A DNA stretch of 64,000 bases. Source: Alphaproteobacteria bacterium. Lineage in GTDB: Bacteria > Pseudomonadota > Alphaproteobacteria > UBA8366 > Aestuariispiraceae. A program made the position numbers and the translations under genes. The notes under the pieces are model-generated. The model had not been told where the DNA came from. It saw only the letters and a program-made list of their open reading frames with translations, and searched no databases. The stretch lies in NCBI GenBank assembly GCA_024743195.1, contig JANSXE010000007.1:124001-188000 (forward strand). The letters are read 5' to 3'. Below are positions 1 through 64,000 of this stretch, one piece after another (position 1 is the first letter of the stretch; each line of letters opens with the position of its first letter).

Positions 1-426
1 GGCGGGCCGATGCTGGTCGTGAACACGGCCAGCTTCTGCGGCTTCACCCGGCAGTATGAGGCGCTGCAAGCGCTCTACGCCCGCTACCGGGCGCGCGGCT
101 TCACCGTGGTCGGCGTGCCGTCGAACGATTTCGGCGGCCAGGAGCCGGGAACGGCGGAAGAGATTCAGAGCTTCTGCAGCGGGGTCTACGGGGTCGAGTT
201 CCCGCTTGCCGACAAGCAGGTCGTGCGCGGGCCCGACGCACATCCCTTTTACCGCTGGGCCTCCGAAACCCTGGGGCCCTCGAACGCGCCCCGGTGGAAC
301 TTCCACAAGTATCTGGTCGGGCCCGACGGCGCGCTGATCGCGGCCTTCCCCACGCGCGTCGCCCCCGACGCGCCGGAGATCGTGCAGGCGATCGAGGCGC
401 TGCTGCCGCCGCAGAGCGGCAGCTGA
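1..426 (+). CDS. Glutathione peroxidase, 5' end missing
   Basis: Thiol peroxidase of the glutathione peroxidase family, which reduces hydroperoxides with glutathione or thioredoxin in the cytoplasm. The frame is open to the first base of the window (G-G-P before the first Met at 10), and the family normally has 20-30 residues before this point, so the start lies upstream. The peroxidatic cysteine loop is visible as NTASFCGFT, followed by SNDFGGQEPG (the usual Gln-bearing loop, with Asn-Asp in place of Asn-Gln) and the Trp-Asn motif RWNFHKYLV. The residual Cys, Gln, Trp and Asn tetrad therefore looks intact. The cysteine (not selenocysteine) form is usual in bacteria. It stands alone and converges on ompW. 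Confidence 0.9.
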   Translation, partial: GGPMLVVNTASFCGFTRQYEALQALYARYRARGFTVVGVPSNDFGGQEPGTAEEIQSFCSGVYGVEFPLADKQVVRGPDAHPFYRWASETLGPSNAPRWNFHKYLVGPDGALIAAFPTRVAPDAPEIVQAIEALLPPQSGS

Positions 427-453
427 GCGCCCCGGCCGCCCGCTCGCGCTTCT

Positions 454-1149
454 TCAGAAGCGGTAACCCGCGCCCAGGCCGAAGACCCACGGATCGAGAT
501 CGACGTCCGCGTCGATCGCGCCTCCATTCAACTCGACGTCCGTGTTGAGGAAAATCTTTTTCACATCCGCATTGAGCGACCACGCCCCGTCAAGCGCGTA
601 GTCCAGGCCTGCTTGCAGCGCGTAGCCGACGCCGTTGCGATAGTCGATAGACTGCACCGTGTCGCCCGGACCCGGCGCCTCCTCGTCATAGAAGAAAGTG
701 TAGTTGAGGCCCGCCCCGACATAGGGGCTGAAGCGCGCGTCCGGCAGCGGGTGATATTGCAGCGTCAGCGTCGGCGGCAGCACGCCCACCTCGCCCAGAT
801 CGACGTCCCCGAGGGTCGATCCCTCCACCGTCATATCGTGCTTGGTCGTCGCCGCGATCAGTTCGAGCGCCAGATTGTCGGTCAGGAAATAGCTGATGTC
901 GATCTCCGGCACGTACTCGTTGCTCGCATCCGCCTCGCCGCCGATCACGCGCACGGTGCTGCTTTCGTCCGGCATGAAGGCGATGCCGCGCACGCGCAGT
1001 TGAATGTCGCCGGCGCGCTTGGGCTTGAATTCGGCCGCGTCGGCTGCGTCGCCAGGGACGCCGACCGCGAGGCCGGCCGCCAAAAGCGCCGCCGCAGCGG
1101 TCGCGGTCTTCAGGAGCGAAGGACGGGGGACGGAACGGGCGGAACGCAT
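454..1149 (-). CDS. OmpW family outer membrane beta-barrel protein
   Basis: 231 residues. The N terminus has a basic start, then a long Ala/Leu-rich hydrophobic stretch and a probable signal peptidase site around Ala-Asp-Ala-Ala-Glu near residue 39. The mature part alternates polar and hydrophobic strands with family landmarks such as LPPTLTLQYH and FSPYVGAGLNYT, and ends in GLGAGYRF. A terminal Phe is the usual recognition signal for outer membrane assembly. OmpW proteins form eight-stranded barrels with a hydrophobic channel and are linked to stress and small hydrophobic molecules. An FNR-like box lies about 95 bp upstream, matching known oxygen-responsive control of ompW in enteric bacteria. 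The exact substrate cannot be told from sequence. Confidence 0.88.
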   Translation of the reverse strand: MRSARSVPRPSLLKTATAAAALLAAGLAVGVPGDAADAAEFKPKRAGDIQLRVRGIAFMPDESSTVRVIGGEADASNEYVPEIDISYFLTDNLALELIAATTKHDMTVEGSTLGDVDLGEVGVLPPTLTLQYHPLPDARFSPYVGAGLNYTFFYDEEAPGPGDTVQSIDYRNGVGYALQAGLDYALDGAWSLNADVKKIFLNTDVELNGGAIDADVDLDPWVFGLGAGYRF

Positions 1150-1243
1150 GACCGGGGTCTCCTGATCAGAGGGGACAAAATGAGCGCCGGACCGAGGGTC
1201 GGCCGCGCCTCACCCTCGATAGCGCGAGGGCGGCGGGCGCCCC

Positions 1244-1257
1244 TTGATACATGTCAA
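1244..1257 (-). promoter_or_regulatory. FNR/FixK-like box upstream of ompW
   Basis: TTGAT-N4-GTCAA, one mismatch from the FNR/FixK consensus TTGAT-N4-ATCAA. Its centre is about 101 bp before the ompW start codon. A TATCGA hexamer on the minus strand at 1216-1221 sits where the -10 of a class II (-41.5) FNR promoter would be. Single-site match found by eye; not proven. Confidence 0.45.
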
Positions 1258-1334
1258 ACTGATGACACCCTCTGCGAGAACCGTCCTGCGGCGGCGCGCC
1301 GCAGCCAGGGGGTTTCGCCGTCGCGGACGCGCTC

Positions 1335-1368
1335 TATACTCGCCGCACCGTATGGAACGATCGTTCCA
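1335..1368 (+). promoter_or_regulatory. Candidate promoter and TetR-like operator of the GST gene
   Basis: TGGAACGATCGTTCCA at 1353-1368 is a perfect 16-bp palindrome. A TATACT hexamer at 1335-1340 (five of six matches to the -10 consensus) would place the start site near 1347, so the palindrome would straddle the beginning of the transcript. Size and symmetry are typical of TetR-family operators. The GST start codon is 44 bp downstream. No TetR gene is adjacent in the window. Confidence 0.5.
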
Positions 1369-1411
1369 ACCCACCCTGCGTCCGCGCTTGCCCCCTTGGA
1401 GACCGCCCGTC

Positions 1412-2110
1412 ATGACGATCACGCTCTACGAACTCGCCGGCGCCGACGCCGAGCGCCGCTTCAGCCCCTTCGTCTGGCGCAGCCGGATGGCCCTGCTGCA
1501 CAAGGGGCTGGCCTATGAGGGGCGGCCCTGGCGCTTCACCGAGAAGGAGGCGATCGCCTTCTCCGGCCAGGGCAAGGTTCCGGTGCTGGTCGACGGCGAC
1601 GCGACGGTCGCCGACAGTTGGGAAATCGCCTGCTATCTGGAGACGGTCTATCCCGACCGCCCCAGCCTGTTCGGCGGCGAGGCCGGCCGCGAGGGCGCCC
1701 GCTTCGTGCAGAGCTGGTTCGACATGACCGCGATCCGCTTCGTCGCGCAGATCGTGATGGCCGACGTCCATGCGGTGCTGCACGAGGACGACAAGGACTA
1801 TTTCCGCACCACGCGCGAGGAGCGCTTCGGCAAGACGCTGGAGGAGGTCTCCGGCGATCCGGCCGGCGCGCGCGCCGGCCTGACCCAGGCGCTCGCGCCC
1901 ATGCGGGCGATCCTGAAGACCCAACCCTACCTCGCCGGCGACGCCCCCAACTACATGGACTACATCCCCTTCGGCGCCTTCATGTGGGCGCGCTGCGTCT
2001 CGCCGCTCAAGCTTCTGGAGGCCGACGACCCGGTCGAGGCCTGGCGCCAGCGGTTGCTCGACGCGCATGACGGCGCGGCCCGCCGGGCGACCTGTTCGGA
2101 GGCCGACTGA
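1412..2110 (+). CDS. Glutathione S-transferase family protein
   Basis: 232 residues. The N-terminal thioredoxin-like half begins MTITLYELAG and carries the family signature GKVPVLVDGD (cis-Pro of the glutathione site), followed by VADSWEIACYLE, the Ser/Asp pair that normally binds the glutathione gamma-glutamyl group. The all-helical C-terminal half follows from about residue 95. It resembles the beta-etherase/ligninolytic-type GSTs of alphaproteobacteria more than classical detoxifying forms, but the substrate is unknown. The ATG at 1412 was chosen because the thioredoxin fold starts directly there; upstream in-frame starts would add unrelated low-complexity sequence. A palindromic operator-like site precedes the gene. 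Confidence 0.85.
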   Translation: MTITLYELAGADAERRFSPFVWRSRMALLHKGLAYEGRPWRFTEKEAIAFSGQGKVPVLVDGDATVADSWEIACYLETVYPDRPSLFGGEAGREGARFVQSWFDMTAIRFVAQIVMADVHAVLHEDDKDYFRTTREERFGKTLEEVSGDPAGARAGLTQALAPMRAILKTQPYLAGDAPNYMDYIPFGAFMWARCVSPLKLLEADDPVEAWRQRLLDAHDGAARRATCSEAD

Positions 2111-2333
2111 CGGGCGCCGCTCCCGCATCGGACGCCCCGACGCCGCGCGGCCGGAGAAAATGGTCGCGCGGCGTCACTTTCTTGCCCCTGCGAGACATGC
2201 AGTTTCAGCATTCCCCCCGTGCCGAAATAGCGCGTTTCCCGGGGGCTTCGGACGCCTATTTCCCGCACATCCGACGACGCGAACGGCGCGCCGATCGGCA
2301 GTGATCAACCCAAGTTATGCGGGAGTAGTCGCC

Positions 2334-2576
2334 ATGGCTGTCACGATGTTTGACGCGGGCCGCACCGAGTTCACCACCAAGGACCTGATTGCGCGCGCCG
2401 CCTTTGTCGTCGTCTCGACCTTCTATCAGACCGTCGACGCGGTCCGCGCCGCCCAGGCGCGGCGCGAAACCGAGCGTCAGCTCGGCCGTCTGCCGGACGC
2501 GCTGCTGCGCGACATCGGCCTGGAGCGCGCGGACATCACCCGCACCGTCTCCGAGTTGGACCTGATCGGGCGCTGA
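2334..2576 (+). CDS. DUF1127 small protein (YjiS-like)
   Basis: 80 residues. The C-terminal half has the DUF1127 pattern: a basic amphipathic helix with RRETERQLGRLPDALLRDIG followed by LERADITR. Such small Arg-rich proteins are abundant in alphaproteobacteria; some affect phosphate or carbon metabolism and bind RNA, but the molecular role of most is unknown. The ATG at 2334 was preferred because the upstream extension is unrelated Pro/Arg-rich sequence. Monocistronic, followed by a strong GC hairpin. Confidence 0.8.
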   Translation: MAVTMFDAGRTEFTTKDLIARAAFVVVSTFYQTVDAVRAAQARRETERQLGRLPDALLRDIGLERADITRTVSELDLIGR

Positions 2577-2607
2577 TCCGCCCGCCACGCGCTGCCGATT
2601 GACGCAA

Positions 2608-2644
2608 GCGCCCCGCCCGGCCCCGGCCGCGGCGGGGCGCTTCG
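2608..2644 (+). terminator. GC-rich hairpin after the DUF1127 gene
   Basis: Perfect 12-bp stem: AAGCGCCCCGCC at 2608-2619 pairs with GGCGGGGCGCTT at 2633-2644, with a 13-nt loop. Only CTT follows, so it is a weak intrinsic terminator or an RNA-stabilising hairpin. Confidence 0.5.
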
Positions 2645-2810
2645 CGTTCGGGCGCGCGATCGCGCCGTCTTCCGGCGGGGGCGCCGCCGATGCGACCCGT
2701 TCGGCGCTATTCCGATAGACGGGAGGGGCCGTTTCCCTCTACACTTTTTGGTATGGGACGATCAGGGGATAAGATCGCCCGCCTTCTGTCAGGGAGCATC
2801 GTTCGTACTC

Positions 2811-3386
2811 ATGAACCGTAACTTGCCGCCCGCCGTGGTGCACGAACGCGTGTCCGCCCGGGTGAAATGGTACAACCCGACCAAGGGCTTCGGGTTCGTC
2901 AAAACCGAAACCGGCGATCCCGACGCCTTCATGCACGCCTCGGTCCTGCCGGCCCACGCCGCCCAGGATCTGCCCACCGGCGCCACGGTGGTCTGCGATC
3001 TGGCCCAGGGCCAGAAGGGCTTGATGGTCTCCAGCGTCTACGACGTCGACCTCTCGACCGCCGACCCCAGCTTCGGGGGCGGCGGCCCGGGAGGCGGTCC
3101 CGGAGGCGGTCCAGGCGGCCCCGGCGGCCGACCCGGCGGCTTCGGCGGCCCGCGCCGCCCGCCGCCCGGCCCGGTCAGCGACCCGTTCGAGGGCACCGTG
3201 AAGTTCTTCAACGCGGCCAAGGGCTTTGGCTTCATCGTGCCGGACGACGGCGGACCGGACGTGTTCGTCTCGATCCGCACGCTGGAGCGCTGCGGCGTCG
3301 GCGTGATCGACAGCGACCAGCGCGTGCGCATCACCACCCGCCCGGGCGACAAGGGCCCGATGGCGGAGTCGGTGGAGGTGCTGTAG
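2811..3386 (+). CDS. Double cold-shock-domain protein
   Basis: 191 residues with two cold-shock domains. The first (about residues 12-70) has the RNP1 motif KGFGFVKTE and a diverged RNP2. The second (about 126-190) has VKFFNAAKGFGFI and DVFVSI. They are joined by a flexible linker of roughly 45 residues made almost wholly of Gly and Pro. Two-domain CspA-type proteins of this length are typical of alphaproteobacteria and act as RNA chaperones that melt mRNA structure, often in cold or stationary phase. ATG 2811 was taken as the start; AGGGAG at 2791-2796 is 14 nt upstream, a long spacing, so an alternative start cannot be excluded. Confidence 0.88.
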   Translation: MNRNLPPAVVHERVSARVKWYNPTKGFGFVKTETGDPDAFMHASVLPAHAAQDLPTGATVVCDLAQGQKGLMVSSVYDVDLSTADPSFGGGGPGGGPGGGPGGPGGRPGGFGGPRRPPPGPVSDPFEGTVKFFNAAKGFGFIVPDDGGPDVFVSIRTLERCGVGVIDSDQRVRITTRPGDKGPMAESVEVL

Positions 3387-3569
3387 CGGATCGGGGCCCG
3401 ACGGGGCGGCCGCCCGCTCGCGGGGCCCCGGTCCCGGGCGCACCCGCCTGGACAGGCCGGCGCGGCGGCGCGCCGGATCAAGGCTGCTTTGTCTGCGCCC
3501 CGCCGTCGCCCCCGGCGCGCCCCCGGCGCGCCCACAACCCGCCCACGCCTCGCCCACTTGGATCGCCCG

Positions 3570-4415
3570 ATGACGGACCCGCCCAGCCCGACGCCGATCG
3601 ACGCCGCCTCGATCCGCGCCCATTGGCGGGACAAGGCGGCGCACTGGACCGGCTGGGCGGAGACGACGGCGGCCATGGCCGACCGCTTCAACCGCCCGCT
3701 GCTCGACGCCGTCGGGCTGCGGCCGGGCGAGCGGCTATTGGACCTCGCCTCCGGCGCGGGCGAGCCGGCGCTCACCGCGGCGGCGATCGCGGGACCCGCG
3801 GGCCGGGTGGTCGCCACCGACCTCATTCCGGAGATGCTGGCCGGGATCAAGCAGCGCGACCCGGAGCGCCGCCTGACGCTGGTCGCCGCCGACATGCAGC
3901 GCCTGCCCTTCGCGGACGCCGCCTTCGAGCGCATTTCCTGCCGCTTCGGGCTGATGTTCGTCCCCGACCCGCTCGCGGCCTTGACGGAGGCGCGCCGCGC
4001 GCTGCGGCCGGGCGGCCGGGCGGGGTTCCTCACCTGGGGCCCGCGCGCCGACCAGACGCTCTTCACCGCGCTCGGCGACGCGGTGGATGAGGTCATCGGC
4101 GTCCCGGCGGACGATCATCATTGGCAGGTCTTTCGTCTCGACGACCCGCAGGCGCTGACCGCCCTGCTGCGCGACGCCGGCTTCCGGGAGGTCGAGACCC
4201 GCGCGCTCAAGCTCGACGGCCGCGCGCCGGCCGACCGCCCCTTCTGGCGCCCGCAACTGGCCATGAGCTTCGGCCACCTGCTGGAGGACGGCGACGCGGC
4301 GACCCACGCCGCGATCGACGCCGCCATGCGCCGCGCCCTGGCCCCTCACCGCGCCGAAGACGGAACCCGCTACCGCCTCCAGGCCCACGCGCTGCTTGCG
4401 ACCGGCGCGGCGTGA
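3570..4415 (+). CDS. SAM-dependent class I methyltransferase
   Basis: 281 residues with a Rossmann-fold methyltransferase core. Motif I is LLDLASGAGEPA (about residues 49-60), motif II the acidic loop VVATDLIPEML, then LVAADMQRLPF and a late motif RALRPGGRAGFLTW, as in UbiE/Methyltransf_11 enzymes. The C-terminal 90 residues are variable and presumably hold the acceptor. Substrate not recognisable. ATG 3570 was chosen over 3489 because the added N terminus would be Arg/Pro-rich and unrelated. It converges with the AceE-like gene. Confidence 0.8.
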   Translation: MTDPPSPTPIDAASIRAHWRDKAAHWTGWAETTAAMADRFNRPLLDAVGLRPGERLLDLASGAGEPALTAAAIAGPAGRVVATDLIPEMLAGIKQRDPERRLTLVAADMQRLPFADAAFERISCRFGLMFVPDPLAALTEARRALRPGGRAGFLTWGPRADQTLFTALGDAVDEVIGVPADDHHWQVFRLDDPQALTALLRDAGFREVETRALKLDGRAPADRPFWRPQLAMSFGHLLEDGDAATHAAIDAAMRRALAPHRAEDGTRYRLQAHALLATGAA

Positions 4416-4442
4416 TCGGCGCGGCAGCGCTCTGCCCGCCCC

Positions 4443-6842
4443 CTACAAAAGCCGCCGTGCGGCCTTCTCGATATGGTCGGCGTCGATGCCGTATTCGCGG
4501 TAGACGTCGATCAGGTCGCCGCATTGGCCGAAGCTCTCGACGCCGAGCGGGGCGACCGAATGGCCCCTCACCGCGCCCATCCAGGCCACGGCGGCCGGAT
4601 GGCCGTCGATGACGGAGACGAGGCGGGCGTCGTCGGCCAGCGGCTCGAACAGATCCTCCACATGGGCCATCGCGCCGCCGTCGGTCCCGTCGAGCCGGGC
4701 GCGCTCCAGCGCCTGCCAGTCGTTATAGAGCCGGTCGGTCGAGGTGACGGCAAGCAGGCCGGCGTCCGGATAATCGGCGCGCAGCCGCTCGAACGCCTCC
4801 TTCGCCTGCGGCGCGACCGCGCCGATATAGCAGATCGCCGCCTTCGAGCCGCGGCTCGGCGGATGGACCCAATAGCCGCCCTTGACGATCTGGTCGGCGA
4901 GCCCGGCGTCGACCTCGCGCTCCGGCTGGTCGATCGGGCGGGTGGAAAGCCGCAGATAGACCGAGGCGCCGGCCTCCTCGTCCTGGATGTGCTCGAGCGC
5001 CCAGCGCAGGATCACGGCCACCTCGTCGCCGTAGCTCGGCTCGAAGGAGACGAGGCCGGGCTGGCCCATGCCGATCATCGGCGTGGAGATCGACTGGTGC
5101 GCGCCCCCTTCCGGGGCCAGCGAGACGCCGGACGGCGTCGCCACCAGGATGAAGCGGCTGTCCTGGTAGCAGGCGTAGTTGAGGGCGTCGAGGCCGCGCG
5201 CGATGAAGGGGTCGTAGAGCGTGCCGATGGGCAGGAGCCGCTGGCCGAACAGCTTCGCCGACAGCCCCAGCGCCGCGAGATTGAGGAACAGGTCGTTCTC
5301 CGCGATCCCCAGCTCGATATGCTGGCCCTGATGGGAGCGCACCCATTTCTGGGCCGAGGGGATGGTGCGCTCCTTGAAGGCGTCGCCGCGCTCCTGCCGG
5401 GAGAACAGCCCGCGCTGGTTGATCCAGCCGCCCAGATTGGTCGATTGCGCCACGTCCGGCGAGGTGGTCACGATGCGCTCGGCCAGCGGCCCGCCGGCGC
5501 GGGCGATCTCGTGCAGGATCTTGCCGAAGGCTTCCTGCGTCGAGCCGCGCGCCGCGGGCTTGAAGGGCAGCGCCGCCGGCACCGGCACGGGATCCGCCTG
5601 CAGCACCCGCTCCTTGCGCTTCAGGAAGGGGACGTTCCGGACGAAGCGGCGCAACGTCGCCGCGTCATGGCCGAGGCCGGCGAAGGGCTCCCATTCCTGG
5701 CCCTCCGGCACGCCCATCGCGGCGCGCAGGTCGGCGGCCTGCTGCGGGTTCATCAGGCCGGCGTGGTTGTCCTTGTGCCCCGCGAGCGGCAGGCCCCAGC
5801 CCTTGATCGTATAGGCGATGATGCAGGTCGGCTTGTCGTCCGGCACGGATTTGAAGGTGTGCAGGAGCGCCTTCACGTCATGGCCGCCGAGATTGGTCAT
5901 CACCTCGTGCAGGCCCGCGTCGTCGTAAGAGTCGATCAACGCGTGCAGCGCGGAATCCTGCGGCGCGTCGGCCTTGATCTGCGCCCGCCACGCCGCCCCG
6001 CCCTGGAAGCTGAGCGCCGAATAGACGTCGTTCGGACAGCCGTTGATCCAGCGCTTCAGGCTCGTCCCGCCCGGCTTGGCGAAGGCGGCCATCTGCTTCG
6101 CGCCGTATTTCAGCGTCAGCACGTTCCAACCGACGGCGCGGAAGAAGCGGCCGATGATGCGGAACAGATGCTCGTTCACCACGCCGTCGAGGCTCTGGCG
6201 GTTATAGTCGATGATCCACCAGACATTGCGCACATCGTGCTTCCAGGTGTCCATCAGGGCTTCGTAGACATTGCCCTCGTCGAGCTCCGCATCGCCGACC
6301 AGCGCGATCATGCGCCCGAGCGGCGTCCCCTCCGGCGTCAGGCCCTTGAGGCGCAGATAGTCCTGCGTCAGCGCCGCGAAATTGGTGACCGCCGCGCCCA
6401 GGCCGACGGAGCCGGTGGAGAAGTCCACCAGACCGCCGTCCTTGGTGCGCGAGGGATAGGACTGCGCGCCGCCATGCGCGCGGAAGCCCTTCAGCTTGTC
6501 CAGCGACTGCCGGCCCATCAGGTATTCGATCGCGTGGAAGACGGGACTGGCGTGCGGCTTGACGGCGACCCGGTCCTCTGCGCGCAGCTCGTGGAAATAG
6601 AGCGCGGTCATGATCGCCGAGACCGAGGCGCAGGAGGCCTGGTGCCCGCCGACCTTCAGCCCGTCGCGGCTCTCGCGCAGATGGTTGGCGTTGTGGATCG
6701 TCCAGGCGGACAGCCAGCGCACCTTGCGCTCCAGATCCTCCAGGATCGCGATCTCCTCCGGCCCGGCCTCGCCCCGATAGCCGAGGGCCGCCTCCTCCTG
6801 CTGAATGCCGTCTGGCGCCATAGCCTCTTCGATCCCTTCCAT
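4443..6842 (-). CDS. AceE-like homodimeric E1 / transketolase-family thiamine enzyme
   Basis: 799 residues, thiamine-diphosphate dependent. The N-terminal third matches homodimeric pyruvate dehydrogenase E1 in layout: GGHQASCASVSAI, then FSTGSVGLGAA, then the cofactor motif GDAELDEGN ending near IIDYNRQSLDG. The transketolase pyrimidine domain and C-terminal domain follow (for example GIAENDLFLNL, EGGAHQSISTPMIG). AceE is usually near 890 residues, so this form is shorter. No E2 (lipoyl acyltransferase) or E3 gene is next to it, so a classical PDH operon is not supported; such stand-alone proteins are often listed simply as transketolase. Start taken at the ATG at 6842; a later ATG 24 bp inside, with AAGAGG just before it, is also possible. 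Confidence 0.72.
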   Translation of the reverse strand: MEGIEEAMAPDGIQQEEAALGYRGEAGPEEIAILEDLERKVRWLSAWTIHNANHLRESRDGLKVGGHQASCASVSAIMTALYFHELRAEDRVAVKPHASPVFHAIEYLMGRQSLDKLKGFRAHGGAQSYPSRTKDGGLVDFSTGSVGLGAAVTNFAALTQDYLRLKGLTPEGTPLGRMIALVGDAELDEGNVYEALMDTWKHDVRNVWWIIDYNRQSLDGVVNEHLFRIIGRFFRAVGWNVLTLKYGAKQMAAFAKPGGTSLKRWINGCPNDVYSALSFQGGAAWRAQIKADAPQDSALHALIDSYDDAGLHEVMTNLGGHDVKALLHTFKSVPDDKPTCIIAYTIKGWGLPLAGHKDNHAGLMNPQQAADLRAAMGVPEGQEWEPFAGLGHDAATLRRFVRNVPFLKRKERVLQADPVPVPAALPFKPAARGSTQEAFGKILHEIARAGGPLAERIVTTSPDVAQSTNLGGWINQRGLFSRQERGDAFKERTIPSAQKWVRSHQGQHIELGIAENDLFLNLAALGLSAKLFGQRLLPIGTLYDPFIARGLDALNYACYQDSRFILVATPSGVSLAPEGGAHQSISTPMIGMGQPGLVSFEPSYGDEVAVILRWALEHIQDEEAGASVYLRLSTRPIDQPEREVDAGLADQIVKGGYWVHPPSRGSKAAICYIGAVAPQAKEAFERLRADYPDAGLLAVTSTDRLYNDWQALERARLDGTDGGAMAHVEDLFEPLADDARLVSVIDGHPAAVAWMGAVRGHSVAPLGVESFGQCGDLIDVYREYGIDADHIEKAARRLL

Positions 6843-6911
6843 TGCGCGTCGCAGCGTGTCTCGCCCAGATATTTGGGGGGCGCGGCGCACGGCGCAACGC
6901 CCGGCGCGATC

Positions 6912-8168
6912 CTAGCCGGCTTCGGCGGCGGCCTCCAGGGCCTGGGCGACGTCGGCGAGGATGTCCTCCGGCGTCTCCAGACCGACCGAGAGACGCACCA
7001 ACCCGTCCGCGATGCCGTGACGCGCCCGCTCCTCGGCCGTGTAGGTCGAGTGGGTCATGCTGGCCGGATGTTGCACCAGGCTTTCCGCGTCGCCCAGGCT
7101 GACCGCGCGGGTAAAGAGCCGCGTCGCGTCGATGAAGCGCTGGCCGGCCGCTAGACCGCCCGGCAGCTCGAACGCGATCATGCCGCCAGGCAACCGCATC
7201 TGACGGCGCGCCAGGGCGCGCTGCGGAAAGCTGTCTAGCCCCGGATAATGGACCCGGGCGACCGTCCGCGCCGTCTCCAGGAAACCCGCGACCTGTTCCG
7301 CCGTCGCGCAGTGCCGGGCCATCCGCAGGCCGAGCGTCTTAAGCCCGCGCAGAATCAGCATGGCGTCGAACGACGAGAGCACGGCGCCGGTCATGTCCTT
7401 GAGTCCCTCCATGCGGATGCGGCCGATCGTCTCCGCGTCGCCCAACACGGCCCCGGCCATCAGATCGCCGTGACCGCCGAGATACTTCGTTGCGGAATGC
7501 ACCACCAGATCTGCGCCCAATTCGATCGGCCGCTGCAGATAGGGAGTTGCGTAGGTGTTGTCGACCACCACCGGAACGCCGCGCGGACGCGCCGCGCGCG
7601 CCGTCGCTTCGATGTCGATGAGGCGCATGTTCGGATTCGCCGGCGTCTCGAAGAAGATCAGCGCCGTGCGCTCGCCGATCGCCTCTGCGACCGCGTCGGA
7701 ACGGGTCATGTCGATGTGGCGGATACGCACCCCGAACCGTTCGAGCGCGCGCCGGAAGAAGGCGAAAGTGCAGCCGTACAGCGTCTTGTCAGTCAGGATC
7801 TCGTCGCCCGGCCCGATCAGGGTCCAGACGGTCGCCGCGATGGCACCCATCCCGGAGGCTGTCGCAAGGCCCGCTTCGGCCCCTTCCAGGCTGGCCAGTC
7901 GGCGTTCCAGCAGATCAAGGGTCGGGTTGCCCACTCGGCTGTAGATGTAACCCGTCGATTCGCCCGCGAAACGCGCAGCCCCGCCTTCGGCGCTTTCGAA
8001 GGCGTAGGTCGAAGAGAAATGGACTGGCGGCGTCAACGCCCCGTCCGCATCGGCAGGATCGTAACCGTGATGTATGGCCCGGGTTTCGAACCCCGCATCG
8101 GAGGCGGGGCGATGCACCGGTTGGTCCGGCTGGGCGCCGGGCTTTGCGGCGGCGGTCTCACAGGTCAT
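6912..8168 (-). CDS. megL: Methionine gamma-lyase
   Basis: 418 residues, PLP enzyme of the Cys/Met metabolism family. It would split L-methionine into methanethiol, 2-oxobutyrate and ammonia. The cofactor Lys lies in SATKYLGGHGD (Lys228), with the SRVGNPT and YATPYLQRP landmarks. The active-site Cys found in methionine gamma-lyases, and absent from cystathionine synthases and lyases, is present in LYGCTFAFF (Cys133), which favours this call over O-acetylhomoserine sulfhydrylase. Start at 8168: GGAGG sits 7 nt upstream, whereas the upstream in-frame extension covers a likely promoter. The gene is divergent from a TyrR-like activator, with TyrR boxes and a -24/-12-like element between. Confidence 0.82.
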   Translation of the reverse strand: MTCETAAAKPGAQPDQPVHRPASDAGFETRAIHHGYDPADADGALTPPVHFSSTYAFESAEGGAARFAGESTGYIYSRVGNPTLDLLERRLASLEGAEAGLATASGMGAIAATVWTLIGPGDEILTDKTLYGCTFAFFRRALERFGVRIRHIDMTRSDAVAEAIGERTALIFFETPANPNMRLIDIEATARAARPRGVPVVVDNTYATPYLQRPIELGADLVVHSATKYLGGHGDLMAGAVLGDAETIGRIRMEGLKDMTGAVLSSFDAMLILRGLKTLGLRMARHCATAEQVAGFLETARTVARVHYPGLDSFPQRALARRQMRLPGGMIAFELPGGLAAGQRFIDATRLFTRAVSLGDAESLVQHPASMTHSTYTAEERARHGIADGLVRLSVGLETPEDILADVAQALEAAAEAG

Positions 8169-8200
8169 GGGAAGTCCTCCAGGTCTGGGACCCCTCCCCT

Positions 8201-8216
8201 TACACGCGCCATGCCA
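8201..8216 (-). promoter_or_regulatory. Candidate sigma-54 (-24/-12) promoter of megL
   Basis: On the minus strand TGGCATG-N4-GTGT follows the consensus TGGCAC(G)-N4-TTGC. The -24 GG is intact and correctly spaced, while the -12 element is weaker (GTGT for TTGC). It ends about 33 nt before the megL start codon, leaving room for a short leader with the GGAGG ribosome site. The neighbouring activator has a sigma-54 interaction motif. Confidence 0.5.
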
Positions 8217-8226
8217 AAACTCTTTT

Positions 8227-8240
8227 TTGTTTATAAACAA
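8227..8240. promoter_or_regulatory. AT-rich 14-bp palindrome between megL and the activator gene
   Basis: TTGTTTATAAACAA is a perfect palindrome just upstream of the candidate -24 element, within an AT-rich patch that contrasts with the GC-rich surroundings. It could be a bending or integration-host-factor type site, or a further operator half. No specific regulator can be assigned. Confidence 0.3.
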
Positions 8241-8278
8241 TGAATTACAGAGATTCTTTCAAAACTCACCGCATGATT

Positions 8279-8296
8279 CGTAAGAGTTATCTTACA
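8279..8296. promoter_or_regulatory. TyrR box 1 (candidate upstream activating site)
   Basis: CGTAAG-N6-CTTACA: its GTAAG/CTTAC arms form a perfect inverted repeat at the spacing of the TyrR consensus TGTAAA-N6-TTTACA, and nine of twelve consensus bases match. It lies about 65 bp upstream of the megL -24 element, the usual place for an enhancer site of a sigma-54 activator. Confidence 0.6.
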
Positions 8297-8407
8297 AACC
8301 GTCTCGCTCGACCCGTTGGGCGCGTCTCAAGGGTCACGAGAGTCCTCGGATTCCGGGGTGCTCTTCTGTATCTGGCGGCAAACCGCCATGGTTTCTTTTC
8401 TTTACAC

Positions 8408-8425
8408 TGTAAGATTTTTCGTACA
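8408..8425. promoter_or_regulatory. TyrR box 2 (candidate autoregulatory site)
   Basis: TGTAAG-N6-CGTACA, nine of twelve matches to TGTAAA-N6-TTTACA, including the key G and C positions. It ends 9 bp before the start codon of the TyrR-like gene, so bound protein would block its transcription or initiation. This agrees with the known autorepression of tyrR. Confidence 0.55.
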
Positions 8426-8434
8426 AAAAGCGGT

Positions 8435-9994
8435 ATGCGTCTGGATGTCGAAGGAGAGGATCGCCCGGGCATCACCGCCGCCCTCCTCGGCGCGGTGGCT
8501 GCGGCGGGTTACGACGTCTCTTTCGTTGAGGTTGAGCGGGGTCACGTCTATCTGAGCGCGCCCGATCTAACGCCCGCCGCCCTGCCCGGCGTTCGCGCCC
8601 GGCTGGAGACGGTTCCGGGCTTCCACCGGGTCTCCGCCATCGACCGCATGCCCCGGGAGCGCCGCCGGATCGAATTGGAAGCGGCGCTCAACGCGCTGCC
8701 AGACCCGGTGTTCGTCACCGATTCCGTCGGCCTGGTGCGCCGCGCGAACCGCGCCGCAGCCCGCGCCGCGGATCGCGATCTGGGGCAGTTGGTCGGGCGC
8801 AGCGTGGCCGGCCTTGCAGGGCTTCCGGACCTCGCCGCGTTGCAGGCGGCCAGCGCTGCGGGCGCCGGCGAGGTCTCCTTCGCCGGACGCCGCTACCTCC
8901 CGGAGCTGGCCTCGCTCCGATCCCCCGACGATGAGGAGATCGACGGCTATCTGGTGCAGTTGAAACCGGCCGCGCGGCTCGGGCAGATGATGGCCGCGAC
9001 CCGGGGGGCGCCGGCCGGGGTCGGGCTTGATGCGATCATCGGCGAAAGCGCGGTGATCCGCGCCTTACGTCAGCGCATCCAGCGCCTCGGCGCGGTCGAG
9101 GCGCCGGTTCTGATCCTGGGCGAGACCGGCGCCGGCAAGGAGTTGATCGCCCACGCCCTGCATCATGAGAGTCAGCGCGCGGACAAGCCCCTGCTGGCGC
9201 TGAATTGCGCCGCAATCCCTGAAAATCTGGCGGAGAGCGAGCTGTTCGGCTATGAGGCCGGCGCCTTTTCCGGCGCCGCACGCGGTGGCAAGCCGGGCCT
9301 GGTCGAACTCGCCGAAGGCGGGGCCATCCTGCTCGACGAGGTCGGCGAACTGACCCCGTATCTCCAAGCGAAGCTTCTGCGATTCCTCCAGGACGGCCGC
9401 TTTCGGCGCATCGGCGGCGGGCCGGAGCGGCGTTCGGCAGTCCGCATCCTGGCTGCGACCAACCGGGACCTGTCGGCCATGGTCGCCCGGGGCGTCTTCC
9501 GCGAGGACCTGCTCTACCGGCTGAACGTGCTGACCGTCGAGGCGCCGCCGCTGCGCGCCCGGCCGGAGGACGTGCCGATCTTGGCCGACCGATTCGTGCG
9601 CCGCGCGGCCGACCAGATCGGCCGTCCTGTTCCCCGCTTGTCGCCTGCAGCCTACGCCGCGCTCGCCGCGCATCCCTGGCCGGGAAATGTTCGAGAATTG
9701 GAGAACCGCCTGTTCCGGGCGATCTCCTTGTTGGATGATGACCGGCTTGAACCCGGCGACATCGACCTGGAGCCGCCGCCCCCGTCCGGCGGGACGGCGC
9801 TCCCCGGAGAGGCCGAACCGGAAACGCTCGCCGAAGCCGCCGCCCGGGGCGAGGCCGCGCTGCTGCGCCGCTTGGCGCCTGACTATCCCACGACGCGCGC
9901 CCTTGCCGCCCGACTCGGGGTCTCGCACACCACGATCGCGCAAAAGCTGCGCCGCTACGGCTTGGCGCCGACCCGGCGCCCCGGATCGGAGTAG
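8435..9994 (+). CDS. TyrR/PhhR-type sigma-54-dependent transcriptional activator
   Basis: 519 residues, close to the length of enteric TyrR (about 513), with the same domain order. An ACT-like domain opens the protein (MRLDVEGEDRPGITAALL). A PAS domain follows (about 78-180), then an AAA+ domain with Walker A GETGAGKE (229-236) and Walker B ILLDEVGE (298-305). The C terminus has a Fis-like helix-turn-helix ending RLGVSHTTIAQKLRRYGL. Unlike E. coli TyrR, which lacks the sigma-54 loop, this protein keeps GAFSGA at 276-281, a conservative variant of GAFTGA, so it should work with sigma-54. Start at 8435 gives an N terminus that aligns with TyrR. Aromatic amino acids are the known effectors in the family; here the divergent target appears to be megL. 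Confidence 0.85.
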   Translation: MRLDVEGEDRPGITAALLGAVAAAGYDVSFVEVERGHVYLSAPDLTPAALPGVRARLETVPGFHRVSAIDRMPRERRRIELEAALNALPDPVFVTDSVGLVRRANRAAARAADRDLGQLVGRSVAGLAGLPDLAALQAASAAGAGEVSFAGRRYLPELASLRSPDDEEIDGYLVQLKPAARLGQMMAATRGAPAGVGLDAIIGESAVIRALRQRIQRLGAVEAPVLILGETGAGKELIAHALHHESQRADKPLLALNCAAIPENLAESELFGYEAGAFSGAARGGKPGLVELAEGGAILLDEVGELTPYLQAKLLRFLQDGRFRRIGGGPERRSAVRILAATNRDLSAMVARGVFREDLLYRLNVLTVEAPPLRARPEDVPILADRFVRRAADQIGRPVPRLSPAAYAALAAHPWPGNVRELENRLFRAISLLDDDRLEPGDIDLEPPPPSGGTALPGEAEPETLAEAAARGEAALLRRLAPDYPTTRALAARLGVSHTTIAQKLRRYGLAPTRRPGSE

Positions 9995-10035
9995 GACGGT
10001 CGGGACGAACCCGACGACGCTGCGCCGCAGGCGCG

Positions 10036-10491
10036 TCACGCTCGGTCGAGATAAAGCCGGAAGCCCCGATGCTCGCTCGCGAAGCCGAGGCGGCGATAGA
10101 AGCGCGCCGCGCCGTCCCGGCTGTCATGCGCCATCAGCTGGACGAGGCGGCAGCCCTGAGCCTGCGCGGCCTCGACGGCCCAGCGGAGCATCGTCTCCCC
10201 GATCCCCTCCCCGCGCCGGTCGGCGGCGACGCGAACCCCCTCGACCAGCAGCCGGTCGCCGCCCTGCGCGCTCAGATAGGGGATGCGTGTGATCTGGAAG
10301 GTCCCGACGATCCGCCCGTCGGCGGCCTCGGCGACCAGCAGACGGTTGTCCGGGCTTTCCGCGATGCGGGCGAGCGCGTCGGCCTCATCCGCGCCGGCGG
10401 GCGGCGACGGGCCGCGGGCGTCCTGCGCCAGAAGCGCCTGAACGGCCGGCAGGTCGGCGGCGACGGCGTCGCGGATCTCGATCGCCGCCAT
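10036..10491 (-). CDS. GNAT family N-acetyltransferase
   Basis: 151 residues. A typical GNAT fold is visible: IEIRDAVAADLPAVQALL at the N terminus, the acetyl-CoA loop VRVAADRRGEGIGETML (motif A, R/Q-x-x-G-x-G/A), then ARFYRRLGFASEHRGF near the end. The acceptor is unknown. Start at 10491 puts the first strand in register; the upstream extension is Arg-rich noise overlapping pssA. It is the last gene of the psd-pssA-GNAT run, starting 20 bp after the pssA stop codon, so it is probably co-transcribed. Confidence 0.8.
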   Translation of the reverse strand: MAAIEIRDAVAADLPAVQALLAQDARGPSPPAGADEADALARIAESPDNRLLVAEAADGRIVGTFQITRIPYLSAQGGDRLLVEGVRVAADRRGEGIGETMLRWAVEAAQAQGCRLVQLMAHDSRDGAARFYRRLGFASEHRGFRLYLDRA

Positions 10492-10510
10492 GGCGGGCCG
10501 ACCGCCGCCT

Positions 10511-11437
10511 TCAGGACTTCGGATGCAGGCGCCGGACCCGGTCGTCCCGGTCGGGCGCCGACGAGTCCCGCGCCGCATCCCGCGCCGCATCCCCGGCTGC
10601 ATCTCCCGGGGCGCCCCCCGCAGCGGACGGCGCTGACGTCGGCTCCTCGAACTCGGCCAGCCGTTCGGCTTCGGCCCGAAGCCGCGCGAAGCTGCGATAG
10701 GAGAAGGGAATCAGCGCCAGATAGACCGCCAGCGCGATCGACAGCGTCAGCCAGGGCGCCCCGGCCAACCCCGCCAGCACCAGCCCCACCGCCGCCATAA
10801 AGGGCAACATGTAGCGTGGCGCGAGCTTCCATTTCTTGAAGCTGAAGGTCGGGACCTCGCTGACCATGAGCAGCGCCGCGCCGATCATCCAGACGGCGAC
10901 GAAGCCCGGCTCCAGGATCGCGATCGGCCCGGTCTCGAAGCTGAGGATCATCGGCGCGAGGCCGAGCGCGGCGCCCATCGGCGCCGGGACGCCTTGGAAA
11001 TAGTTGTAGGCGTAGGGCGGCAGCGTATCGAGCCGGCTGTTGAAGCGCGCGAGACGCAACCCGCAGCACACCGCGAAGAACAACCCCGCGACCCAGCCCA
11101 GCCCGCCCAGCGCGTTCAACGCCCAGAACCAGGCGATCAGGGCCGGCGCCACGCCGAAGGCGACGAAGTCCGAGAGCGAGTCGAGCTGCGCGCCGAAATC
11201 GCTCTGCGCGTTCAACAGCCGCGCCATGCGGCCGTCCAGCGCGTCCAGGATCGCGGCCACCAGGATGGCGCCGACCGCGAACTCCCACCGCCCGTCGATC
11301 GCGTACCGCACGCCGGTCAGCGCCGCACAGGTCGCCGCGACCGTGATCATGTTCGGGATCATCTTGGTCAGCGTCATGCCCTTGAGACGGGGCGTGCGCT
11401 CCGCGTCGCGGCGTTTGTGGCGGCGTCGGCTCAGCAT
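10511..11437 (-). CDS. pssA: CDP-diacylglycerol-serine O-phosphatidyltransferase
   Basis: 308 residues. It makes phosphatidylserine from CDP-diacylglycerol and serine, the step before phosphatidylethanolamine. The CDP-alcohol phosphotransferase signature D-G-x2-A-R-x8-G-x3-D-x3-D is intact, from DGRMAR to the final Asp of LDSLSD, following a hydrophobic first helix. Six or more membrane segments follow. The last roughly 50 residues are a polar Ala/Asp/Arg tail with small internal repeats (GDAAGDAARDAARD) not needed for catalysis. Its start codon shares one base with the psd stop (TGATG), so the two are translationally coupled. Confidence 0.93.
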   Translation of the reverse strand: MLSRRRHKRRDAERTPRLKGMTLTKMIPNMITVAATCAALTGVRYAIDGRWEFAVGAILVAAILDALDGRMARLLNAQSDFGAQLDSLSDFVAFGVAPALIAWFWALNALGGLGWVAGLFFAVCCGLRLARFNSRLDTLPPYAYNYFQGVPAPMGAALGLAPMILSFETGPIAILEPGFVAVWMIGAALLMVSEVPTFSFKKWKLAPRYMLPFMAAVGLVLAGLAGAPWLTLSIALAVYLALIPFSYRSFARLRAEAERLAEFEEPTSAPSAAGGAPGDAAGDAARDAARDSSAPDRDDRVRRLHPKS

Positions 11438-12144
11438 CAGCGCACCGCGCCCTTGCGCATCTTCTCCTTGCCGCGCGGCCCGCCGCCGAGATCGGCGAGC
11501 ACGGTCTCGCCCGCGACGGCGCGCTGCCCTTCGCAGACGAGAACCGGCGTCCCGCGCGGCAGGAAGACGTCGACGCGGCTGCCGAAGCGGATCATGCCGA
11601 CCCGCTCGCCGGCGACCACGTCGTCGCCCTGCTCGACGTCGGCCAGGATGCGCCGCGCGACCAGGCCGGCGATCTGGACCATCGCGACCTCCTTCTCGCC
11701 GGGCGTCTCGATCCGGTAGCCGAGCCGCTCATTGTCGGTGCTCGCCTTGTCCAGGCTGGCGTTCAGGAACTTGCCCGGCCGGTAGTGCATCTTCAGGATG
11801 GTCCCGTCGATCGGGGCCCGGTTCACATGGACGTCGAAGACGTTCATGAAAATCGACACCCGCGGGACCGCGCGGTCGGCCATGCCCAGCTCTTCCGGCG
11901 GCTTGGCCTCCGTTATGCGCTGCACGACCCCGTCGGCCGGGCTGATCACCAATCCGGCGCGGACCGGGGTCACCCGATCCGGATCGCGAAAGAAATACGC
12001 GCACCAGGCGGTCAGGACGCCGCCGACCACGAACAACGGCGTCCACAGCAGGCCGAGCACGATGGTCCCGATCGCAAAAAGGGCGATGAAGGCGAGCCCT
12101 TCGCGATGGATTGGGACCAGAACCGATTTCAACACGTCCTGCAT
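11437..12144 (-). CDS. psd: Phosphatidylserine decarboxylase (short, GSR type)
   Basis: 235 residues. It converts phosphatidylserine to phosphatidylethanolamine at the inner membrane. The protein has two hydrophobic segments near the N terminus, then FFRDPDR and SPADGVV, the [14 protein letters not shown] block, and the self-processing site in [10 protein letters not shown], where cleavage between Gly and Ser creates the pyruvoyl group. This short form is usual in rhizobia and relatives, in contrast to the longer LGST form of enterobacteria. First gene of a psd-pssA-GNAT unit on the minus strand. Confidence 0.93.
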
Positions 12145-12243
12145 CTCGGGGCGTCCATCCTCTCTCGTCGTCGCCCATACGCGGCCGGCGCGGCGCGGCG
12201 CGGCCGATTAGGCCGGTCGCCTCGCGGGCGCGCTCGGGGCGGA

Positions 12244-13518
12244 TCAGTTGGCCGGGATCTCGAAAATCTGTCCCGGATAGATCAAATCCGGGTCGCGAAT
12301 CTGATCCTTGTTCGCCTCGTAGATCACGGTGTAGTTGAAGCCGCTGTCAAGCGTCCGCCGGGCGATCCGCCACAGGCTGTTGCCCGGCTGCACCACCACG
12401 AAGCCGCCGCCCATGAAGTCGCGCATCGGTTCGGCCCGGCTGAAGGGAAGTTCGATCCGCGCCACGACGTCGCCGTCCCGCCCCACCATGTCGAGGCGCA
12501 ATTGATAGCCGCCCGGCGCGACCGGGGCTTCCGGCGTGATCCGCCACAGGCCGGTCGGCGGCGTTTCGGCGCGCCCGATCAGATCATTGTTCAGATAGGC
12601 GCGCACCTCGGACTCCGGCAGCCCGCGTCCGCCGAGGCTGACATTGCCGTCCTCGTCGTAATCGACGCTGTCGAGCGCCAGATCGCCGGTCTCGGACTCG
12701 ACGCTGCCCGGCACCGAGGGTCGCTGCAGCACGCGCGCGCCGAGCGCCTCCTCGTCGGTCGGAACGAGAACCGCCAGCGGCGCCTGCGGCTCCGCCGTCG
12801 GGCGCCCGGCCACGTCCTTGCCGGACTCCGGCACGACAAGGACGACCTTGCTGTCGGACTCGCGCGGCGCGCCGTCGCGCGGAACCGCACGGAGCGACAA
12901 TTCGTGGCTGCCGGGCGCCAGCGGCTCGCTGGGAAGGTAGACCCATTCGCCGCGCGAATCCGCCGTGACGGTCCCGAGCGGCTCGCCGTTGTCGAGGATC
13001 GTAACCTCCGCGCCGGGCGGGGCGCGCCCCGCGATCACCGTGTCGCCCTCCGGCGCGACGCGCACGACGTCGAATTGCGGGACGGCGGGATCGGGCGCCT
13101 CGGCCCGCGTCGACGCGTCTTCGGAGGCGCCAGTCTGGGCGTCGGCCTGGGCGTCGGCCTGGGCGTCGGCCCGGGCGCCGGCGTCCGACGCGCCCTCGCC
13201 GGCCGGCGCCGTCGGTTGGCCGGTCAATTGATCGGTGACGGCTTCGGCCTGGTCAAGCGCCTGCTCAACCGCATCCGACGCGGGCTCCTCCGGCGCTGCG
13301 TCGGCGGCGGGGTCGGCGGCGGGGTCGGCGGCGGGGTCGGGCGCAGCCTCCGATTGCGGATCGGCTGTCGCCGGGGCGCCGGCCTCCTCCTGCGTGGGCG
13401 CCGGAACGGCGGGCGTCTCGGCCTGCTCCACCGGCGTCTCGTTGAGGACGTCGTTCAGAAGCAGCGCGACCAGCACGATCGCCGCCCCCGCAAGACCGAT
13501 CAAAACGGTTCGGTTCAC
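12244..13518 (-). CDS. LysM-domain envelope protein with disordered repeat region
   Basis: 424 residues from a GTG start (13518), with AAGGAAAGGGG shortly upstream. A single N-terminal hydrophobic anchor (GLAGAAIVLVALLL) is followed by about 130 residues rich in Ala, Asp, Glu and Pro. These include AADP and DAQA tandem repeats encoded by 12-bp DNA repeats near 13300-13345 and 13137-13180. One or two Ig-like beta modules follow (AGRAPPGAEVTILDNG, SHELSLRAV). The protein closes with a LysM domain (VVVQPGNSLWRIARRT to LIYPGQIFEIP), which binds peptidoglycan. This architecture, Ig-like modules plus terminal LysM, is common in alphaproteobacteria. Probably a periplasmic cell-wall protein; exact role unknown. 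Confidence 0.82.
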   Translation of the reverse strand: MNRTVLIGLAGAAIVLVALLLNDVLNETPVEQAETPAVPAPTQEEAGAPATADPQSEAAPDPAADPAADPAADAAPEEPASDAVEQALDQAEAVTDQLTGQPTAPAGEGASDAGARADAQADAQADAQTGASEDASTRAEAPDPAVPQFDVVRVAPEGDTVIAGRAPPGAEVTILDNGEPLGTVTADSRGEWVYLPSEPLAPGSHELSLRAVPRDGAPRESDSKVVLVVPESGKDVAGRPTAEPQAPLAVLVPTDEEALGARVLQRPSVPGSVESETGDLALDSVDYDEDGNVSLGGRGLPESEVRAYLNNDLIGRAETPPTGLWRITPEAPVAPGGYQLRLDMVGRDGDVVARIELPFSRAEPMRDFMGGGFVVVQPGNSLWRIARRTLDSGFNYTVIYEANKDQIRDPDLIYPGQIFEIPAN

Positions 13519-13618
13519 CTAGGCCCCTTTCCTTCGCCCCAGCCGCTTCCGCCGCCCCCGCGTTCGGGATCGTAGAGGGCGATCCTACCCGCCGCCAAGG
13601 CCGGGCGCAACGCAGCGG

Positions 13619-13660
13619 GCCGTCCGCCGCCGGCGGTCCGCCGCCGGCCGTCCGCCGCCG
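13619..13660. repeat. Three tandem 14-bp repeats
   Basis: GCCGTCCGCCGCCG at 13619-13632, GCGGTCCGCCGCCG at 13633-13646 and GCCGTCCGCCGCCG at 13647-13660, with a partial fourth after. They lie in the spacer between the divergent LysM and LOG genes. Simple tandem expansion; could vary in number between strains. Confidence 0.8.
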
Positions 13661-13784
13661 GCCTTCCCCCCAAGGGCGCGCGCCCACGGTCCGGGGCGCT
13701 GGACGCGTCCGGGCGGATGCGGTATCGCGGGCTGTCGTCGCGCGCCCGCGCGTGCGGGCGTCTTCAGAATAAGGTCGAGCAACC

Positions 13785-14372
13785 GTGCAGCCCCCTCTCT
13801 CCAGCGTCTGCGTCTACTGCGGCTCCTCCTTCGGCGCCAATCCGCTCTATCGCGAAACGGCGGAGGCGCTTGGGCGCATGTTGGCGCAGGCGGGCGTGCG
13901 GCTGGTCTATGGCGGCGGCAGCGTCGGCCTCATGGGCGTCACCGCTGCGGCCTGCCTGGACGCCGGGGGCCGCGTCACGGGAATCATTCCGGAATTCCTG
14001 GATCGGCTGGAGGTCGGCATGACCGGGCTGACAGAGATGATCAAGACCGAGAATATGCATCAGCGCAAGGAGCGCATGGCGGAGCTGTCGGACGGCTTCG
14101 TCGTGCTGCCGGGCGGGTTGGGGACGCTGGACGAGACCTTCGAGATTCTGACCTGGCGCCAGTTGCACCTGCACAGCAAGCCCATCGTCCTGCTCAATGT
14201 CGGCGGCTACTGGGACCATTTCGTCCATCTGCTGGAGCATCAGGCCGCCGAGGGCTTCGTGAAACCCCAGCACCTGGAGCTGTTCCAAGTGGTCGAGAGC
14301 GTCGCCGACGTCCTGCCGGCCTTGGCGGCGCATCCGGCCGACTCGCCGGAAGTCCGCAGCAAGTGGACCTGA
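13785..14372 (+). CDS. LOG family protein (nucleotide 5'-monophosphate phosphoribohydrolase-like)
   Basis: 195 residues from a GTG start. The LOG fold is recognised by VCVYCGSSFG at the start, LVYGGGSVGLMG in the middle, and the catalytic motif PGGLGTLDE with the preceding ENMHQRKERM. Enzymes of this family release free base from AMP-like nucleotides, including cytokinin riboside monophosphates. In bacteria without plant contact the role is probably nucleotide salvage or turnover. The start fits because the first beta strand begins at residue 8. The helical protein gene follows 49 bp downstream in the same direction. Confidence 0.88.
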   Translation: MQPPLSSVCVYCGSSFGANPLYRETAEALGRMLAQAGVRLVYGGGSVGLMGVTAAACLDAGGRVTGIIPEFLDRLEVGMTGLTEMIKTENMHQRKERMAELSDGFVVLPGGLGTLDETFEILTWRQLHLHSKPIVLLNVGGYWDHFVHLLEHQAAEGFVKPQHLELFQVVESVADVLPALAAHPADSPEVRSKWT

Positions 14373-14421
14373 CCTTGCGGTTCGAGGCGCGTGGCGGCGC
14401 GATGGGGGGAGGTGCGCCGGG

Positions 14422-14988
14422 ATGAAGCTCACAAAAACCTACAGGCGGCTCGTGCGCGGCACGACGATCAACGATCTGACGCTGCTGTCGACGGACTACC
14501 TCAATCACTTTAACGAACTCGTGATGTTGGTCGAGATGGCGGCGGACATGCCCGAGATGCTGGAGGACGCCGCCGACTGGCGCTTCAAGACCTACCAGCA
14601 GCATTTCGCCGACAGCGTCTTCACCCACAAGGATCTCGCCGTCTGGGCCTATGAGCACGCGCCGGAGGCCTGGCGCGCCCCTCTCGACCGCTGCACGGCC
14701 GCGCTGCGACAACGGATCGAGGAGACGCTGCCGCATCTGCAAGCGCTGCAGCAATCCGGCGACGCCGCCGCCTTTGCCGCCGAGGCGCGCCGCTTCGCCC
14801 GCGAGGTCACCGGCCGGTTGGAAGCGATGAGCGCCCTGATCAACGGCGCCGTCGACGCCGAAGAGGCCGCCGCCCTCGGCGCGGCCGCCGAGGTCGCCTG
14901 GAGCGAGGAGCCGACGGAGGAGACCCGCGAACCCAGCGCAGAGGCCCGCCTCATGGGCCAATCCGACATCGACCGCCTGTTCGATTAG
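14422..14988 (+). CDS. Helical protein with CheZ/FliM-like C-terminal peptide, function unknown
   Basis: 188 residues, not recognised as a named family. The sequence predicts as almost entirely helical (LLSTDYLNHFNELVMLVEMA, and repeated Ala/Arg/Glu helices), followed by an acidic linker rich in Glu and Thr. It ends in MGQSDIDRLFD. That last peptide resembles the C-terminal CheY-binding peptide of CheZ and the N-terminal CheY-binding peptide of FliM (pattern S/G-Q-x-x-hydrophobic-D-x-L). This suggests, without proof, that the tail docks on a response regulator. Probably co-transcribed with the LOG gene. No chemotaxis gene lies in the window. Confidence 0.6.
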   Translation: MKLTKTYRRLVRGTTINDLTLLSTDYLNHFNELVMLVEMAADMPEMLEDAADWRFKTYQQHFADSVFTHKDLAVWAYEHAPEAWRAPLDRCTAALRQRIEETLPHLQALQQSGDAAAFAAEARRFAREVTGRLEAMSALINGAVDAEEAAALGAAAEVAWSEEPTEETREPSAEARLMGQSDIDRLFD

Positions 14989-15002
14989 GATTTAAGCGTC
15001 TG

Positions 15003-15419
15003 CTAAGCGCCAAGCGCTCCGGCGACAATCAGGGCGAGCAGCGCCAGCATCTGCGCCAGATTGATCAGCACGCTGGCCCGGTGCAGCGCCTTGAAGCGCG
15101 CGCCGGCGGCGGCGTCGCCCGTCAGATCGGCGTCGCGCGCGGCGTTGATCCGATCGACCAACCCCCAACGGGAGACGCCGAAGCCGCCGGCGACAGCCGC
15201 CAGCAACCCCGCGGCGGCCCAGTCGTCGGCCGCTCCCGCAGCCGCGGCGGCCAAGAGCGCGACCGCCAGCCCGGCGACGTAATAGCGCGGAAAGATCCCG
15301 CGCAGGAAGCGCTGCGCCGCCTCGCCCTCCAGGAACCGGAAGACCGACGGCGCCACGATCGCGGCGAAGAACAGCATCGCGCCCAACAGCGCGGCGGCGA
15401 TCAGGAGATGCGGCGTCAT
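15003..15419 (-). CDS. DUF4149-like small membrane protein
   Basis: 138 residues. It begins with a hydrophobic helix ([22 protein letters not shown]) and has four predicted membrane segments. The polar piece [21 protein letters not shown] between the first two is typical of DUF4149 proteins. Function unknown. Start at 15419 was chosen because the upstream frame overlaps the icd leader with low-complexity sequence. It converges with the helical-protein gene and is divergent from icd. Confidence 0.7.
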
Positions 15420-15633
15420 GCCGGCAAGATTAGGGCGCGGCGCCGGTTCGCAAAGGGTCGGCGGCGATATTGCCCGGCCCCCTCGCCCGCTGTATGGTCG
15501 CGCCCGATTTCGCGGGGGTCGCGCCGAGGCTGAACGGCCCTTGGCGACCGCCCCGCCCGCGTCGCCCCGCGACGCGCCATCCGGCCGCCATCCGGCCAGC
15601 GACGCCAACAGCCCAGGGGGAGTCCCAACGCCC

Positions 15634-16860
15634 ATGGACAAGATCAAAGTCAAGAACCCCGTCGTCGAGCTCGACGGCGACGAGATGACCCGGATCATCT
15701 GGGACTTCATCAAGAACAAGCTGATCCTGCCCTATCTCGACATCGACCTGAAATACTACGACCTGGGCGTAGAGAAGCGCGACGAGACGGACGATCAGAT
15801 CACGATCGACGCCGCCAACGCGATCAAGGAGCACCGGGTCGGCGTCAAATGCGCCACCATCACGCCGGACGAGCAGCGGGTCGAGGAGTTCGGCCTGAAG
15901 AAGATGTGGCGCTCGCCCAACGGCACGATCCGCAACATCCTGGACGGCACCGTCTTCCGCGAGCCGATCGTCTGCCGGAACGTGCCCAAGCTGATCCCGT
16001 CCTGGACCAAGCCGATCGTCGTCGCCCGCCACGCCTTCGGCGACCAGTACCGCGCGACCGACTTCATCGTGCCGAGCGCCGGTCTCCTGTCGATCACCTT
16101 CACGCCCGAGGATCCCGACGGCGAGACCATCCGCCACCAGGTCTTCCGCTTCGACGGCCCGGGCATCGCGCTGGGGATGTACAATCTCGACAGCTCGATC
16201 CGGGGCTTCGCGCGCGCCTGCATGAATTACGGGCTGATGCGCAACTTCCCGGTCTACCTTTCGACCAAGAACACGATCCTCAAGGCCTATGACGGGCGCT
16301 TCAAGGACATCTTCCAGGAGGTCTACGAGGAGGAGTTCAAGGACACCTTCGAGAAGGCCGGCCTGTGGTACGAGCACCGGCTGATCGACGACATGGTCGC
16401 CTTCGCGATGAAGTCGTCGGGCGACTTCGTCTGGGCGGCGAAAAACTACGACGGCGACGTTCAGTCGGATTCGGTCGCGCAGGGCTTCGGCTCGCTCGGC
16501 CTGATGACCTCGGTGCTGATGACCCCGAACGGCGACGTGGTGGAGGCCGAGGCCGCGCACGGCACGGTAACCCGCCACTACCGCCAGCATCAGCAGGGCA
16601 AGGAGACCTCGACGAACCCGGTCGCCTCGATCTTCGCCTGGACGCGCGGGCTCAAATATCGCGGCCAGTTCGACGACACGCCCGACGTCGTGCGCTTCGC
16701 CGACCTGGTGGAAAAAGTCTGCATCGAGACCATCGAGAGCGGCCACATGACCAAGGATCTCGCCCTGCTGATCGGCGAGAATCAGCCTTGGCTCACCACC
16801 AACCAGTTCCTTGAGAAGCTGGATGACGGGCTCAAGAAGAAGATGGACGAAAGCTGGTAA
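15634..16860 (+). CDS. icd: NADP-dependent isocitrate dehydrogenase (eukaryotic-type)
   Basis: 408 residues. It oxidises isocitrate to 2-oxoglutarate in the TCA cycle and produces NADPH. The protein opens with [19 protein letters not shown] and contains [13 protein letters not shown] and CKNVP-like substrate-binding residues. It belongs to the homodimeric subfamily II shared by alphaproteobacteria and eukaryotes, which is distinct from E. coli Icd in length and sequence. ATG 15634 gives the family's usual N terminus. A clear terminator follows within 60 bp. Confidence 0.95.
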
Positions 16861-16890
16861 GCCTTTCCATCGTCAGTGTTTTTTTGGAAG

Positions 16891-16919
16891 AGCCCCGCCG
16901 CGCGCCGGCGGGGCTTTTT
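16891..16919 (+). terminator. Rho-independent terminator after icd
   Basis: Perfect 10-bp stem AGCCCCGCCG (16891-16900) / CGGCGGGGCT (16906-16915) with a CGCGC loop and a run of T directly after (16915-16919). Confidence 0.9.
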
Positions 16920-16935
16920 CTCATGCCGGGCGCGC

Positions 16936-18165
16936 TCAGACCGCCGCGATCAGCCGCAGCGCCCGCCCGCCCAACTCGCTCGCCGGATCGCCCAACGCCT
17001 CCAGCGCCGTGAAGTGGTCGAGCCCGTCGAGCGACAGCACCTCCGTCGCCGCCCCGCGCGCCGCCCAGGCGGCGGCGCAGGCTTCGGACTGGCGGTGGAA
17101 CTCCGCCGACTCCCTGCCGCCGACCGCAAACAGGACCGGCAGCGGGTGGGCCGGCGCCATGTGCAGCGGGCTCTGCCGCACCGCCGTCGCCGCATCCATG
17201 CGGAGCGCGTTGTTCAGCCCGGTCAGACGCAGCGGCTCGAGGTCGTAGAGCCCGGAGATCAGCACCGCCCCCTTCACCAGATCGGCCGGAAGATCGGGCG
17301 CCCGCGCGGGCCAGTCCGCAGCAGCGACCACCGCGCCCAGATGTCCGCCGGCCGAGTGGCCGGAGACGGTGATGTCTCCCCGATCGTAGCCATGCTCCGG
17401 CGCGGCGCGCCAGAGCGCCTCGACCGCGCGGCGCGCCTGCTCCGACAGATCGTCGAGCGTCAGCCCGTCCTTCGGCAGCAGGTCGTAGTTCAGCACTGCG
17501 GCGGCGACCCCGGCCTCCAGGAAGGCGGTGAAGAAATGACCGTGGTCCTTCTTGTCCAGCGCCTGCCAATAGCCGCCATGGATGAAGACGTGCAGCGGCG
17601 GCGCGCCCGCGCCGGCGTTCTGCGGCATGTAGAGGTCGAGACGCTGTCCCGGCCCCTCGCCATAGGCGATCTCGGCCGTGCGGCGCGCCGTCTGGAAGGC
17701 CTCGCCTTCCCGGCGCCACTGCGCGATGTGCTGCGCCGCCGCCGGCGCCTGGGCGCGCGGCGAGTAGGCGTAGGCGAGGGCGGCGGCGTCCATCCCGCGG
17801 AAAATCGCCCCTTTCGGCGGCGGCGGGACGTGGGCGACGGCGTCGAGCGCCAGATCCACGCTCGCATCCTCTAGCAGCGCGGTCGGACAGAAATTGCCGC
17901 CCAGCGCCTCGCGATAGAGCAGGTCCAGCCGCCAAGGATCCACGGCGCGAAAGGCCTCGGGATCCCGCGTCCGCACACTCAGCGCGACCAGATGCGGCGG
18001 CCCAGCCTTCTCCGCCGCCAGGGCCCCGCCGAGCGCGGTCAGCGCCCGAACCCAGCGCTCTTCGAGCGTCGCGCCCTCCGCCTGCAGCCCGCGAAGCGCG
18101 ATGCGCCGCGCGCCGTCCGGCGCCGGCGGCTGCGGGAGCGGCCCGTCGCGTAGGGCGAGCGTCAT
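16936..18165 (-). CDS. Fusion of a RidA-like domain with a kynurenine-formamidase-type alpha/beta hydrolase
   Basis: 409 residues in two parts. Residues about 20-115 resemble the RidA/YjgF fold: an LRGLQAEG-like strand, then PHLVALSVRTRDPEAFRAV and ASVDLALDAVAHV. The Arg that RidA enzymes use (in the ARSCVEV segment) is not seen; NFCPTAL stands there, so imine deaminase activity is doubtful. Residues about 165-409 are an alpha/beta hydrolase with the oxyanion motif HGGYW (196-200), the nucleophile GHSAGG (Ser271) and a late His in LDHFT (384), as in kynurenine formamidase. The substrate is probably an N-formyl or carbamoyl compound. Start codon overlaps the upstream carbamoylase stop by 4 bp, so the two are translated together. 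Confidence 0.72.
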   Translation of the reverse strand: MTLALRDGPLPQPPAPDGARRIALRGLQAEGATLEERWVRALTALGGALAAEKAGPPHLVALSVRTRDPEAFRAVDPWRLDLLYREALGGNFCPTALLEDASVDLALDAVAHVPPPPKGAIFRGMDAAALAYAYSPRAQAPAAAQHIAQWRREGEAFQTARRTAEIAYGEGPGQRLDLYMPQNAGAGAPPLHVFIHGGYWQALDKKDHGHFFTAFLEAGVAAAVLNYDLLPKDGLTLDDLSEQARRAVEALWRAAPEHGYDRGDITVSGHSAGGHLGAVVAAADWPARAPDLPADLVKGAVLISGLYDLEPLRLTGLNNALRMDAATAVRQSPLHMAPAHPLPVLFAVGGRESAEFHRQSEACAAAWAARGAATEVLSLDGLDHFTALEALGDPASELGGRALRLIAAV

Positions 18166-19433
18166 GCGCTCCCTCCCGCCCGCGCGAGCATCGCATTCAG
18201 CAGCACCGAAGCGCCGGCGGCCAGATCCTCCGGCTCAGCGCTTTCGTCTTCATTGTGGCTGATCCCGTCGGCGCAGGGCGCGAAGATCATGGCGGTCGGG
18301 GCGACGGCCGCCAGGAATCCGGCGTCGTGCCCCGCCCCGGAGACCATGGGGACGGGATCGTAGCCGAGCGCGCGCGCCGCGCCGTCGACCGCCGCGATGC
18401 AGTCGGGGTCGAAGCGGATCGGCGCCTCGGCCGAAATCCGCGCCACCTCCCGGGCGATTCCGACCGGCTCGCACACCGTCTCCAGCGCGTGGTGCAGGCC
18501 GCGCTCCATCGCCGCCAGCACCTCCGCCTCCGGATGGCGCAGATCGACGCTGAAGGCGACCCGGCCCGGCACCGTGTTGCGCGAATTGGGGAAGACCTGA
18601 ACCTGTCCGACGGTGGCGACGCCGTGCGGTCCGTGCGCCTCGGCCAGCGCGGCCAGCCGGTCGGCGACCCGCGCCGCCGCCAGATAGGCGTCGCGCCGCC
18701 GATCCATCGGCGTCGTGCCGGCGTGGCTTTCCGCGCCGGTCAGGGTCACGTCGTACCAGTTCATGCCCTGCACGCCCTCGACCCGCCCGATGGTGCGCTG
18801 GCGCGCCTCCAGGATCGGCCCCTGCTCGATATGCGCCTCGAAGAAGGCGGCGATCGGATGGTCGCCGCAGCGCTCGGCGCCCCGATAGCCGATCCGGTCC
18901 AACTCGTCGCCGAGCCGCAGCCCGTCGAGATCCTCGCGCGCATAGGCCCAATCCTGATCGTAGACGCCGGCGAAGACGCCGCTGCCGACCATGGAGGGGG
19001 CGAAGCGGGCGCCCTCCTCGTTGGTCCAGACCACGACCTCGATCGGCGCCGCCGTCTCGATCTCCAGCTCGTTCAGCCGCCGCACGACCTCCAGCCCGGC
19101 CAGCACGCCGTAGACGCCGTCGAACTTGCCGCCCGTCGGCTGGGTGTCCAGGTGGCTGCCTGTCGCGACCGGCGCGGCGTCGGGACGGCGCCCCGGACGC
19201 CGCGCGAAGATGTTGCCCATGCTGTCTACCGAGACCGTGCAGCCCGCGTGGCGCGCCCAGGCGCAGAACAGGTCCCGCCCCTCCCGGTCGAGATCGCTGA
19301 GCGCCAGACGGCGGCTGCCGCCTTTCTCGGTGGCGCCGATTTCGGCCATGGTCATCAGGCTCTTCCAGAGCCGCTTCCCATCGACGGTGAGCGGGGCCGC
19401 GGGCGGAATCGATCGGGCGGGATCGGCGGACAT
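18162..19433 (-). CDS. M20-family Zn amidohydrolase (allantoate/N-carbamoyl amino acid/ureidopropionate type)
   Basis: 423 residues. Peptidase M20-like di-metal hydrolase of the hydantoinase/carbamoylase family: metal-site motifs TGSHLDTQPTGGKFDG and TNEEGARF, the His in FEAHIEQGP, the lid-domain motif SHAGTTPMDRRRDA, and the final GAGHDAGFLA and SHNEDE. It removes carbamoyl groups from N-carbamoyl amino acids, ureidopropionate or allantoate; which of these cannot be told by eye. Start at 19433: AGGAGG lies 9 nt upstream. The following gene overlaps it by 4 bp. Confidence 0.85.
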   Translation of the reverse strand: MSADPARSIPPAAPLTVDGKRLWKSLMTMAEIGATEKGGSRRLALSDLDREGRDLFCAWARHAGCTVSVDSMGNIFARRPGRRPDAAPVATGSHLDTQPTGGKFDGVYGVLAGLEVVRRLNELEIETAAPIEVVVWTNEEGARFAPSMVGSGVFAGVYDQDWAYAREDLDGLRLGDELDRIGYRGAERCGDHPIAAFFEAHIEQGPILEARQRTIGRVEGVQGMNWYDVTLTGAESHAGTTPMDRRRDAYLAAARVADRLAALAEAHGPHGVATVGQVQVFPNSRNTVPGRVAFSVDLRHPEAEVLAAMERGLHHALETVCEPVGIAREVARISAEAPIRFDPDCIAAVDGAARALGYDPVPMVSGAGHDAGFLAAVAPTAMIFAPCADGISHNEDESAEPEDLAAGASVLLNAMLARAGGSA

Positions 19434-19596
19434 CGGGACGGGCCTCCTGGAGCTCCGCGCCGTACGCGGCGGCGGAGCGTGCTCAGCCCATTCAGCACCC
19501 AATGGCGGACGGCGTCCAGACTTGCCTTGTCATCCATGGGTCGGCCGACGACGGCGCCCGCCGCAACGCCGCCCTCAAGACCCTACAAACCCAACG

Positions 19597-19709
19597 GTCG
19601 TCATCCCGGCCGGAGCGCAGCGGAGAGCCGGGAGCCAGGGCGGGTCGCTCAGGCTCGGCGCTTGCCGCTTCTGGATCCCGGATCGGCCTTGCGGCCGTCC
19701 GGGACGACA
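19597..19709. repeat. Large imperfect inverted repeat, intergenic family type 1
   Basis: Ends are near-mirror copies: TCGTCATCCCGG at 19598-19609 and CCGGGACGACAA at 19699-19710. Each arm has its own hairpin: one CCCGGC/GCCGGG pair in the left arm, and CCGGA-N-TCCGG enclosing GGCC/GGCC in the right arm. The layout matches the dispersed extragenic palindromes common in Rhodospirillales genomes. Non-coding; probably a short nonautonomous mobile repeat. Confidence 0.65.
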
Positions 19710-19742
19710 AGGAAGCCCGGCTCACCGGGAAGCGTCCCGATG

Positions 19743-19863
19743 CCCGCCCCTTCGAGACGGGCGCTCGCGCGCCCTCCTCAGGGTGAGGATTTTTCAATTG
19801 ATATCAAGCGCTTGCTTCTCGTCCTGAGGAGCCTCCGCCAGGCGGCGTCTCGAAGGACGGGCG
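19743..19863. repeat. Large imperfect inverted repeat, intergenic family type 2
   Basis: The left arm contains CTTCGAGACGGGCGC and CTCCTCAGGGTGAGG (19750-19789). The right arm contains TCCTGAGGAG and GGCGTCTCGAAGGACGGG (19821-19861). The arms pair into a long cruciform with an AT-rich centre (TTTTTCAATTGATATCAAG). Same kind of dispersed alphaproteobacterial palindrome as the one beside it. Together the two fill the 19503-19869 gap between the amidohydrolase promoter and ugpC; no gene is seen there. Confidence 0.65.
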
Positions 19864-19869
19864 TCCCCC

Positions 19870-20937
19870 TCACGCCGCCAGACGCCGTCCGCTTTCCGGG
19901 CAGAAGAGATGAAGCTTCGCCGGGTCGGCGGCGAGGCGCACGGGGCCGTCCGCGGGCAGGCTCTCTGCGCCGGCGAAGCGCGCGATCAGACGCTCGCCCT
20001 GACCGTCGAGCGCGGCGTGCAGCACTTGGTCGGCGCCGAGATGCTCGACGAGCTCGATACGACCGGCGATCCAGCCATCCTCCGCGAGGCGCAGATCCTC
20101 CGGCCGCACGCCGACCGTGACCGGTCCGTCCGGCGCCTTGAGCGCGCCCGACGGCAAGCCCGCGGGCTGACCGTCGAGCCGCAGCGCGCCGCCGTCGACC
20201 CGTCCGCGCAGCATCGCCATGGCGGGCGAGCCGATGAAGGTTGCGACGAAGGCGCTGGCCGGGCGCTCATAGACTTCCAGCGGCGTACCGATCTGCTCGG
20301 CCACGCCGCCGTTCATCACGATCAGCCGGTCGGCGAGCGTCATCGCCTCCACCTGATCGTGCGTGACATAGAGCGCGGTGATCCCGAGCCGGCGCTGCAA
20401 CTGCTTGATCTCGACCCGCATATGGACGCGCAGCTTGGCGTCGAGGTTGGAGAGCGGCTCGTCGAACAGGAAGGCCTTCGGCTCGCGCACGATGGCGCGC
20501 CCCATGGCGACGCGCTGGCGCTGCCCGCCGGAGAGCTGGTGCGGCCGGCGGTCGAGATAGTCGCGAAGCTGCAGCATGTCGGCGGCGGCTTCGACCTTGG
20601 CGCGGACCTCTTCCTTCGGGAACCGCCGGTTGATCAGGCCGTAGGCCATGTTCTTGAACACCGACATGTGCGGATAGAGGGCGTAGTTCTGGAACACCAT
20701 GGCGATGTCCCGATCGGCGGGGCTGACGTCGTTCACCAGCGCGCCGCCGATCGCGACCTCCCCCTCGGTGATCTCCTCCAATCCCGCGACCATGCGCAGG
20801 AGCGTGGACTTGCCGCAGCCGGACGGCCCGAGCAGCACCACGAACTCGCCGTCGGCGATGTCGACGCAGACGCCGCGCACCGCGTGCGCGCCGTTGGGAT
20901 AGCGTTTCTCGACCTGGCTCAATCGGATGTCGGCCAT
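19870..20937 (-). CDS. ugpC: Glycerol-3-phosphate ABC transporter ATPase
   Basis: 355 residues. Walker [10 protein letters not shown], signature [14 protein letters not shown], Walker [13 protein letters not shown] and the switch His in [10 protein letters not shown]. The C-terminal OB-fold regulatory domain (about 240-355) is typical of the MalK/UgpC group. With ugpB, ugpA and ugpE it would import sn-glycerol 3-phosphate or glycerophosphodiesters as a phosphorus or carbon source. Assigned to Ugp by context, because MalK-type ATPases are hard to tell apart. It starts 4 bp after the ugpE stop codon and ends the operon. Confidence 0.85.
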
Positions 20938-20941
20938 TGTT

Positions 20942-21850
20942 CTATTTCTCGCTTTCCAGAAGCCCCTTGATGAACCAGCGCTGGAAAAACAGCACCACCA
21001 GGACCGGCGGCAGGATCGCCAGGATGGTGAGCGCGAAGGCCTCCTGGTACTGCGGCAGTTCGCCCCCTTCGGCGAGCACCTGATAGACCTGCTTGATGCC
21101 GATCACGATGGTGTAGAGCTGGTCGTCGGTGGTCATGATGATCGGCCAGAGATACTGGTTCCAGCCGACCACGAACATGATGATGAAGATCGCCGCCACC
21201 ATGGTGCGCGACAGCGGAACCAGGATGTCGAGGAAGAATCGCAACGGCCCCGCCCCGTCGAGCCGCGCCGCCTCCAACAACTCATCCGGCACGGACTTGT
21301 AGAACTGGCGGAAGAAGAAGGTGCCCGTCGCCGAGGCGATCAGCGGCACGATCAATCCGGTGTAGCTGTTCAAGAGCCCCAGACTGGCGACCACCTCGTA
21401 GGAGGGCACGATGCGCACCTCCAAGGGCAGCAGCAGCGTCAGGAAGATGACCCAGAAGAACGGCGTCGCCAGCCGGAACCGGAAATAGACGATCGCGTAG
21501 GCGGCGGTCATCGAGATCACGATCTTGCCGATGGCGAAGCCGAGACCCAGCACCATGCTGTTGCCCAGCATGGTCAAGGCGGTGGTGTTCTTCGTGACCC
21601 CGCCGGTGTCGAACATCACCGCGCCGTAGGTCTCAAGCATGCTGTCGCCGAACCAGAACTGCAGCCCCTCGCGATAGAGCGTCTCGGCCGAGTGGGTCGA
21701 GCTCATGAAGGCGATCCACAACGGCGCGCACAGGAACACCGCGCCCAGGATCAGGATCGCGTGGTTCGCGAGCGTCCGCCCGCTGATCCGAAGCCGGCGC
21801 GGACGCGCGGCCGCGGCGGCGCGCGCCGGGATGTCCTCCGAAGCCGCCAT
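20942..21850 (-). CDS. ugpE: Glycerol-3-phosphate ABC transporter permease
   Basis: 302 residues with six predicted membrane helices after a basic N terminus. The coupling EAA loop is [20 protein letters not shown], which contacts the ATPase. Family landmarks include [10 protein letters not shown] and [11 protein letters not shown]. UgpE is the second of the two UgpAE permeases. Its ATG shares one base with the ugpA stop (TGATG), so translation is coupled. Confidence 0.88.
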
Positions 21851-22728
21851 CAGTAGTGCACCTTGCGTTCGATGAAGCGGAACTGCAGCACCGTGAGCCC
21901 CAGCACCATGAGCAACAGGATCACCGACTGCGCCGAACTGCCGCCCAGGTCGGCGCCCAGGAAGCCGTCGGTGTAGACCTTGTAGACCAGGGTGTTGGTC
22001 GCGCCGCCCGGCCCGCCGCGGGTGGTCACGTCGATGATGCCGAAGGTCTCGAAGAAGGCGTAGGTGACGTTGATCACCAGTAGGAAGAAGCTGGTCGGCG
22101 CCAACAGCGGAAAGGTGATGGTCCAGAAGCGGCGCTCGTCGCTGCGGCAGTCGAGCCGCGCGGCCTCCTGCACCGAGGCCGGGATGCCCTGCAGCCCCGC
22201 CAGGAAGAAGATGAAGTTGATGCTGACCTGCTTCCACACCGCGATCAGGATCACCATGAAGGAGGCGTCGAAGCCGTCGCGGGTGTGGTTGAAGTCCCAG
22301 CCGGCCGCATTGAACAGATGGTAGAGGTCGCCGATGAACGGGTTGAACATCAGCCCGCCGATCAGCCCGGCGACCGGCGGCGCCACCGCATAGGCCCAGA
22401 TCAACAGGGTCTTGTAGGCGTTGGCGGCGTGGATCACCTCATTCGCCCGCACCGCCAGCAGCAGCGCGACCGCGATCGAGAAGAAGCTGACGAGCGCCGA
22501 GAAGAGCAACGTGAAGCCGGCGCTCTCCAGCCAGACCGTGTTGAGGATCGTGTCCTCGTAGTTGCGGAACCACACGAACCGGGTCGAGAGCCCGAAGGCG
22601 TCCTGCAGCAGGAAGGACTGGTAGACCGCCTGCCCGGCCGGCCACAGGAAGAAGACGACGATGATCGCGAGCTGCGGGCCCACGAACAGATAGGGGATCG
22701 GCGAATGTCCGAATTGCGCGCGTTTCAT
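21850..22728 (-). CDS. ugpA: Glycerol-3-phosphate ABC transporter permease
   Basis: 292 residues, six membrane helices. It begins HSPIPYLFVGPQLAIIVVFF, as UgpA proteins do, and has an EAA loop with VQEAARLDCRSDERRFWTIT and a helix with TRGGPGGATNTLVYKVY. Partner of UgpE. It follows ugpB after a spacer that carries a stable hairpin. Confidence 0.9.
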   Translation of the reverse strand: MKRAQFGHSPIPYLFVGPQLAIIVVFFLWPAGQAVYQSFLLQDAFGLSTRFVWFRNYEDTILNTVWLESAGFTLLFSALVSFFSIAVALLLAVRANEVIHAANAYKTLLIWAYAVAPPVAGLIGGLMFNPFIGDLYHLFNAAGWDFNHTRDGFDASFMVILIAVWKQVSINFIFFLAGLQGIPASVQEAARLDCRSDERRFWTITFPLLAPTSFFLLVINVTYAFFETFGIIDVTTRGGPGGATNTLVYKVYTDGFLGADLGGSSAQSVILLLMVLGLTVLQFRFIERKVHY

Positions 22729-22768
22729 GCGGAAAACCGATGGCTGGCGACGCCGGGCGCGCCCTGCG

Positions 22769-22798
22769 CCCCGATCCGGAGGGGACTCCGGATCGGGG
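22769..22798 (-). terminator. Stable hairpin between ugpB and ugpA
   Basis: Perfect 12-bp stem CCCCGATCCGGA (22769-22780) / TCCGGATCGGGG (22787-22798) with a 6-nt loop and no T-run. Located right after the binding-protein gene. Such hairpins commonly protect the upstream message and cut read-through, giving more binding protein than permease. Confidence 0.6.
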
Positions 22799-22836
22799 AC
22801 GCCCGAGCGACGCGGCGCGCGTCCTATCGACGGGGC

Positions 22837-24144
22837 TTAGCCCGCGTAGGTGTCGTGGAAGCGGTCGAGAAGCTGGTTGGCTTCGGCCTCGATCTTCTCG
22901 AAGCCTTCCTCGACCGTGATCTCGCCCGACAGCATCTGGTCGTAGTACTTGTACATGACCTCGCGGATCTGGACGTAGAAGCCGAGGCGGTAGCCCCGCG
23001 TCCACTCGCCCGCCGGCTGCTTGAGCTGCAGGATGCCGACCTCGGCGTCCGGCGTGCTCTCGTAGTAGCCGTCGGCCTTGGCGGTCTCGTAGGCGGCCTC
23101 GGTGATCGGCACGTAGCCGGTCTCGCGGTGCCAGAAATACTGGACCTCCGGATCCGTCAGGAACTCGAAGAAGGCGGCCGCGCCCTTGTATTCCTCGTCC
23201 TCGTGACCGGACATGGCGAACAGCGCCGCGCCGCCGATGAAGGTGCCGTAGGGCTCGTCCGCGACGGCCTTCCAATGCGGCAGATAGGTCGCGCCGAATT
23301 CGAACTGGGCGCTCTTCTGCAAGCCGCCGAAGGAGCCGGAGGAGCCGAGCCACATGGCCGTCTTCTCCTGCACGAAGGCGTCCTGGTTGGCGCCCCAATC
23401 GCGGCCGTAGTGGCCGTAATAGCCGGCGTCCAGCCAGTCCTTGACCGCGCTCCAGTGGGCGATCATGGCCTCGTTGTTGTAGCGGATCTCGACGTCGGTC
23501 GAATCGAAGCCGTTGTTCTGCGTGGCGAGCTGCAGATTGTGCCGGGAGTGGAAGTTCTCCGAGAAGATCCAAGGGCTGTGCGACTGCGACAGCGCGACGT
23601 AGCCCGCCTCCTTCAGCTTCGGCGCGATCTCCTGGAACTCCTCCCAGGTCGCCGGCGGCTCGACGCCCGCTTCGGCGAGCGCGTCCTTGTTGTAGTAGAG
23701 CAGCGGGGTGGAGCTGTTGAACGGCATGCCGATCATGCGGCCGTCGCTGTCGGCGTAGAAGTAGCGCACGCCGCTGATGTAATCCTCGATGTCGAAGGCG
23801 ACGCCTTGGTCCCGCAGCAGGTCCTCGACCGGATAGACCGCGCCCGGGGCGTTGATGATGGTCGCCGCGCCGGCGTCGAAGATCTGGATGATGTGCGGCT
23901 GCTCGCCCCCGCGGAAGGCGGCGATGCCGGCCGTCATCGTGTCCTCGTAGCCGCCCTTGTAGGTGGAGACGAGTTGGTACTCGGACTGGCTGGCGTTGAA
24001 CTTGTCCGTCAGTTCGTTGACCACCTCGCCGAGGCGGCCGCCCATGGCGTGCCAGAACTGGATCTCGACGGGCTCGGCCGCAGCCGGGCCGGCCGAGAGC
24101 GCCAGCGCGGCGCCCAGTGCGGCGGACAGGATCTTGCGTCGCAT
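22837..24144 (-). CDS. ugpB: Glycerol-3-phosphate ABC transporter periplasmic binding protein
   Basis: 435 residues. A Sec signal peptide ends ALSAGPAAAEP. The mature protein matches UgpB over its length: IQFWHAMGGRLGEVV, TYKGGYEDTM, PFNSSTPLLYYNKDAL, the NNGFDSTD segment, SSGSFGGL and GYVPITEAAYE, which line the glycerol phosphate cleft. Start at 24144 is supported by GGAGAG 6 nt upstream; an ATG 12 bp earlier is possible. First gene of ugpBAEC on the minus strand. Ugp systems are usually induced under phosphate starvation, but I found no convincing Pho box by eye. Confidence 0.9.
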   Translation of the reverse strand: MRRKILSAALGAALALSAGPAAAEPVEIQFWHAMGGRLGEVVNELTDKFNASQSEYQLVSTYKGGYEDTMTAGIAAFRGGEQPHIIQIFDAGAATIINAPGAVYPVEDLLRDQGVAFDIEDYISGVRYFYADSDGRMIGMPFNSSTPLLYYNKDALAEAGVEPPATWEEFQEIAPKLKEAGYVALSQSHSPWIFSENFHSRHNLQLATQNNGFDSTDVEIRYNNEAMIAHWSAVKDWLDAGYYGHYGRDWGANQDAFVQEKTAMWLGSSGSFGGLQKSAQFEFGATYLPHWKAVADEPYGTFIGGAALFAMSGHEDEEYKGAAAFFEFLTDPEVQYFWHRETGYVPITEAAYETAKADGYYESTPDAEVGILQLKQPAGEWTRGYRLGFYVQIREVMYKYYDQMLSGEITVEEGFEKIEAEANQLLDRFHDTYAG

Positions 24145-24502
24145 GTGACTCTCCATTGGTGTGCGTCGACGCCCTTTTCGGTCGGCGTCGATCGTCAGGG
24201 CCGGTGGGATGCGCGGGGTCGCCCCCTGTTGATCGGCTCCCGCGCAGGCTCCGTCTCCTACCCGCATTGCGTGACGGGTCGGTTGAGGCGGCGCGACAAT
24301 TCGCTGACGCGGGGATGACAAAGCGATGAAAGGCGATAGGAGCCGGTCCGTTAGCCGGGCTCACCGGTCGGTCACGATTTCCCCCCTCGCCCCTGGCGCC
24401 TGCGATGGCCTAGGCTTGGCCCTAGTCGGCGCCCGCGGCGGGTTCCGACAATAGAATGCGGGTCGCCCCGCTTGGTTCCGACTCTGTTTGAAGGATGCCT
24501 CC
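24145..24502. other. Divergent control region between ugpB and the dimethylglycine dehydrogenase-like gene
   Basis: 358 bp without a credible gene. One structure stands out: TCGACGCC (24166-24173) pairs with GGCGTCGA (24184-24191) around a 10-nt loop in the ugpB leader, a candidate operator or mRNA hairpin. The rest should hold the promoters of both genes, but no clear -10/-35 pair was identified. Confidence 0.45.
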
Positions 24503-26965
24503 ATGGCCGAGACCTTTCCGAGCGATGTGGACGTCGTCATCGTCGGCGGCGGGATCGCCGGCTGTTCGATCGCCTACCACCTGACCAAGATCGGGATCAC
24601 CGACGTGGCGCTGTTCGAGCGCAAGCAGCTCACCTGCGGCACGACCTGGCACGCGGCCGGGCTGGTCGGACAATTGCGCGCCACGCGCAACATGACGGAG
24701 CTCGCCAAATACACCTCCGAGCTGTTCGCCGGCCTGGAGGAGGAGACCGGCCAGGCGACCGGCTTCAAGCAGAACGGGTCGGTGAGCGTCGCCTTGAGCG
24801 AGGCGCGGTTCGAGGAGTTGAAGCGCGGCGCCTCGATGGGCCGGAACTTCGGACTGGAAGTGCGGATTCTCTCGGCGGAGGACATCCGCGCGCATTACCC
24901 GCTGCTGGCCCTCGACGATGCGGTCGGCGGCGTCTTTCTTCCCAAGGACGGCCAGACCAACCCGATCGACACGACGACGGCGCTCGCCAAGGGCGCCCGG
25001 ATGCGCGGCGCCAAGATCTTCGAGAACACGGCCGTCTCCAAGATCCTGGTCGAGGGCGGCCGCGCCGTCGGCGTCGAGACCGAAAAGGGCCCCGTCAAGG
25101 CCCGCACGGTGGTCATCTGCGGCGGCATGTGGTCGCGCGATCTGGCCGGCGCCATCGGGGTCAGCCTGCCGCTGCATGCGGCCGAGCACTTCTACATCGT
25201 CACCGAGCCGCTGCCCGATCTGCCGACGGACCTGCCCGTGCTGCGCGTCCCGGACGAGCACGCCTACTACAAGGAGGACGCCGGCAAGATCCTGCTCGGC
25301 TGCTTCGAGCCGGAGGCCAAGCCCTGGGGCATGGACGGCATTCCAGACGACTTCAGCTTCGATACGCTGCCCGAGGATTTCGACCATTTCGAGCCGATCC
25401 TGGAAATGGCCGTCGCCCGCATGCCGTTGCTGGCCGAGGCCGGCATCCAGCTCTTCTTCAACGGGCCGGAAAGTTTCACCCCCGACGACCGCTACCTGAT
25501 CGGCGAGGCGCCGGAAGTGCGCGACCTCTTCGTCGCCTGCGGCTTCAACTCGATCGGCATCCAGTCGGCGGGCGGCGTCGGCAAGGTGATGGCGGACTGG
25601 ATACGAGACCGCGCGGCGCCGATGGACCTCGCGGACGTGGACGTGCGCCGGCTGCACCCGTTCCAAAGCGCGCGCGCCTATCTGGAGGAGCGCACGACCG
25701 AGACGCTCGGCCTGCTCTACGCCATGCACTGGCCGCACTATCAGGTGAAGACCGCGCGCGGCGCGCGGCGCGGGCCGTTGCACGACCGCTTCCTGGCCGC
25801 CGGCGCCGTGATGGGCGAGACCGCCGGCTGGGAGCGCCCGAACTGGTACGCGCCGGACGGCGTGGCCAAGGAGTACGTCTACAGCTACGGCCGGCAGAAT
25901 TGGCACCCGCATGCGCAGGCGGAGTGCGAGGCGGCGCGCGACGCGGTCGCGCTGTTCGATCAGACCAGCTTCGCCAAGTTCCGCGTCCAGGGCCGCGACG
26001 CGGCTTCGGTTCTGAACCGGATCTCCGCCAATCAGGTGGACGCTCCCGTGGGCAAGCTGGTCTACACCCAATGGCTGAACGAACGCGGCGGGATCGAGGC
26101 CGACCTGACCGTCATCCGGCTGGCGGAAACGGACTTCCTCGTGATCACGGCGGGCGCCGCGCAAACCCGCGACTTCGCCTGGCTCACCCACAACATCCCG
26201 GAGGACGCGCACTGCATCGCGACCGACGTGACCTCCGGCCTGCCGATGCTGGGCGTCATGGGCCCGAACAGCCGCGCGTTGCTGACGGCGCTCGCCCCCC
26301 ATACGGATTGGTCGACCGCGGCCTTTCCCTTCGGGACCATGCAGCCGGTCGAGATCGGCTTCGCCAAGCTGCACGCCGGCCGGGTGAGCTATGTGGGAGA
26401 GCTGGGATGGGAGCTCTACATCCCCGCCGAATTCTCGGCCCACGTCTATGACCGCATCGTCGAGGCCGGGGCCGACTTCGGCCTGAAGCACGCCGGGATC
26501 CACGCCATGAACGCCTGCCGCGTGGAGAAGGGATTCCGTCACTGGGGCCACGACATCGCCGACGAGGACACGCCCCTGGAGGCCGGTCTCGGCTTCGCGG
26601 TTGCGTGGGACAAGCCGGGCGGCTTCATCGGCCGCGAGGCGCTGCTGGCCCAGAAGGAGAAGGGAACGCCGGCCAAGCGCATGATCCAGATCGCGCTGGA
26701 GGACGAGAGCGAGGCCGCGCCGCTGATGCTGCACGAAGAGCCGATCCTGCGCGACGGCGAGATCGTCGGCTCCACCACGTCCGGCGCCTGGGGCCATCGG
26801 GTCGGCAAATCGCTCGCCATGGGCTACGTCCACTGCGAGGGCGGCGTGACCAAGGACTGGCTGGAGAGCGGCCGCTGGGAGGTCGAGATCGCCTGGGCCG
26901 CCCACCCGGCCCGCGTCCAATTCGCCCCCTGGTACGACCCGAAGGCGGAGCGGATGCGGGGGTGA
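24503..26965 (+). CDS. FAD-dependent dimethylglycine/sarcosine dehydrogenase family enzyme with GcvT-like C terminus
   Basis: 820 residues. The N-terminal FAD domain has [17 protein letters not shown] and the TTWHAAGL segment, whose His (residue 50) is the covalent FAD site in dimethylglycine dehydrogenase. From about residue 440 the protein is GcvT-like (tetrahydrofolate-binding aminomethyltransferase fold), with motifs such as [24 protein letters not shown] and [18 protein letters not shown]. These enzymes demethylate dimethylglycine or sarcosine and pass the one-carbon unit to tetrahydrofolate. The precise methylamine is unknown. The ATG at 24503 was chosen over a TTG 15 bp upstream; GAAGG precedes it. 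Divergent from ugpB. Confidence 0.85.
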
Positions 26966-26984
26966 CTGCGGGGCTGACTGCGGG

Positions 26985-27887
26985 TTAGCCGTGCATCGCC
27001 TGATCGCCGCTGAGCGCGCGGGGGTCCAGCGCGACGCCGGAGTGGAGGAGCTTCACACCGGCCGCGTCGAGCGCCTGCAGCACGCGGGCGTTCACGGCGT
27101 AGCGGGTCTGGAAGTAGGTCTTGGACGGGACCCAATAGCGCAGGCCGAGGACCACGCCGCCATAGGTGAAGTCGTGCACGCCGACGTGCGGGCGCACGTC
27201 CTTTGAGACGCCGTCGGACGCTTCCAGAACGCCGCGCAACGCGGCGATCGCCGCATCCAGATCGGAATCGGCGCCGACCGCGATCCTGGCCTCGACGATG
27301 CGGTTCTCGTCGGAATTCACGATCACCTCGCCGACGATCTCCTTGTTGGGGATGGTGATGCGCTCGGCGTCCTCGCCGATCAGGGTCGTGTGGGCGAGGC
27401 GGATGTCGTCCACCACGCCCGAGACGCCCTTCACCGTGATCGTGTCGCCGACGACGAAGGGCCGGGTCAGGATGATGGAGAGCCCGGCGCCGTAGTTGCT
27501 GAGCGGCCCCTGGATCGCCATCGTCGCCCCGAAGGCGCCGGCGCCGGCCAGCGCGATCAGCGGGGCGATGGAGATGCCGAAGTTCCCCAGCGTGATGATC
27601 ACCAGCATGGCGATCAGCACCAGCTTCACCAGATTTCCGGTGAATTTCGCCAGCGTCTCGTCGAGCTGCTTGGCGCGCGCCAACGCCGTGATCTTACGGC
27701 CCGCCCAGCCCGAGACCTTGAGCCCGATGACTAGAAAGATCAGCGCGCCCATAATCTGGAACCCGTAGGCCAGGGCGAACTCGAGCACGAAGTCGACCCC
27801 GCGGCCGACCGCCTCCAGATTTTGCTCCACCGTATCGCCCAGCGGCGCTATGTCGGCCCCGCCGCCTTGTGCGTCCTGTTGCTCCAT
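26985..27887 (-). CDS. Small-conductance mechanosensitive channel (MscS family)
   Basis: 300 residues. An amphipathic N terminus leads into three membrane helices. The pore-lining TM3 is the Gly/Ala-rich IALAGAGAFGATMAIQGPLSNYGAGL, described here only in part, and is followed by the beta domain opening RPFVVGDTITVKGVSGVVDDI. The C-terminal alpha/beta domain completes an MscS-sized channel (E. coli MscS has 286 residues). Role: osmotic safety valve in the inner membrane. GGAGGG is 8 nt before the ATG. Confidence 0.92.
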   Translation of the reverse strand: MEQQDAQGGGADIAPLGDTVEQNLEAVGRGVDFVLEFALAYGFQIMGALIFLVIGLKVSGWAGRKITALARAKQLDETLAKFTGNLVKLVLIAMLVIITLGNFGISIAPLIALAGAGAFGATMAIQGPLSNYGAGLSIILTRPFVVGDTITVKGVSGVVDDIRLAHTTLIGEDAERITIPNKEIVGEVIVNSDENRIVEARIAVGADSDLDAAIAALRGVLEASDGVSKDVRPHVGVHDFTYGGVVLGLRYWVPSKTYFQTRYAVNARVLQALDAAGVKLLHSGVALDPRALSGDQAMHG

Positions 27888-28023
27888 TCGACCGCCCTCC
27901 CCGCGTCGCGCCTCGCGCCGCGCACCTCAACAAGGGTTCGATCTTAGCGCAGCCGACGGGTCGTGCCAGCGCCGACGAAATGCGTTAGACTGGGGCCACC
28001 CAAATCAACGACGCCGTTCCCGC

Positions 28024-29421
28024 ATGATGTTTCGCCGTCTCGCCATCCTGTTCTGCGCCGTGAGCCTCACCCTCGCCGCCGCCCCGGCGCCCGACGCCGG
28101 AAGCGGCGGCGCCGATCCGAACGCCGCGCCCGCCGATCTGGCGGCCGGGTTGGATGCGGCGGCCGTCTCGCGCCTGCAGGAGGCGCTCGCCGCCCTGGGC
28201 CTGTACGCCGGTCCGACGACCGGCGTCTACGACCGGGCGACCCACGACGCGCTGATCGCGTTCCGGCGCGACGCCGGCGTCGCGCGCGCCGCGCCGCTCG
28301 ACGCGGCGGAGTTGCAGGACATCGAGAAGAAGGCGGCGGCCGCAACCCTCCTGGGAGACCTGCAACGCGCCCGGGCGGCGGAGATCGACGCGGCCCGCGC
28401 CGCGCTGCTCTCGGACCCGGCGACGCGCGATCTGGTCGAGGCCGGGTCCGAACCGGCCGATCCCACCCGCGACGCCGCCGCCTGCCTCGCCCGGCCCACG
28501 GTGCGCTGCCTGTTGGACGAGGCGGTGGAGAGCGCCAAGGCGGTTGCGGACGATGAACGCCGTGACTGGGCCTTCTCGGACATCCTGGCCGTTCAGGCGC
28601 GCGCCGGCCTGGAGCCGGAGCTGCTGGCCACCTTGCGGCGGATCGAGGATCCCCGGCGCATCCTGCGGGCGCTGCGCACGATTGCGGTCGAACACGCGAG
28701 GGGCGGCGACCGGGCGGGCGCCTTCGCGGCGGCCGACCGCATTCCCGATCCCGACGTGCGCGCGGCCGCGCTCGCGGACATCGCGCAACTCGACGCCGAC
28801 GCGGCTGCGCCGCTCGAGACTCCGCGGCTGGTCGGCCGCGGCGGCGAGTCGGCGCCGCGCGACGCCGACTCCCCGCCCCGCTTCCACGCGATCGACCTGA
28901 TCGATCTGGCCCTCGTGCGCCTGGAGTCGGGCGAGACCGAGGCCGCACGTCAATTACTGGAGGAAGGCGCCGCCACGGTCGCCTCGGTCGACAAGGACAA
29001 TCGGCGGGCCTATCCGCGGTTCCGTCTGGCGTTGGCGCACATCACCTTGGCGGAGCGCACCGGCGCCGCAGAGCCGCTCGACGCGATTATGGCCGCCCTC
29101 GACGCGCCGCATCTGCGGGCCCACGCCTACGCGCGCCTCGCGGCGCTGCATGCGGCCCAGGGCCGCGGCGACGCCGCGGCCGCCGCGACGGCCAAGGCCG
29201 ATCGGGCGCTCGCCGCGGTGCCCAGCCGGCTGCGCCGCATCTGGACCGCCGCGGACATCGCGGAAGCGCTGCGCCCGGACGATAAGGCCGCCGGGACGCG
29301 TTATCTGGAGCGCGCCCGGGCGGAGGCCGCCGGCTACGACAGCCCCTGGGGCCGCGCGCGGGCCTTGGCGCGGCTTGCCGACGCCTATCTCGCCTTCGGC
29401 GAAGAGGAGGCCGATCGGTGA
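28024..29421 (+). CDS. Secreted protein with peptidoglycan-binding-like domain and helical repeats
   Basis: 465 residues. A signal-like N terminus (FRRLAILFCAVSLTLAAAPAP) is followed by a PGBD-like motif (VSRLQEALAALGLYAGPTTGVYDRATHDALIAFRRDAG, quoted here in overlapping parts), which in other proteins binds peptidoglycan. The remaining 330 residues are Ala/Arg-rich helices of TPR-like periodicity, for example HAYARLAALHAAQGRGDAAA. No catalytic residues were recognised. Probably an envelope scaffold. Its stop codon overlaps the GTG start of the next gene, which has AGGAGG inside this gene's end, so they form an operon. Confidence 0.65.
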   Translation: MMFRRLAILFCAVSLTLAAAPAPDAGSGGADPNAAPADLAAGLDAAAVSRLQEALAALGLYAGPTTGVYDRATHDALIAFRRDAGVARAAPLDAAELQDIEKKAAAATLLGDLQRARAAEIDAARAALLSDPATRDLVEAGSEPADPTRDAAACLARPTVRCLLDEAVESAKAVADDERRDWAFSDILAVQARAGLEPELLATLRRIEDPRRILRALRTIAVEHARGGDRAGAFAAADRIPDPDVRAAALADIAQLDADAAAPLETPRLVGRGGESAPRDADSPPRFHAIDLIDLALVRLESGETEAARQLLEEGAATVASVDKDNRRAYPRFRLALAHITLAERTGAAEPLDAIMAALDAPHLRAHAYARLAALHAAQGRGDAAAAATAKADRALAAVPSRLRRIWTAADIAEALRPDDKAAGTRYLERARAEAAGYDSPWGRARALARLADAYLAFGEEEADR

Positions 29422-30206
29422 GCGGCGCTGAAGGTCCGGCGCCCTCCGCCTTCAAGGACCATTTCTCGACCGGATCGGAGGCCTATCGGGCGATGCGGCC
29501 GACCTATCCGGCCGCGCTGTTCGACTGGCTCGCGCGCCAAGCCCCCGCCCGCGAGGCGGCGTGGGACTGCGGCTGCGGCAGCGGCCAGGCGACCCTGCCG
29601 CTCGCCGAACAGTTCGCGCGCGTCTACGCGACCGACCCCAGCGCCGCCCAACTGGCCGAGGCGCCGGCGCGACCCAACATCGCCTACAGCCGGGGCCGGG
29701 CCGAGGCGTCGGGCCTGCCGGACCGTTCGGTCGACCTCGCGCTCGCCGCCCAGGCCGCCCACTGGTTCGATCAGGACGCCTTCCACGCCGAGTTGCGCCG
29801 CGTGGTCCGGCCGGGCGGCGTCGCGGCGCTGGTCAGCTATGGCGTGATCGAGGGAGAAGGCGCGGTCGGCGAGGCGCTGGCCGCTTTCTATCATGGCCCG
29901 ATCCACGCCCATTGGCCGCCGGAGCGCGCGCATGTGGAGGCCGGCTATCGCAGCCTTCCCTTCCCGTTCGCCGACATCGCGGCCCCGGCTTTCGAGATCG
30001 TGGCGGACTGGCCGCTGGCGCATCTCGTCGGCTATATCGGCACGTGGTCGGCCGTGCAGGCCTATCGCATGACGCACGGCGCGGATCCAATCCCGGACGC
30101 CGAAGAACGGCTGGCCGCCGCCTGGGGCGAGCCGACCACGCCCCGACGGTTCCGCTTTCCCCTCAGCCTGCGCGTCGGCCGCATCGCCGCCGCCGCCGCA
30201 CTCTAA
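29418..30206 (+). CDS. SAM-dependent methyltransferase (class I, Methyltransf_11-like)
   Basis: 262 residues from a GTG start that overlaps the preceding stop by 4 bp, with AGGAGG 7 nt upstream. Motif I is WDCGCGSGQATLPLA, motif II VYATDPSAAQLAEA, then ASGLPDRSVDLALAAQAAHWFD and the post-motif RVVRPGGVAAL. The AAHWF segment is typical of the family related to trans-aconitate methyltransferase and yeast Crg1-like enzymes. The real acceptor is unknown. Ends in a 15-bp duplicated sequence shared with the convergent PAS gene. Confidence 0.8.
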   Translation: MSGAEGPAPSAFKDHFSTGSEAYRAMRPTYPAALFDWLARQAPAREAAWDCGCGSGQATLPLAEQFARVYATDPSAAQLAEAPARPNIAYSRGRAEASGLPDRSVDLALAAQAAHWFDQDAFHAELRRVVRPGGVAALVSYGVIEGEGAVGEALAAFYHGPIHAHWPPERAHVEAGYRSLPFPFADIAAPAFEIVADWPLAHLVGYIGTWSAVQAYRMTHGADPIPDAEERLAAAWGEPTTPRRFRFPLSLRVGRIAAAAAL

Positions 30207-30222
30207 ACCGCCGCACTCTAAA
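30193..30222. repeat. Exact 15-bp tandem duplication at convergent gene ends
   Basis: CCGCCGCACTCTAAA occurs at 30193-30207 and again at 30208-30222. The first copy supplies the methyltransferase stop codon, and the second (read on the other strand) supplies the stop of the PAS gene. Looks like a recent slippage event. Confidence 0.85.
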
Positions 30223-30790
30223 CCGCCGCGCCGGGCTCCGTGTCCGGCGCGCCGTCGTCGTCGAACGCCAGTATCGGACCGATCTTGACCGAGCGCGCGA
30301 GAATGAAGGAGGTCGCCTCCGGGTCCGCGGTCCGCCAGCGCGCCCCGACCATCACCGCATCCACTTCGTCATGCGTGGCGAAAGGCAGAACCAGGCGGCT
30401 CACCTCCCGCTCGGCCCCGCGGTTCGGGCCCAGATAGCGCATGGTGCAGAAGAGCGGCCGCCTTTCCACGCGCACCGCCTCGAAGAGTTCGATCAACGCC
30501 GGGGCGTAGATCTCGCCCTCGATCTCGGCGACGCGCTTGCCCGACAACTCCACCCCGGCGAGATCGCGAAAGGCCGTGCCGACGAGGCCGTAACGCCAAT
30601 CCCCCGCCTCGCACAGGACGATCTTCACGCGCGGCAGCAACCGCGGCGGCAGATCGGACGGATCGATCGCGCGCCGATCAGGAGCCGCCGCCGCGGGGCC
30701 CGCCTCCCCCGCAAGACGGCGCCAGTAGACGTAGAGGGGGTGCAGGTCGCCCACCTCCGACCCGTCTGCGACCCGACGCTCGATGTCCAT
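30218..30790 (-). CDS. PAS domain protein (PAS_5 type)
   Basis: 190 residues, a single PAS-like domain and nothing else. The alphaproteobacterial PAS_5 pattern is visible: LHPLYVYWRRLAG, then DRRAIDPSDLPPRLLPRVKIV, WRYGLVGTAFRDLAGVELSGKRV and a final beta hairpin LVLPFATHDEVDAVMVGA. No kinase, cyclase or DNA-binding module is attached, so it may be a ligand or partner sensor. Role unknown. Confidence 0.7.
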   Translation of the reverse strand: MDIERRVADGSEVGDLHPLYVYWRRLAGEAGPAAAAPDRRAIDPSDLPPRLLPRVKIVLCEAGDWRYGLVGTAFRDLAGVELSGKRVAEIEGEIYAPALIELFEAVRVERRPLFCTMRYLGPNRGAEREVSRLVLPFATHDEVDAVMVGARWRTADPEATSFILARSVKIGPILAFDDDGAPDTEPGAAV

Positions 30791-30841
30791 GACGGCCCTG
30801 CCGATTGCGCGTCGTCAGCTCTCCCCCAAGCCGACAGAAAA

Positions 30842-30870
30842 AGGCGGGCGACGTTTCCCGTCGCCCGCCT
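30842..30870 (-). terminator. Rho-independent terminator after the aminotransferase gene
   Basis: Perfect 12-bp stem AGGCGGGCGACG (30842-30853) / CGTCGCCCGCCT (30859-30870) with a 5-nt loop. On the minus strand it is followed by a run of T (A at 30838-30842 of the plus strand). Lies 34 bp after the aminotransferase stop codon. Confidence 0.9.
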
Positions 30871-30903
30871 GTAACAGAACCGTAAGGTTGTCTTTCGCCG
30901 TCG

Positions 30904-32199
30904 TCAACCAGCCTCGGTAAGGGTCGCGCGCAGAATGTCGATCATCTCGTCGATCTGCGCCTCCTCCACGGTCAGCGGCGGGGCCAGGATGCCGGCCTGG
31001 CCGGTGAACTTCAGGTGCAGGCCGCGGTGGAACAGGGTCTTCTGCATCGCCGCCCCGTCGCCCTTGATGTCCAAGGCCGCCATCAGGCCATAGCCGCGGA
31101 TGTCGATGATCGCGTCGATCCCCTTCAGGCTCATGACCTTCTCTTCGAAATAGGGGGCGAGGCGCGCGGCGCGCTCGAACAGCCCCTCCTTCTCGAAGAT
31201 CTCCATCGTCGCGATGCCGGCGGCGCAGGCGGCCGGGTGGCCCGAATAGGTGTAGCCGTGGAAGAACTCGATCGCGTTCTCCGGCTGGGCCTCGGTCACC
31301 GTCTCGTAGATCTCGTCCTTGACCGCGACCGCGCCCATCGGCTGGGCGCCGTTGGTGATGGCCTTAGCCAGGGTCATGATGTCGGGCGTGACCCCGAAGG
31401 CCTGCGCGGCGAAGGGCGCGCCCAGGCGGCCGAAGCCGGTGATCACCTCGTCGAAGACAAGGAGAATGCCGTTCTCGTCGCAGATCTCGCGCAGGCGCTC
31501 CAGATAACCCTTGGGCGGCACCAGACAGCCGGTCGACCCCGCGATCGGCTCCACGAAACAGGCGGCGATCGTCGTCCCGCCATAGGTGTCGACCGCGCGC
31601 TGCAGGTCCTCGGCCAGATGGGCGCCGTGATCGCCCTGGCCCCACTGATAGCGGTTCTCCTCGAGCCAGGTGTGGCGCATGTGGACGACGCCCGGCATGA
31701 CCACCGGAAAGGTCTCCCGGTTCTTGACCATGCCGGAAAGCGACACGCCGCCCATGTTGACGCCGTGATAGGCGCGCTCGCGGCTGACGAAGCGCAGGCG
31801 CTGCGCGTCGCCGTTGGCCCGGTGATAGGCCATCGCGATCTTCAGCGCCGTGTCGATCGCCTCGGAGCCGGAATTGACGAAGAAGATGTGATTGATCTCG
31901 TCCGGCGTCAGGCGCGTGACGCGCTGCGCCAGTTCGAAGCTCCAGGGATGGCCGAGTTGGAAGGGCGCGGAATAATCGCACTCCTGCAATTGGCGGCTGA
32001 CCGCCTCGGCGATCTCGGGCCGGGCGTGACCGCAGGCGACGTTGAAGAGCGAGGACGAGGCGTCGAGCACCCGCCCCCCCTCATGGTTCCAGAGATAGAC
32101 GCCCTCGGTCTTCACCACGAGCCGGGGGTTCGCCTTGAAGTCCCGGTTGCCGGTGAAGGGCATCCAGTGGTTCTCAAGGGAGTTCACCTGATATTTCAT
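30904..32199 (-). CDS. Class III omega-amino acid:pyruvate aminotransferase
   Basis: 431 residues, PLP enzyme of aminotransferase class III. The N-terminal HWMPFTGNRDFKANPRL is the hallmark of beta-alanine/omega-amino acid:pyruvate aminotransferases. FVNSGSEAIDTALKIA binds the cofactor phosphate, LLVFDEVITGFGRLG holds the cofactor Asp, and DIMTLAKAITNGAQPMG holds the catalytic Lys. Possible amine donors include beta-alanine, taurine, homotaurine or other terminal amines. Divergence from a MocR-type regulator is a common arrangement for taurine:pyruvate aminotransferase and similar enzymes. A shared operator with xsc (this window) makes a sulfonate amine such as taurine an attractive but unproven substrate. 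Confidence 0.83.
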   Translation of the reverse strand: MKYQVNSLENHWMPFTGNRDFKANPRLVVKTEGVYLWNHEGGRVLDASSSLFNVACGHARPEIAEAVSRQLQECDYSAPFQLGHPWSFELAQRVTRLTPDEINHIFFVNSGSEAIDTALKIAMAYHRANGDAQRLRFVSRERAYHGVNMGGVSLSGMVKNRETFPVVMPGVVHMRHTWLEENRYQWGQGDHGAHLAEDLQRAVDTYGGTTIAACFVEPIAGSTGCLVPPKGYLERLREICDENGILLVFDEVITGFGRLGAPFAAQAFGVTPDIMTLAKAITNGAQPMGAVAVKDEIYETVTEAQPENAIEFFHGYTYSGHPAACAAGIATMEIFEKEGLFERAARLAPYFEEKVMSLKGIDAIIDIRGYGLMAALDIKGDGAAMQKTLFHRGLHLKFTGQAGILAPPLTVEEAQIDEMIDILRATLTEAG

Positions 32200-32296
32200 G
32201 AGGTTGCTCTCGCGATTTAAAGACAGACGCCAGAACGCCGTTCATAGCCGGCGCGCCGCCGCTTGTCAGGGTCCAAACGCTACCGTAGCCTAGGCG

Positions 32297-32317
32297 TTGG
32301 CCCAATCATAGGGCCAG
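32297..32317. promoter_or_regulatory. Candidate MocR operator between the aminotransferase and regulator genes
   Basis: Dyad TTGGCCCA-N5-AGGGCCAG, with an inner perfect pair TGGCCC/GGGCCA. Additional half-site-like elements lie nearby: GGTCCA at 32270, AGTCCA at 32334 and TGGTCC at 32350. The same dyad, 15 of 21 positions identical, recurs upstream of xsc at 44036-44056. It lies about 98 bp from the aminotransferase start and 70 bp from the MocR start. Confidence 0.55.
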
Positions 32318-32386
32318 CCGGGGTCGATGCACCAGTCCAATCCGCATCCTGGTCCGCTCTCGGTCTTCCCCAGGAGTAAGCCCCCG

Positions 32387-33886
32387 ATGCGCGACGCGCT
32401 GTTCCACATCCGACCGGATTCGCCGCTCAGCATCCAGGCGCAAATCCGCGAGCTGATCGTGGATGCGATCCTCTCCGGCCAGTTGCCGCCGGGCGACCCG
32501 CTGCCCAGCTGCCGAACCATGGCGAAGCGGCTGCGCGTCTCACGCAATACGGTCGTCTACGCCTATCAGCGCCTCGTCGACGACGGCTTCCTAACCGCGC
32601 GCGAGCGCAGCGGCTTCTACGTGGCCGACGACGTCCTGCAGGGCCGCGTCCAGCCCCAGCCCGCGCCGTCCGAGCCGCACGAGCCGCGGGCCGCGCCGGA
32701 CATGGCGCGCCGTTTCCGGATCCGGCCGAGCCGGCAACCGAACATCGTCAAGCCGCCCCACTGGCGCGACCTGCCCTACCCCTTCATCTACGGCCAGAGC
32801 GACGCGCGCCTCTTTCCGCTGGCCGAATGGCGGGACTGCAGCCGCCAGGTGCTGGGCCGGCGCATGTTCGACGACGTAACCCACGACATGCTGGGCGCCG
32901 ACGACGAGGTGCTGGTGGAGCATATCCGCACCCATCTGCTGCCGCGGCGCGGGGTCACCGCGCGGCGCGACGAGATCCTGATTACGCTCGGCGCGCAGAA
33001 CGCGCTCTATCTTCTGGCCAGCCTGTTCCTGCAGCCGACCGACACGGTCGTGATGGGAGATCCGGGCTATCCCGACTTCCGGAATCTGGCGCAGCTGCGC
33101 ACCAACCGGCTGCGCACGATTGCGGTGGACGCCGGCGGCCTGCCGATCGACGGGCGGTTGGACGGGGCGGATTACATCTTCGTCACGCCGAGCCATCACT
33201 TCCCGACCACCGTGACCATGCCGATGGCCCGTCGGCGGGCGCTGCTGGAATACGTCGCCGAGAACGACTGCATCGTCATCGAGGACGACTACGAGCCGGA
33301 GGCCAACTACGTCTCGGAGCCGACGCCGGCGCTGAAGTCGATGGATCGCGACGGGCGCGTCCTCTATGTCGGCAGCCTCTCGAAGACCCTGTTTCCGGGG
33401 CTGCGGCTCGGCTACGTCGTCGCGTCGGCGCCGGTGATCGAGGAGTTGCGGGCGCTGCGCCGCCTGATGCTGCGCCACCCGCCAACCGAGGTGCAGCGCA
33501 TCGCCGGCCTGTTCATCGCGCAGGGCCACCACGACACCTACGTCAAACGGCTGGCCAAGACCTACAAGCAGCGTTGGACGCTGATGCGCGACGCGCTGGG
33601 CCGTCACCTGCCCGGCGCGGCGCAGGCCCCCAGCTTCGGCGGCACCAGCTTCTGGGTGGAAGGTCCGCCGGACCTGGACGCCGACGCGCTGGCCGCACGC
33701 GCGCTCGACGCGGGCGTCCTGATCGAGCCGGGCAGCGTCAACTTCGCCGGCGACAAACCGGACCGGCATTTCTTCCGGCTCGGCTTCTCCTCGATCCCGG
33801 ACGAGCGGATCGATCCCGGGATCGCTAAGCTCGCCCAACTGATCGGTGAGACGCAAAGCCGAGGCGTCGGACGCATCGCGGTATAG
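32387..33886 (+). CDS. MocR-family (GntR/aminotransferase) transcriptional regulator
   Basis: 499 residues. A GntR winged helix comes first (LSIQAQIRELIVDAILSGQL, then LPSCRTMAKRLRVSRNTVVYAYQRL). A linker of about 60 residues rich in Pro and Arg follows, and then a fold-type I aminotransferase-like domain that still shows the PLP Lys region (YVGSLSKTLFPGLRLGYV) and the Asp motif IVIEDDYEPE. Such MocR proteins use PLP-amine adducts as effectors (GabR, PdxR, TauR, EnuR). Start at 32387 has AGGAG 10 nt upstream. Divergent from the aminotransferase; likely controls it, and by the shared dyad probably xsc as well. Confidence 0.88.
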   Translation: MRDALFHIRPDSPLSIQAQIRELIVDAILSGQLPPGDPLPSCRTMAKRLRVSRNTVVYAYQRLVDDGFLTARERSGFYVADDVLQGRVQPQPAPSEPHEPRAAPDMARRFRIRPSRQPNIVKPPHWRDLPYPFIYGQSDARLFPLAEWRDCSRQVLGRRMFDDVTHDMLGADDEVLVEHIRTHLLPRRGVTARRDEILITLGAQNALYLLASLFLQPTDTVVMGDPGYPDFRNLAQLRTNRLRTIAVDAGGLPIDGRLDGADYIFVTPSHHFPTTVTMPMARRRALLEYVAENDCIVIEDDYEPEANYVSEPTPALKSMDRDGRVLYVGSLSKTLFPGLRLGYVVASAPVIEELRALRRLMLRHPPTEVQRIAGLFIAQGHHDTYVKRLAKTYKQRWTLMRDALGRHLPGAAQAPSFGGTSFWVEGPPDLDADALAARALDAGVLIEPGSVNFAGDKPDRHFFRLGFSSIPDERIDPGIAKLAQLIGETQSRGVGRIAV

Positions 33887-33899
33887 GTGAGCCGACGCC

Positions 33900-35879
33900 T
33901 CACCCGCGCTCCTGGAACGCCAGCGCCTCGGCGCGGCTCTCGAAGACCTGGGGGCTGACGCCGCGGGCGCTGAGCGCGTCGCCCAGCTTGGCGCGCAGGA
34001 AGGCGCTGGTGGTGTAGCGGGTGACCTGGCTGTAGTAGCGCGCGACCAGTCCCTGCACCATGTCCGTATAGGCGTCGATCAGCGCCTCGTCGATCTGGAA
34101 GCCGTCGTAATTGACGACCGCCGCGACGGGCCGGCCGATCGCCTCGCAGCGCGCGGCGACGGCGGCGCGGATCGCCTCGATCTCCGCCTGCGTGCGCACG
34201 GCGAGCGCCTCGAAATTGATGAACAGCATGTTGCGGTCGGAATCGTACTGGATGCGCGCGTTGAGCGGCAGGGACAACAAGATCTCCGCAAGACCCATCG
34301 GCTCGGGCCGGAAGATCTCGGCGCGCATCTGCTCCGGCGCGTCGACGAGGGGCGCGAAGTCCATATGGGCCAGAATGTCCCGGTCGATATCGACGCCCGG
34401 CGCGACCTCGGCGAGGACGAGGCCGCGCGGCTCCAGGCGAAAGACGCAGCGCTCCGTGACGTAAAGGACGGGCTTGCCTTCCTCGCGCGACCGCTCGCCG
34501 GAGAAGGTGATCTGCTCCACGGCCGCGACGAACTTGCGCGCGCGGCCTTCCCGCACGATCGCCAGCGCGCCGCCCGCCGCCGTGGTCTCCAGCCCACCGG
34601 CGGTGAAGGTTCCGGCGAAGACCACCCGCTTCGCGTTCTGGCTGATGTTGATGAAGCCGCCCGCGCCGGCCAGCTTCGGCCCGAAGCGCGAGACGTTGAC
34701 CGCGCCGGTCGCGTCGACCTCCGCCATGCCGAGGCAAGCGAGGTCCAGCCCGCCGCCGTCGTAGAAGTCGAACTGCTGGTTCTGGTCGATGACGGCGTCG
34801 GCGTTGACGGCCGCGCCGAAGTCGAGGCCGCTGGCCGGGACGCCGCCGATCACGTCCGGCTCCGCGGTCAGCGTGACGTGGCGCAGGATCTTCTCGTCCG
34901 CCGCGACGGCGGCGACGCCTTCCGGCATGCCGATGCCCAGATTGACGACCCCGCCCGGCGGCAGCTCGAAGGCGCAGCGCCGGGCGATGATCCTGCGGGC
35001 GTCCAGGGCCGGCGCGCCCGTTGCGGCGGCGGCGACGGCGGGCGCCCGGATCTCGCCCGCGAAGACGGGGCTGTAGGCGGTGGCGTAGGTCTGGGCGTGG
35101 TGCTCCGGCTCGGCGACGACCACGCAGTCGACCAGCGGACCCGGGATCTTGACCTGCCGAGGGTTCAGGCTGCCGCGCTCGGCGACGCGCTCCACCTGAA
35201 CGACGACGAGCCCGCCGGAATTCTTCGCCGCCATCGCCATGGCCAGCCCGTCGAGCGTCAGCGCCTCGCGCTCCATCGTCACATTGCCGAACGGATCGGC
35301 CGTCGTGCCGCGGATGAAGGCGACGTCGATCGGCTGAGCCTTGTAGTGCAGCCATTCCTCGCCGCCGAGCGTGACCAACTCGACGAGGTCTTCCCTCGTC
35401 GCCTCGTTGATCTTGCCGCCGTCGCGCCGCGGGTCGACGAACGTGTCCAGCCCGACCTTGCTGATCGGACCCGGCTTACCGGCGGCCGCGTCGCGATACA
35501 TGTGCGAGATGCAGCCCTGGGGCAGGTTGTAGGCCTCGATCGCGCCCTCGACGGCGAGCGCGCCGAGCTTCGGCGCAAGGCCCCAATGGCCGCCGATCGC
35601 GCGGCGCACCAGACCGGGGTCGGCCAGGCGGTTCAGGCCGCGCTCCTTCCCGTCGCCCTGACCGGCGGCGAAGATCAGCGTCAGGCCCGTCGGTCGTCCG
35701 CTTTCCCGAAACCGCTCAGCCAGCGCGGCAAGCAGCCCGTCCGGCACGCCGCAGCCCACGAAGCCGCCGGTCGCCAGCCGGTCGCCGTCGCGCACGAGCG
35801 CCGCCGCCTCATCCGCCGACACGATCTTGTTCTTGGCCCCGCCGCGCGGCGCGGCCCCGCCTATTCCCCGGTCCGTCAT
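33900..35879 (-). CDS. Acyl-CoA:carboxylate CoA-transferase with extra C-terminal domain
   Basis: 659 residues. The first 540 form an intact fused alpha-beta CoA transferase of the propionate/acetate CoA-transferase type (class I): VSADEAAALVRDGDRLATGGFVG at the N terminus, the glycine loop NLGIGMPEGVA, and the catalytic Glu in TLTAEPDVIGGVP (Glu340). Residues 541-659 form an additional alpha/beta module (IQYDSDRNMLFINFEALAV... VVNYDGFQIDEALIDAYTDM, quoted in parts) that common versions of about 525 residues lack. The enzyme moves CoA between short acids, for example acetate and an acyl-CoA. Convergent with the MocR gene. It may feed acetate released by AckA back into acetyl-CoA. Start at 35879; the earlier in-frame start adds an unrelated tail. 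Confidence 0.8.
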   Translation of the reverse strand: MTDRGIGGAAPRGGAKNKIVSADEAAALVRDGDRLATGGFVGCGVPDGLLAALAERFRESGRPTGLTLIFAAGQGDGKERGLNRLADPGLVRRAIGGHWGLAPKLGALAVEGAIEAYNLPQGCISHMYRDAAAGKPGPISKVGLDTFVDPRRDGGKINEATREDLVELVTLGGEEWLHYKAQPIDVAFIRGTTADPFGNVTMEREALTLDGLAMAMAAKNSGGLVVVQVERVAERGSLNPRQVKIPGPLVDCVVVAEPEHHAQTYATAYSPVFAGEIRAPAVAAAATGAPALDARRIIARRCAFELPPGGVVNLGIGMPEGVAAVAADEKILRHVTLTAEPDVIGGVPASGLDFGAAVNADAVIDQNQQFDFYDGGGLDLACLGMAEVDATGAVNVSRFGPKLAGAGGFINISQNAKRVVFAGTFTAGGLETTAAGGALAIVREGRARKFVAAVEQITFSGERSREEGKPVLYVTERCVFRLEPRGLVLAEVAPGVDIDRDILAHMDFAPLVDAPEQMRAEIFRPEPMGLAEILLSLPLNARIQYDSDRNMLFINFEALAVRTQAEIEAIRAAVAARCEAIGRPVAAVVNYDGFQIDEALIDAYTDMVQGLVARYYSQVTRYTTSAFLRAKLGDALSARGVSPQVFESRAEALAFQERG

Positions 35880-36020
35880 GCGCAAGATGATAGCGGCGGC
35901 GCCGCATCGCGCCATAGAAAAGCGGGCCGGCGCGACGGCCGAGCCGCCGACGCCCCTGTCCAGACCGGCGCCGGCGCCCTATATACGTAAGTCCTGTCCC
36001 GAAACTCCGGCAATCCGTCC

Positions 36021-36641
36021 ATGCGCCGCGCCATCTTCTTCGCTCGCCGACTGACCCGGTCCTCGCACGGGCAGGCCGGGCTGTTCGCGTTGTCGGCCGG
36101 CGAAGCCTTCTTCCCGTTTCTGATGGAAGTGGTCATGGCGCCGATGATGCTGGTCAACCGCCGGCGCGCCTGGCGCATCGGGGCGATCGCGCTGGCCGGG
36201 TGCATCGTGGGGTCGCTCGCCGCCTATTGCGCCGGGGCCTGGCTCTACGAAGTCGCGGGCGAGCCGTTGGTCGCCGTTGTCGGCGGCGAGGAGGTCTTCG
36301 CCGACTTCAAGCGCTTCATGCAGGATTACGGCTTCTGGGCGATCATTGCGGCCGGCGTCACGCCGATCCCGTTCCAGGTGGCGATCCTGGCCGGCGGCGT
36401 CACCGGCTATCCGCTGACGGGGTTCGTCGCGGCCGTGCTGGTCGCGCGGGGGGTGCGTTATCTGGGCCTGGCGGCGCTGATCGTCTGGCTGGGCGCCGAC
36501 GCCATGAAGCTGTTCAGCCGAATGCGGCGGCTCAGCCCCCTGCGCAAGGCGCGGCGCAAGGCCACCCTGGCCGCCGCCGAAAAGGCGGCCGCCGTCGTTC
36601 CACCGGCGCCGGGCGAGGCGGAGAACGGCCCGCGCCGCTGA
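36021..36641 (+). CDS. YqaA/DedA-like (VTT domain) membrane protein
   Basis: 206 residues. Four or so membrane helices with the SNARE-associated/VTT motif GFWAIIAAGVTPIPFQVAILAGGVTGYPL, given here in overlapping fragments (ITPIPF-type motif in the re-entrant loop, then the Gly-rich turn). The YqaA subgroup has the short N terminus with ALSAGEAFFPF. VTT proteins are linked to lipid flipping or membrane homeostasis. It ends in an Ala/Lys/Arg tail. Divergent from the CoA transferase gene. Confidence 0.82.
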   Translation: MRRAIFFARRLTRSSHGQAGLFALSAGEAFFPFLMEVVMAPMMLVNRRRAWRIGAIALAGCIVGSLAAYCAGAWLYEVAGEPLVAVVGGEEVFADFKRFMQDYGFWAIIAAGVTPIPFQVAILAGGVTGYPLTGFVAAVLVARGVRYLGLAALIVWLGADAMKLFSRMRRLSPLRKARRKATLAAAEKAAAVVPPAPGEAENGPRR

Positions 36642-36665
36642 CGCTTCCCTGCTCAGTAACGGAAA

Positions 36666-36697
36666 ACGCCTCCCCCCGGTCGCCCGGGCGGAGGCGT
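36666..36697 (-). terminator. Terminator after potD
   Basis: Stem ACGCCTCC (36666-36673) / GGAGGCGT (36690-36697), read on the minus strand and followed by TTTT (36663-36666). The loop contains a second small GC hairpin. It marks the end of the potABCD-like operon. Confidence 0.75.
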
Positions 36698-36736
36698 CGT
36701 CGCAAGGCGCGGTCTGTCAGAGCCGCCCGGTCTCGA

Positions 36737-37774
36737 TCACTTCTGCAGTTCGGTCCAGATCGCGGTGCGCAGCTTCTGCGCCTCCGGCGGGCACTCCGGC
36801 ACGAAGACGCCGACGCTCGCGAACTCCTCCGGCACCTTGATTTCCGGCGCGTCCTTCATGTCAGCCGGCATGTACTGCTCCGAGCCCATGATCCCGTTGG
36901 CGTAGCGCGCGAAGGAGGAGATCAGGGCCGCATTCTCCGGATCCATGACGAAGTTCTGGAAGGCCTTCGCCATCTCCGGATTCTGCGCGTCCGACAGCAC
37001 GGCGACGCTGTCCATCCAGACCGGGTAGCCGGTCTTCGGATAGCCGTAGACGACATCCGGATTCTCCAGCCGCGCGCGGAAGGTGGAGCCGTTCCAGTTC
37101 ACGCTCGCCGCCCAGTCGCCGATGGCCAGCTTCTCCGTCGCGCCGTAGTCCATCGAGATCCACTTCGGCTTGGCCGCGACCAGCTTGTCGCGGACGCGCT
37201 TCAGGATTTCCTTGTCGGTGGTGCAGGCTTCGCCGCCCTCGGCCATGATGGCGATCGACATGACGTCGCTCATCTCGGGCACGACATTGACCTTGCCGAC
37301 CAGTTCCTCCGGCGGGTCGAGGAAGATGTCCGCCGTGTTCGGATCGCCCGAATAGACGGCCGAGTTGACCGCCACGCCGGTCGTGCCCCACTGCCAGGGT
37401 ACGGTGTAGTGACGGCCCGGATCCCAATCCACGTCGATCCAGCGCGGGTCGACATGCTTGAAGTTCTCCATCTGGTCGGGCCGGGTTTCCATCAGCAGAC
37501 CGTCGCGCACATAGATCGGGATGTAGCTGGCGGACGGCACCACGATGTCGAAGCCGTGCCCGCCGGCCTTGATCTTGGTCAGCGCGGTGGTGTTGCTGTC
37601 GTAGTCGGTGATGGTGACTTCGACGTCGAACGCCTGCTCGAACTTCTCGATCAGGTCGGGGTTCGTGTAATTGCCCCAGTTGAAGATGTTCAACGTGCCC
37701 TCGGCCATCGCCGGACCGGCGGCGACCAGGGTCATGGCGGCGGCCGCGCCGATCGCCTTCACTGTCCTCGTCAT
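36737..37774 (-). CDS. Polyamine-type ABC transporter substrate-binding protein (PotD/PotF family)
   Basis: 345 residues. A signal peptide ends AAGPAMAEG. The mature part begins TLNIFNWGNYTNPDLIEKFE, typical of PotD/PotF. Lobe features follow: DIVVPSASYIPIYVRDGLL and WQWGTTGVAVNSAVYSG, with acidic and aromatic cleft residues as in polyamine binders. Substrate is probably a polyamine or a related cationic amine; it cannot be fixed by eye. Start at 37774 has GGGAG 8 nt upstream. Last gene of a potABCD-like operon on the minus strand, followed by a terminator. Confidence 0.85.
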   Translation of the reverse strand: MTRTVKAIGAAAAMTLVAAGPAMAEGTLNIFNWGNYTNPDLIEKFEQAFDVEVTITDYDSNTTALTKIKAGGHGFDIVVPSASYIPIYVRDGLLMETRPDQMENFKHVDPRWIDVDWDPGRHYTVPWQWGTTGVAVNSAVYSGDPNTADIFLDPPEELVGKVNVVPEMSDVMSIAIMAEGGEACTTDKEILKRVRDKLVAAKPKWISMDYGATEKLAIGDWAASVNWNGSTFRARLENPDVVYGYPKTGYPVWMDSVAVLSDAQNPEMAKAFQNFVMDPENAALISSFARYANGIMGSEQYMPADMKDAPEIKVPEEFASVGVFVPECPPEAQKLRTAIWTELQK

Positions 37775-37832
37775 CTTTGCACTCCCTGTTTTGCGTTTGA
37801 AAACGGACACATAGGGCTCCTGGTTGAAGCGC

Positions 37833-38672
37833 TCACTCCTTGCTGCGGCTGAGGAAGAAAATGGCGGTGAGCAGCGCCACCGTAACCGCCAGCAGCGCGG
37901 TGGAGATCGCGTTGATCTCCGGCGTGATCGCGCGCCGCAGCTGCCCCAGCATATAGGTCGGCAGGGTGTCCTGTCCGGCCGATTTCACCAGTTCCGTGAT
38001 CACCACATCGTCCAGCGAGATGACGAAGGCGAGCATCGCGCCGGCGACGATGCCCGGCGCCATCAGCGGCAGGGTCACCCGCCGGAAGGCCTGCCAGGGG
38101 GTCGCGTAGAGGTCGGCCGCGGCCGCCTCCAAGGTCTTGTCCATCCCTTCCAGCCGCGCCCGGATCGGCAGATAGGCGAACGGGATGCAGAAGGCCGTAT
38201 GGGCCGCGATCAGATAGGCGAGGCCGGTGTAGCCCGTCGCGACCTTGATCATGGCGAAGAAGATCAGCAGCGCGACGCCGGTCACGATCTCGGGAACCAT
38301 CAGCGGCTGGTTGATCATGACATAGATGACGGTCTGGCCCTTGAAGGAGGCGGTGCGCGTGGTGCCGAGCGCCGCCAGCGTCGCCAGCGCGGTCGAGATT
38401 CCGGATGCGAAGGCCGCGACGACGAGGCTGCGGATCGTCACCTCCTTCACCTGCTCGTTCGCCCAGGCGGACTCGTACCAGCGCCAGGAGAAGCCCTGCC
38501 ACACCGCGATCGATTCCCCGGCGTTGAAGGAATAGATCATCAGAGGAAACAGCGGCGCATAGAGCGCGACGAAGCAGATCACCGCGACCGTCGCGAACCC
38601 CGGCATGCGCTGCACGGAGAAGGGCTTGCGCGGGCGCTTCGGCCGCTCGGCGGCGCGTGCGGCGTCAGCCAT
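37833..38672 (-). CDS. Polyamine-type ABC transporter permease (PotC-like)
   Basis: 279 residues, six membrane helices. The coupling loop is LEAAAADLYATPWQAFRRVTLP, quoted in part. The N-terminal LFPLMIYSFNAGE is the PotC pattern. Overlaps the potB-like gene by 8 bp (start inside its end), so they are translated together. Partner of the PotB-like permease. Confidence 0.87.
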   Translation of the reverse strand: MADAARAAERPKRPRKPFSVQRMPGFATVAVICFVALYAPLFPLMIYSFNAGESIAVWQGFSWRWYESAWANEQVKEVTIRSLVVAAFASGISTALATLAALGTTRTASFKGQTVIYVMINQPLMVPEIVTGVALLIFFAMIKVATGYTGLAYLIAAHTAFCIPFAYLPIRARLEGMDKTLEAAAADLYATPWQAFRRVTLPLMAPGIVAGAMLAFVISLDDVVITELVKSAGQDTLPTYMLGQLRRAITPEINAISTALLAVTVALLTAIFFLSRSKE

Positions 38673-39603
38673 GGCCCGCCCCTCCCTTATTGGCGTTCTT
38701 CACATAGACGACGAGCGCCAGCATCACCACCAGCAGCAGCGTGATCGAGAGGGCCGCGCCCAGGGGCCAGTTGCGGCCCTGGCCGAACTGCAGCTCGATG
38801 AAGTTGCCCATCATCATGTTGCGCCCGCCGCCGAGCAGCCGCGGCGTCACATAGGCGCCGAGCGAGGGGATGAAGACCAGGATCGAGCCCGCGATCACCC
38901 CCGGCTTCACCAGCGGCAGGATCACCTTGCGCAAGACCTGCAGGCGCGTGGCGTAGAGATCGTAGCCCGCCTCCACCAGCCGGAAGTCCAGCCGGTCCAT
39001 CGCGGCGTAGAGGGGCAGAACCATCAGCGGCAGATAGACGTAGGCCATGCCGACCAGCGTCGCCCCTTCGGTGAACATCATCTGCAAGGGCGCGTCGATC
39101 ACGCCGAGCCAAAGCAGGATGCTGTTGATCACCCCCTCATTGCGGATCAGCTCCATGATCGCGAAGGTGCGGATCAGGAGATTGGTCCAGAACGGGATCG
39201 TCACCAGGAAAAGCCACAGCGCGCGCTGTTCGCGCGGGCGGGTGGCGATGAAATAGGCGGTCGGGAAGCCCAGGACCAGCGCCAGCAGCGTCGTCAGGAT
39301 CGACAGTTCCAGCGAGCGCCAGAAGATCGTCAGATGGGCGTCCGCGAGGCCCACGGTCTCGTCGAAGATGTCGCGGCTGAACAGGACCTGAAACCAGCCC
39401 TCGCCGGAGAACTTCCAGACGATCCCGCCATAATCGCCGGGCGTCAGAAAGCTGTAGACGAGCATGATGAGCAACGGGCCGCTGGCCGCGAAGGCGAGCA
39501 TCGCCAGCGCCGGCGCGGACAACAGCCAATTCGCCCGCACCCGGCGCCGGGCGGCCTCGCGTTCCGCGTGCCCGTGACGGGCGTCGTCGGTCGGCTGGGC
39601 CAT
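38665..39603 (-). CDS. Polyamine-type ABC transporter permease (PotB-like)
   Basis: 312 residues. Six membrane segments after a basic N terminus (ARRRVRANWLLSAPALAMLA). Typical PotB landmarks: PFWTNLLIRTFAIMELIRNEG, and a coupling loop with RLVEAGYDLYATRLQVLRKVILP, quoted in part. It starts 3 bp after the potA-like stop codon. Confidence 0.88.
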   Translation of the reverse strand: MAQPTDDARHGHAEREAARRRVRANWLLSAPALAMLAFAASGPLLIMLVYSFLTPGDYGGIVWKFSGEGWFQVLFSRDIFDETVGLADAHLTIFWRSLELSILTTLLALVLGFPTAYFIATRPREQRALWLFLVTIPFWTNLLIRTFAIMELIRNEGVINSILLWLGVIDAPLQMMFTEGATLVGMAYVYLPLMVLPLYAAMDRLDFRLVEAGYDLYATRLQVLRKVILPLVKPGVIAGSILVFIPSLGAYVTPRLLGGGRNMMMGNFIELQFGQGRNWPLGAALSITLLLVVMLALVVYVKNANKGGAGHG

Positions 39604-39606
39604 GGC

Positions 39607-40722
39607 TCAGTCCTTCAGCACCTGGGCGGCGCGGGCCGGGAAGGCGATGCGAACGCTGTCGCCTTCCGCCGGCGCGCGCGCCAGGCGCTCGTCGTTCTGA
39701 ATGCGCGCGATGAAGCGCTCGTCGCCGCCGAGGCGCAGATGATAATGCGTGTCGGTGCCGAAATAGACCATCTGCTCAACCCGGGCGTCGAGCGCGCTCT
39801 CGCCATCAGGCGGCGCGTCGTCGGGGCCCAGAAAACGCGCGCGCTCCGGGCGGATCACCACGGTGACCGCGCCGCTGCGCGCTGCGCCCTCGGGCAGATC
39901 GGCGGCGATCTCCACGCCGCCGGCGTCGAGCCGCAACCGCGCCGCATCGCCGTCAACGCCCAGGATTTCCGCGCGCAGGAAGTTGGTGTCGCCGATGAAG
40001 TCGGCCACGAAGCGCTCGGCCGGCCGGTCGTAGATTTCGCGCGGGCCGCCGACCTGGAGGATCTTGCCGTCCCGCATCACCGCGATGCGGTCCGACATGG
40101 TCAGCGCCTCCTCCTGATCGTGCGTCACGAAGATGAAGGTGATGCCGGTCTCGTTCTGCAGCCGCTTGAGTTCGAGCTGCATTTCCTTGCGCAGCTTGAA
40201 GTCCAGCGCAGAGAGCGGCTCGTCGAGCAGCAGCACTTCCGGGTGCGGCGCCAGCGCCCGGGCCAGCGCCACGCGCTGCTGCTGTCCGCCGGAAATCTGG
40301 CTGGTGCGGCGCTTCTTCAGCGCCTCCATGCGCACCAGCTTCAGCATCGCGTCGACGGTCTGCTCGACCTCCGCCTTCGGTTTGCCCTGCATTTCCAGGC
40401 CGAAGCCGATGTTCTGACCGACCGTCAGATGCGGGAACAGGGCGTAACTCTGGAACACCGTGTTGACCGGCCGCTTGTTGGGCGGCAGGCCCGCGATGTC
40501 GGTCCCGTTCAAGAAGATCTCGCCGCGGGTCGGATGCTCAAACCCGGCGAGCAGGCGCAGCAGCGTGGTCTTGCCGCAGCCCGACGGGCCCAGCAGCGTG
40601 AAGAACTCGTTCTGGCGAATGGCGACCGACACGTCGTCCAAGGCGCGCACCTCCTGATCCCCGCTTCCGAAGATCTTGGAGACGCCCGCGACATTCACCG
40701 CGACATCCGCGGATTGGATCAT
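39607..40722 (-). CDS. Polyamine-type ABC transporter ATPase (PotA-like)
   Basis: 371 residues. Walker [11 protein letters not shown]-loop [15 protein letters not shown], signature [17 protein letters not shown], Walker [14 protein letters not shown], switch His in [14 protein letters not shown]. The C-terminal TOBE-type domain (about 245-371) is as in PotA. ATG 40722 (start MIQSADVAV) is preferred over an in-frame TTG 12 bp upstream because GGAG is well placed before it. First gene of the operon order A, B, C, D on the minus strand. Confidence 0.9.
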
Positions 40723-40822
40723 AGACTCCGACAACTCCCCCTGAGGGCCGTCGCGACGCCCCGCAGCGCCCGCAACGATCGACCTGAACTCTGGCGTTAG
40801 TGCGTGGTTCGCGTCGCGCCGC

Positions 40823-40860
40823 CCTCATTAGGTCGCAAATGTGATCACATTTCAATGAGG
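40823..40860. promoter_or_regulatory. Nested palindrome upstream of the potABCD-like operon
   Basis: AAATGTGATCACATTT at 40837-40852 is a perfect 16-bp palindrome, framed by CCTCATT (40823-40829) and AATGAGG (40854-40860). It lies 115 bp upstream of the potA-like start codon in an AT-rich patch of an otherwise GC-rich spacer, so it is a strong operator candidate. The core resembles TGTGA-type sites, but without the usual 6-bp spacer of CRP sites, so the regulator is unknown. Confidence 0.55.
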
Positions 40861-40913
40861 AATCCCGCCCACGACGCCTGCGGTCTTCGGAATAACTCCC
40901 TTTCCTGCGACAA

Positions 40914-42125
40914 TCAGCCGGGCCGCAAGGCCTCCAGGCAGGCCTGCGCGATCACCCGCTCCTCGTCGGTCGGCAGGCGATAGGCGGCGCGGTCGGAGGT
41001 CGGCCGGGTCAGCAGCGGGCCGCCGCGGGCGTTGCCGGCCGGGTCGAGCGCGAAGCCCAACCAGGCCAGTCTTTCCAACGCGGCGGCGCGGATCGGGGCC
41101 GCGTTCTCGCCGACCCCGCCGGTGAAGACCAGGGCGTCGATCCCGTCCAGCGCGGCGGCCGCCGCGGCGACCTCCTGCACCAGCCGGTCGCTATAGAGGT
41201 CAAGCGCCTCGCGTGCGGCGGGCGATCCGTCCTCCAGCAACGCCTTCATGTCGCCGGTCAGACCGGACGCGCCGTAAAGCCCGCAGCGATCGTAGAGCAG
41301 GGACTCGAGCGCCTCCGCGTCCATCCCCTCCTCCCGGATCAGATGCAGGATCACCCCCGGGTCGAGCCGGCCGGGACGGCTCGCCATCATCGCACCGTCG
41401 AGCGGGGAGAAGCCCATGCTGCTGTAGCGGCTCTCCCCGTCCATGACGCCGCACAGGCTCGCGCCCGCGCCGAGATGCGCGATCACCAGCCGCCGCGGCG
41501 GCGGCGCGCCGACAAGCGCCTCGAAGCGGGCCAGGATCGATTGGAAGCTGAGGCCATGGAAGCCGTAACGCCGAACCCCCTTATCGTGCAGCGCGCGCGG
41601 GATCGGCAGGCGCGCCCGCTCGGCCGGCAGCGTCGCGTGGAAGGCGGTGTCGAAGCAGGCAACCTGGGGAAGGCCGGGCGCCGCGGCGGCCAGCGCCTCG
41701 ATCCCCGCGACATTGTGCGGCTGATGGCGCGGGGCGAAGGGGATGAAGCGCTTGCACGCGGCGATCAGGGCCGCGTCCACGCGCGCCGGCCGGTCGTAGA
41801 CCCCGCCGCCATGGACGATCCGGTGGCCGGCGGCGCGGACCGGCGGCAGACCCGGCGCGGCGTCGAGCCAGCCGAGGATGCGCGCCAGCGCCGCCCGGTG
41901 GGAGGCCTCCCCCAGCGGCTCTTCGACCGAGGTCTCGCCATCGGCCAGACGGGCGGAGAACCGCGGCTCCGCACCCGTCAGGCCCGCCGCCTGTCCCGCG
42001 GCGGCGACGGCCAGACCGCCGGCGCGGTAGAGCGCGAACTTGATCGAGCTGGAGCCCGCATTGACGACCAACAGCCCGGCGTCGCCGTCCGCCGCGGCGG
42101 CTGCGTCGTCCACGGTCCCGGTCAA
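40914..42125 (-). CDS. ackA: Acetate kinase
   Basis: 403 residues. ASKHA phosphotransferase fold: LLVVNAGSSSIKFALY (phosphate-binding loop 1), GHRIVHGGGVY, CFDTAFHATLP, RYGFHGLSFQSI and LVIAHLGAGASLCGV, then VFTGGVGENAAPIRA. It interconverts acetyl phosphate and acetate with ATP/ADP. The start is probably a TTG at 42125; a GTG four codons downstream is the alternative, since no ATG is near. It begins 7 bp after the xsc stop codon, so the two are one unit and AckA would handle the acetyl phosphate that Xsc makes. Confidence 0.92.
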   Translation of the reverse strand: MTGTVDDAAAAADGDAGLLVVNAGSSSIKFALYRAGGLAVAAAGQAAGLTGAEPRFSARLADGETSVEEPLGEASHRAALARILGWLDAAPGLPPVRAAGHRIVHGGGVYDRPARVDAALIAACKRFIPFAPRHQPHNVAGIEALAAAAPGLPQVACFDTAFHATLPAERARLPIPRALHDKGVRRYGFHGLSFQSILARFEALVGAPPPRRLVIAHLGAGASLCGVMDGESRYSSMGFSPLDGAMMASRPGRLDPGVILHLIREEGMDAEALESLLYDRCGLYGASGLTGDMKALLEDGSPAAREALDLYSDRLVQEVAAAAAALDGIDALVFTGGVGENAAPIRAAALERLAWLGFALDPAGNARGGPLLTRPTSDRAAYRLPTDEERVIAQACLEALRPG

Positions 42126-42132
42126 GCCGGCC

Positions 42133-43911
42133 TCAGGCCCCGGCCTGGGGCCGCATGTCGGCCATGGAGATTCCGGCCACCGGAACCGGCTTCTTCATGG
42201 CGTCGCGGCGGAAGGGCTCGCCCAACTCCTGGTTCAGGATCACCTCGATGAAGGTGGTGACGCCCTCGGCCATCTGCGCCTTGACCGCGGCGTCCAGCGC
42301 GTCGGTCAGTTGCTGCATAGTCGTCGCCTGAACGCCCTTGTGGCCGCAGGCCTCCGCGATCCTGGCGTACTGCACGTCGAGGTCGAGTTCGGTGCCGACG
42401 AAATTGTCGTCGAACCAGAGGGTCGTGTTCCGCTTCTCCGCCCCCCACTGGTAGTTGCGGAAGATCACCATCGTGATCGGCGGCCAGGGATCGCGCCCCA
42501 CCGCCGTCATCTCGTTCATGGAGATGCCGAAGGCGCCGTCGCCGGCAAAGCCGACCACCGGGATGTCCGGCTTGCCGATCTTGGCCCCGACGATCGCCGG
42601 AAAGCCGTAGCCGCAGGGCCCGAACAGCCCCGGAGCCAGATACTTCCGGCCCTCCTCGAAGGTCGGATAGGCGTTGCCGATCGCGCAGTTGTTGCCGATG
42701 TCGGAGGAGATGATCGCCTCGCGCGGGAGCGCCGCCTGGATGGCCCGCCAGGCCATGCGCGGGCTCATCCGCTCCGGATGGGCGGCCCGCGCGCGCGCGT
42801 TCCAGGTCGTGCCCGGGTCGTCGTCCTCGTGATCCATCGAGGAGAGAGCCTGCAGCCAGCGCGAGCGCGTCTCCGCGATCAGATCGCGGCGCGCCTGGCG
42901 GCCGGCGTCGCCGGCGTCGGCGGAAAGCGCCGCCAACAGCCGCTCCGCCACGCTCTTCGCATCGCCCTGGATTCCGACCGTGACCTTCTTGGTCAGCCCG
43001 ATCCGGTCCGGATTGACGTCCACCTGGATCACCTTGGCGTCCTTCGGCCAATAGTCGATCCCATAGCAGGGCAGCGTCGAGAAGGGATTGAGCCGCGTGC
43101 CCAAGGCCAGGACGACGTCGGCCTTGGCGATCAGTTCCATCGCCGCCTTGGAGCCGTTATAGCCGAGCGGCCCGACCGACAGCGGATGCGAGCCCGGGAA
43201 GGCGTCGTTGTGCTGATAGCCGCAGCAGACCGGGGCGTCGAGCCGCTCCGCCAGCGCGCGCGAGGCGTCGATCGCGCCCGCCAGCACCACGCCGGCCCCG
43301 TTCAGAAGCACCGGGAACTGCGCCTCGGAGAGCAGCCGCGCGGCCTCCGCCACGCCCTTCTCGCCGCCGGCGGGACGTTCGATCTCGATGCGCTGCGGCA
43401 ACTCGATGTCGATCACCTGGGTCCAGTAGTCGCGCGGCACGTTGATCTGCGCCGGCGCCGAGCCGCGCCAGGCCTTCTCGATCACCCGGTTCAGAACCTC
43501 GGCGATGCGGGTGGGATCGCGCACTTCCTCCTGATAGCAGACCATGTCCTCGAACAGCGCCATCTGCTCGATTTCCTGGAAGCCGCCCTGGCCGATCGTC
43601 TTGTTGGCGGCCTGCGGGGTGACCAGCAGCATCGGCGTGTGGTTCCAGTAGGCGGTCTTGATCGGGGTTACGAAATTGGTGATCCCGGGACCGTTCTGGG
43701 CGATCGCCATCGCCATCTTGCCGGTCGCGCGGGTGTAGCCGTCCGCCGTCATGCCCGCATTGCACTCGTGCGCGCAGTCCCAGAAGGTGATCCCGGCCGC
43801 CGGAAACAGGTCCGACACCGGCATCATGGCCGACCCGATGATCCCGAAGGCGTGCTCGATCCCGTGCATCTGGAGGACCTTCACGAAGGCCTCCTCGGTG
43901 GTCATCTTCAT
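42133..43911 (-). CDS. xsc: Sulfoacetaldehyde acetyltransferase
   Basis: 592 residues, thiamine-diphosphate enzyme. It turns sulfoacetaldehyde plus phosphate into acetyl phosphate and sulfite, the desulfonation step of taurine, isethionate and related C2 sulfonates. The N terminus TTEEAFVKVLQMHGIEHAFG with IIGSAMMPVSDLFPAAGITFWD is nearly diagnostic for Xsc; the cofactor motif starts GFAGDGAFGIS and continues through the NYQWGAEKRN region. First gene of xsc-ackA on the minus strand. A MocR-like operator dyad lies 125-145 bp upstream. Confidence 0.93.
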   Translation of the reverse strand: MKMTTEEAFVKVLQMHGIEHAFGIIGSAMMPVSDLFPAAGITFWDCAHECNAGMTADGYTRATGKMAMAIAQNGPGITNFVTPIKTAYWNHTPMLLVTPQAANKTIGQGGFQEIEQMALFEDMVCYQEEVRDPTRIAEVLNRVIEKAWRGSAPAQINVPRDYWTQVIDIELPQRIEIERPAGGEKGVAEAARLLSEAQFPVLLNGAGVVLAGAIDASRALAERLDAPVCCGYQHNDAFPGSHPLSVGPLGYNGSKAAMELIAKADVVLALGTRLNPFSTLPCYGIDYWPKDAKVIQVDVNPDRIGLTKKVTVGIQGDAKSVAERLLAALSADAGDAGRQARRDLIAETRSRWLQALSSMDHEDDDPGTTWNARARAAHPERMSPRMAWRAIQAALPREAIISSDIGNNCAIGNAYPTFEEGRKYLAPGLFGPCGYGFPAIVGAKIGKPDIPVVGFAGDGAFGISMNEMTAVGRDPWPPITMVIFRNYQWGAEKRNTTLWFDDNFVGTELDLDVQYARIAEACGHKGVQATTMQQLTDALDAAVKAQMAEGVTTFIEVILNQELGEPFRRDAMKKPVPVAGISMADMRPQAGA

Positions 43912-44520
43912 GCGGCGCGCTCCCTGATTAACCAGCCCGGCGCGCGGCGCCGTCGCGCCCGCACGCCCGGGTCGTGCCCTCTAGGGTATCAGGCCGACGG
44001 GCCGCCCGCCGTAAGAGCCAGATGCAGGCTAACATCTGGTCCACTGCTTGGGCCAGAGCGTCGCCTCACCGATCCCTGGCCCCATGCTTGGACAGCATCT
44101 GGCCCTAGCCAAAGCGTCCCGTTGTCGGCGACCCTTTTCAAGCGCGTCGCGTGCACGGGAAAAGCGGTGTAAACTGACGTGGTTACCGCGGCGCCGCAAG
44201 CGATCGCGGCCGGCGGGTTGAGCGGAGGAGGAACCGCGCCGGCCCGTTCGGATCGGCGGGACTGCCGCAGGACTGCGGCGGAACTGCCGCGGGACTGCAC
44301 CGAAATCCGTGACGTCGTGCAGTACGATGGTCGATCCGAAAACGCCTGTCGCAAGCGGTCTTTCCGAAGAGACTGTGCGACGCGACGCGGCGGCGACGCC
44401 CCGGCTAAGGGCCAGGCCTGACGGCCCTCAGAAGCCTCAGCCGGACCCGAACAGAGAGCGGACGGCCCGTTCCGGGCCGATCCTTGGGTCAACTAGGTTC
44501 ACTTGGGAGACTGAGAGATC
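43912..44520. other. Long divergent control region between xsc and the second binding-protein gene
   Basis: 609 bp with no credible gene. It holds the xsc-side operator cluster (44030-44116), a stretch of imperfect GGACTGCCGC-type tandem repeats at 44259-44295, and the binding-protein leader with GGGAG shortly before 44521. The 300 bp next to the binding-protein gene have biased composition but no clear promoter hexamers. Confidence 0.5.
44036..44095. promoter_or_regulatory. MocR-like operator cluster upstream of xsc
   Basis: Dyad CTGGTCCA-N5-TGGGCCAG at 44036-44056 matches the dyad between the aminotransferase and the MocR regulator (15 of 21). A second, weaker dyad CTGGCCCC-N4-TTGGACAG follows at 44076-44095, and CTGGCCC recurs at 44099-44105. 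Repeats of TGCTTGG (44045-44051 and 44085-44091) suggest the region arose by duplication. Multiple copies at one promoter are typical of MocR binding. Confidence 0.55.
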
Positions 44521-45699
44521 ATGACGAGCTTCAGCAAGAGCCAACGCGCCTCGCGCGCGACGCAGCGCGCGGCCCGGGCGTTCACCCGACGCCAGCTTCT
44601 GAAAAGCGCGGCGGCGGCGGGCGCGGTGGTCGCCGCCGGTCCGGCGATCGTGCGCGACGCCTTTTCGTCCTCGGGCGAAATCAACATCCTGATGTGGTCG
44701 GACTATTTGCCCGAGCCTTTCATCAAATCGTTCACGGACGCGACCGGCATCACGGTGAACTACACCGGCATCGGCTCGAACGAGGAAATCATCAACAAGA
44801 TGAAGGCGACGCAGGGCCAGGGCTTCGACATCGTCAGCCCGACCAACATGCGCTCGCTGCAGTGGGAGCCGTTGGAGCTCCTGCAGCCCTTCGACTACGG
44901 CCGCATCCCCAACCTCGAGAACGTCAACCCGGCGATGCTGCAGGTCGGCGACACCGAGTGGAACTTCGCCGGCAAGGGCTCGCACTGGCTGCCGCATATC
45001 TGGGGCACCGAGGCGATCGGCTGGCGCATCGACCAGTGGGCGCCGGCGGACGGGATTCCGAGCTACGGCGACGTCTGGGACGACGCCAATGCGGGCAAGA
45101 CCATGGGCCGGCCGCACTCGATGATGCTGGGCGCCGGGCTTTACATGGAGCGCATCGGCGAGCTTGAGGCCGGCGCGATGCGCAAGGCCTATGAGAGCGA
45201 GGAGACGATGCGCCCGATCTGGCAGAAGGTCACCGACTTCTGCGTCTCCAAGAAGGGCAACATCAAGCTGTTCTGGAACGACGCGGACACGCAGAAGAAC
45301 GGCCTCCTGAACGAAGGCGTGGTCGTCGGCCAGACCTGGGACGGCCCGCCGCTGGCGATGAAGACGGACGGCGAACCGGTCACCTACCAGGCGCCGAAGG
45401 AAGGCGCACTGGCCTGGGTGGACGGCATGTCGATCCCGGTCGGGGCGGCGAATGTCGACCAGATCTACGCGTTCCTGGAGTTCGCCTTCCAGCCGCAGCC
45501 CGCGGGCGCGGCGATCGACCACCACGGCTACAACTCGGCGGTCCTGGGGGCCGACGCGCACGCCGGCGACCAGTACAAGAAGAACTTCACGGAAGCCTAT
45601 CCGGGCGAGGCGTTGAGCAACCTCTGGCCCTGGCCGAAGGAGCCGGTCTGGTACGCCGAGGTGCGCACCGAATACCGCAACAAGTTCGTCAACGCCTGA
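44521..45699 (+). CDS. Tat-exported substrate-binding protein of a polyamine-type ABC transporter
   Basis: 392 residues. The N terminus is a Tat-type signal (FTRRQLLKSAAAAGAVVAAG), unlike the Sec signal of the other potD-like protein in this window. The mature protein has the PotD/PotF fold: INILMWSDYLPEPFIKSF, GFDIVSPTNMRSLQWEPLE, WGTEAIGWRIDQWAP. Substrate unknown; family members bind polyamines and sometimes other cationic or zwitterionic amines. Divergent from xsc. A stable hairpin separates it from the ATPase gene. Confidence 0.83.
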   Translation: MTSFSKSQRASRATQRAARAFTRRQLLKSAAAAGAVVAAGPAIVRDAFSSSGEINILMWSDYLPEPFIKSFTDATGITVNYTGIGSNEEIINKMKATQGQGFDIVSPTNMRSLQWEPLELLQPFDYGRIPNLENVNPAMLQVGDTEWNFAGKGSHWLPHIWGTEAIGWRIDQWAPADGIPSYGDVWDDANAGKTMGRPHSMMLGAGLYMERIGELEAGAMRKAYESEETMRPIWQKVTDFCVSKKGNIKLFWNDADTQKNGLLNEGVVVGQTWDGPPLAMKTDGEPVTYQAPKEGALAWVDGMSIPVGAANVDQIYAFLEFAFQPQPAGAAIDHHGYNSAVLGADAHAGDQYKKNFTEAYPGEALSNLWPWPKEPVWYAEVRTEYRNKFVNA

Positions 45700-45740
45700 T
45701 CCGGGCGGGCGGCCCGACGCGGCCGCACGGCGATCTGGGG

Positions 45741-45767
45741 CCGGGCGCACTCGGGGGAGGCGCCCGG
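45741..45767 (+). terminator. Hairpin between the binding-protein and ATPase genes
   Basis: Stem CCGGGCGC (45741-45748) / GCGCCCGG (45760-45767), loop 11 nt, no T-run. Same position as the ugpB hairpin in this window: right after the periplasmic binding protein. Likely sets the ratio of binding protein to membrane components. Confidence 0.5.
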
Positions 45768-45847
45768 TCCCGCGGCCGCTTTCGTGAAGGGTCGCCCGTG
45801 CGGCGGCCCCTCGCCTTTCGCTCCCCCGCAGCGTTCGGAGCCGACGC

Positions 45848-46945
45848 ATGAGTGCACCCGCGGTGGAGCTCGACTCCGTCACCATCAAGTTCGGCGCCTT
45901 CACGGCGGTCCGCGACGTCCAGATCGACATCAAGGACGGCGAGTTTTTCAGCTTTCTCGGCCCCTCCGGCTGCGGCAAGACGACCCTGCTGCGCGCCGTC
46001 TCCGGCTTTCTGGAGCCGACCGTGGGCGCGATCCGCATCCACGGGAACGACATGGGCGGGATCGGCCCGAACATCCGGCCGACCGCGCTGATCTTCCAGA
46101 ATCTCGCGCTCTTCCCGCTGATGACGGTGTGGGAGAACATCGCCTTCGGCCTCGAGGTGCGCGGCGTCGCGAAGGCGGAGCGCCGGCGCCGCGCCGACGA
46201 ACTCCTCGACCTGATCGCGCTGCCCGGCCAGGGCGATAAGATGGTCAGCGAGCTGTCCGGCGGTCAGAAGCAGCGCGTCGCGATCGCCCGCGCGCTCGCC
46301 GTCGAGCCGCAGGTGCTGCTGCTGGACGAGCCGCTCTCCGCCCTCGATCTCAAGCTGCGCCAGCACATGCGCACTGAGCTGCGCGCCATCCAGCAGCGCG
46401 TCGGCCTGACCTTCATCTACATCACCCACGACCAGGGCGAGGCGCTGACCATGTCCGACCGCATCGCGGTCATGAGTTCCGGCGTGATCGAACAGGTCGG
46501 CCCGGGCGCCGACGTCTACGACCGTCCCGACACCGCCTTCGTGGCGAGCTTCGTGGGCGAGAACAACGCCTTCCGCGGCCGCGTTCAGGAGATCGCCGGC
46601 GAGGACGTGCGGCTCGAGACCGCGCACGGCCCGCTGGTCGGCCGTCTGAACCCGCGCAATCCGGTGCGCGAGGGCGACGAGGCCTATCTCTTCGTCCGGC
46701 CCGAGAGCCTGAAGCCCGCGGAAGCCGACGAAAGCCTGAACCGCATCGAGGCCACCGTGCGCCAGGACGAGTTCGAAGGGAGCTTCCACCATCTGATCCT
46801 CGCCGCCGGCGAGGACGAAGCGCTGCGCATGTCCTCGCCCAACGACGGCGGCCGCGAAGGCGGGCGTGAGGGCGAATCGCTCGCCGTCCGGTTCGAGCCG
46901 AAGCGGGCGGTCGCCCTGCCGCTCGGCCCCTTGGCCACCGAATAA
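45848..46945 (+). CDS. Polyamine-type ABC transporter ATPase (PotG/PotA-like)
   Basis: 365 residues. Walker [10 protein letters not shown], signature LSGGQKQRVAIARALA, Walker [14 protein letters not shown], His in YITHDQGEALTMSD. The C-terminal TOBE-type region carries a Gly/Arg/Glu-rich insertion (DGGREGGREGE). ATG 45848 gives the standard first strand (VELDSVTIKFGAFTAV). Second gene of the transporter operon; the permease genes follow. Confidence 0.9.
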   Translation: MSAPAVELDSVTIKFGAFTAVRDVQIDIKDGEFFSFLGPSGCGKTTLLRAVSGFLEPTVGAIRIHGNDMGGIGPNIRPTALIFQNLALFPLMTVWENIAFGLEVRGVAKAERRRRADELLDLIALPGQGDKMVSELSGGQKQRVAIARALAVEPQVLLLDEPLSALDLKLRQHMRTELRAIQQRVGLTFIYITHDQGEALTMSDRIAVMSSGVIEQVGPGADVYDRPDTAFVASFVGENNAFRGRVQEIAGEDVRLETAHGPLVGRLNPRNPVREGDEAYLFVRPESLKPAEADESLNRIEATVRQDEFEGSFHHLILAAGEDEALRMSSPNDGGREGGREGESLAVRFEPKRAVALPLGPLATE

Positions 46946-46971
46946 CGGCGCGCGGCGGGGGACCCGAGGTC

Positions 46972-47901
46972 ATGGCGCTCACCGGCTGGCTCAAGAGCTT
47001 CCTCGGCAAGAACGGCCTTCTGGTCGGGCTCTACATCCTGATCGCTGTTGCGGTCTGGATCGTGCTGCTGATCGTGCTGCCGCAGCTTTTCATGCTGGAC
47101 TTCTCGTTCCGCTACAACCTGCCGCCGGGTCAGGTGGGCGGACCGCAGGACGTCTACACGCTTTCGAACTACAAATATCTCGTGTTCGGCAGCCCGGGGA
47201 ACCAAGCGGCCTACAATTGGATCGACCTCTCGGTCTTCGGCCAGACGATCCTGGCGGCGATCTTCGTCACCCTGATCGATTTGGCGCTGTGCTATCCGAT
47301 CGCCTACTACCTCGCCCATGTGGCGAAGGGGGCGACGGGGCGCCTTCTCGTACTCTCGCTGATCATCCCCTATTGGGTGAACGAGATCCTGCGCGCCTTC
47401 GCCTTCCGGATCATCTTCGGGGCCAGCGGCGTCATCAACAACGCGCTGATCTATATCGGCGTGATCGACCAGCCGATCGACTTCATCCGCGAGGATGTCG
47501 CGCTCTATACCGGGCTCAGCTACGCCTACATCCTGCTGATGATCTTCCCGATCTACAACGCGGTCGAGAGCCTGGACCGGAACCAGGTCGAGGCCGCACG
47601 CGACATGGGGGCCAGCTGGCTGCGCATCCATTGGCGCATCGTCATCCCCTACGCCAAGCCGGGCATCGCGTCGGGCTGCACCATGGTCTTCATGCTGACA
47701 GCCGGCGCCTTGGCCGCGCCGCAGATCCTGGGCGGGCCGTCCAGTCTCTGGTTCACGCAGCTGATCGTCCAATGGTTCAACACCGGCGGCAACTGGCCGC
47801 GGGGCAGCGCCTACGCGATCGCGCTCCTGATCGCCTGCGTCGCCTTCGTGCTGTTCATGATGCGGATCTTCAAGATCCGGGTGGGAGAGATCGGCCGATG
47901 A
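46972..47901 (+). CDS. Polyamine-type ABC transporter permease (PotH/PotB-like)
   Basis: 309 residues, six membrane helices. Landmarks: IIPYWVNEILRAFAFRIIFG, LSYAYILLMIFPIYNAVESL, coupling loop with QVEAARDMGASWLRIHWRIVIP quoted in part, and a helix with LAAPQILGGPSSLW. Its stop codon overlaps the start of the next permease gene by 4 bp. Confidence 0.9.
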   Translation: MALTGWLKSFLGKNGLLVGLYILIAVAVWIVLLIVLPQLFMLDFSFRYNLPPGQVGGPQDVYTLSNYKYLVFGSPGNQAAYNWIDLSVFGQTILAAIFVTLIDLALCYPIAYYLAHVAKGATGRLLVLSLIIPYWVNEILRAFAFRIIFGASGVINNALIYIGVIDQPIDFIREDVALYTGLSYAYILLMIFPIYNAVESLDRNQVEAARDMGASWLRIHWRIVIPYAKPGIASGCTMVFMLTAGALAAPQILGGPSSLWFTQLIVQWFNTGGNWPRGSAYAIALLIACVAFVLFMMRIFKIRVGEIGR

Positions 47902-49349
47902 GATCCCACCAGCTCATGAAGCTGATGATCGGCTTCTACATCGTCCTGTTCTTCGGCTATCTGTTCGGGCCGCTCATCATCATGAGCGTCACGGCCTTCA
48001 ACTCATCGGACTTCCCGCGGGTGACGCCGTGGGACTGCTTCACGCTCGAGTGGTTCCCCGAACTGCGCCGGGACCGCTTCCTGGTCGAAGGCTTTCAGAA
48101 CAGCCTGATCATCGGGGTGGGCGTGGTGCTGCTCGCGACGCCGATGGGGCTCGCCGGCGCGCTGTTTCTGACCCAACTCGGCCGCCGCGCGCGGTCGACC
48201 TTCTACACCGTCATGATCTCGCCGATCCTGGTGCCGGGCGTGGTGCTCGGCATCTCGACGATCATCTTCTGGCGTCGGCTGGGGGAGATGGCCGGCGTCA
48301 GCGGCGAGCAGAACATCCTCTATGACGGGATCTTCATGACGATCCTGGGCCAATCGACCTTCATCTCGGCCTTCACCATGCTGGTCTTCATCGCCCGGCT
48401 CCAGCGCTTCGATCCGGCGTTGGAGGAGGCGGCGCTCGATCTCGGCGCGACCAAGCCCCAGGCCTTCCGCAAGGTGCTGGTGCCCTTCCTCAAGCCGGCG
48501 ATCGCCTCGGCCGCGGTGCTGGCCTTCCTCGCCAGCTTCGAGAACTACAACACCACCGTCTTCACCATCCTGCAGGACAAGACGCTGACCACGGTGCTGG
48601 CCAGCAAGGTTCGCTACGGCATCGACCCGTCGATCAGCGCGCTGGCCGTGCTGATCGTCGCGCTGACCCTGGTCGGCGCCTTCGTCTACGAGGTGCTGCG
48701 TCGGCGCGAGGAGCGCGAAGCGCAGGAGATCGAGGCCCGCGCACGCGCCGCCGAACGCCTCGACCTGCAGGAGGCCGCGACCGGCGAAGGCCCCGAGGCG
48801 GCCCCCGCCCCGGCCGCGCCGACCCCGTCCGGCGGCCGCGGCGGCTTCCGGCTGGAGGCGCATCACCTCGCGATCCTGCTCGCCCTCGTCGCGGTCGCCG
48901 GGATCGCGCGGCTGATGCTGAGCGACGACGTCTACACCGCCGACGCCTGCAAGGAGCAGATCCGGTTTGAGAAGCTGGAGCGCCAGCAGGAGCTGATGGA
49001 GCGCCAGCGCCAACTCATGCAGGAGCGCCTGCAACAGCAGCAGCAAGAGCAGCCGCAGCAGTCCGCGCCGCGCGGCGACGACTATCGCTCGATCTTCGAT
49101 CCGGGCAATCTGCAAGGGGCCGAGCCGCGCGTCGACGAGCCGGAGGCGGCCCCGGCGCCGGAAAGCGACGCCGGCCCGGGCGGCGCGCAGGACTACCCGT
49201 CGATCTTCGCGCCGCAGAACCTGCTGGGGATCGAGCCGCGGGTCGACGAGCCGCAATCCGCGCCGCAGGAACCGGAGGACGCGCCGCCGAAGGACTATCA
49301 ATCGATCTTCGACCCGAACGCCTTGCAGCCTGCGCCGCAGGGCCAGTGA
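47898..49349 (+). CDS. PotC/PotI-like permease with a long extra C-terminal domain
   Basis: 483 residues, about 200 more than ordinary PotC/PotI. Residues 1-268 are a standard permease with the coupling loop EEAALDLGATKPQAFRKVLV (176-195). After it come a charged coiled-coil-like stretch (269-292), a Pro/Ala linker, a seventh predicted membrane helix at about 323-340 (HLAILLALVAVAGIARLML), and a Gln/Glu/Arg-rich coiled coil (352-388). Three copies of a short motif then follow: DYRSIFDPGNL (395), DYPSIFAPQNL (432) and DYQSIFDPNAL (466). The extension is in one frame with continuous codon bias and no break. Its role is unknown; the repeats look like a docking surface. Translation is coupled to the preceding permease. 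Confidence 0.85.
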   Translation: MRSHQLMKLMIGFYIVLFFGYLFGPLIIMSVTAFNSSDFPRVTPWDCFTLEWFPELRRDRFLVEGFQNSLIIGVGVVLLATPMGLAGALFLTQLGRRARSTFYTVMISPILVPGVVLGISTIIFWRRLGEMAGVSGEQNILYDGIFMTILGQSTFISAFTMLVFIARLQRFDPALEEAALDLGATKPQAFRKVLVPFLKPAIASAAVLAFLASFENYNTTVFTILQDKTLTTVLASKVRYGIDPSISALAVLIVALTLVGAFVYEVLRRREEREAQEIEARARAAERLDLQEAATGEGPEAAPAPAAPTPSGGRGGFRLEAHHLAILLALVAVAGIARLMLSDDVYTADACKEQIRFEKLERQQELMERQRQLMQERLQQQQQEQPQQSAPRGDDYRSIFDPGNLQGAEPRVDEPEAAPAPESDAGPGGAQDYPSIFAPQNLLGIEPRVDEPQSAPQEPEDAPPKDYQSIFDPNALQPAPQGQ

Positions 49350-49393
49350 CGCGCCCCTTGAGCGGACGGGCGGCCTGTGACAGCGTCTCGCCC

Positions 49394-49843
49394 ATGACCG
49401 ACATCGCCCCCGCAACGCCGGCCGACGAGGCCGATTGGCTGCGCCTGTGGAGCGCCTATTTGCGCTTCTACAAGACCCATCTGCCGGACGGCGTGAGCCG
49501 GGCCACCTGGCGGCGCATCCTGGACGAGCGCCACCCCTTCCGCTGCTTCATCGCCCGCGCGCCGGACGGCGGGCCGGCGATCGGCTTCGCGCTGCATTGG
49601 CCGCACGCGTCGAGCTGGTGCGCGGTGGGCGACATGTATCTGGAAGACCTCTATGTCGACGCGGCCGTGCGCGGCCGCGGGGTCGGCCGCGCCCTGATCG
49701 AAGCGGTGATCGACGCCGCGCGGGCGGAGAAGATGGACCGCGTCTACTGGCACACGGGCGAGGACAACGCGACCGCGCGGCGCCTCTACGACCGCGTCGC
49801 CGGAGACCATGACGGGCACGTGCGCTACCGCATCGAGTTCTAG
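49394..49843 (+). CDS. GNAT family N-acetyltransferase
   Basis: 149 residues. Motif A is LYVDAAVRGRGVGRALIEAVIDAA (given in part), with the acetyl-CoA loop RGRGVG. A C-terminal segment WHTGEDNATARRLYDRVAGDHDG completes the fold. Close to an amine transporter and an amine oxidase, so an amine acceptor is conceivable but unproven. Start at 49394 (MTDIAPATPADEADWL) gives the usual first strand. Confidence 0.82.
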   Translation: MTDIAPATPADEADWLRLWSAYLRFYKTHLPDGVSRATWRRILDERHPFRCFIARAPDGGPAIGFALHWPHASSWCAVGDMYLEDLYVDAAVRGRGVGRALIEAVIDAARAEKMDRVYWHTGEDNATARRLYDRVAGDHDGHVRYRIEF

Positions 49844-49868
49844 CGCAACCACATCGGCGGGCGACGGG

Positions 49869-51254
49869 TCAACCGTCCGCCGTCTCGACGATCGCCTCCG
49901 CCGCCCAGAGGCCGGTCATGTAGGCGCCGTGGGTGGTGCCGTGAAAGTCGAAATAGGTGTGCTCGCCGGCGAAGAAGACGACGTCCTCAACCGGTTCGCG
50001 CAGGTCGTCGTAATCGTCCGGCGTGATCCCGACGCCGGTGTAGGAATAGGCGCCCAGCGTGTCGGGATCGCGGCTCCAGCGGGTGACGATCATCTGGGTC
50101 GGGTCCTCGACGCCGTCCCAGGCGGTCTGCATCACCGCCTTGATCTCGGCCCAGATCTCGGCGTCCGACTTGGCCTCCGCGACCCCGGCGTAGTTCCCGA
50201 AGCTGAGCGCCACCAGGATGTTCTGGTCGGTAAAGGTGCGATAGTTGAGGACGTAGGGCCACTTGCCCTTCTCCTCGGTCATGAAGCCGAAATACTGCAC
50301 GTCGGTTGGCCAGAAGGCGCGCTCGAACTTGAGCGCGACCTTGGTGACGTCGCCCATCGGCAGATCCTCGATCCGCGAGCGGTGGCCGCGCGGCAGCGGC
50401 GGGTCGAAGCCGATCTGACCCGCCTTGAGCGCCCCCAGCGGCGCGGTGCAGACGACGTAGTCGGCTTCGAAACGCTGCTCCCCGTCCGGCCCGTCGGCGT
50501 AGATATAGGCGCCGTCGCCCTGCTCATACTCGACCAGCGTCGCCTTGGTGGAGAAGCGGATGTCGAGGCCGGCCGCCAAGGGCGCGAGGATCTTGTCGTA
50601 GCCGCCGGTCAGCACCACGTCGGCGCCGGGATAGACGTCGTCCTCGTCATAGTAGGAGGCGCTCAACTTCTCGATCGGCCCGCCGGTCGAGAATTCGGTG
50701 AAGGCCGTCAGCGCCCAGCGGATCAGCGGATCCCTCGCCGTCGACGGCGTGATGTCCTTGAGCGCCGCGTCGAGGCTGCGCCGGTCGGTCATCTCCAGCG
50801 TTTCGTCGATCTCCTCCAGCATCTCCCAGTAGCGCTCGTCGAGATCGGTGAGGTCCGCATCCGAGACCCGGTCGCCCGCGGCGTCATAGACCACGAGGTT
50901 GTCGTCGTCGGTGACGAACAGGTCCGCGCCGACGGCCTCGGCCAAGTCCATCACCGGATTGCCGCCGTTGGGTCCGTGGATCCAGCCTGCCCCGATCTCG
51001 AAGGGCGCGCCCAGGGAATAGTCGGTCAACAGCCGGCCGCCGATATGCGGCTTGGCCTCCAGCACCGTCACCTTGGCGCCCAGATCGGCCAGCGCCCGCG
51101 CCGCGCCCAGGCCGGCGATCCCGGCGCCGATCACCGTCACCCAGACGTCCTGCAGGCTCTGCGCCTCGGCGCGTCCCAAGGGGCCGGTGGACAGGGCGGC
51201 CGCGGCCAGCACGAGTTTCGCCGCCTCACGGCGGCTCAAATGCGATCGGATCAT
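49869..51254 (-). CDS. Tat-exported flavin amine oxidase (polyamine oxidase-like)
   Basis: 461 residues. The N terminus carries a Tat-like signal (LSRREAAKLVLAAAALSTG), then the FAD-binding motif VTVIGAGIAGLGAARALADLGAKVTVLEAKPHIGGR, quoted here in parts. The middle has the substrate half with EIGAGWIHGPNGGNP. The C terminus closes with FFAGEHTYFDFHGTTHGAYMTG, typical of amine oxidases and plant or yeast polyamine oxidases. It would oxidise an amine in the periplasm, giving an aldehyde and hydrogen peroxide. Start at 51254 was chosen because it opens the signal; upstream in-frame sequence does not fit. It lies next to a polyamine-type transporter operon. Confidence 0.82.
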   Translation of the reverse strand: MIRSHLSRREAAKLVLAAAALSTGPLGRAEAQSLQDVWVTVIGAGIAGLGAARALADLGAKVTVLEAKPHIGGRLLTDYSLGAPFEIGAGWIHGPNGGNPVMDLAEAVGADLFVTDDDNLVVYDAAGDRVSDADLTDLDERYWEMLEEIDETLEMTDRRSLDAALKDITPSTARDPLIRWALTAFTEFSTGGPIEKLSASYYDEDDVYPGADVVLTGGYDKILAPLAAGLDIRFSTKATLVEYEQGDGAYIYADGPDGEQRFEADYVVCTAPLGALKAGQIGFDPPLPRGHRSRIEDLPMGDVTKVALKFERAFWPTDVQYFGFMTEEKGKWPYVLNYRTFTDQNILVALSFGNYAGVAEAKSDAEIWAEIKAVMQTAWDGVEDPTQMIVTRWSRDPDTLGAYSYTGVGITPDDYDDLREPVEDVVFFAGEHTYFDFHGTTHGAYMTGLWAAEAIVETADG

Positions 51255-51335
51255 GACGGGGTCCCCCAGTGCGCCGGTCAGGCTTTGAGCGACGACGATA
51301 CGCCGAACGAGCACGCCGGGTCAGCGAAAAACCGC

Positions 51336-51752
51336 CTACGCCGCGGCGCGCTGACGCAGATGCTGCAAGCCGCTTTCGAAAACGCCCTGAACCGTCGCCT
51401 CGACCTCGCGCGGATCGGCCTCTCCGGTCACGTCGAAGCGGGCCGACCAGCGCACGACCGCGCCGCCGGCGCCGTCCTCCTCGACATGAAACAGCGCCTG
51501 GTAACTGGCGACCGGCAGCGGCCCGTGAACGATGCGGTAGCTGTAGGCGCGCGCCGTCTCGTCGCGCTGCAGCAGCACCTCGAGCGCCTCCGCGCCGTCG
51601 ACCAGCGTCAGGCGCCGCTGGCGCCCGCCCTCCTCCAGCACGCACCGCGCCACCGCCGGATGCCAATCCGCCAGCGCGCCGAAGTCTCCAGCGAGCTTCC
51701 AGACCGTCTCAGGCGCCGCGGCGATCGCGACCTCGGCTTCGGCGCTGGGCAT
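51336..51752 (-). CDS. SRPBCC-family (polyketide cyclase/START-like) protein
   Basis: 138 residues forming one START-like barrel: ETVWKLAGDFGALADWHPAV in the first part and PVASYQALFHVEEDGAGG in the later strands, then a terminal helix FESGLQHLRQRAAA. The fold binds small hydrophobic ligands. No catalytic residues can be assigned. Confidence 0.75.
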   Translation of the reverse strand: MPSAEAEVAIAAAPETVWKLAGDFGALADWHPAVARCVLEEGGRQRRLTLVDGAEALEVLLQRDETARAYSYRIVHGPLPVASYQALFHVEEDGAGGAVVRWSARFDVTGEADPREVEATVQGVFESGLQHLRQRAAA

Positions 51753-51859
51753 GCCGTCCTCTCGTCACTTCGAAGAGCGGACAGCAAACCACCCGGCGCC
51801 GGGTCGGTAAAGGCCGTCAGGCGCCGCCGCCGCTCCAAAACCGCATTGGCGGAGCGCAT

Positions 51860-51908
51860 CTAGTATCGTATAAAGTAGGATAATATCTGACTATGAGGCG
51901 TTGTCTCG
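51860..51908 (+). promoter_or_regulatory. AT-rich promoter/operator region of parDE
   Basis: A 30-bp AT-rich stretch (around TATAAA at 51870 and GATAATAT at 51880) stands out of GC-rich surroundings just before parD. ParD antitoxins repress their own promoter, so the operator probably lies here. No perfect palindrome is visible. Confidence 0.4.
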
Positions 51909-52160
51909 ATGATCAAGAAGAGCATTACAATCACTCAACAGCAGGCGGCCTGGATCGAGGCGCGGATCGCGTCCGGCGACTACGCCTCCGACAGCGAGGT
52001 CGTCCGGGAGGCGTTGCGCGAGAAGCAACATCGCGCCGCCGAGATCGACCGCATTCGGGCCGCCCTGATCCAAGGGGAAGCAAGCGGCTTCTCCGAGGCC
52101 GGCAAGGAAGACATTCGCCGCGCCGTGAAAGACGCGCTCGCCCGTGACGAGGCGCTATAG
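51909..52160 (+). CDS. parD: Type II antitoxin, ParD family
   Basis: 83 residues. The N-terminal ribbon-helix-helix is KKSITITQQQAAWIEARI, followed by SGDYASDSEVVREALRE, typical of ParD. The C-terminal helix binds the toxin. Overlaps parE by 17 bp. Probably represses its own operon. Confidence 0.88.
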   Translation: MIKKSITITQQQAAWIEARIASGDYASDSEVVREALREKQHRAAEIDRIRAALIQGEASGFSEAGKEDIRRAVKDALARDEAL

Positions 52161-52434
52161 GCTAAGCCGCGAGGCGGAGGGCGATATTGCCCGGCTCTAT
52201 CGCTTCGGCGTGAAGACCTTCGGTTTGGCTCAAGCCGACGCCTACTTTGATGGGTTGTTCGAACGCTTGCACCAGATCGCGGAGACGCCCCAACGCTATC
52301 CTTCACTCGATGAGATACGCGCTGGATACCGCCGATCTGTCTTCGCCGCGCACTCGATCTACTTCCGTTTGTCTCCGGACGGCGTGGTTGAGATCATGCG
52401 CGTGTTGGGACGCGAAGATACGGACGCGCTGTGA
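52144..52434 (+). CDS. parE: Type II toxin, ParE/RelE superfamily
   Basis: 96 residues from a GTG start inside the end of parD. The pattern YRLSREAEGDIARLYRFGVKTFG, then RYPSLDEIRAGYRRSVFAAHSIYFR and VEIMRVLGREDTDAL, is typical of ParE. ParE proteins inhibit DNA gyrase. The conserved C-terminal Arg and His residues appear intact, so the toxin looks active. Confidence 0.88.
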   Translation: MTRRYRLSREAEGDIARLYRFGVKTFGLAQADAYFDGLFERLHQIAETPQRYPSLDEIRAGYRRSVFAAHSIYFRLSPDGVVEIMRVLGREDTDAL

Positions 52435-52481
52435 TGAGGCAGGCGGAAGCCGAGCGCTTACTCAATCTCCTAGTCAATGCA

Positions 52482-52940
52482 CTATCTCTGTCTAGCCGGA
52501 TCGCCTTTCGCGAATTTCGCTGAGCCGCGACCGATGTGCTCAGAGAGAGGCTCATCGACGTCACGGATAACTGTCCCGTCTTCATCCCGAACCAACTCGC
52601 GATACCGGTCGCTTTCGCGGTCGATATGCCGCTCCTTGTAGACGAAATCATCCTTGCTCTTGCGCGGCTCCGACCCGACGAAGCCTTCCAGCTTAAACTT
52701 GCGCTTACCGCTTCGCGCCGGATCCTTCAGCTTCCATCGAACAGCCTCGCGTAGCCGCAGACCCGTCCTGGCAATAAGGTGAAACTCCCTCTTGTGCGAA
52801 CCGCACTCCGGGCAAGGCGAGACGTCTCCGGACTTGCCGAGCGCGTCGGCCGATAACGCCTGCCCGCAATCGGCGCATTTTCCTTTCAACTCAGTTTCTT
52901 GCATGGCTTCTTGCATGGCGCTTTGCCCTGCTAGGTTCAT
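52482..52940 (-). CDS. Zinc-ribbon protein with conserved charged C-terminal motif, unknown function
   Basis: 152 residues. One zinc ribbon near the N terminus is formed by CADCGQAL and CPECGSH (two CxxC pairs). The C-terminal half is basic and acidic by turns: RHIDRESDRYRELVRDEDG and RDVDEPLSEHIGRGSAKF. The latter part resembles a motif I remember from scattered hypothetical proteins in mobile regions, but I cannot name the family. GC bias is clearly lower than in neighbours, which suggests transfer together with parDE. Start at 52940 has GAGG 4 nt upstream; later Met starts are possible. Confidence 0.6.
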   Translation of the reverse strand: MNLAGQSAMQEAMQETELKGKCADCGQALSADALGKSGDVSPCPECGSHKREFHLIARTGLRLREAVRWKLKDPARSGKRKFKLEGFVGSEPRKSKDDFVYKERHIDRESDRYRELVRDEDGTVIRDVDEPLSEHIGRGSAKFAKGDPARQR

Positions 52941-53013
52941 CGTCCTCGCGCGGAGACGCCGAAAGACCCTGACCACAGACAGAACCAGACACATAACCCA
53001 TTCTGTATTCCGC

Positions 53014-54150
53014 TCAAGCCGGATGCGTGCGCTCCCACTGGTCGGCGAAGTCGGCGAGCCGGATGGGGCGGCGTTTGCGGCCCCAGGCGCCGGGCTTGTC
53101 CTCGAAGACGCCGGCGACGGCCGACCCGCAGGCGGTGCAGTGGCCGCCCTGGCCCAGCGACCAGCGGGTGATCTCGTACCAGTCGCGGCCGATCACGGGC
53201 GCCGCGCAGCCGGGGCAATAGGTGCTGCCGGTCGCCTCATGGTGGATGTTGCCGGTATAGGGGTAGTGCAGGCCCGCCGCCTTGGCGATGCGGTGGGCGC
53301 GCATCAGGGTCTCCGGCGGGGTGTTGGTCTTGTCCTTCATCCGATAGTCCGGGTGGAAGGCGGTGAAGTGGATCGGAACGTCCGGCCCGCACTGTTCCGC
53401 CACCCATTGGCAGAGCCGCTCCAACTCCTCCTCGGAATCGTTCTCGCCGGGGATCAAGAGCGTCGTCAGCTCGGTCCAGCAGTCGGTCTCCTTGACCAGC
53501 CACTCGATCGTCTCGAGCACGGGCTGCAGCCGTCCGCTGCACAGCTTATGGTAAAAATCCTCGGTGAAGCCCTTGAGGTCGATGTTGGCCGCGTCCATGC
53601 GCGAGAAAAAATCCTCGCGCGCGGCCTCCTTCACATAGGCGGCGCTGACGGCCACGTTCTTGATACCGCGCGCCCGGCAGGCGTCGGCCACGTCGGTCGC
53701 GTACTCCAGGAAGATGACCGGGTCGTTGTAGGTGTAGGCCACCGAGCGGCAGCCCGTGCGCTCGGCCGCCTCCGCGATGGCGCCCGGCGGCGCGTGGTCC
53801 ATCAGCCGGTCCATCTCGCGGCTCTTGGAGATGTCCCAGTTCTGGCAGAACTTGCAGGTCAGATTGCAGCCAGCGGTGCCGAAGCTCAGCACCGGGGTTC
53901 CGGGCAGGAAGTGGTTAAGCGGCTTTTTCTCAATCGGATCGATGCAATAACCGGAAGACCTGCCGTAGGTGGTGAGCACCAGTTCGTCGCCGGCGCGGGC
54001 GCGCACAAAGCACAGGCCCCGCTGCCCCTCGTGCAGCTTGCACTCGCGCGGGCAGACGTCGCATTGGATGCGACCGTCCTCCAGCCGCCGCCAGTGGCGG
54101 GCTGGAACGCCCTCGATCACATCGTCCTTGAGGGTGACCGCGTCGGTCAT
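53014..54150 (-). CDS. amrS: AmmeMemoRadiSam system radical SAM enzyme
   Basis: 378 residues. The radical SAM cluster motif is CNLTCKFC, set in FGTAGCNLTCKFCQNWDISK. Other cysteines form a preceding CDVCPRECKL group and a later CPGC and CTACG pair, so extra metal or cluster binding is possible. The family, close to PflA-like activases, has the pattern YGRSSGYCIDPIEKKPLNHF. It is always found with Memo and AMMECR1 homologues, as here. The chemical product is not known. Divergent from the memo gene. Confidence 0.92.
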   Translation of the reverse strand: MTDAVTLKDDVIEGVPARHWRRLEDGRIQCDVCPRECKLHEGQRGLCFVRARAGDELVLTTYGRSSGYCIDPIEKKPLNHFLPGTPVLSFGTAGCNLTCKFCQNWDISKSREMDRLMDHAPPGAIAEAAERTGCRSVAYTYNDPVIFLEYATDVADACRARGIKNVAVSAAYVKEAAREDFFSRMDAANIDLKGFTEDFYHKLCSGRLQPVLETIEWLVKETDCWTELTTLLIPGENDSEEELERLCQWVAEQCGPDVPIHFTAFHPDYRMKDKTNTPPETLMRAHRIAKAAGLHYPYTGNIHHEATGSTYCPGCAAPVIGRDWYEITRWSLGQGGHCTACGSAVAGVFEDKPGAWGRKRRPIRLADFADQWERTHPA

Positions 54151-54304
54151 CGCATCGCACTCCTGAGGTCTATCCGCTCTCCCCTCTCAAAAACCCGTCT
54201 GCCGCTGCACATATTGGAACGGATAGGGTACCATACCAGAGGCGCGCCACGCGCCGGGAATTCGCTTCCGAGGCGAACACGAAAGGGACGGGACGCAGGC
54301 AGCC

Positions 54305-55129
54305 ATGGCCCAGATCCACCTCCACCCGACCAAGCGCGCCGCCGGCCTGCGCCGGCCCGCGGTCGCGGGCATGTTCTATCCGGGCGATCCGACGGAGCTG
54401 GAGACCCTGGTCGACCGGCTGCTGGGCGAGGCGGGGCCGCAGCCCGGCCCGGCGCCGAAGGCGATCATCGCGCCGCACGCCGGCTACATCTATTCCGGCG
54501 CACTGGCGGCCAGGGCGCACGCCCGCCTGATCCCGGCGCGCGAGGAGATAGAGCGCATCGTCCTGATGGGCCCCTGCCACCGGGTGGCGGTTCGCGGGCT
54601 GGCCGCGACATCGGCGGCCGTCTGGGAGACGCCGCTCGGCCGCACGCCGATCGCGCGATCGGCGTTGGACGCGGTCGCGGGGCTCGCGCAGGTCGTCACC
54701 TCCGACCCCGCCCATGCGCAGGAGCACAGTCTGGAGGTCCACCTCCCCTTCCTGCAGCGCGTCCTGAAGCCGGGCTTCACGCTCCTGCCCTTCGCCGTCG
54801 GCGCGGCGACCGCCGCGGAGGTGGCGGAGGTGCTCGACGCGCTCTGGGGCGGGCCGGAGACGCGCATCGTGATCTCCACCGACCTCAGCCACTTCCTCGA
54901 CTACGAGAGCGCGCGGGCGCTCGATTCCAAGACGGCCGAGGCGATCGAGCGGCTCGACTGGCCGGCGCTGAGGCGCGAGCAGGCCTGCGGGCGCACGCCC
55001 ATGTCCGGCCTGTTGGAGATCGCAAAGCGCCGCCGGCTCGCGATCGAGCGGATCGGGCTCTGCTCCTCCGGCGACACGGCGGGCCCTCGCGACCGGGTCG
55101 TCGGCTACGGCGCCTGGGCGGTGCAGTGA
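54305..55129 (+). CDS. amrB: AmmeMemoRadiSam system protein B (Memo family)
   Basis: 274 residues. Memo-like fold related to class III extradiol dioxygenases: RRPAVAGMFYPGDP, APHAGYIYSGALAARAH, IVLMGPCHRVAVRGLA, AQEHSLEVHLPFLQRV and STDLSHFLDY. The His and Cys-like positions of the metal site are retained in the APHAGY, GPCHRV and EHSLE segments. The biological reaction is not established. The AMMECR1 gene follows after 15 bp. Confidence 0.93.
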   Translation: MAQIHLHPTKRAAGLRRPAVAGMFYPGDPTELETLVDRLLGEAGPQPGPAPKAIIAPHAGYIYSGALAARAHARLIPAREEIERIVLMGPCHRVAVRGLAATSAAVWETPLGRTPIARSALDAVAGLAQVVTSDPAHAQEHSLEVHLPFLQRVLKPGFTLLPFAVGAATAAEVAEVLDALWGGPETRIVISTDLSHFLDYESARALDSKTAEAIERLDWPALRREQACGRTPMSGLLEIAKRRRLAIERIGLCSSGDTAGPRDRVVGYGAWAVQ

Positions 55130-55144
55130 GAGGAGGACGCGAGA

Positions 55145-55735
55145 ATGGCTGAGGCGGCGACCCTCCCCGACCCGCAGACGATCGCGGCCGAACATGGCGA
55201 CGCGCTGCTCGGGATCGTCGGGCGCACCATCGACAGCGGGATCGCCAAGGGCAAGCCGCCGCAGGTGGCGCTGCAGAGCTTCGCGCCCGCGCTGCAGGCC
55301 CCGGGCGCCAGCTTCGTGACGATCGAGAAGGCCGGCGCGCTGCGCGGCTGCATCGGCAGCCTGCAGGCGCACCGTCCGCTGATCGAGGATTTGGTGCAGA
55401 ACGCCTTCTCCGCCGCCTTCAAGGACCCGCGCTTCCCGCCGGTCAGCGCCGAGGAGCGCCCGGCGCTCGCCTGGTCGATCTCGCTGCTCTCCCAGCCGGA
55501 AGAGATGGCGGGCCTGAAGGACGAGGCGGATCTGCTCGCCCGCCTCGAGCCCGGCGCCGACGGCGTCATCCTGGCCGAGGGCGCCCGCCGCGCCACCTTC
55601 CTGCCGCAGGTCTGGGAGCAGATTCCCGATCCCCGCGACTTCATCGGCCGGCTGAAGCTGAAGGCCGGCCTGTCTCCCGTTCATTGGTCGGCGCAGATGC
55701 GCGTCTGGCGCTACGGCGTCGTGAAGATCGGGTAG
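55145..55735 (+). CDS. amrA: AmmeMemoRadiSam system protein A (AMMECR1 domain)
   Basis: 196 residues, single AMMECR1 domain. The family's conserved hexapeptide LRGCIG is present in GALRGCIGSLQAHRPLIEDL, and the trailing pieces FKDPRFPPVSAEE and FLPQVWEQIPDPRDFIGRLKLKAGL also match. Human AMMECR1 is linked to Alport syndrome with intellectual disability; its reaction is unknown. GGAGG is 11 nt before the ATG. Third member of the tripartite set. Confidence 0.93.
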   Translation: MAEAATLPDPQTIAAEHGDALLGIVGRTIDSGIAKGKPPQVALQSFAPALQAPGASFVTIEKAGALRGCIGSLQAHRPLIEDLVQNAFSAAFKDPRFPPVSAEERPALAWSISLLSQPEEMAGLKDEADLLARLEPGADGVILAEGARRATFLPQVWEQIPDPRDFIGRLKLKAGLSPVHWSAQMRVWRYGVVKIG

Positions 55736-55749
55736 GTCGAGCCGACGCC

Positions 55750-56040
55750 TCAAGCGCCCGCGACCAGCGCCCCTTCGGCCTGCGCCGCCGCGGCGAGCCG
55801 TCGGTCCTTTGCCGCCAGAGGCAGGCCGCGCCTCTGCGCCTGCAGGAGCGCGTTCGCCGCTTCGAAGCGCCAGATAACTGGCGCCGCCGGCGCCGCCGCC
55901 TCCTCGTCCGATCGGGCGGAGGGCGGGCGCAATTCCGCCACCACGCGGTCGCGCCGCGTGATCAGCACCCGCTCTCCCAATTCGACCCGGCGGAGCAACT
56001 CGGGAAGACGGCTCTTGGCTTCGTACCTGCCGATCTTCAT
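55750..56040 (-). pseudogene. Phd antitoxin fused to a collapsed VapC toxin
   Basis: 96 residues that join two genes. Residues 1-40 (MKIGRYEAKSRLPELLRRVE, then LGERVLITRRDRVVAELRPP) are an almost complete Phd/YefM antitoxin. Residues 55-96 match only the beginning (VIWRFEAANALLQAQRRG) and the end (GLPLAAKDRRLAAAAQAEG) of a PIN-domain VapC toxin. The central part, with most of the acidic active site, is gone. The junction falls on a repeated RRG coding sequence that both VapC segments normally contain, so a deletion between direct repeats explains it. The toxin activity must be lost; whether the antitoxin part is still used is unknown. Confidence 0.7.
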
Positions 56041-56208
56041 GGCGCAGCCTCCCGTGAATCCTGATGCGATGAGTCTAGCCGAAGGGATGCCGGGCCGCCA
56101 GAGCCGCCCGCCTTCATTGACCTGTCGCCGCCCTCCCCTAATATCGCCAGCGCCTCATTCGGGCCCGCTGCGGCGGGCTCTTATCGTTACGCGCGGGGAG
56201 AAAGCGAC

Positions 56209-58554
56209 ATGGGTCAGTTCGGCGTCGGCCAGGCGATCACGCGGGTGGAGGATCAGCGCTTCCTCACGGGAACGGGCGCCTACACCGACGACATCGACCT
56301 GGAGGGCCAAGCCTACGCGGTCGTGGTGCGCGCGCCGCTTGCGCATGCGCGCATCGCCTCCATCGACGTGGAGGACGCCAAGGCGGCCCCGGGCGTGCTG
56401 GACGTCCTGACCGGCGCCGACGTCGCGGCCGCCGGCCTGGGCCTGATGCCCAATCTGATTCCGCTGAAGAACAAGGACGGCAGCCCCATCGTCGAGCCGC
56501 CGCGCCCCGTCCTGGCGACGGACCGGGTGCGCCATGTCGGCGACCCGGTCGCCTTCGTGGTGGCGGAGACGCTGGCCCAGGCGCGCGACGCGGCCGAACT
56601 GGTGACGGTGGATTATGACGAACTCCCCGCGCAGATCGACCTCGACGCGGCGGACGCGCCGGATCGGCCGCAGATCTGGGAGGAAGCCCCGCACAACACC
56701 TGCTTCACCTGGGACCTGGGCGACGAGACGGCGGCCGACGAGGCGCTGCGGGAGGCGGCGCATGTCGTGCGCCTCAAGCTCGTCAACAACCGGCTCGTCG
56801 TCAATTCAATGGAGGGGCGGGTCGCGCTCGGCGACTTCCGCGACGGCAAGTTCACCCTCTACACCCCGACCCAGGGCGTGCACGGGCTGCGCCGGCAACT
56901 CGCCCGGATGATCTTCCATGTGCCGGAGGATCAGGTCCGCGTCGTCACCCGCGACGTCGGCGGCGGCTTCGGCATGAAGATCTTCCTCTATCCGGAGCAG
57001 CCGCTGGTCATGCTGGCGGCGCAGCGCCTGGGCCGGCCGGTGAAATGGACGGCGGAGCGCTCGGCCGACGGCTTCCTGTCCGACAGCCACGGGCGCGACC
57101 ATGTCTCGGTCGCGGAGCTGGCGTTGGACGGGGACCTCAATTTCACCGGGCTCAAGGTGCACACCAAGGCCAATCTGGGGGCCTATCTCTCCAACTTCGG
57201 GGTCTATGTGCCGACCGCCTGCGGCTCCAAGATGATGGTCGGCGTCTACAAGACGCCGGCGATCCATGTCGAGGTGCAGGGCCTCTTCACCAACACGGTG
57301 CCGGTCGACGCCTATCGCGGCGCCGGCCGCCCGGAGATCAGCTATCTGATCGAGCGGCTGGTCGACAAGGCGGCGATCGAGCTGGGCGTGGACGCGGCTG
57401 AGCTGCGCCGGCGCAACTTCATCGCGCCCGAGCAGATGCCCTACGCCACCCCGCTGGGCACGACCTACGACAGCGGTTTGTTCGATCGCAACATGAGCCG
57501 CGCGCTGGAACTCGCTGACGAAAAAGGATTCCCGGAACGCCGCCAGGCGGCCGAAGCCAAGGGTCGGCTGCGCGGCCTCGGGCACGCCTACTATATCGAA
57601 TGCTGCGGGGCGGGCCCGGGGGAGCAGGCGACGCTGCGCACCGACGCGGCTGGACGCGTGACCCTCTATATCGGCACCCAGTCGAACGGCCAGGGGCACG
57701 AGACCGCCTACAGGCAGATCATCGCCGACGCGCTCGCCCTCGACATCGCCGACATCGACGTGGTTCAAGGCGACACCGACCTGATCCGGAAGGGCGGCGG
57801 CACCGGCGGCTCGCGCTCGATCCCCGAAGGCGGCGTCGCCGTGCGCGACGCCGGCGACAAGTTGATCGAGAAGGGCAAGCAGATCGCCGGCCTGCTGCTG
57901 GAGGCGGCGGCCGGCGACATCGAGTTCGTCGACGGCCGGTTCGCCATCGCCGGCACGGACCGGACCGTCTCCTTCCGGGAGGCGGCGCGCGCCGCCCACG
58001 ATCCCGCCCGCCTGCCGGAGGGGGTCGCGCCCGGCCTCGACGGTCAGGCGGACTACAAGGCGCCGGTTCAGACCTATCCCAACGGCTGCCATGTCTGCGA
58101 GGTGGAGATCGACCCGGACACCGGCGCCGTGACGGTGGTCAAGCACACGGTGGTGGACGATTTCGGACGCGTCCTGAACCCGCTGATGCTGGCCGGCCAG
58201 GTGCATGGCGGCGTGGCGCAGGGGCTGGGCCAGGCCCTCTTGGAGTATACGGCCTACGACAGCGAGACCGGCCAGCTCCTCTCCGGCTCCTTCATGGACT
58301 ACACCCTGCCGCGCGCCGACGACGTGCCCTTCGTCGACTTCCACTATTTCGAGGACGCGCCCTGCACCACCAATCCGCTCGGCCTGAAGGGCGCGGGCGA
58401 AGCCGGCGCCATCGGCGCGCCGCCGGCGGCGATCAACGCCATCGTCGACGCGCTGAGGCCCTTCGGCGTCGACCATCTGGACATGCCGGCGACGCGCGAG
58501 AAGATCTGGCGCTTGATCCGCGACGGCCGCGCCGCGCGGAAGGCGGCGGAATGA
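56209..58554 (+). CDS. Xanthine dehydrogenase-family molybdopterin-binding subunit (CoxL-like)
   Basis: 781 residues, the molybdenum-cofactor subunit of the aldehyde oxidase/CO dehydrogenase family. Substrate-channel and cofactor motifs are visible: GGGFGMKIFLYPEQ, the active-loop segment DAYRGAGRPE and the catalytic Glu in LKGAGEAGAIG near the C terminus. The loop is DAYRGAGRPE and not the AYRCSFR of true CO dehydrogenase, so CO is unlikely to be the substrate. The usual partners, an FAD subunit (CoxM-like) and an iron-sulfur subunit (CoxS-like), are not adjacent. It starts a three-gene unit with cysQ and a deoxyribosyltransferase-like gene. GGGGAG is 8 nt before the start. Confidence 0.88.
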   Translation: MGQFGVGQAITRVEDQRFLTGTGAYTDDIDLEGQAYAVVVRAPLAHARIASIDVEDAKAAPGVLDVLTGADVAAAGLGLMPNLIPLKNKDGSPIVEPPRPVLATDRVRHVGDPVAFVVAETLAQARDAAELVTVDYDELPAQIDLDAADAPDRPQIWEEAPHNTCFTWDLGDETAADEALREAAHVVRLKLVNNRLVVNSMEGRVALGDFRDGKFTLYTPTQGVHGLRRQLARMIFHVPEDQVRVVTRDVGGGFGMKIFLYPEQPLVMLAAQRLGRPVKWTAERSADGFLSDSHGRDHVSVAELALDGDLNFTGLKVHTKANLGAYLSNFGVYVPTACGSKMMVGVYKTPAIHVEVQGLFTNTVPVDAYRGAGRPEISYLIERLVDKAAIELGVDAAELRRRNFIAPEQMPYATPLGTTYDSGLFDRNMSRALELADEKGFPERRQAAEAKGRLRGLGHAYYIECCGAGPGEQATLRTDAAGRVTLYIGTQSNGQGHETAYRQIIADALALDIADIDVVQGDTDLIRKGGGTGGSRSIPEGGVAVRDAGDKLIEKGKQIAGLLLEAAAGDIEFVDGRFAIAGTDRTVSFREAARAAHDPARLPEGVAPGLDGQADYKAPVQTYPNGCHVCEVEIDPDTGAVTVVKHTVVDDFGRVLNPLMLAGQVHGGVAQGLGQALLEYTAYDSETGQLLSGSFMDYTLPRADDVPFVDFHYFEDAPCTTNPLGLKGAGEAGAIGAPPAAINAIVDALRPFGVDHLDMPATREKIWRLIRDGRAARKAAE

Positions 58555-59345
58555 GCGCCGCGGAGGCGCCCGATCCGGCCGCCCTCCTCGCCCCCGTCGC
58601 CGCAATCGCGCGGGAGGCCGGGGCCGCGATCATGGCCGTCTACGCGACCGACTTCGAGGCGCGCGAGAAGGACGACGCCTCCCCCGTGACCGACGCGGAC
58701 GAGGCGGCGGAGGCGCTGATCGTTCCCGCGCTCGAGCGCCTCTCTCCCGGCGTTCCCATCGTCGCGGAGGAGGCGGCGGCCGCCGGCGACGTTCCGGCGG
58801 TCGGCGACGGCCCCTTCTGGCTCGTCGATCCGCTGGACGGGACGAAGGAGTTCCTCAGCCGCAACGGCGAGTTCACGGTCAACATCGCCCTGATCCGCGA
58901 CCGGCGCCCGGCCTTGGGCGTCGTCTACGCGCCGGCGCTCGACGCGCTCTATTGCGGCCTCGCGGGGGACGGGGCGACCCGGTCGCTCAAGGGCGGCGCC
59001 GCCGAGCCCCTATCGGTGCGCAAGCCGCCGGCCGACGGCGTCACCGTGATCGCCAGCCGCCGCCACGGCGACCCGGCGGCGATCGAGGCCCATCTGAACG
59101 GCCGTGCGATCGCGGACCGGGTCAACGCCGGCAGCAGCCTGAAATTCTGTCGCCTGGCCGAGGGCGCGGCCGACGTCTATCCACGCTTCGCCCGCACCAT
59201 GGAGTGGGACACGGCCGCCGGCCAGGCGGTGCTGGAGGCCGCCGGCGGCCTCGTCACAGAAGCCGACGGACTCCCCTTCCGCTACGCCAAGAACCCGATC
59301 TTCGAGAACCCGCATTTCATCGCCTGGGGCGGGCTGCGGCCGTGA
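58551..59345 (+). CDS. cysQ: 3'(2'),5'-bisphosphate nucleotidase
   Basis: 264 residues. Inositol monophosphatase-like fold: SPVTDADEAAE, the metal site VDPLDGTKEF and the late ARTMEWDTAAGQAVLEAAGG. It would hydrolyse 3'-phosphoadenosine 5'-phosphate, the waste product of sulfate assimilation and sulfotransfer. Overlaps the preceding gene by 4 bp and the following gene by 4 bp, so it is translated in one run. Confidence 0.9.
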   Translation: MSAAEAPDPAALLAPVAAIAREAGAAIMAVYATDFEAREKDDASPVTDADEAAEALIVPALERLSPGVPIVAEEAAAAGDVPAVGDGPFWLVDPLDGTKEFLSRNGEFTVNIALIRDRRPALGVVYAPALDALYCGLAGDGATRSLKGGAAEPLSVRKPPADGVTVIASRRHGDPAAIEAHLNGRAIADRVNAGSSLKFCRLAEGAADVYPRFARTMEWDTAAGQAVLEAAGGLVTEADGLPFRYAKNPIFENPHFIAWGGLRP

Positions 59346-59932
59346 CGGGCGCCGGGGCGCGCCGCCCGCGCGTCTATCTCGCCGGGCCGGAGGTGTTCCA
59401 TCCCCAGGCCGCGGCGCTGGGACGCGCCAAGGCGGCTCTGGCGGCCGAGTTCGGTCTGGAGGGGCTGTTCCCGCTGGACGAGGCGGTCTGCGGCGACGGG
59501 TTGACGCCGGGTCAGCACGGCCTCGCGATCTATCGCGCCGACATCGCGATGATGGATCGGTGCGACGCCATCGTCGCGAACCTGACGCCCTTCCGCGGCC
59601 CGCACGCCGATCCCGGCACGGCCTTCGAGCTCGGCTACATGCGCGCGCAGGGCAAGCCCTGCCTCGCCTACAGCGCGGCGCCCGGCGCGCTGGCCGACCG
59701 CGTGGCGCCCGGCGCCGACGATCCGACCCGCGATGCGGAAGGCTATGCGATCGAGGATTTCGCGATGGCCGACAATCTGATGCTGGCGGGCGCGGTCTTC
59801 GACGCCGACGGCGGCGCGATCGAGGCGCCGCCGAGCGCCTCCGGGGACGATCCCTTCTGGGATTTCCGCGCCTTGCGCGCCAGTCTCGCGCGCGCCGCCG
59901 CGATTCTTGCTGACAGGCCCCGCGGCCCATAG
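59342..59932 (+). CDS. Nucleoside 2-deoxyribosyltransferase-like protein
   Basis: 196 residues from a GTG start overlapping the cysQ stop. The fold is shown by RVYLAGPEVFH, CDAIVANLTPFRGPHADPGTAFELGYM (quoted in overlapping parts) and the catalytic Glu in the FELGY segment. Such proteins swap or hydrolyse the glycosidic bond of nucleosides. Third gene of the CoxL-cysQ unit; it might clean up nucleosides, but no direct link is known. Confidence 0.82.
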   Translation: MTGAGARRPRVYLAGPEVFHPQAAALGRAKAALAAEFGLEGLFPLDEAVCGDGLTPGQHGLAIYRADIAMMDRCDAIVANLTPFRGPHADPGTAFELGYMRAQGKPCLAYSAAPGALADRVAPGADDPTRDAEGYAIEDFAMADNLMLAGAVFDADGGAIEAPPSASGDDPFWDFRALRASLARAAAILADRPRGP

Positions 59933-59996
59933 TTTCATGCGCGTCGGGGGCGCTTTGGGGGAGCCGGCGGTCCGCCGGGCTTTGCCGACAGGGGCG

Positions 59997-61274
59997 ATGA
60001 GCGACGATTTCGATCCCGAGGAGTTCCTGGCCGCCGCTCTGGCGGACGAGGAGACGCGCCCTGTGCGCCGCGCGGGCGCGGCCGCCGATCCGTTCGAGGC
60101 CGCGCGCAAGGCGGGGTCGGCCAAGGCGGCGCTGAAGCAGGGCGGCGCGGCGTCGGCGCTGCTGGCGGCCGCCCGCGAGCGCTCGCCCGAAGCCCGCGGG
60201 CTGCTGATCCAGGGCCTCAACGAGTTGTGCCTGAAGTCCGGCGTCTCTTTGAGCGAGCGCGAGCGCGCGCTGGTCTACGAGATCTTCCAGGCGCTGCTGG
60301 ACAGCGTGCAGACGAATGTGCGCGTCTCGCTTTCCGACCATCTGGCGGACCGTCCGGATGCGCCGCGCGACCTCGTGCTGCGCCTCGCCCGCGACGCGAT
60401 CGAGGTGGCCGAGCCGGTGCTGGCCCGCTCCCTGGTGCTGGAGGAGAGCGATCTGGTCGAGATCGTCGAGGCGCAGGCGGAGGGCCACCAGCTCGCCGTC
60501 ACCCGCCGCGAGCGGCTTTCCGAGACGCTGAGCGAGGCGATCGCCAGGCGCGCCAGCGAGACCGTGCTGATCGCACTGCTGGAGAACGAGGGCGCCGCCC
60601 TGCATGAGGAGGTGATGCTGCGCATCGCGGAGAGCGCGGCCGAGCGCCCCGCCCTGCACGGGCCGCTGGCGGGCCGTCGCGACCTGCCGATGCGCGCGGC
60701 GCGCCGACTCTACGGCGTGGTCGGACCCGAGTTGAAAGCGGCGATCGAGGCGCGGCTCGCGGAGACGGGGACGGACGCGCCTTCATCGAGCGGCCGGGGC
60801 GCGGCGCCGGACCCGCTGACGCAGGCGATGGCGGAGGCGAGCAAACGCTTCGCCGCAGACGAAGCCGACCAGGGCGCCGCGTCCGGCGCGCCGCCCGGCG
60901 CCGAGCCGGACGACCTCGCCGACCCCTCCCGCTTCGCCGGCGGGCTCGGCGGCGCCCGGCCGCATCCGCGCCTGCTGGTCAAGGCGCTGGCCGAAGGGCG
61001 GCACGAGGAGTTCGAAAAGCTGTTCGGCGAGTTCGCCGAACTGGGCGCGGCCGGCGTCGAGCGCATCCTGCACCGCGCCGGACCGGAAGCGCTGGCCATC
61101 GCCTGCAAGGCCGGAGGCATGGACAAGCAGAGCTTCGGCGAAGTGCTGGCCCGGGTCATGGACCAGGACAGCCCGGAGGAGGCCGCCCGCACCCCGGCCT
61201 TCCGCAAGACCATCGCCTATTTCGACCGCATCGACGCCCAGGGCGCCGGCCGCGTGCTGCAAGCCTGGCGCTGA
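59997..61274 (+). CDS. DUF2336-type protein
   Basis: 425 residues, alpha-helical throughout. The repeated helical pattern, for example LVLRLARDAIEVAEPVLARSLVL and AARRLYGVVGPELKAAIEARL, matches DUF2336 proteins of Rhodospirillales and relatives. A linker rich in Ala, Pro and Gly at about 290-350 separates two helical halves; the second half ends with DRIDAQGAGRVLQAWR. Function unknown; homologues are sometimes near signalling genes. Start at 59997. Confidence 0.72.
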   Translation: MSDDFDPEEFLAAALADEETRPVRRAGAAADPFEAARKAGSAKAALKQGGAASALLAAARERSPEARGLLIQGLNELCLKSGVSLSERERALVYEIFQALLDSVQTNVRVSLSDHLADRPDAPRDLVLRLARDAIEVAEPVLARSLVLEESDLVEIVEAQAEGHQLAVTRRERLSETLSEAIARRASETVLIALLENEGAALHEEVMLRIAESAAERPALHGPLAGRRDLPMRAARRLYGVVGPELKAAIEARLAETGTDAPSSSGRGAAPDPLTQAMAEASKRFAADEADQGAASGAPPGAEPDDLADPSRFAGGLGGARPHPRLLVKALAEGRHEEFEKLFGEFAELGAAGVERILHRAGPEALAIACKAGGMDKQSFGEVLARVMDQDSPEEAARTPAFRKTIAYFDRIDAQGAGRVLQAWR

Positions 61275-61344
61275 GCGCGAGTTCCGGGGCGGATCGCGCC
61301 GGAGCGGGATTGGGCTTACTGCGCCCTTTTGATAGGGTGCCCGC

Positions 61345-61869
61345 ATGACGCGCGTGATGGTCATCGGAAACGCCGGCGGCGGAAAATCGACCCTCTGTCG
61401 AACGGTTTCACGCGTTCACGCCCTGCCCTACCATGCGATCGATCAGATCCAATGGCGCCCGAACTGGGTTCCCACCCCCGAGGCCGAGTACACCGCACAG
61501 CACGAACGGCTTCTGTCCAAGGAGCGCTGGTTGATCGACGGCTACGGCTCGTGGGAGTCGGTCCTGCGGCGCCTGGACGTCGCCGATACGGTCATCCTCG
61601 TGGATCACCCGATCTGGATTCACTTCTGGTGGGCTGCGAAGCGCCAAGTGAAGTCGCTCTTCGTCGGCCGGCCGGACGGCCCGAAAGGCTGCCCGATGTT
61701 CCCGGTGACGATCCGCCTTTTCAAAATGATGTGGTGGCTGCATCGCGAGATGCGCCCCAAGCTGCTCCAGGCGATCGAGGAGGCGATCGAGGAGCGGCGG
61801 CCCCGACTGCGCCTCATTCACATCCGTTCGCCTCGTGAGTTGAGGGCTTTCGCGGCCGACCCCGTCTAA
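61345..61869 (+). CDS. P-loop kinase-like protein (adenylate kinase/topology-modulation family)
   Basis: 174 residues. Walker A GNAGGGKST at residues 8-16. The following AIDQIQWRPNW and RWLIDGYGSWESVLRRL resemble small nucleoside-kinase-like proteins such as FlaR/topology modulation protein. The lid is short. Substrate unknown. Confidence 0.7.
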   Translation: MTRVMVIGNAGGGKSTLCRTVSRVHALPYHAIDQIQWRPNWVPTPEAEYTAQHERLLSKERWLIDGYGSWESVLRRLDVADTVILVDHPIWIHFWWAAKRQVKSLFVGRPDGPKGCPMFPVTIRLFKMMWWLHREMRPKLLQAIEEAIEERRPRLRLIHIRSPRELRAFAADPV

Positions 61870-62024
61870 GCGGACCCGGAACGTCGCCGCCGAGGGCGAC
61901 GGGGCCGTGCGGCGAGCGTCCGGAGCCCGCTCCTTTGCGGCGCCTGCCGCCCCGAGTAAATGGCCCTGCATTCCGACCGCCGCGCAGGCTAGTGTCGCAG
62001 CGCCGCGCCGTTGGGAGAATGACG

Positions 62025-64000
62025 ATGCCATATGATGCGCCGACGCTTCTCAAGCCCAGCGTCTGCCCGCTGGATTGCCCCGACACCTGCAGCCTGAGCG
62101 TCGAAACCGACGGTCAGCGAATTCTGGGCGTCCGGGGCTCCGAGGCCAATCCCTATACGGGCGGCGCGATCTGTTCGAAGGTCATGCAGGCCTATCCGGA
62201 CTTCGTGCACGGCCCCAGGCGACTGACGCATCCGCTGCGGCGCATCGGCCCGCGCGGCGCCGGTCGGTTCGAGCGGATCGGTTGGGACGAGGCGCTCGAC
62301 TTGATACATGACGGCCTGCAGACGGCCATCGAGTCCTGCGGGGCGCAATCCGTCCTGCCGCTCAACTACGCGGGCCCGCACGGCGAGTTGGCGATGGCCT
62401 CCATGGACCGGCGCTTCTTCTACAAGATGGGGGCGAGCCTGTTGAATCGCGGGCCGCTCTGCGGCGGCGTGCGCGGCGCGGCCTATACGAGCCTGTACGG
62501 CCCGGCCCCGGGCATGGCCCCGCAACAGCTCGCGCACGCCGACCTGATCGCGGTCTGGGGCAACAATGTCACGGTCTCGAACCTGCATCTGGCGCGTGTC
62601 ATCAAGTCGGCGCGCGCGAAGGGCGCGAAGCTGGTGGTGATCGACCCGAAGCGCACCAAGATCGCCGAACAGGCGGACCTGCATCTTCAGATCCGACCGG
62701 GCGCCGACGTCGTCCTGGGGCTGGCCCTCGCCGCGGAGCTCGAGCGGCGCGGCGCCTTCGACGACGCCTTCATCGAGCGATGGGTCCTGGGGGCCGACGC
62801 CTACATGGCCGAGGCGCGAAAGTACGACGTGGCGCGCATGGCGGCGATCACGGGCGTCTCGGAGCAGGACTTCGCAACCTTCGCCGACTGGTATCAGGCG
62901 GCCACGACCGTCGCCGTCTCGGTCGGCAACGGCGTCGAGCGCGGGGCGAGCGGCGGCGCCGGGATTCGCGCCGCGATGGCGCTTCAGGCGCTGACCGGAA
63001 ACCACGGACGACTGGGCGCCGGGGTCTTCGCCAAGCCGGGCCTGGCGGTTCCGAAGACGCCAGATCGGCTGCAGCGGCCGGACCTCATCCCGGAGGGCGT
63101 GCGCACCTTCAACATCGTCGACGTCGGAAAGGCGCTGCTGGACGATGCGTTGGACCCGCCGATCCAGGCGGTCTTCATCTACAACCACAACCCGGTCGCG
63201 ACGCATCCGGATCAGGCCACCATGCGGCGCGGTCTGGCGCGGGAGGACCTGTTCGTGTGCGGCGCGGACGTCGCGATGACCGACAGCATGGCGATGTGCG
63301 ACGTGGTGCTGCCCGCGGCCAGTCATTTCGAATACGCCGACATCTACGGCGCCTACGGCGCCAGCTATCTGCAGCGCGCCGAACCGGCGATCCCCTGCGT
63401 CGGCGAGAGCGCGCCCAACACGGAGATCTTCCGGCGTCTCGCCGCGCGCTTCGGCTATGACGACCCCTTGTTCACGGAGAGCGACGAGGCGCTGATGAAC
63501 GCCGCGATCGATCCCGACGACCCGAGGTTGGGCGGGCGCAAGCCGTCCGAAATCCCGCTCGACGGCGCCATCGACATGGCCGAGACGGAGCGCGGACCGC
63601 TGATCCTGTGCAAGACCGCGGCGCCGGCCACGCCGAGCGGCAGGATCGAACTGTTCAGTCAGGATCTCGAGGACAGATGGGGCGCCGGCGTCCCGACCTA
63701 TCGCACGGTCGAGAAGGACCGCGCCTTCACCCTGATCACGCCCTCCTCCGACAAGCGCACCAACGCGACCTTCGGCGGCTGCGCCTTGTCGGAAGGCCCG
63801 GAGCGGGTCGAGATTCATCCCGACGACGCGGCGCGGGTCGGGGTCGCAGACGGGGACAGGGTCGAACTCTTCAACGACCGCGGCCGGGTCGTCCTGATCG
63901 CGGCGGTCAGCGACCGCATGCAGCCGGGCGTCCTCTACAGCCCGAAAGGCGCCTGGCTGGACTCGAGCGACACACGCCAGACGGTGAATGCGCTGATCGG
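62025..64000 (+). CDS. Molybdopterin oxidoreductase (formate dehydrogenase/DMSO reductase family), 3' end missing
   Basis: Open to the end of the window; 658 residues visible. An N-terminal [4Fe-4S] site is formed by Cys14, Cys18, Cys22 (VCPLDCPDTCSLSVE) and Cys50 (GGAICSK). Mo-bis-MGD binding segments follow: VWGNNVTVSNLHLARV, VVIDPKRTKIAEQAD, LTGNHGRLGAGVF, FIYNHNPVATHPDQ, and the beginning of the C-terminal dinucleotide-binding domain (TLITPSSDKRTNATFGG, VEIHPDDAARVGVADGDRVE). A GPLCGGVRG segment with Cys146 lies in the expected metal-ligand region, but the ligand cannot be fixed by eye. Start 62025 has GGGAG 7 nt upstream; an ATG 6 bp earlier would be too close to it. Confidence 0.85.
   Translation, partial: MPYDAPTLLKPSVCPLDCPDTCSLSVETDGQRILGVRGSEANPYTGGAICSKVMQAYPDFVHGPRRLTHPLRRIGPRGAGRFERIGWDEALDLIHDGLQTAIESCGAQSVLPLNYAGPHGELAMASMDRRFFYKMGASLLNRGPLCGGVRGAAYTSLYGPAPGMAPQQLAHADLIAVWGNNVTVSNLHLARVIKSARAKGAKLVVIDPKRTKIAEQADLHLQIRPGADVVLGLALAAELERRGAFDDAFIERWVLGADAYMAEARKYDVARMAAITGVSEQDFATFADWYQAATTVAVSVGNGVERGASGGAGIRAAMALQALTGNHGRLGAGVFAKPGLAVPKTPDRLQRPDLIPEGVRTFNIVDVGKALLDDALDPPIQAVFIYNHNPVATHPDQATMRRGLAREDLFVCGADVAMTDSMAMCDVVLPAASHFEYADIYGAYGASYLQRAEPAIPCVGESAPNTEIFRRLAARFGYDDPLFTESDEALMNAAIDPDDPRLGGRKPSEIPLDGAIDMAETERGPLILCKTAAPATPSGRIELFSQDLEDRWGAGVPTYRTVEKDRAFTLITPSSDKRTNATFGGCALSEGPERVEIHPDDAARVGVADGDRVELFNDRGRVVLIAAVSDRMQPGVLYSPKGAWLDSSDTRQTVNALI

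Follow-up and report, generated by a model that had tools for sequence, protein, structure and literature searches.

The window, the whole stretch of 64,000 nucleotides that was analysed, contains a typical and ordinary copy of the already known AmmeMemoRadiSam system. Comparison of this locus with its counterparts in other genomes favours, with a probability of roughly one in three, a stepwise action of the three proteins on an isoprenoid-type substrate that is diffusible or membrane-borne, rather than a single three-protein enzyme. An earlier note on this DNA held the reaction of the trio to be still unassigned, and likewise no assigned reaction was found in the literature searched.

The radical SAM enzyme AmrS (378 aa) is encoded on the minus strand at 53014..54150 and scores 627.2 bits with TIGR04337 (cut-off 220), with a match to PF04055. 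On the plus strand, the Memo homologue (AmmeMemoRadiSam system protein B, 274 aa, 54305..55129) reaches 239.5 bits with TIGR04336 (cut-off 26) and 151.5 with PF01875, and the AMMECR1 homologue (system protein A, 196 aa, 55145..55735) reaches 185.0 bits with TIGR04335 (cut-off 99) and 153 with PF01871. All three proteins are above the NCBIfam cut-offs of the system and Pfam is in agreement, which bears out the complete set described in the earlier note; the coordinates and the divergent orientation given there are exact. Besides these scores, the locus shares with the system its gene linkage and invariant residues. The intergenic region between amrS and memo measures 154 bp (54151..54304), and a simple scan found no sigma-70-like site in it. 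The Memo and AMMECR1 genes are in the same reading frame, separated by 15 bp (55130..55144, plus strand) that contain a ribosome-binding-like GAGGAGG. Each of the three proteins has a single copy over cut-off in the genome. In a congeneric genome (G181), Memo and AMMECR1 form a single fused protein, which Marivibrio halodurans (L053) has in identical form, whereas they are separate genes in the window; otherwise nothing of note sets the window locus apart from the AmmeMemoRadiSam system. A mobile element as carrier of the trio was considered and rejected; viral_contigs gave one short match (a single-protein query, which reaches close relatives only) and 8 of 72,556 plasmid records gave a match.

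A PDB search with the window Memo retrieved human MEMO1 at E 5.6e-18. The predicted iron ligands of Memo are H58 (54476-54478), H92 (54578-54580) and C228 (54986-54988), all on the plus strand, which are the counterparts of MEMO1 H49, H81 and C244, C228 being the Cys of the ICG motif. The three residues are invariant in the 43 Memos aligned with MAFFT, and both histidines are found in 107 of 107 sequences of a larger alignment. As judged from these alignments, bacterial Memos keep the full 2-His-1-Cys set of iron ligands of human MEMO1. The neighbouring residues H131, D189 and H192 of human MEMO1 (PDB 7kq8 and 3bcz) are also kept in the window Memo, and the MEMO1 fold matches the Memo part of the Marivibrio fusion model with a Z of 34 at about 31% identity. 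A seeming loss of C228 in eight sister-branch rows (seven in another alignment) was taken as misalignment: the TAC motif is two residues off in five of them and the aligned stretch stops before the motif in the other three, while the MAFFT alignment, which includes four seemingly C228-less loci, has Cys in every row. Asp257 as a new carboxylate iron ligand was also withdrawn. Position 257, in window numbering, is a conserved Asp or Glu (of 138 Memos, 122 have Asp and 8 have Glu) where MEMO1 has Gln278, and numbering the alignment residue by residue assigned the Cys of the MEMO1 SSQC motif to C279, not C244.

The predicted fold of Memo is LigB-like, the Memo part of the Marivibrio fusion model matching 18 dioxygenase-titled PDB entries with Z of 14.1-16.5. 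Memo shares this fold with the extradiol dioxygenases LigB, DesB and aminophenol dioxygenase, but only at 9-15% identity. The 2-His-1-carboxylate iron site of class III extradiol dioxygenases is absent from the window Memo, the Glu ligand of LigB being replaced by C228, and Memo owners are mostly anaerobes. Because the third ligand position holds C228 and not Glu, Memo is not classed as an extradiol dioxygenase. In excerpts of PMC11081632, human MEMO1 is described as binding iron and interacting genetically with iron genes, and dioxygenase activity was not detected with the substrates tried there. Enrichment in anaerobes is indicated by a table row in an excerpt of PMC13386939, "AMMECR1 Anaerobic 3.38 50.66", read here without its column heads.

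In AmrS, the CX3CX2C cluster motif of the radical SAM superfamily (C95, C99 and C102, CNLTCKFC; 53845..53868, minus strand) has each Cys conserved in 133 of 133 proteins. Two additional four-Cys sites are found on the same strand. The N-terminal site (54010..54063) consists of C30, C33, C37 and C47, conserved in 132, 129, 132 and 133 of the 133 AmrS, respectively. The C-terminal site (53128..53217) consists of C312, C338 and C341, each conserved in 132, and C315, conserved in 123 and replaced by Asp in 9. The Cys pairs named in the earlier note are therefore real and conserved, and AmrS probably contains more than one metal site, as suggested there, but these sites are family-wide and nothing special to the window. 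The nearest PDB fold to the predicted AmrS structure (pTM 0.89) is the pyruvate formate-lyase activating enzyme PflA (3cb8; Z 23.3, rmsd 2.4, 225 aligned, residues 61-299). AmrS has the barrel fold and the CX3CX2C motif in common with PflA, and differs from it by the N- and C-terminal four-Cys sites and by a score with the PFLA model (49.9 bits) far under the cut-off of 231.75. A selenocysteine AmrS paralogue, proposed from nine matches with "1 TGA" inside, was rejected because the TGA is an ordinary stop immediately following the conserved GVW(T/A/S) terminus, beyond which conservation ceases.

A survey of 150 genomes from the window's phylum placed Memo and AMMECR1 in identical sets of 67, with AmrS above cut-off in 64 of these and in two others. 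In the phylum of G150, the Nitrospirae, 61 genomes yielded 56 with Memo, 47 with AMMECR1, 46 with AmrS and 42 with all three. All three genes are together in 56 of 81 loci, mainly from Proteobacteria, and Memo and AMMECR1 are fused in a single ORF in 15 of 56 loci having both. On these distributions, AMMECR1 is the near-obligate partner of Memo. AmrS is different, as 4 of the 25 genomes checked contain it with neither Memo nor AMMECR1. Eukaryotes, humans included, have Memo and AMMECR1 but are not known to have AmrS. Within AMMECR1, C69 (55349-55351, plus strand) and D94 are each conserved in 82 of 82 proteins. The archaeal AMMECR1 proteins 1vaj, 1zq7 and 1wsc share its fold (Z 18-22) and the Cys-containing RGCIG motif, and are stand-alone proteins.

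All 10 Memo-AMMECR1 fusions examined from a sister branch had a signal-like N terminus. When the export test, which is an N-terminal hydropathy mark and not a signal-peptide predictor, was rerun uniformly, 9 of 10 sister fusions passed it versus 2 of the 33 typical Memos with room for a signal (L150 and L099). The sister branch thus seems to export its fusion. Since AmrS is found without its partners and Memo-AMMECR1 is seemingly exported in this branch, the "complete set" of the earlier note should not be taken to mean a single obligate enzyme. The domains of the Marivibrio fusion model are good (mean pLDDT 90.7), but its pTM is only 0.59; hence it lends no support to a fixed Memo-AMMECR1 interface, nor to AmrS, Memo and AMMECR1 as one complex.

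Consistent extra neighbours, which the earlier note proposed to look for, were not found in the 81 loci: families outside the trio reach 11 loci at most, and the commonest neighbours are generic (ABC transporter, 11; T2SS ATPase, 10; GGDEF/EAL, 8). Two larger clusters, of 24 and 21 loci, were taken as shadow ORFs because their representatives overlap amrS or memo on the opposite strand. Phosphoribosyltransferases, M17 aminopeptidases and an inositol-phosphatase family (six loci each, the last including the window) are lineage-bound or scattered. The Nitrospirae do have consistent neighbours, of two kinds, a polyprenyl diphosphate synthase and archease/RtcB. The synthase is followed by a stand-alone AMMECR1 on the same strand in 26 of 29 Nitrospirae loci and is beside AMMECR1 in none of 11 loci outside this phylum; a phmmer search with the Nitrospirae protein gave no match in the window or in 80 named loci.

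Because AMMECR1 and the polyprenyl diphosphate synthase share an operon in Nitrospirae, an isoprenoid-type compound (a polyprenyl diphosphate, quinone or lipid carrier) would be the likeliest class of substrate. Memo has reportedly been linked to isoprenoid modification by Burroughs in 2019, who is said to have named nucleotide base modification as well. AmrS would cleave SAM and abstract a hydrogen from a small substrate at an unreactive C-H bond, and auxiliary clusters or zinc bound by its additional Cys sites would serve to carry electrons or to hold this substrate. Memo would then work on the product of AmrS at the iron held by H58, H92 and C228, with AMMECR1 as its lid or substrate-binding partner. 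The absence of the carboxylate and the enrichment of the pair in anaerobes make an O2-dependent ring opening improbable for this step, which is more likely of the lyase, hydrolase or isomerase type. The proteins would act in sequence on something diffusing or seated in the membrane, because the sister branch seems to export Memo-AMMECR1. However, the synthase link was observed only in a single phylum, the two typical Memos above the hydropathy mark weaken the argument from export, and the presence of RtcB and archease beside AmrS points to RNA.

The main rival, which we regard as possible though on the unlikely side, is RNA modification or repair: a nucleobase, probably one in tRNA, would be modified or mended by AmrS and Memo-AMMECR1, with the ligase RtcB and its activator archease working alongside. 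Of the 39 Nitrospirae genomes having both AmrS and archease, at least 15 have the two genes no more than 1.2 kb apart (8-245 bp in 13, divergent at 1150 bp in two), usually in the company of RtcB. Within 3 kb of AmrS, archease and RtcB are each found in 12 of 40 loci, and an NMD3-like gene adjoins AmrS in 6 of the 40. Elsewhere, at the same range, archease occurs in two (L056 and L066) and RtcB in one (L066) of the 80 named loci, and RtcB in one of 11 AMMECR1 loci outside this phylum (L267, Myxococcota) and in one of six plasmid loci (L150, Segatella). An excerpt of PMC6393860 links archaeal AMMECR1 to PIN and Zn-ribbon proteins. Nevertheless, archease is dispensable, since it is present in just 3 of the 150 genomes from the window's phylum and the search of the window's own genome found none. 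Being of archaeal type, the RtcB, archease and NMD3-like genes may also simply travel as a group, and the seeming export of Memo-AMMECR1 would take it away from tRNA. The nucleotide base modification said to figure in the 2019 account would fit the RNA explanation.

It is unlikely that a PflA-activase-like AmrS installs a radical or cross-link on a peptide or on a protein, possibly AMMECR1 at C69. The PflA-like fold of the AmrS model and the invariance of C69 are consistent with such a role, as is the related radical SAM domain of peptide-processing conflict systems in an excerpt of PMC7159879, but AmrS scores far below the PFLA cut-off and no consistent small gene was found nearby (ORFs of at least 70 aa, 81 loci). 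Eukaryotic Memo and AMMECR1, which do without AmrS, also argue against it. Memo as an iron carrier or sensor, with the trio supporting Fe-S or iron supply, is quite improbable: it would suit the iron binding and iron-gene interactions of MEMO1 and the predicted ligands shared with the window Memo, but iron alone does not account for the linkage to a radical SAM enzyme, nor for the contexts with polyprenyl synthase and RtcB. A prenylated or isoprenoid-derived nucleotide, e.g., a prenyl-modified tRNA base, would explain the polyprenyl synthase and RtcB/archease contexts together but is very improbable, as the two are tied to different trio genes and never form one operon in the examined loci, and export of Memo-AMMECR1 fits it poorly.

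Stepwise work on an isoprenoid-type substrate can be taken further, with little confidence, to an oxygen-independent pathway for C-H functionalisation of polyprenyl-type molecules, in which a cytosolic radical change by AmrS would be completed by Memo-AMMECR1 through the His-His-Cys iron site that humans also keep. In the exported branch, this completion would take place on the external side of the membrane. If this pathway exists, what humans retain as MEMO1 and AMMECR1 would be left over from an anaerobic modification of isoprenoids.

The conservation of Memo and AMMECR1 extends from archaea to humans, where both have links to disease, and although the locus is ordinary, the comparison across many genomes narrows the chemistry possible for the family. 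As bacterial Memos keep the human iron ligands by sequence, they can be used as bench stand-ins for MEMO1. The exported-looking Memo-AMMECR1 form offers a handle that can be localised, and the polyprenyl diphosphate synthase and archease-RtcB partners indicate the metabolites and RNAs worth measuring first.

The AmmeMemoRadiSam trio that the earlier note had placed in the window is borne out, since the genes for the radical SAM enzyme AmrS (53014-54150, minus strand), Memo (54305-55129, plus strand) and AMMECR1 (55145-55735, plus strand) all lie where it had put them and score above the NCBIfam cut-offs for the system. The divergent amrS and memo lie 154 bp apart. The memo and ammecr1 genes make up a two-gene unit; the 15 bp between them contain GAGGAGG, and both genes are in one reading frame, with a single TGA and five codons between them (55127-55145). 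Fused and separate forms are both present within this genus: in G181, the sole other genome listed for it, Memo and AMMECR1 are one protein, and Marivibrio halodurans (L053) has an identical one. The window therefore probably derives from Marivibrio or a near relative. In the family, 13 of the 14 listed genomes (the window's own among them, rows counted by hand) have AMMECR1, as do 24/43 genomes of the order, so the trio was not newly acquired by just this genome. The locus itself is an ordinary one. A ParD/ParE toxin-antitoxin pair (PF03693, PF05016; 51909-52434) lies just past the 170-aa zinc-ribbon-like protein adjoining amrS, while a lone Phd-like ORF (55750-56040), scoring under its Pfam cut-off, is located on the opposite side of the trio. 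Further on, a molybdopterin dehydrogenase large subunit gene (56209-58554) is overlapped at its end by a CysQ-like gene of the inositol-phosphatase type (58551-59345). Five of the 80 named loci (L057, L060, L078, L089 and L092) also have a relative of this second gene near Memo-AMMECR1.

Memo and AMMECR1 are a tight pair, with AmrS a strong yet separable partner, as judged from co-occurrence counts, incomplete loci, control genomes and fusions. Among 150 genomes of the window's phylum, which are related and not independent, Memo and AMMECR1 were each found in 67, the two sets being identical; AmrS exceeded its cut-off in 66, of which 64 fall within those 67. In the Nitrospirae, the second phylum surveyed (that of genome G150), Memo is present in 56, AMMECR1 in 47, AmrS in 46 and the whole trio in 42 of 61 genomes; AMMECR1 is missing from 10 genomes that carry Memo, and Memo from 1 that carries AMMECR1. 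The whole trio is found nearby in 56 of 81 loci (80 named loci and the window), AmrS with Memo in 7 and AmrS alone in 18, several of these on short contigs. For the 25 incomplete loci, Memo is encoded somewhere in the genome for 21 and AMMECR1 for 17, and neither was found in the genomes of L072, L076, L074 and L127. L072 and L076 are orphan AmrS loci of Bradyrhizobium. As controls, Thermus composti has Memo without AMMECR1 and Haloferax volcanii AMMECR1 without Memo. Finally, Memo and AMMECR1 are fused in 15 of the 56 loci.

In the Marivibrio fusion model, the Memo part has structural matches to human MEMO1 (Z 34.3 over 258 residues), archaeal TK2203 (Z 17.6) and 18 dioxygenase-titled entries (Z 14.1-16.5, identity 9-15%). 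In the window's numbering, H58, H92, H141, D193 and H196 are present in 107/107 Memo homologues. The excerpts of PMC11081632 give H49, H81 and C244 as the MEMO1 iron ligands and His, His and Glu as their LigB equivalents. In a profile alignment numbered residue by residue, MEMO1 H49, H81, H131, D189, H192 and C244 correspond to H58, H92, H141, D193, H196 and C228, all invariant in the 43 aligned Memos. Because the ligands fall on invariant H58, H92 and C228, the unusual His-His-Cys iron site of MEMO1 is, on the alignment, common to the bacterial trio and no late human feature. Memo therefore fails the carboxylate test of extradiol dioxygenases, having Cys (C228) where LigB has Glu. An O2-dependent role is further argued against by the AMMECR1 Pfam family being an anaerobe marker, listed at 3.38 versus 50.66 (read as % of aerobes and anaerobes) in the excerpts of PMC13386939. 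Position 257 of Memo (55073-55075) is Asp in 122/138 and Glu in 8/138 homologues, that is, acidic in 130 of the 135 with a residue there, whereas human MEMO1 has Gln278. The exceptions (5 other residues, 3 gaps) all belong to an exported-looking branch in the window's phylum; the two exported-looking Nitrospirae fusions retain the Asp. In AMMECR1, C69 (RGCIG) and D94 are kept in 82/82 homologues, and the Cys of RGCIG is also found in the archaeal structures 1zq7, 1wsc and 1vaj.

The AmrS model (pTM 0.89) is nearest to PflA, the pyruvate formate-lyase activating enzyme (3cb8; Z 23.3 and rmsd 2.4 over 225 residues, at 61-299 of the model), followed by NifB (Z 16-17) and RlmN/QueE (Z 15-16). The two extra Cys groups both fall outside the PflA-like part. 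Since C30, C33, C37, C47, C312, C338 and C341 are conserved in 129-133 of 133 homologues (C315 is Asp in 9/133), these groups are likely Fe-S or zinc sites; the suggestion of additional metal sites thus holds as a family trait and not as something special to this locus. Three relatives of about 495 aa (L041:1693-3183, L042:6166-7650, L043:6107-7612) have a longer C-terminal part, with Ser replacing C33 in L041 and L042; in L041, an overlapping downstream frame encodes a Cys/Met-metabolism PLP enzyme. A Methylocystis rosea plasmid carries an AmrS-like stretch lacking an annotated gene (L148:7007-7957), beside another radical SAM gene and near mer genes.

A shorter sister type of AmrS adjoins a Memo-AMMECR1 fusion with a hydrophobic, signal-peptide-like N terminus in 10/10 loci examined in two phyla (L032, L033, L035-L040, L190, L191; maximal 11-residue hydropathy 2.1-2.8), compared with 0/5 fusions beside typical AmrS. 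In a uniform rerun with a mark of 2.0, counting typical and Nitrospirae Memos only with at least 11 residues ahead of the domain, 9/10 sister fusions passed (L038 was missed, its hydrophobic stretch being further upstream), as did 2/33 typical Memos (L150, L099; 74/107 leave no space for a signal peptide) and 0/5 Nitrospirae Memos (15/20 without room). The sister branch's Memo-AMMECR1 thus seems to be exported, by a putative signal peptide. The Memo of L150, on a Segatella plasmid (6459-7934; N-terminal hydropathy 2.57), has RtcB close by. The L191 fusion has a lipobox-like LFSSC, and related membrane proteins lie near the exported-looking fusion in two phyla (L033:4890-8870, L190:6547-8643, L191:1251-3305), that of L033 with spermine-synthase, FMN_bind and 4Fe-4S domains.

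The search for consistent extra neighbours proposed in the earlier note returned no gene family beyond the trio that is consistently close by across the 81 loci. In the Nitrospirae, the trio genes are mostly apart (whole trio in 8/40 AmrS loci), each with its own company. In 26/29 loci (17/20 in a first batch, 9/9 in a second), stand-alone AMMECR1 follows a same-strand polyprenyl diphosphate synthase gene (PF00348, 242 bits), compared with 0/11 AMMECR1 loci outside this phylum. Memo (L221-L240) is near DnaB in 9/20, ribosomal L9 in 7/20 and B12-dependent ribonucleotide reductase in 6/20 loci. An isoprenoid substrate is put first, because it fits both the polyprenyl synthase operons and the exported-looking branch.

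An RNA substrate comes close behind, because the RNA ligase RtcB or its activator archease recurs in four phyla. Within 3 kb of Nitrospirae AmrS, each occurs in 12/40 loci, archease often downstream of AmrS with RtcB; by whole-genome positions, archease is found at most 1.2 kb away from AmrS in 15 or more of the 39 genomes that hold both (pairs picked by eye; chance expectation about 0.05 by simple arithmetic, yet the genomes are related). Elsewhere, two gammaproteobacterial loci laid out divergently like the window (L056 and L066, the latter also with RtcB) have archease after AmrS, and RtcB is a neighbour of AMMECR1 in L267, a Myxococcota genome, and of amrB-amrS on the Segatella plasmid. 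However, archease is present in only 3/150 genomes of the window's phylum and was searched for and not found in the window's own genome. An NMD3-like gene (PF04981 in L195) lies near AmrS on the same strand in 6/40 Nitrospirae loci (L195, L199, L200, L201, L202, L205).

The abstract of Burroughs et al. 2019 (J Biol Chem) reportedly ties the contexts of Memo to the modification of nucleotide bases and of isoprenoids; in that case the two contexts described here match theirs and may have been published before. In the text covered by the literature search, "AmmeMemoRadiSam" appears in 5 papers, a single time in each. The search found no paper naming both archease and AMMECR1, and archease, RtcB and radical SAM were named together in its excerpts only in a tRNA review (PMC6313347).

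If the export of the sister branch is real, Memo-AMMECR1 can act beyond the cytosol and apart from both SAM and tRNA; as general answers, an RNA substrate and a fixed enzyme of three proteins would then both be harder to sustain.
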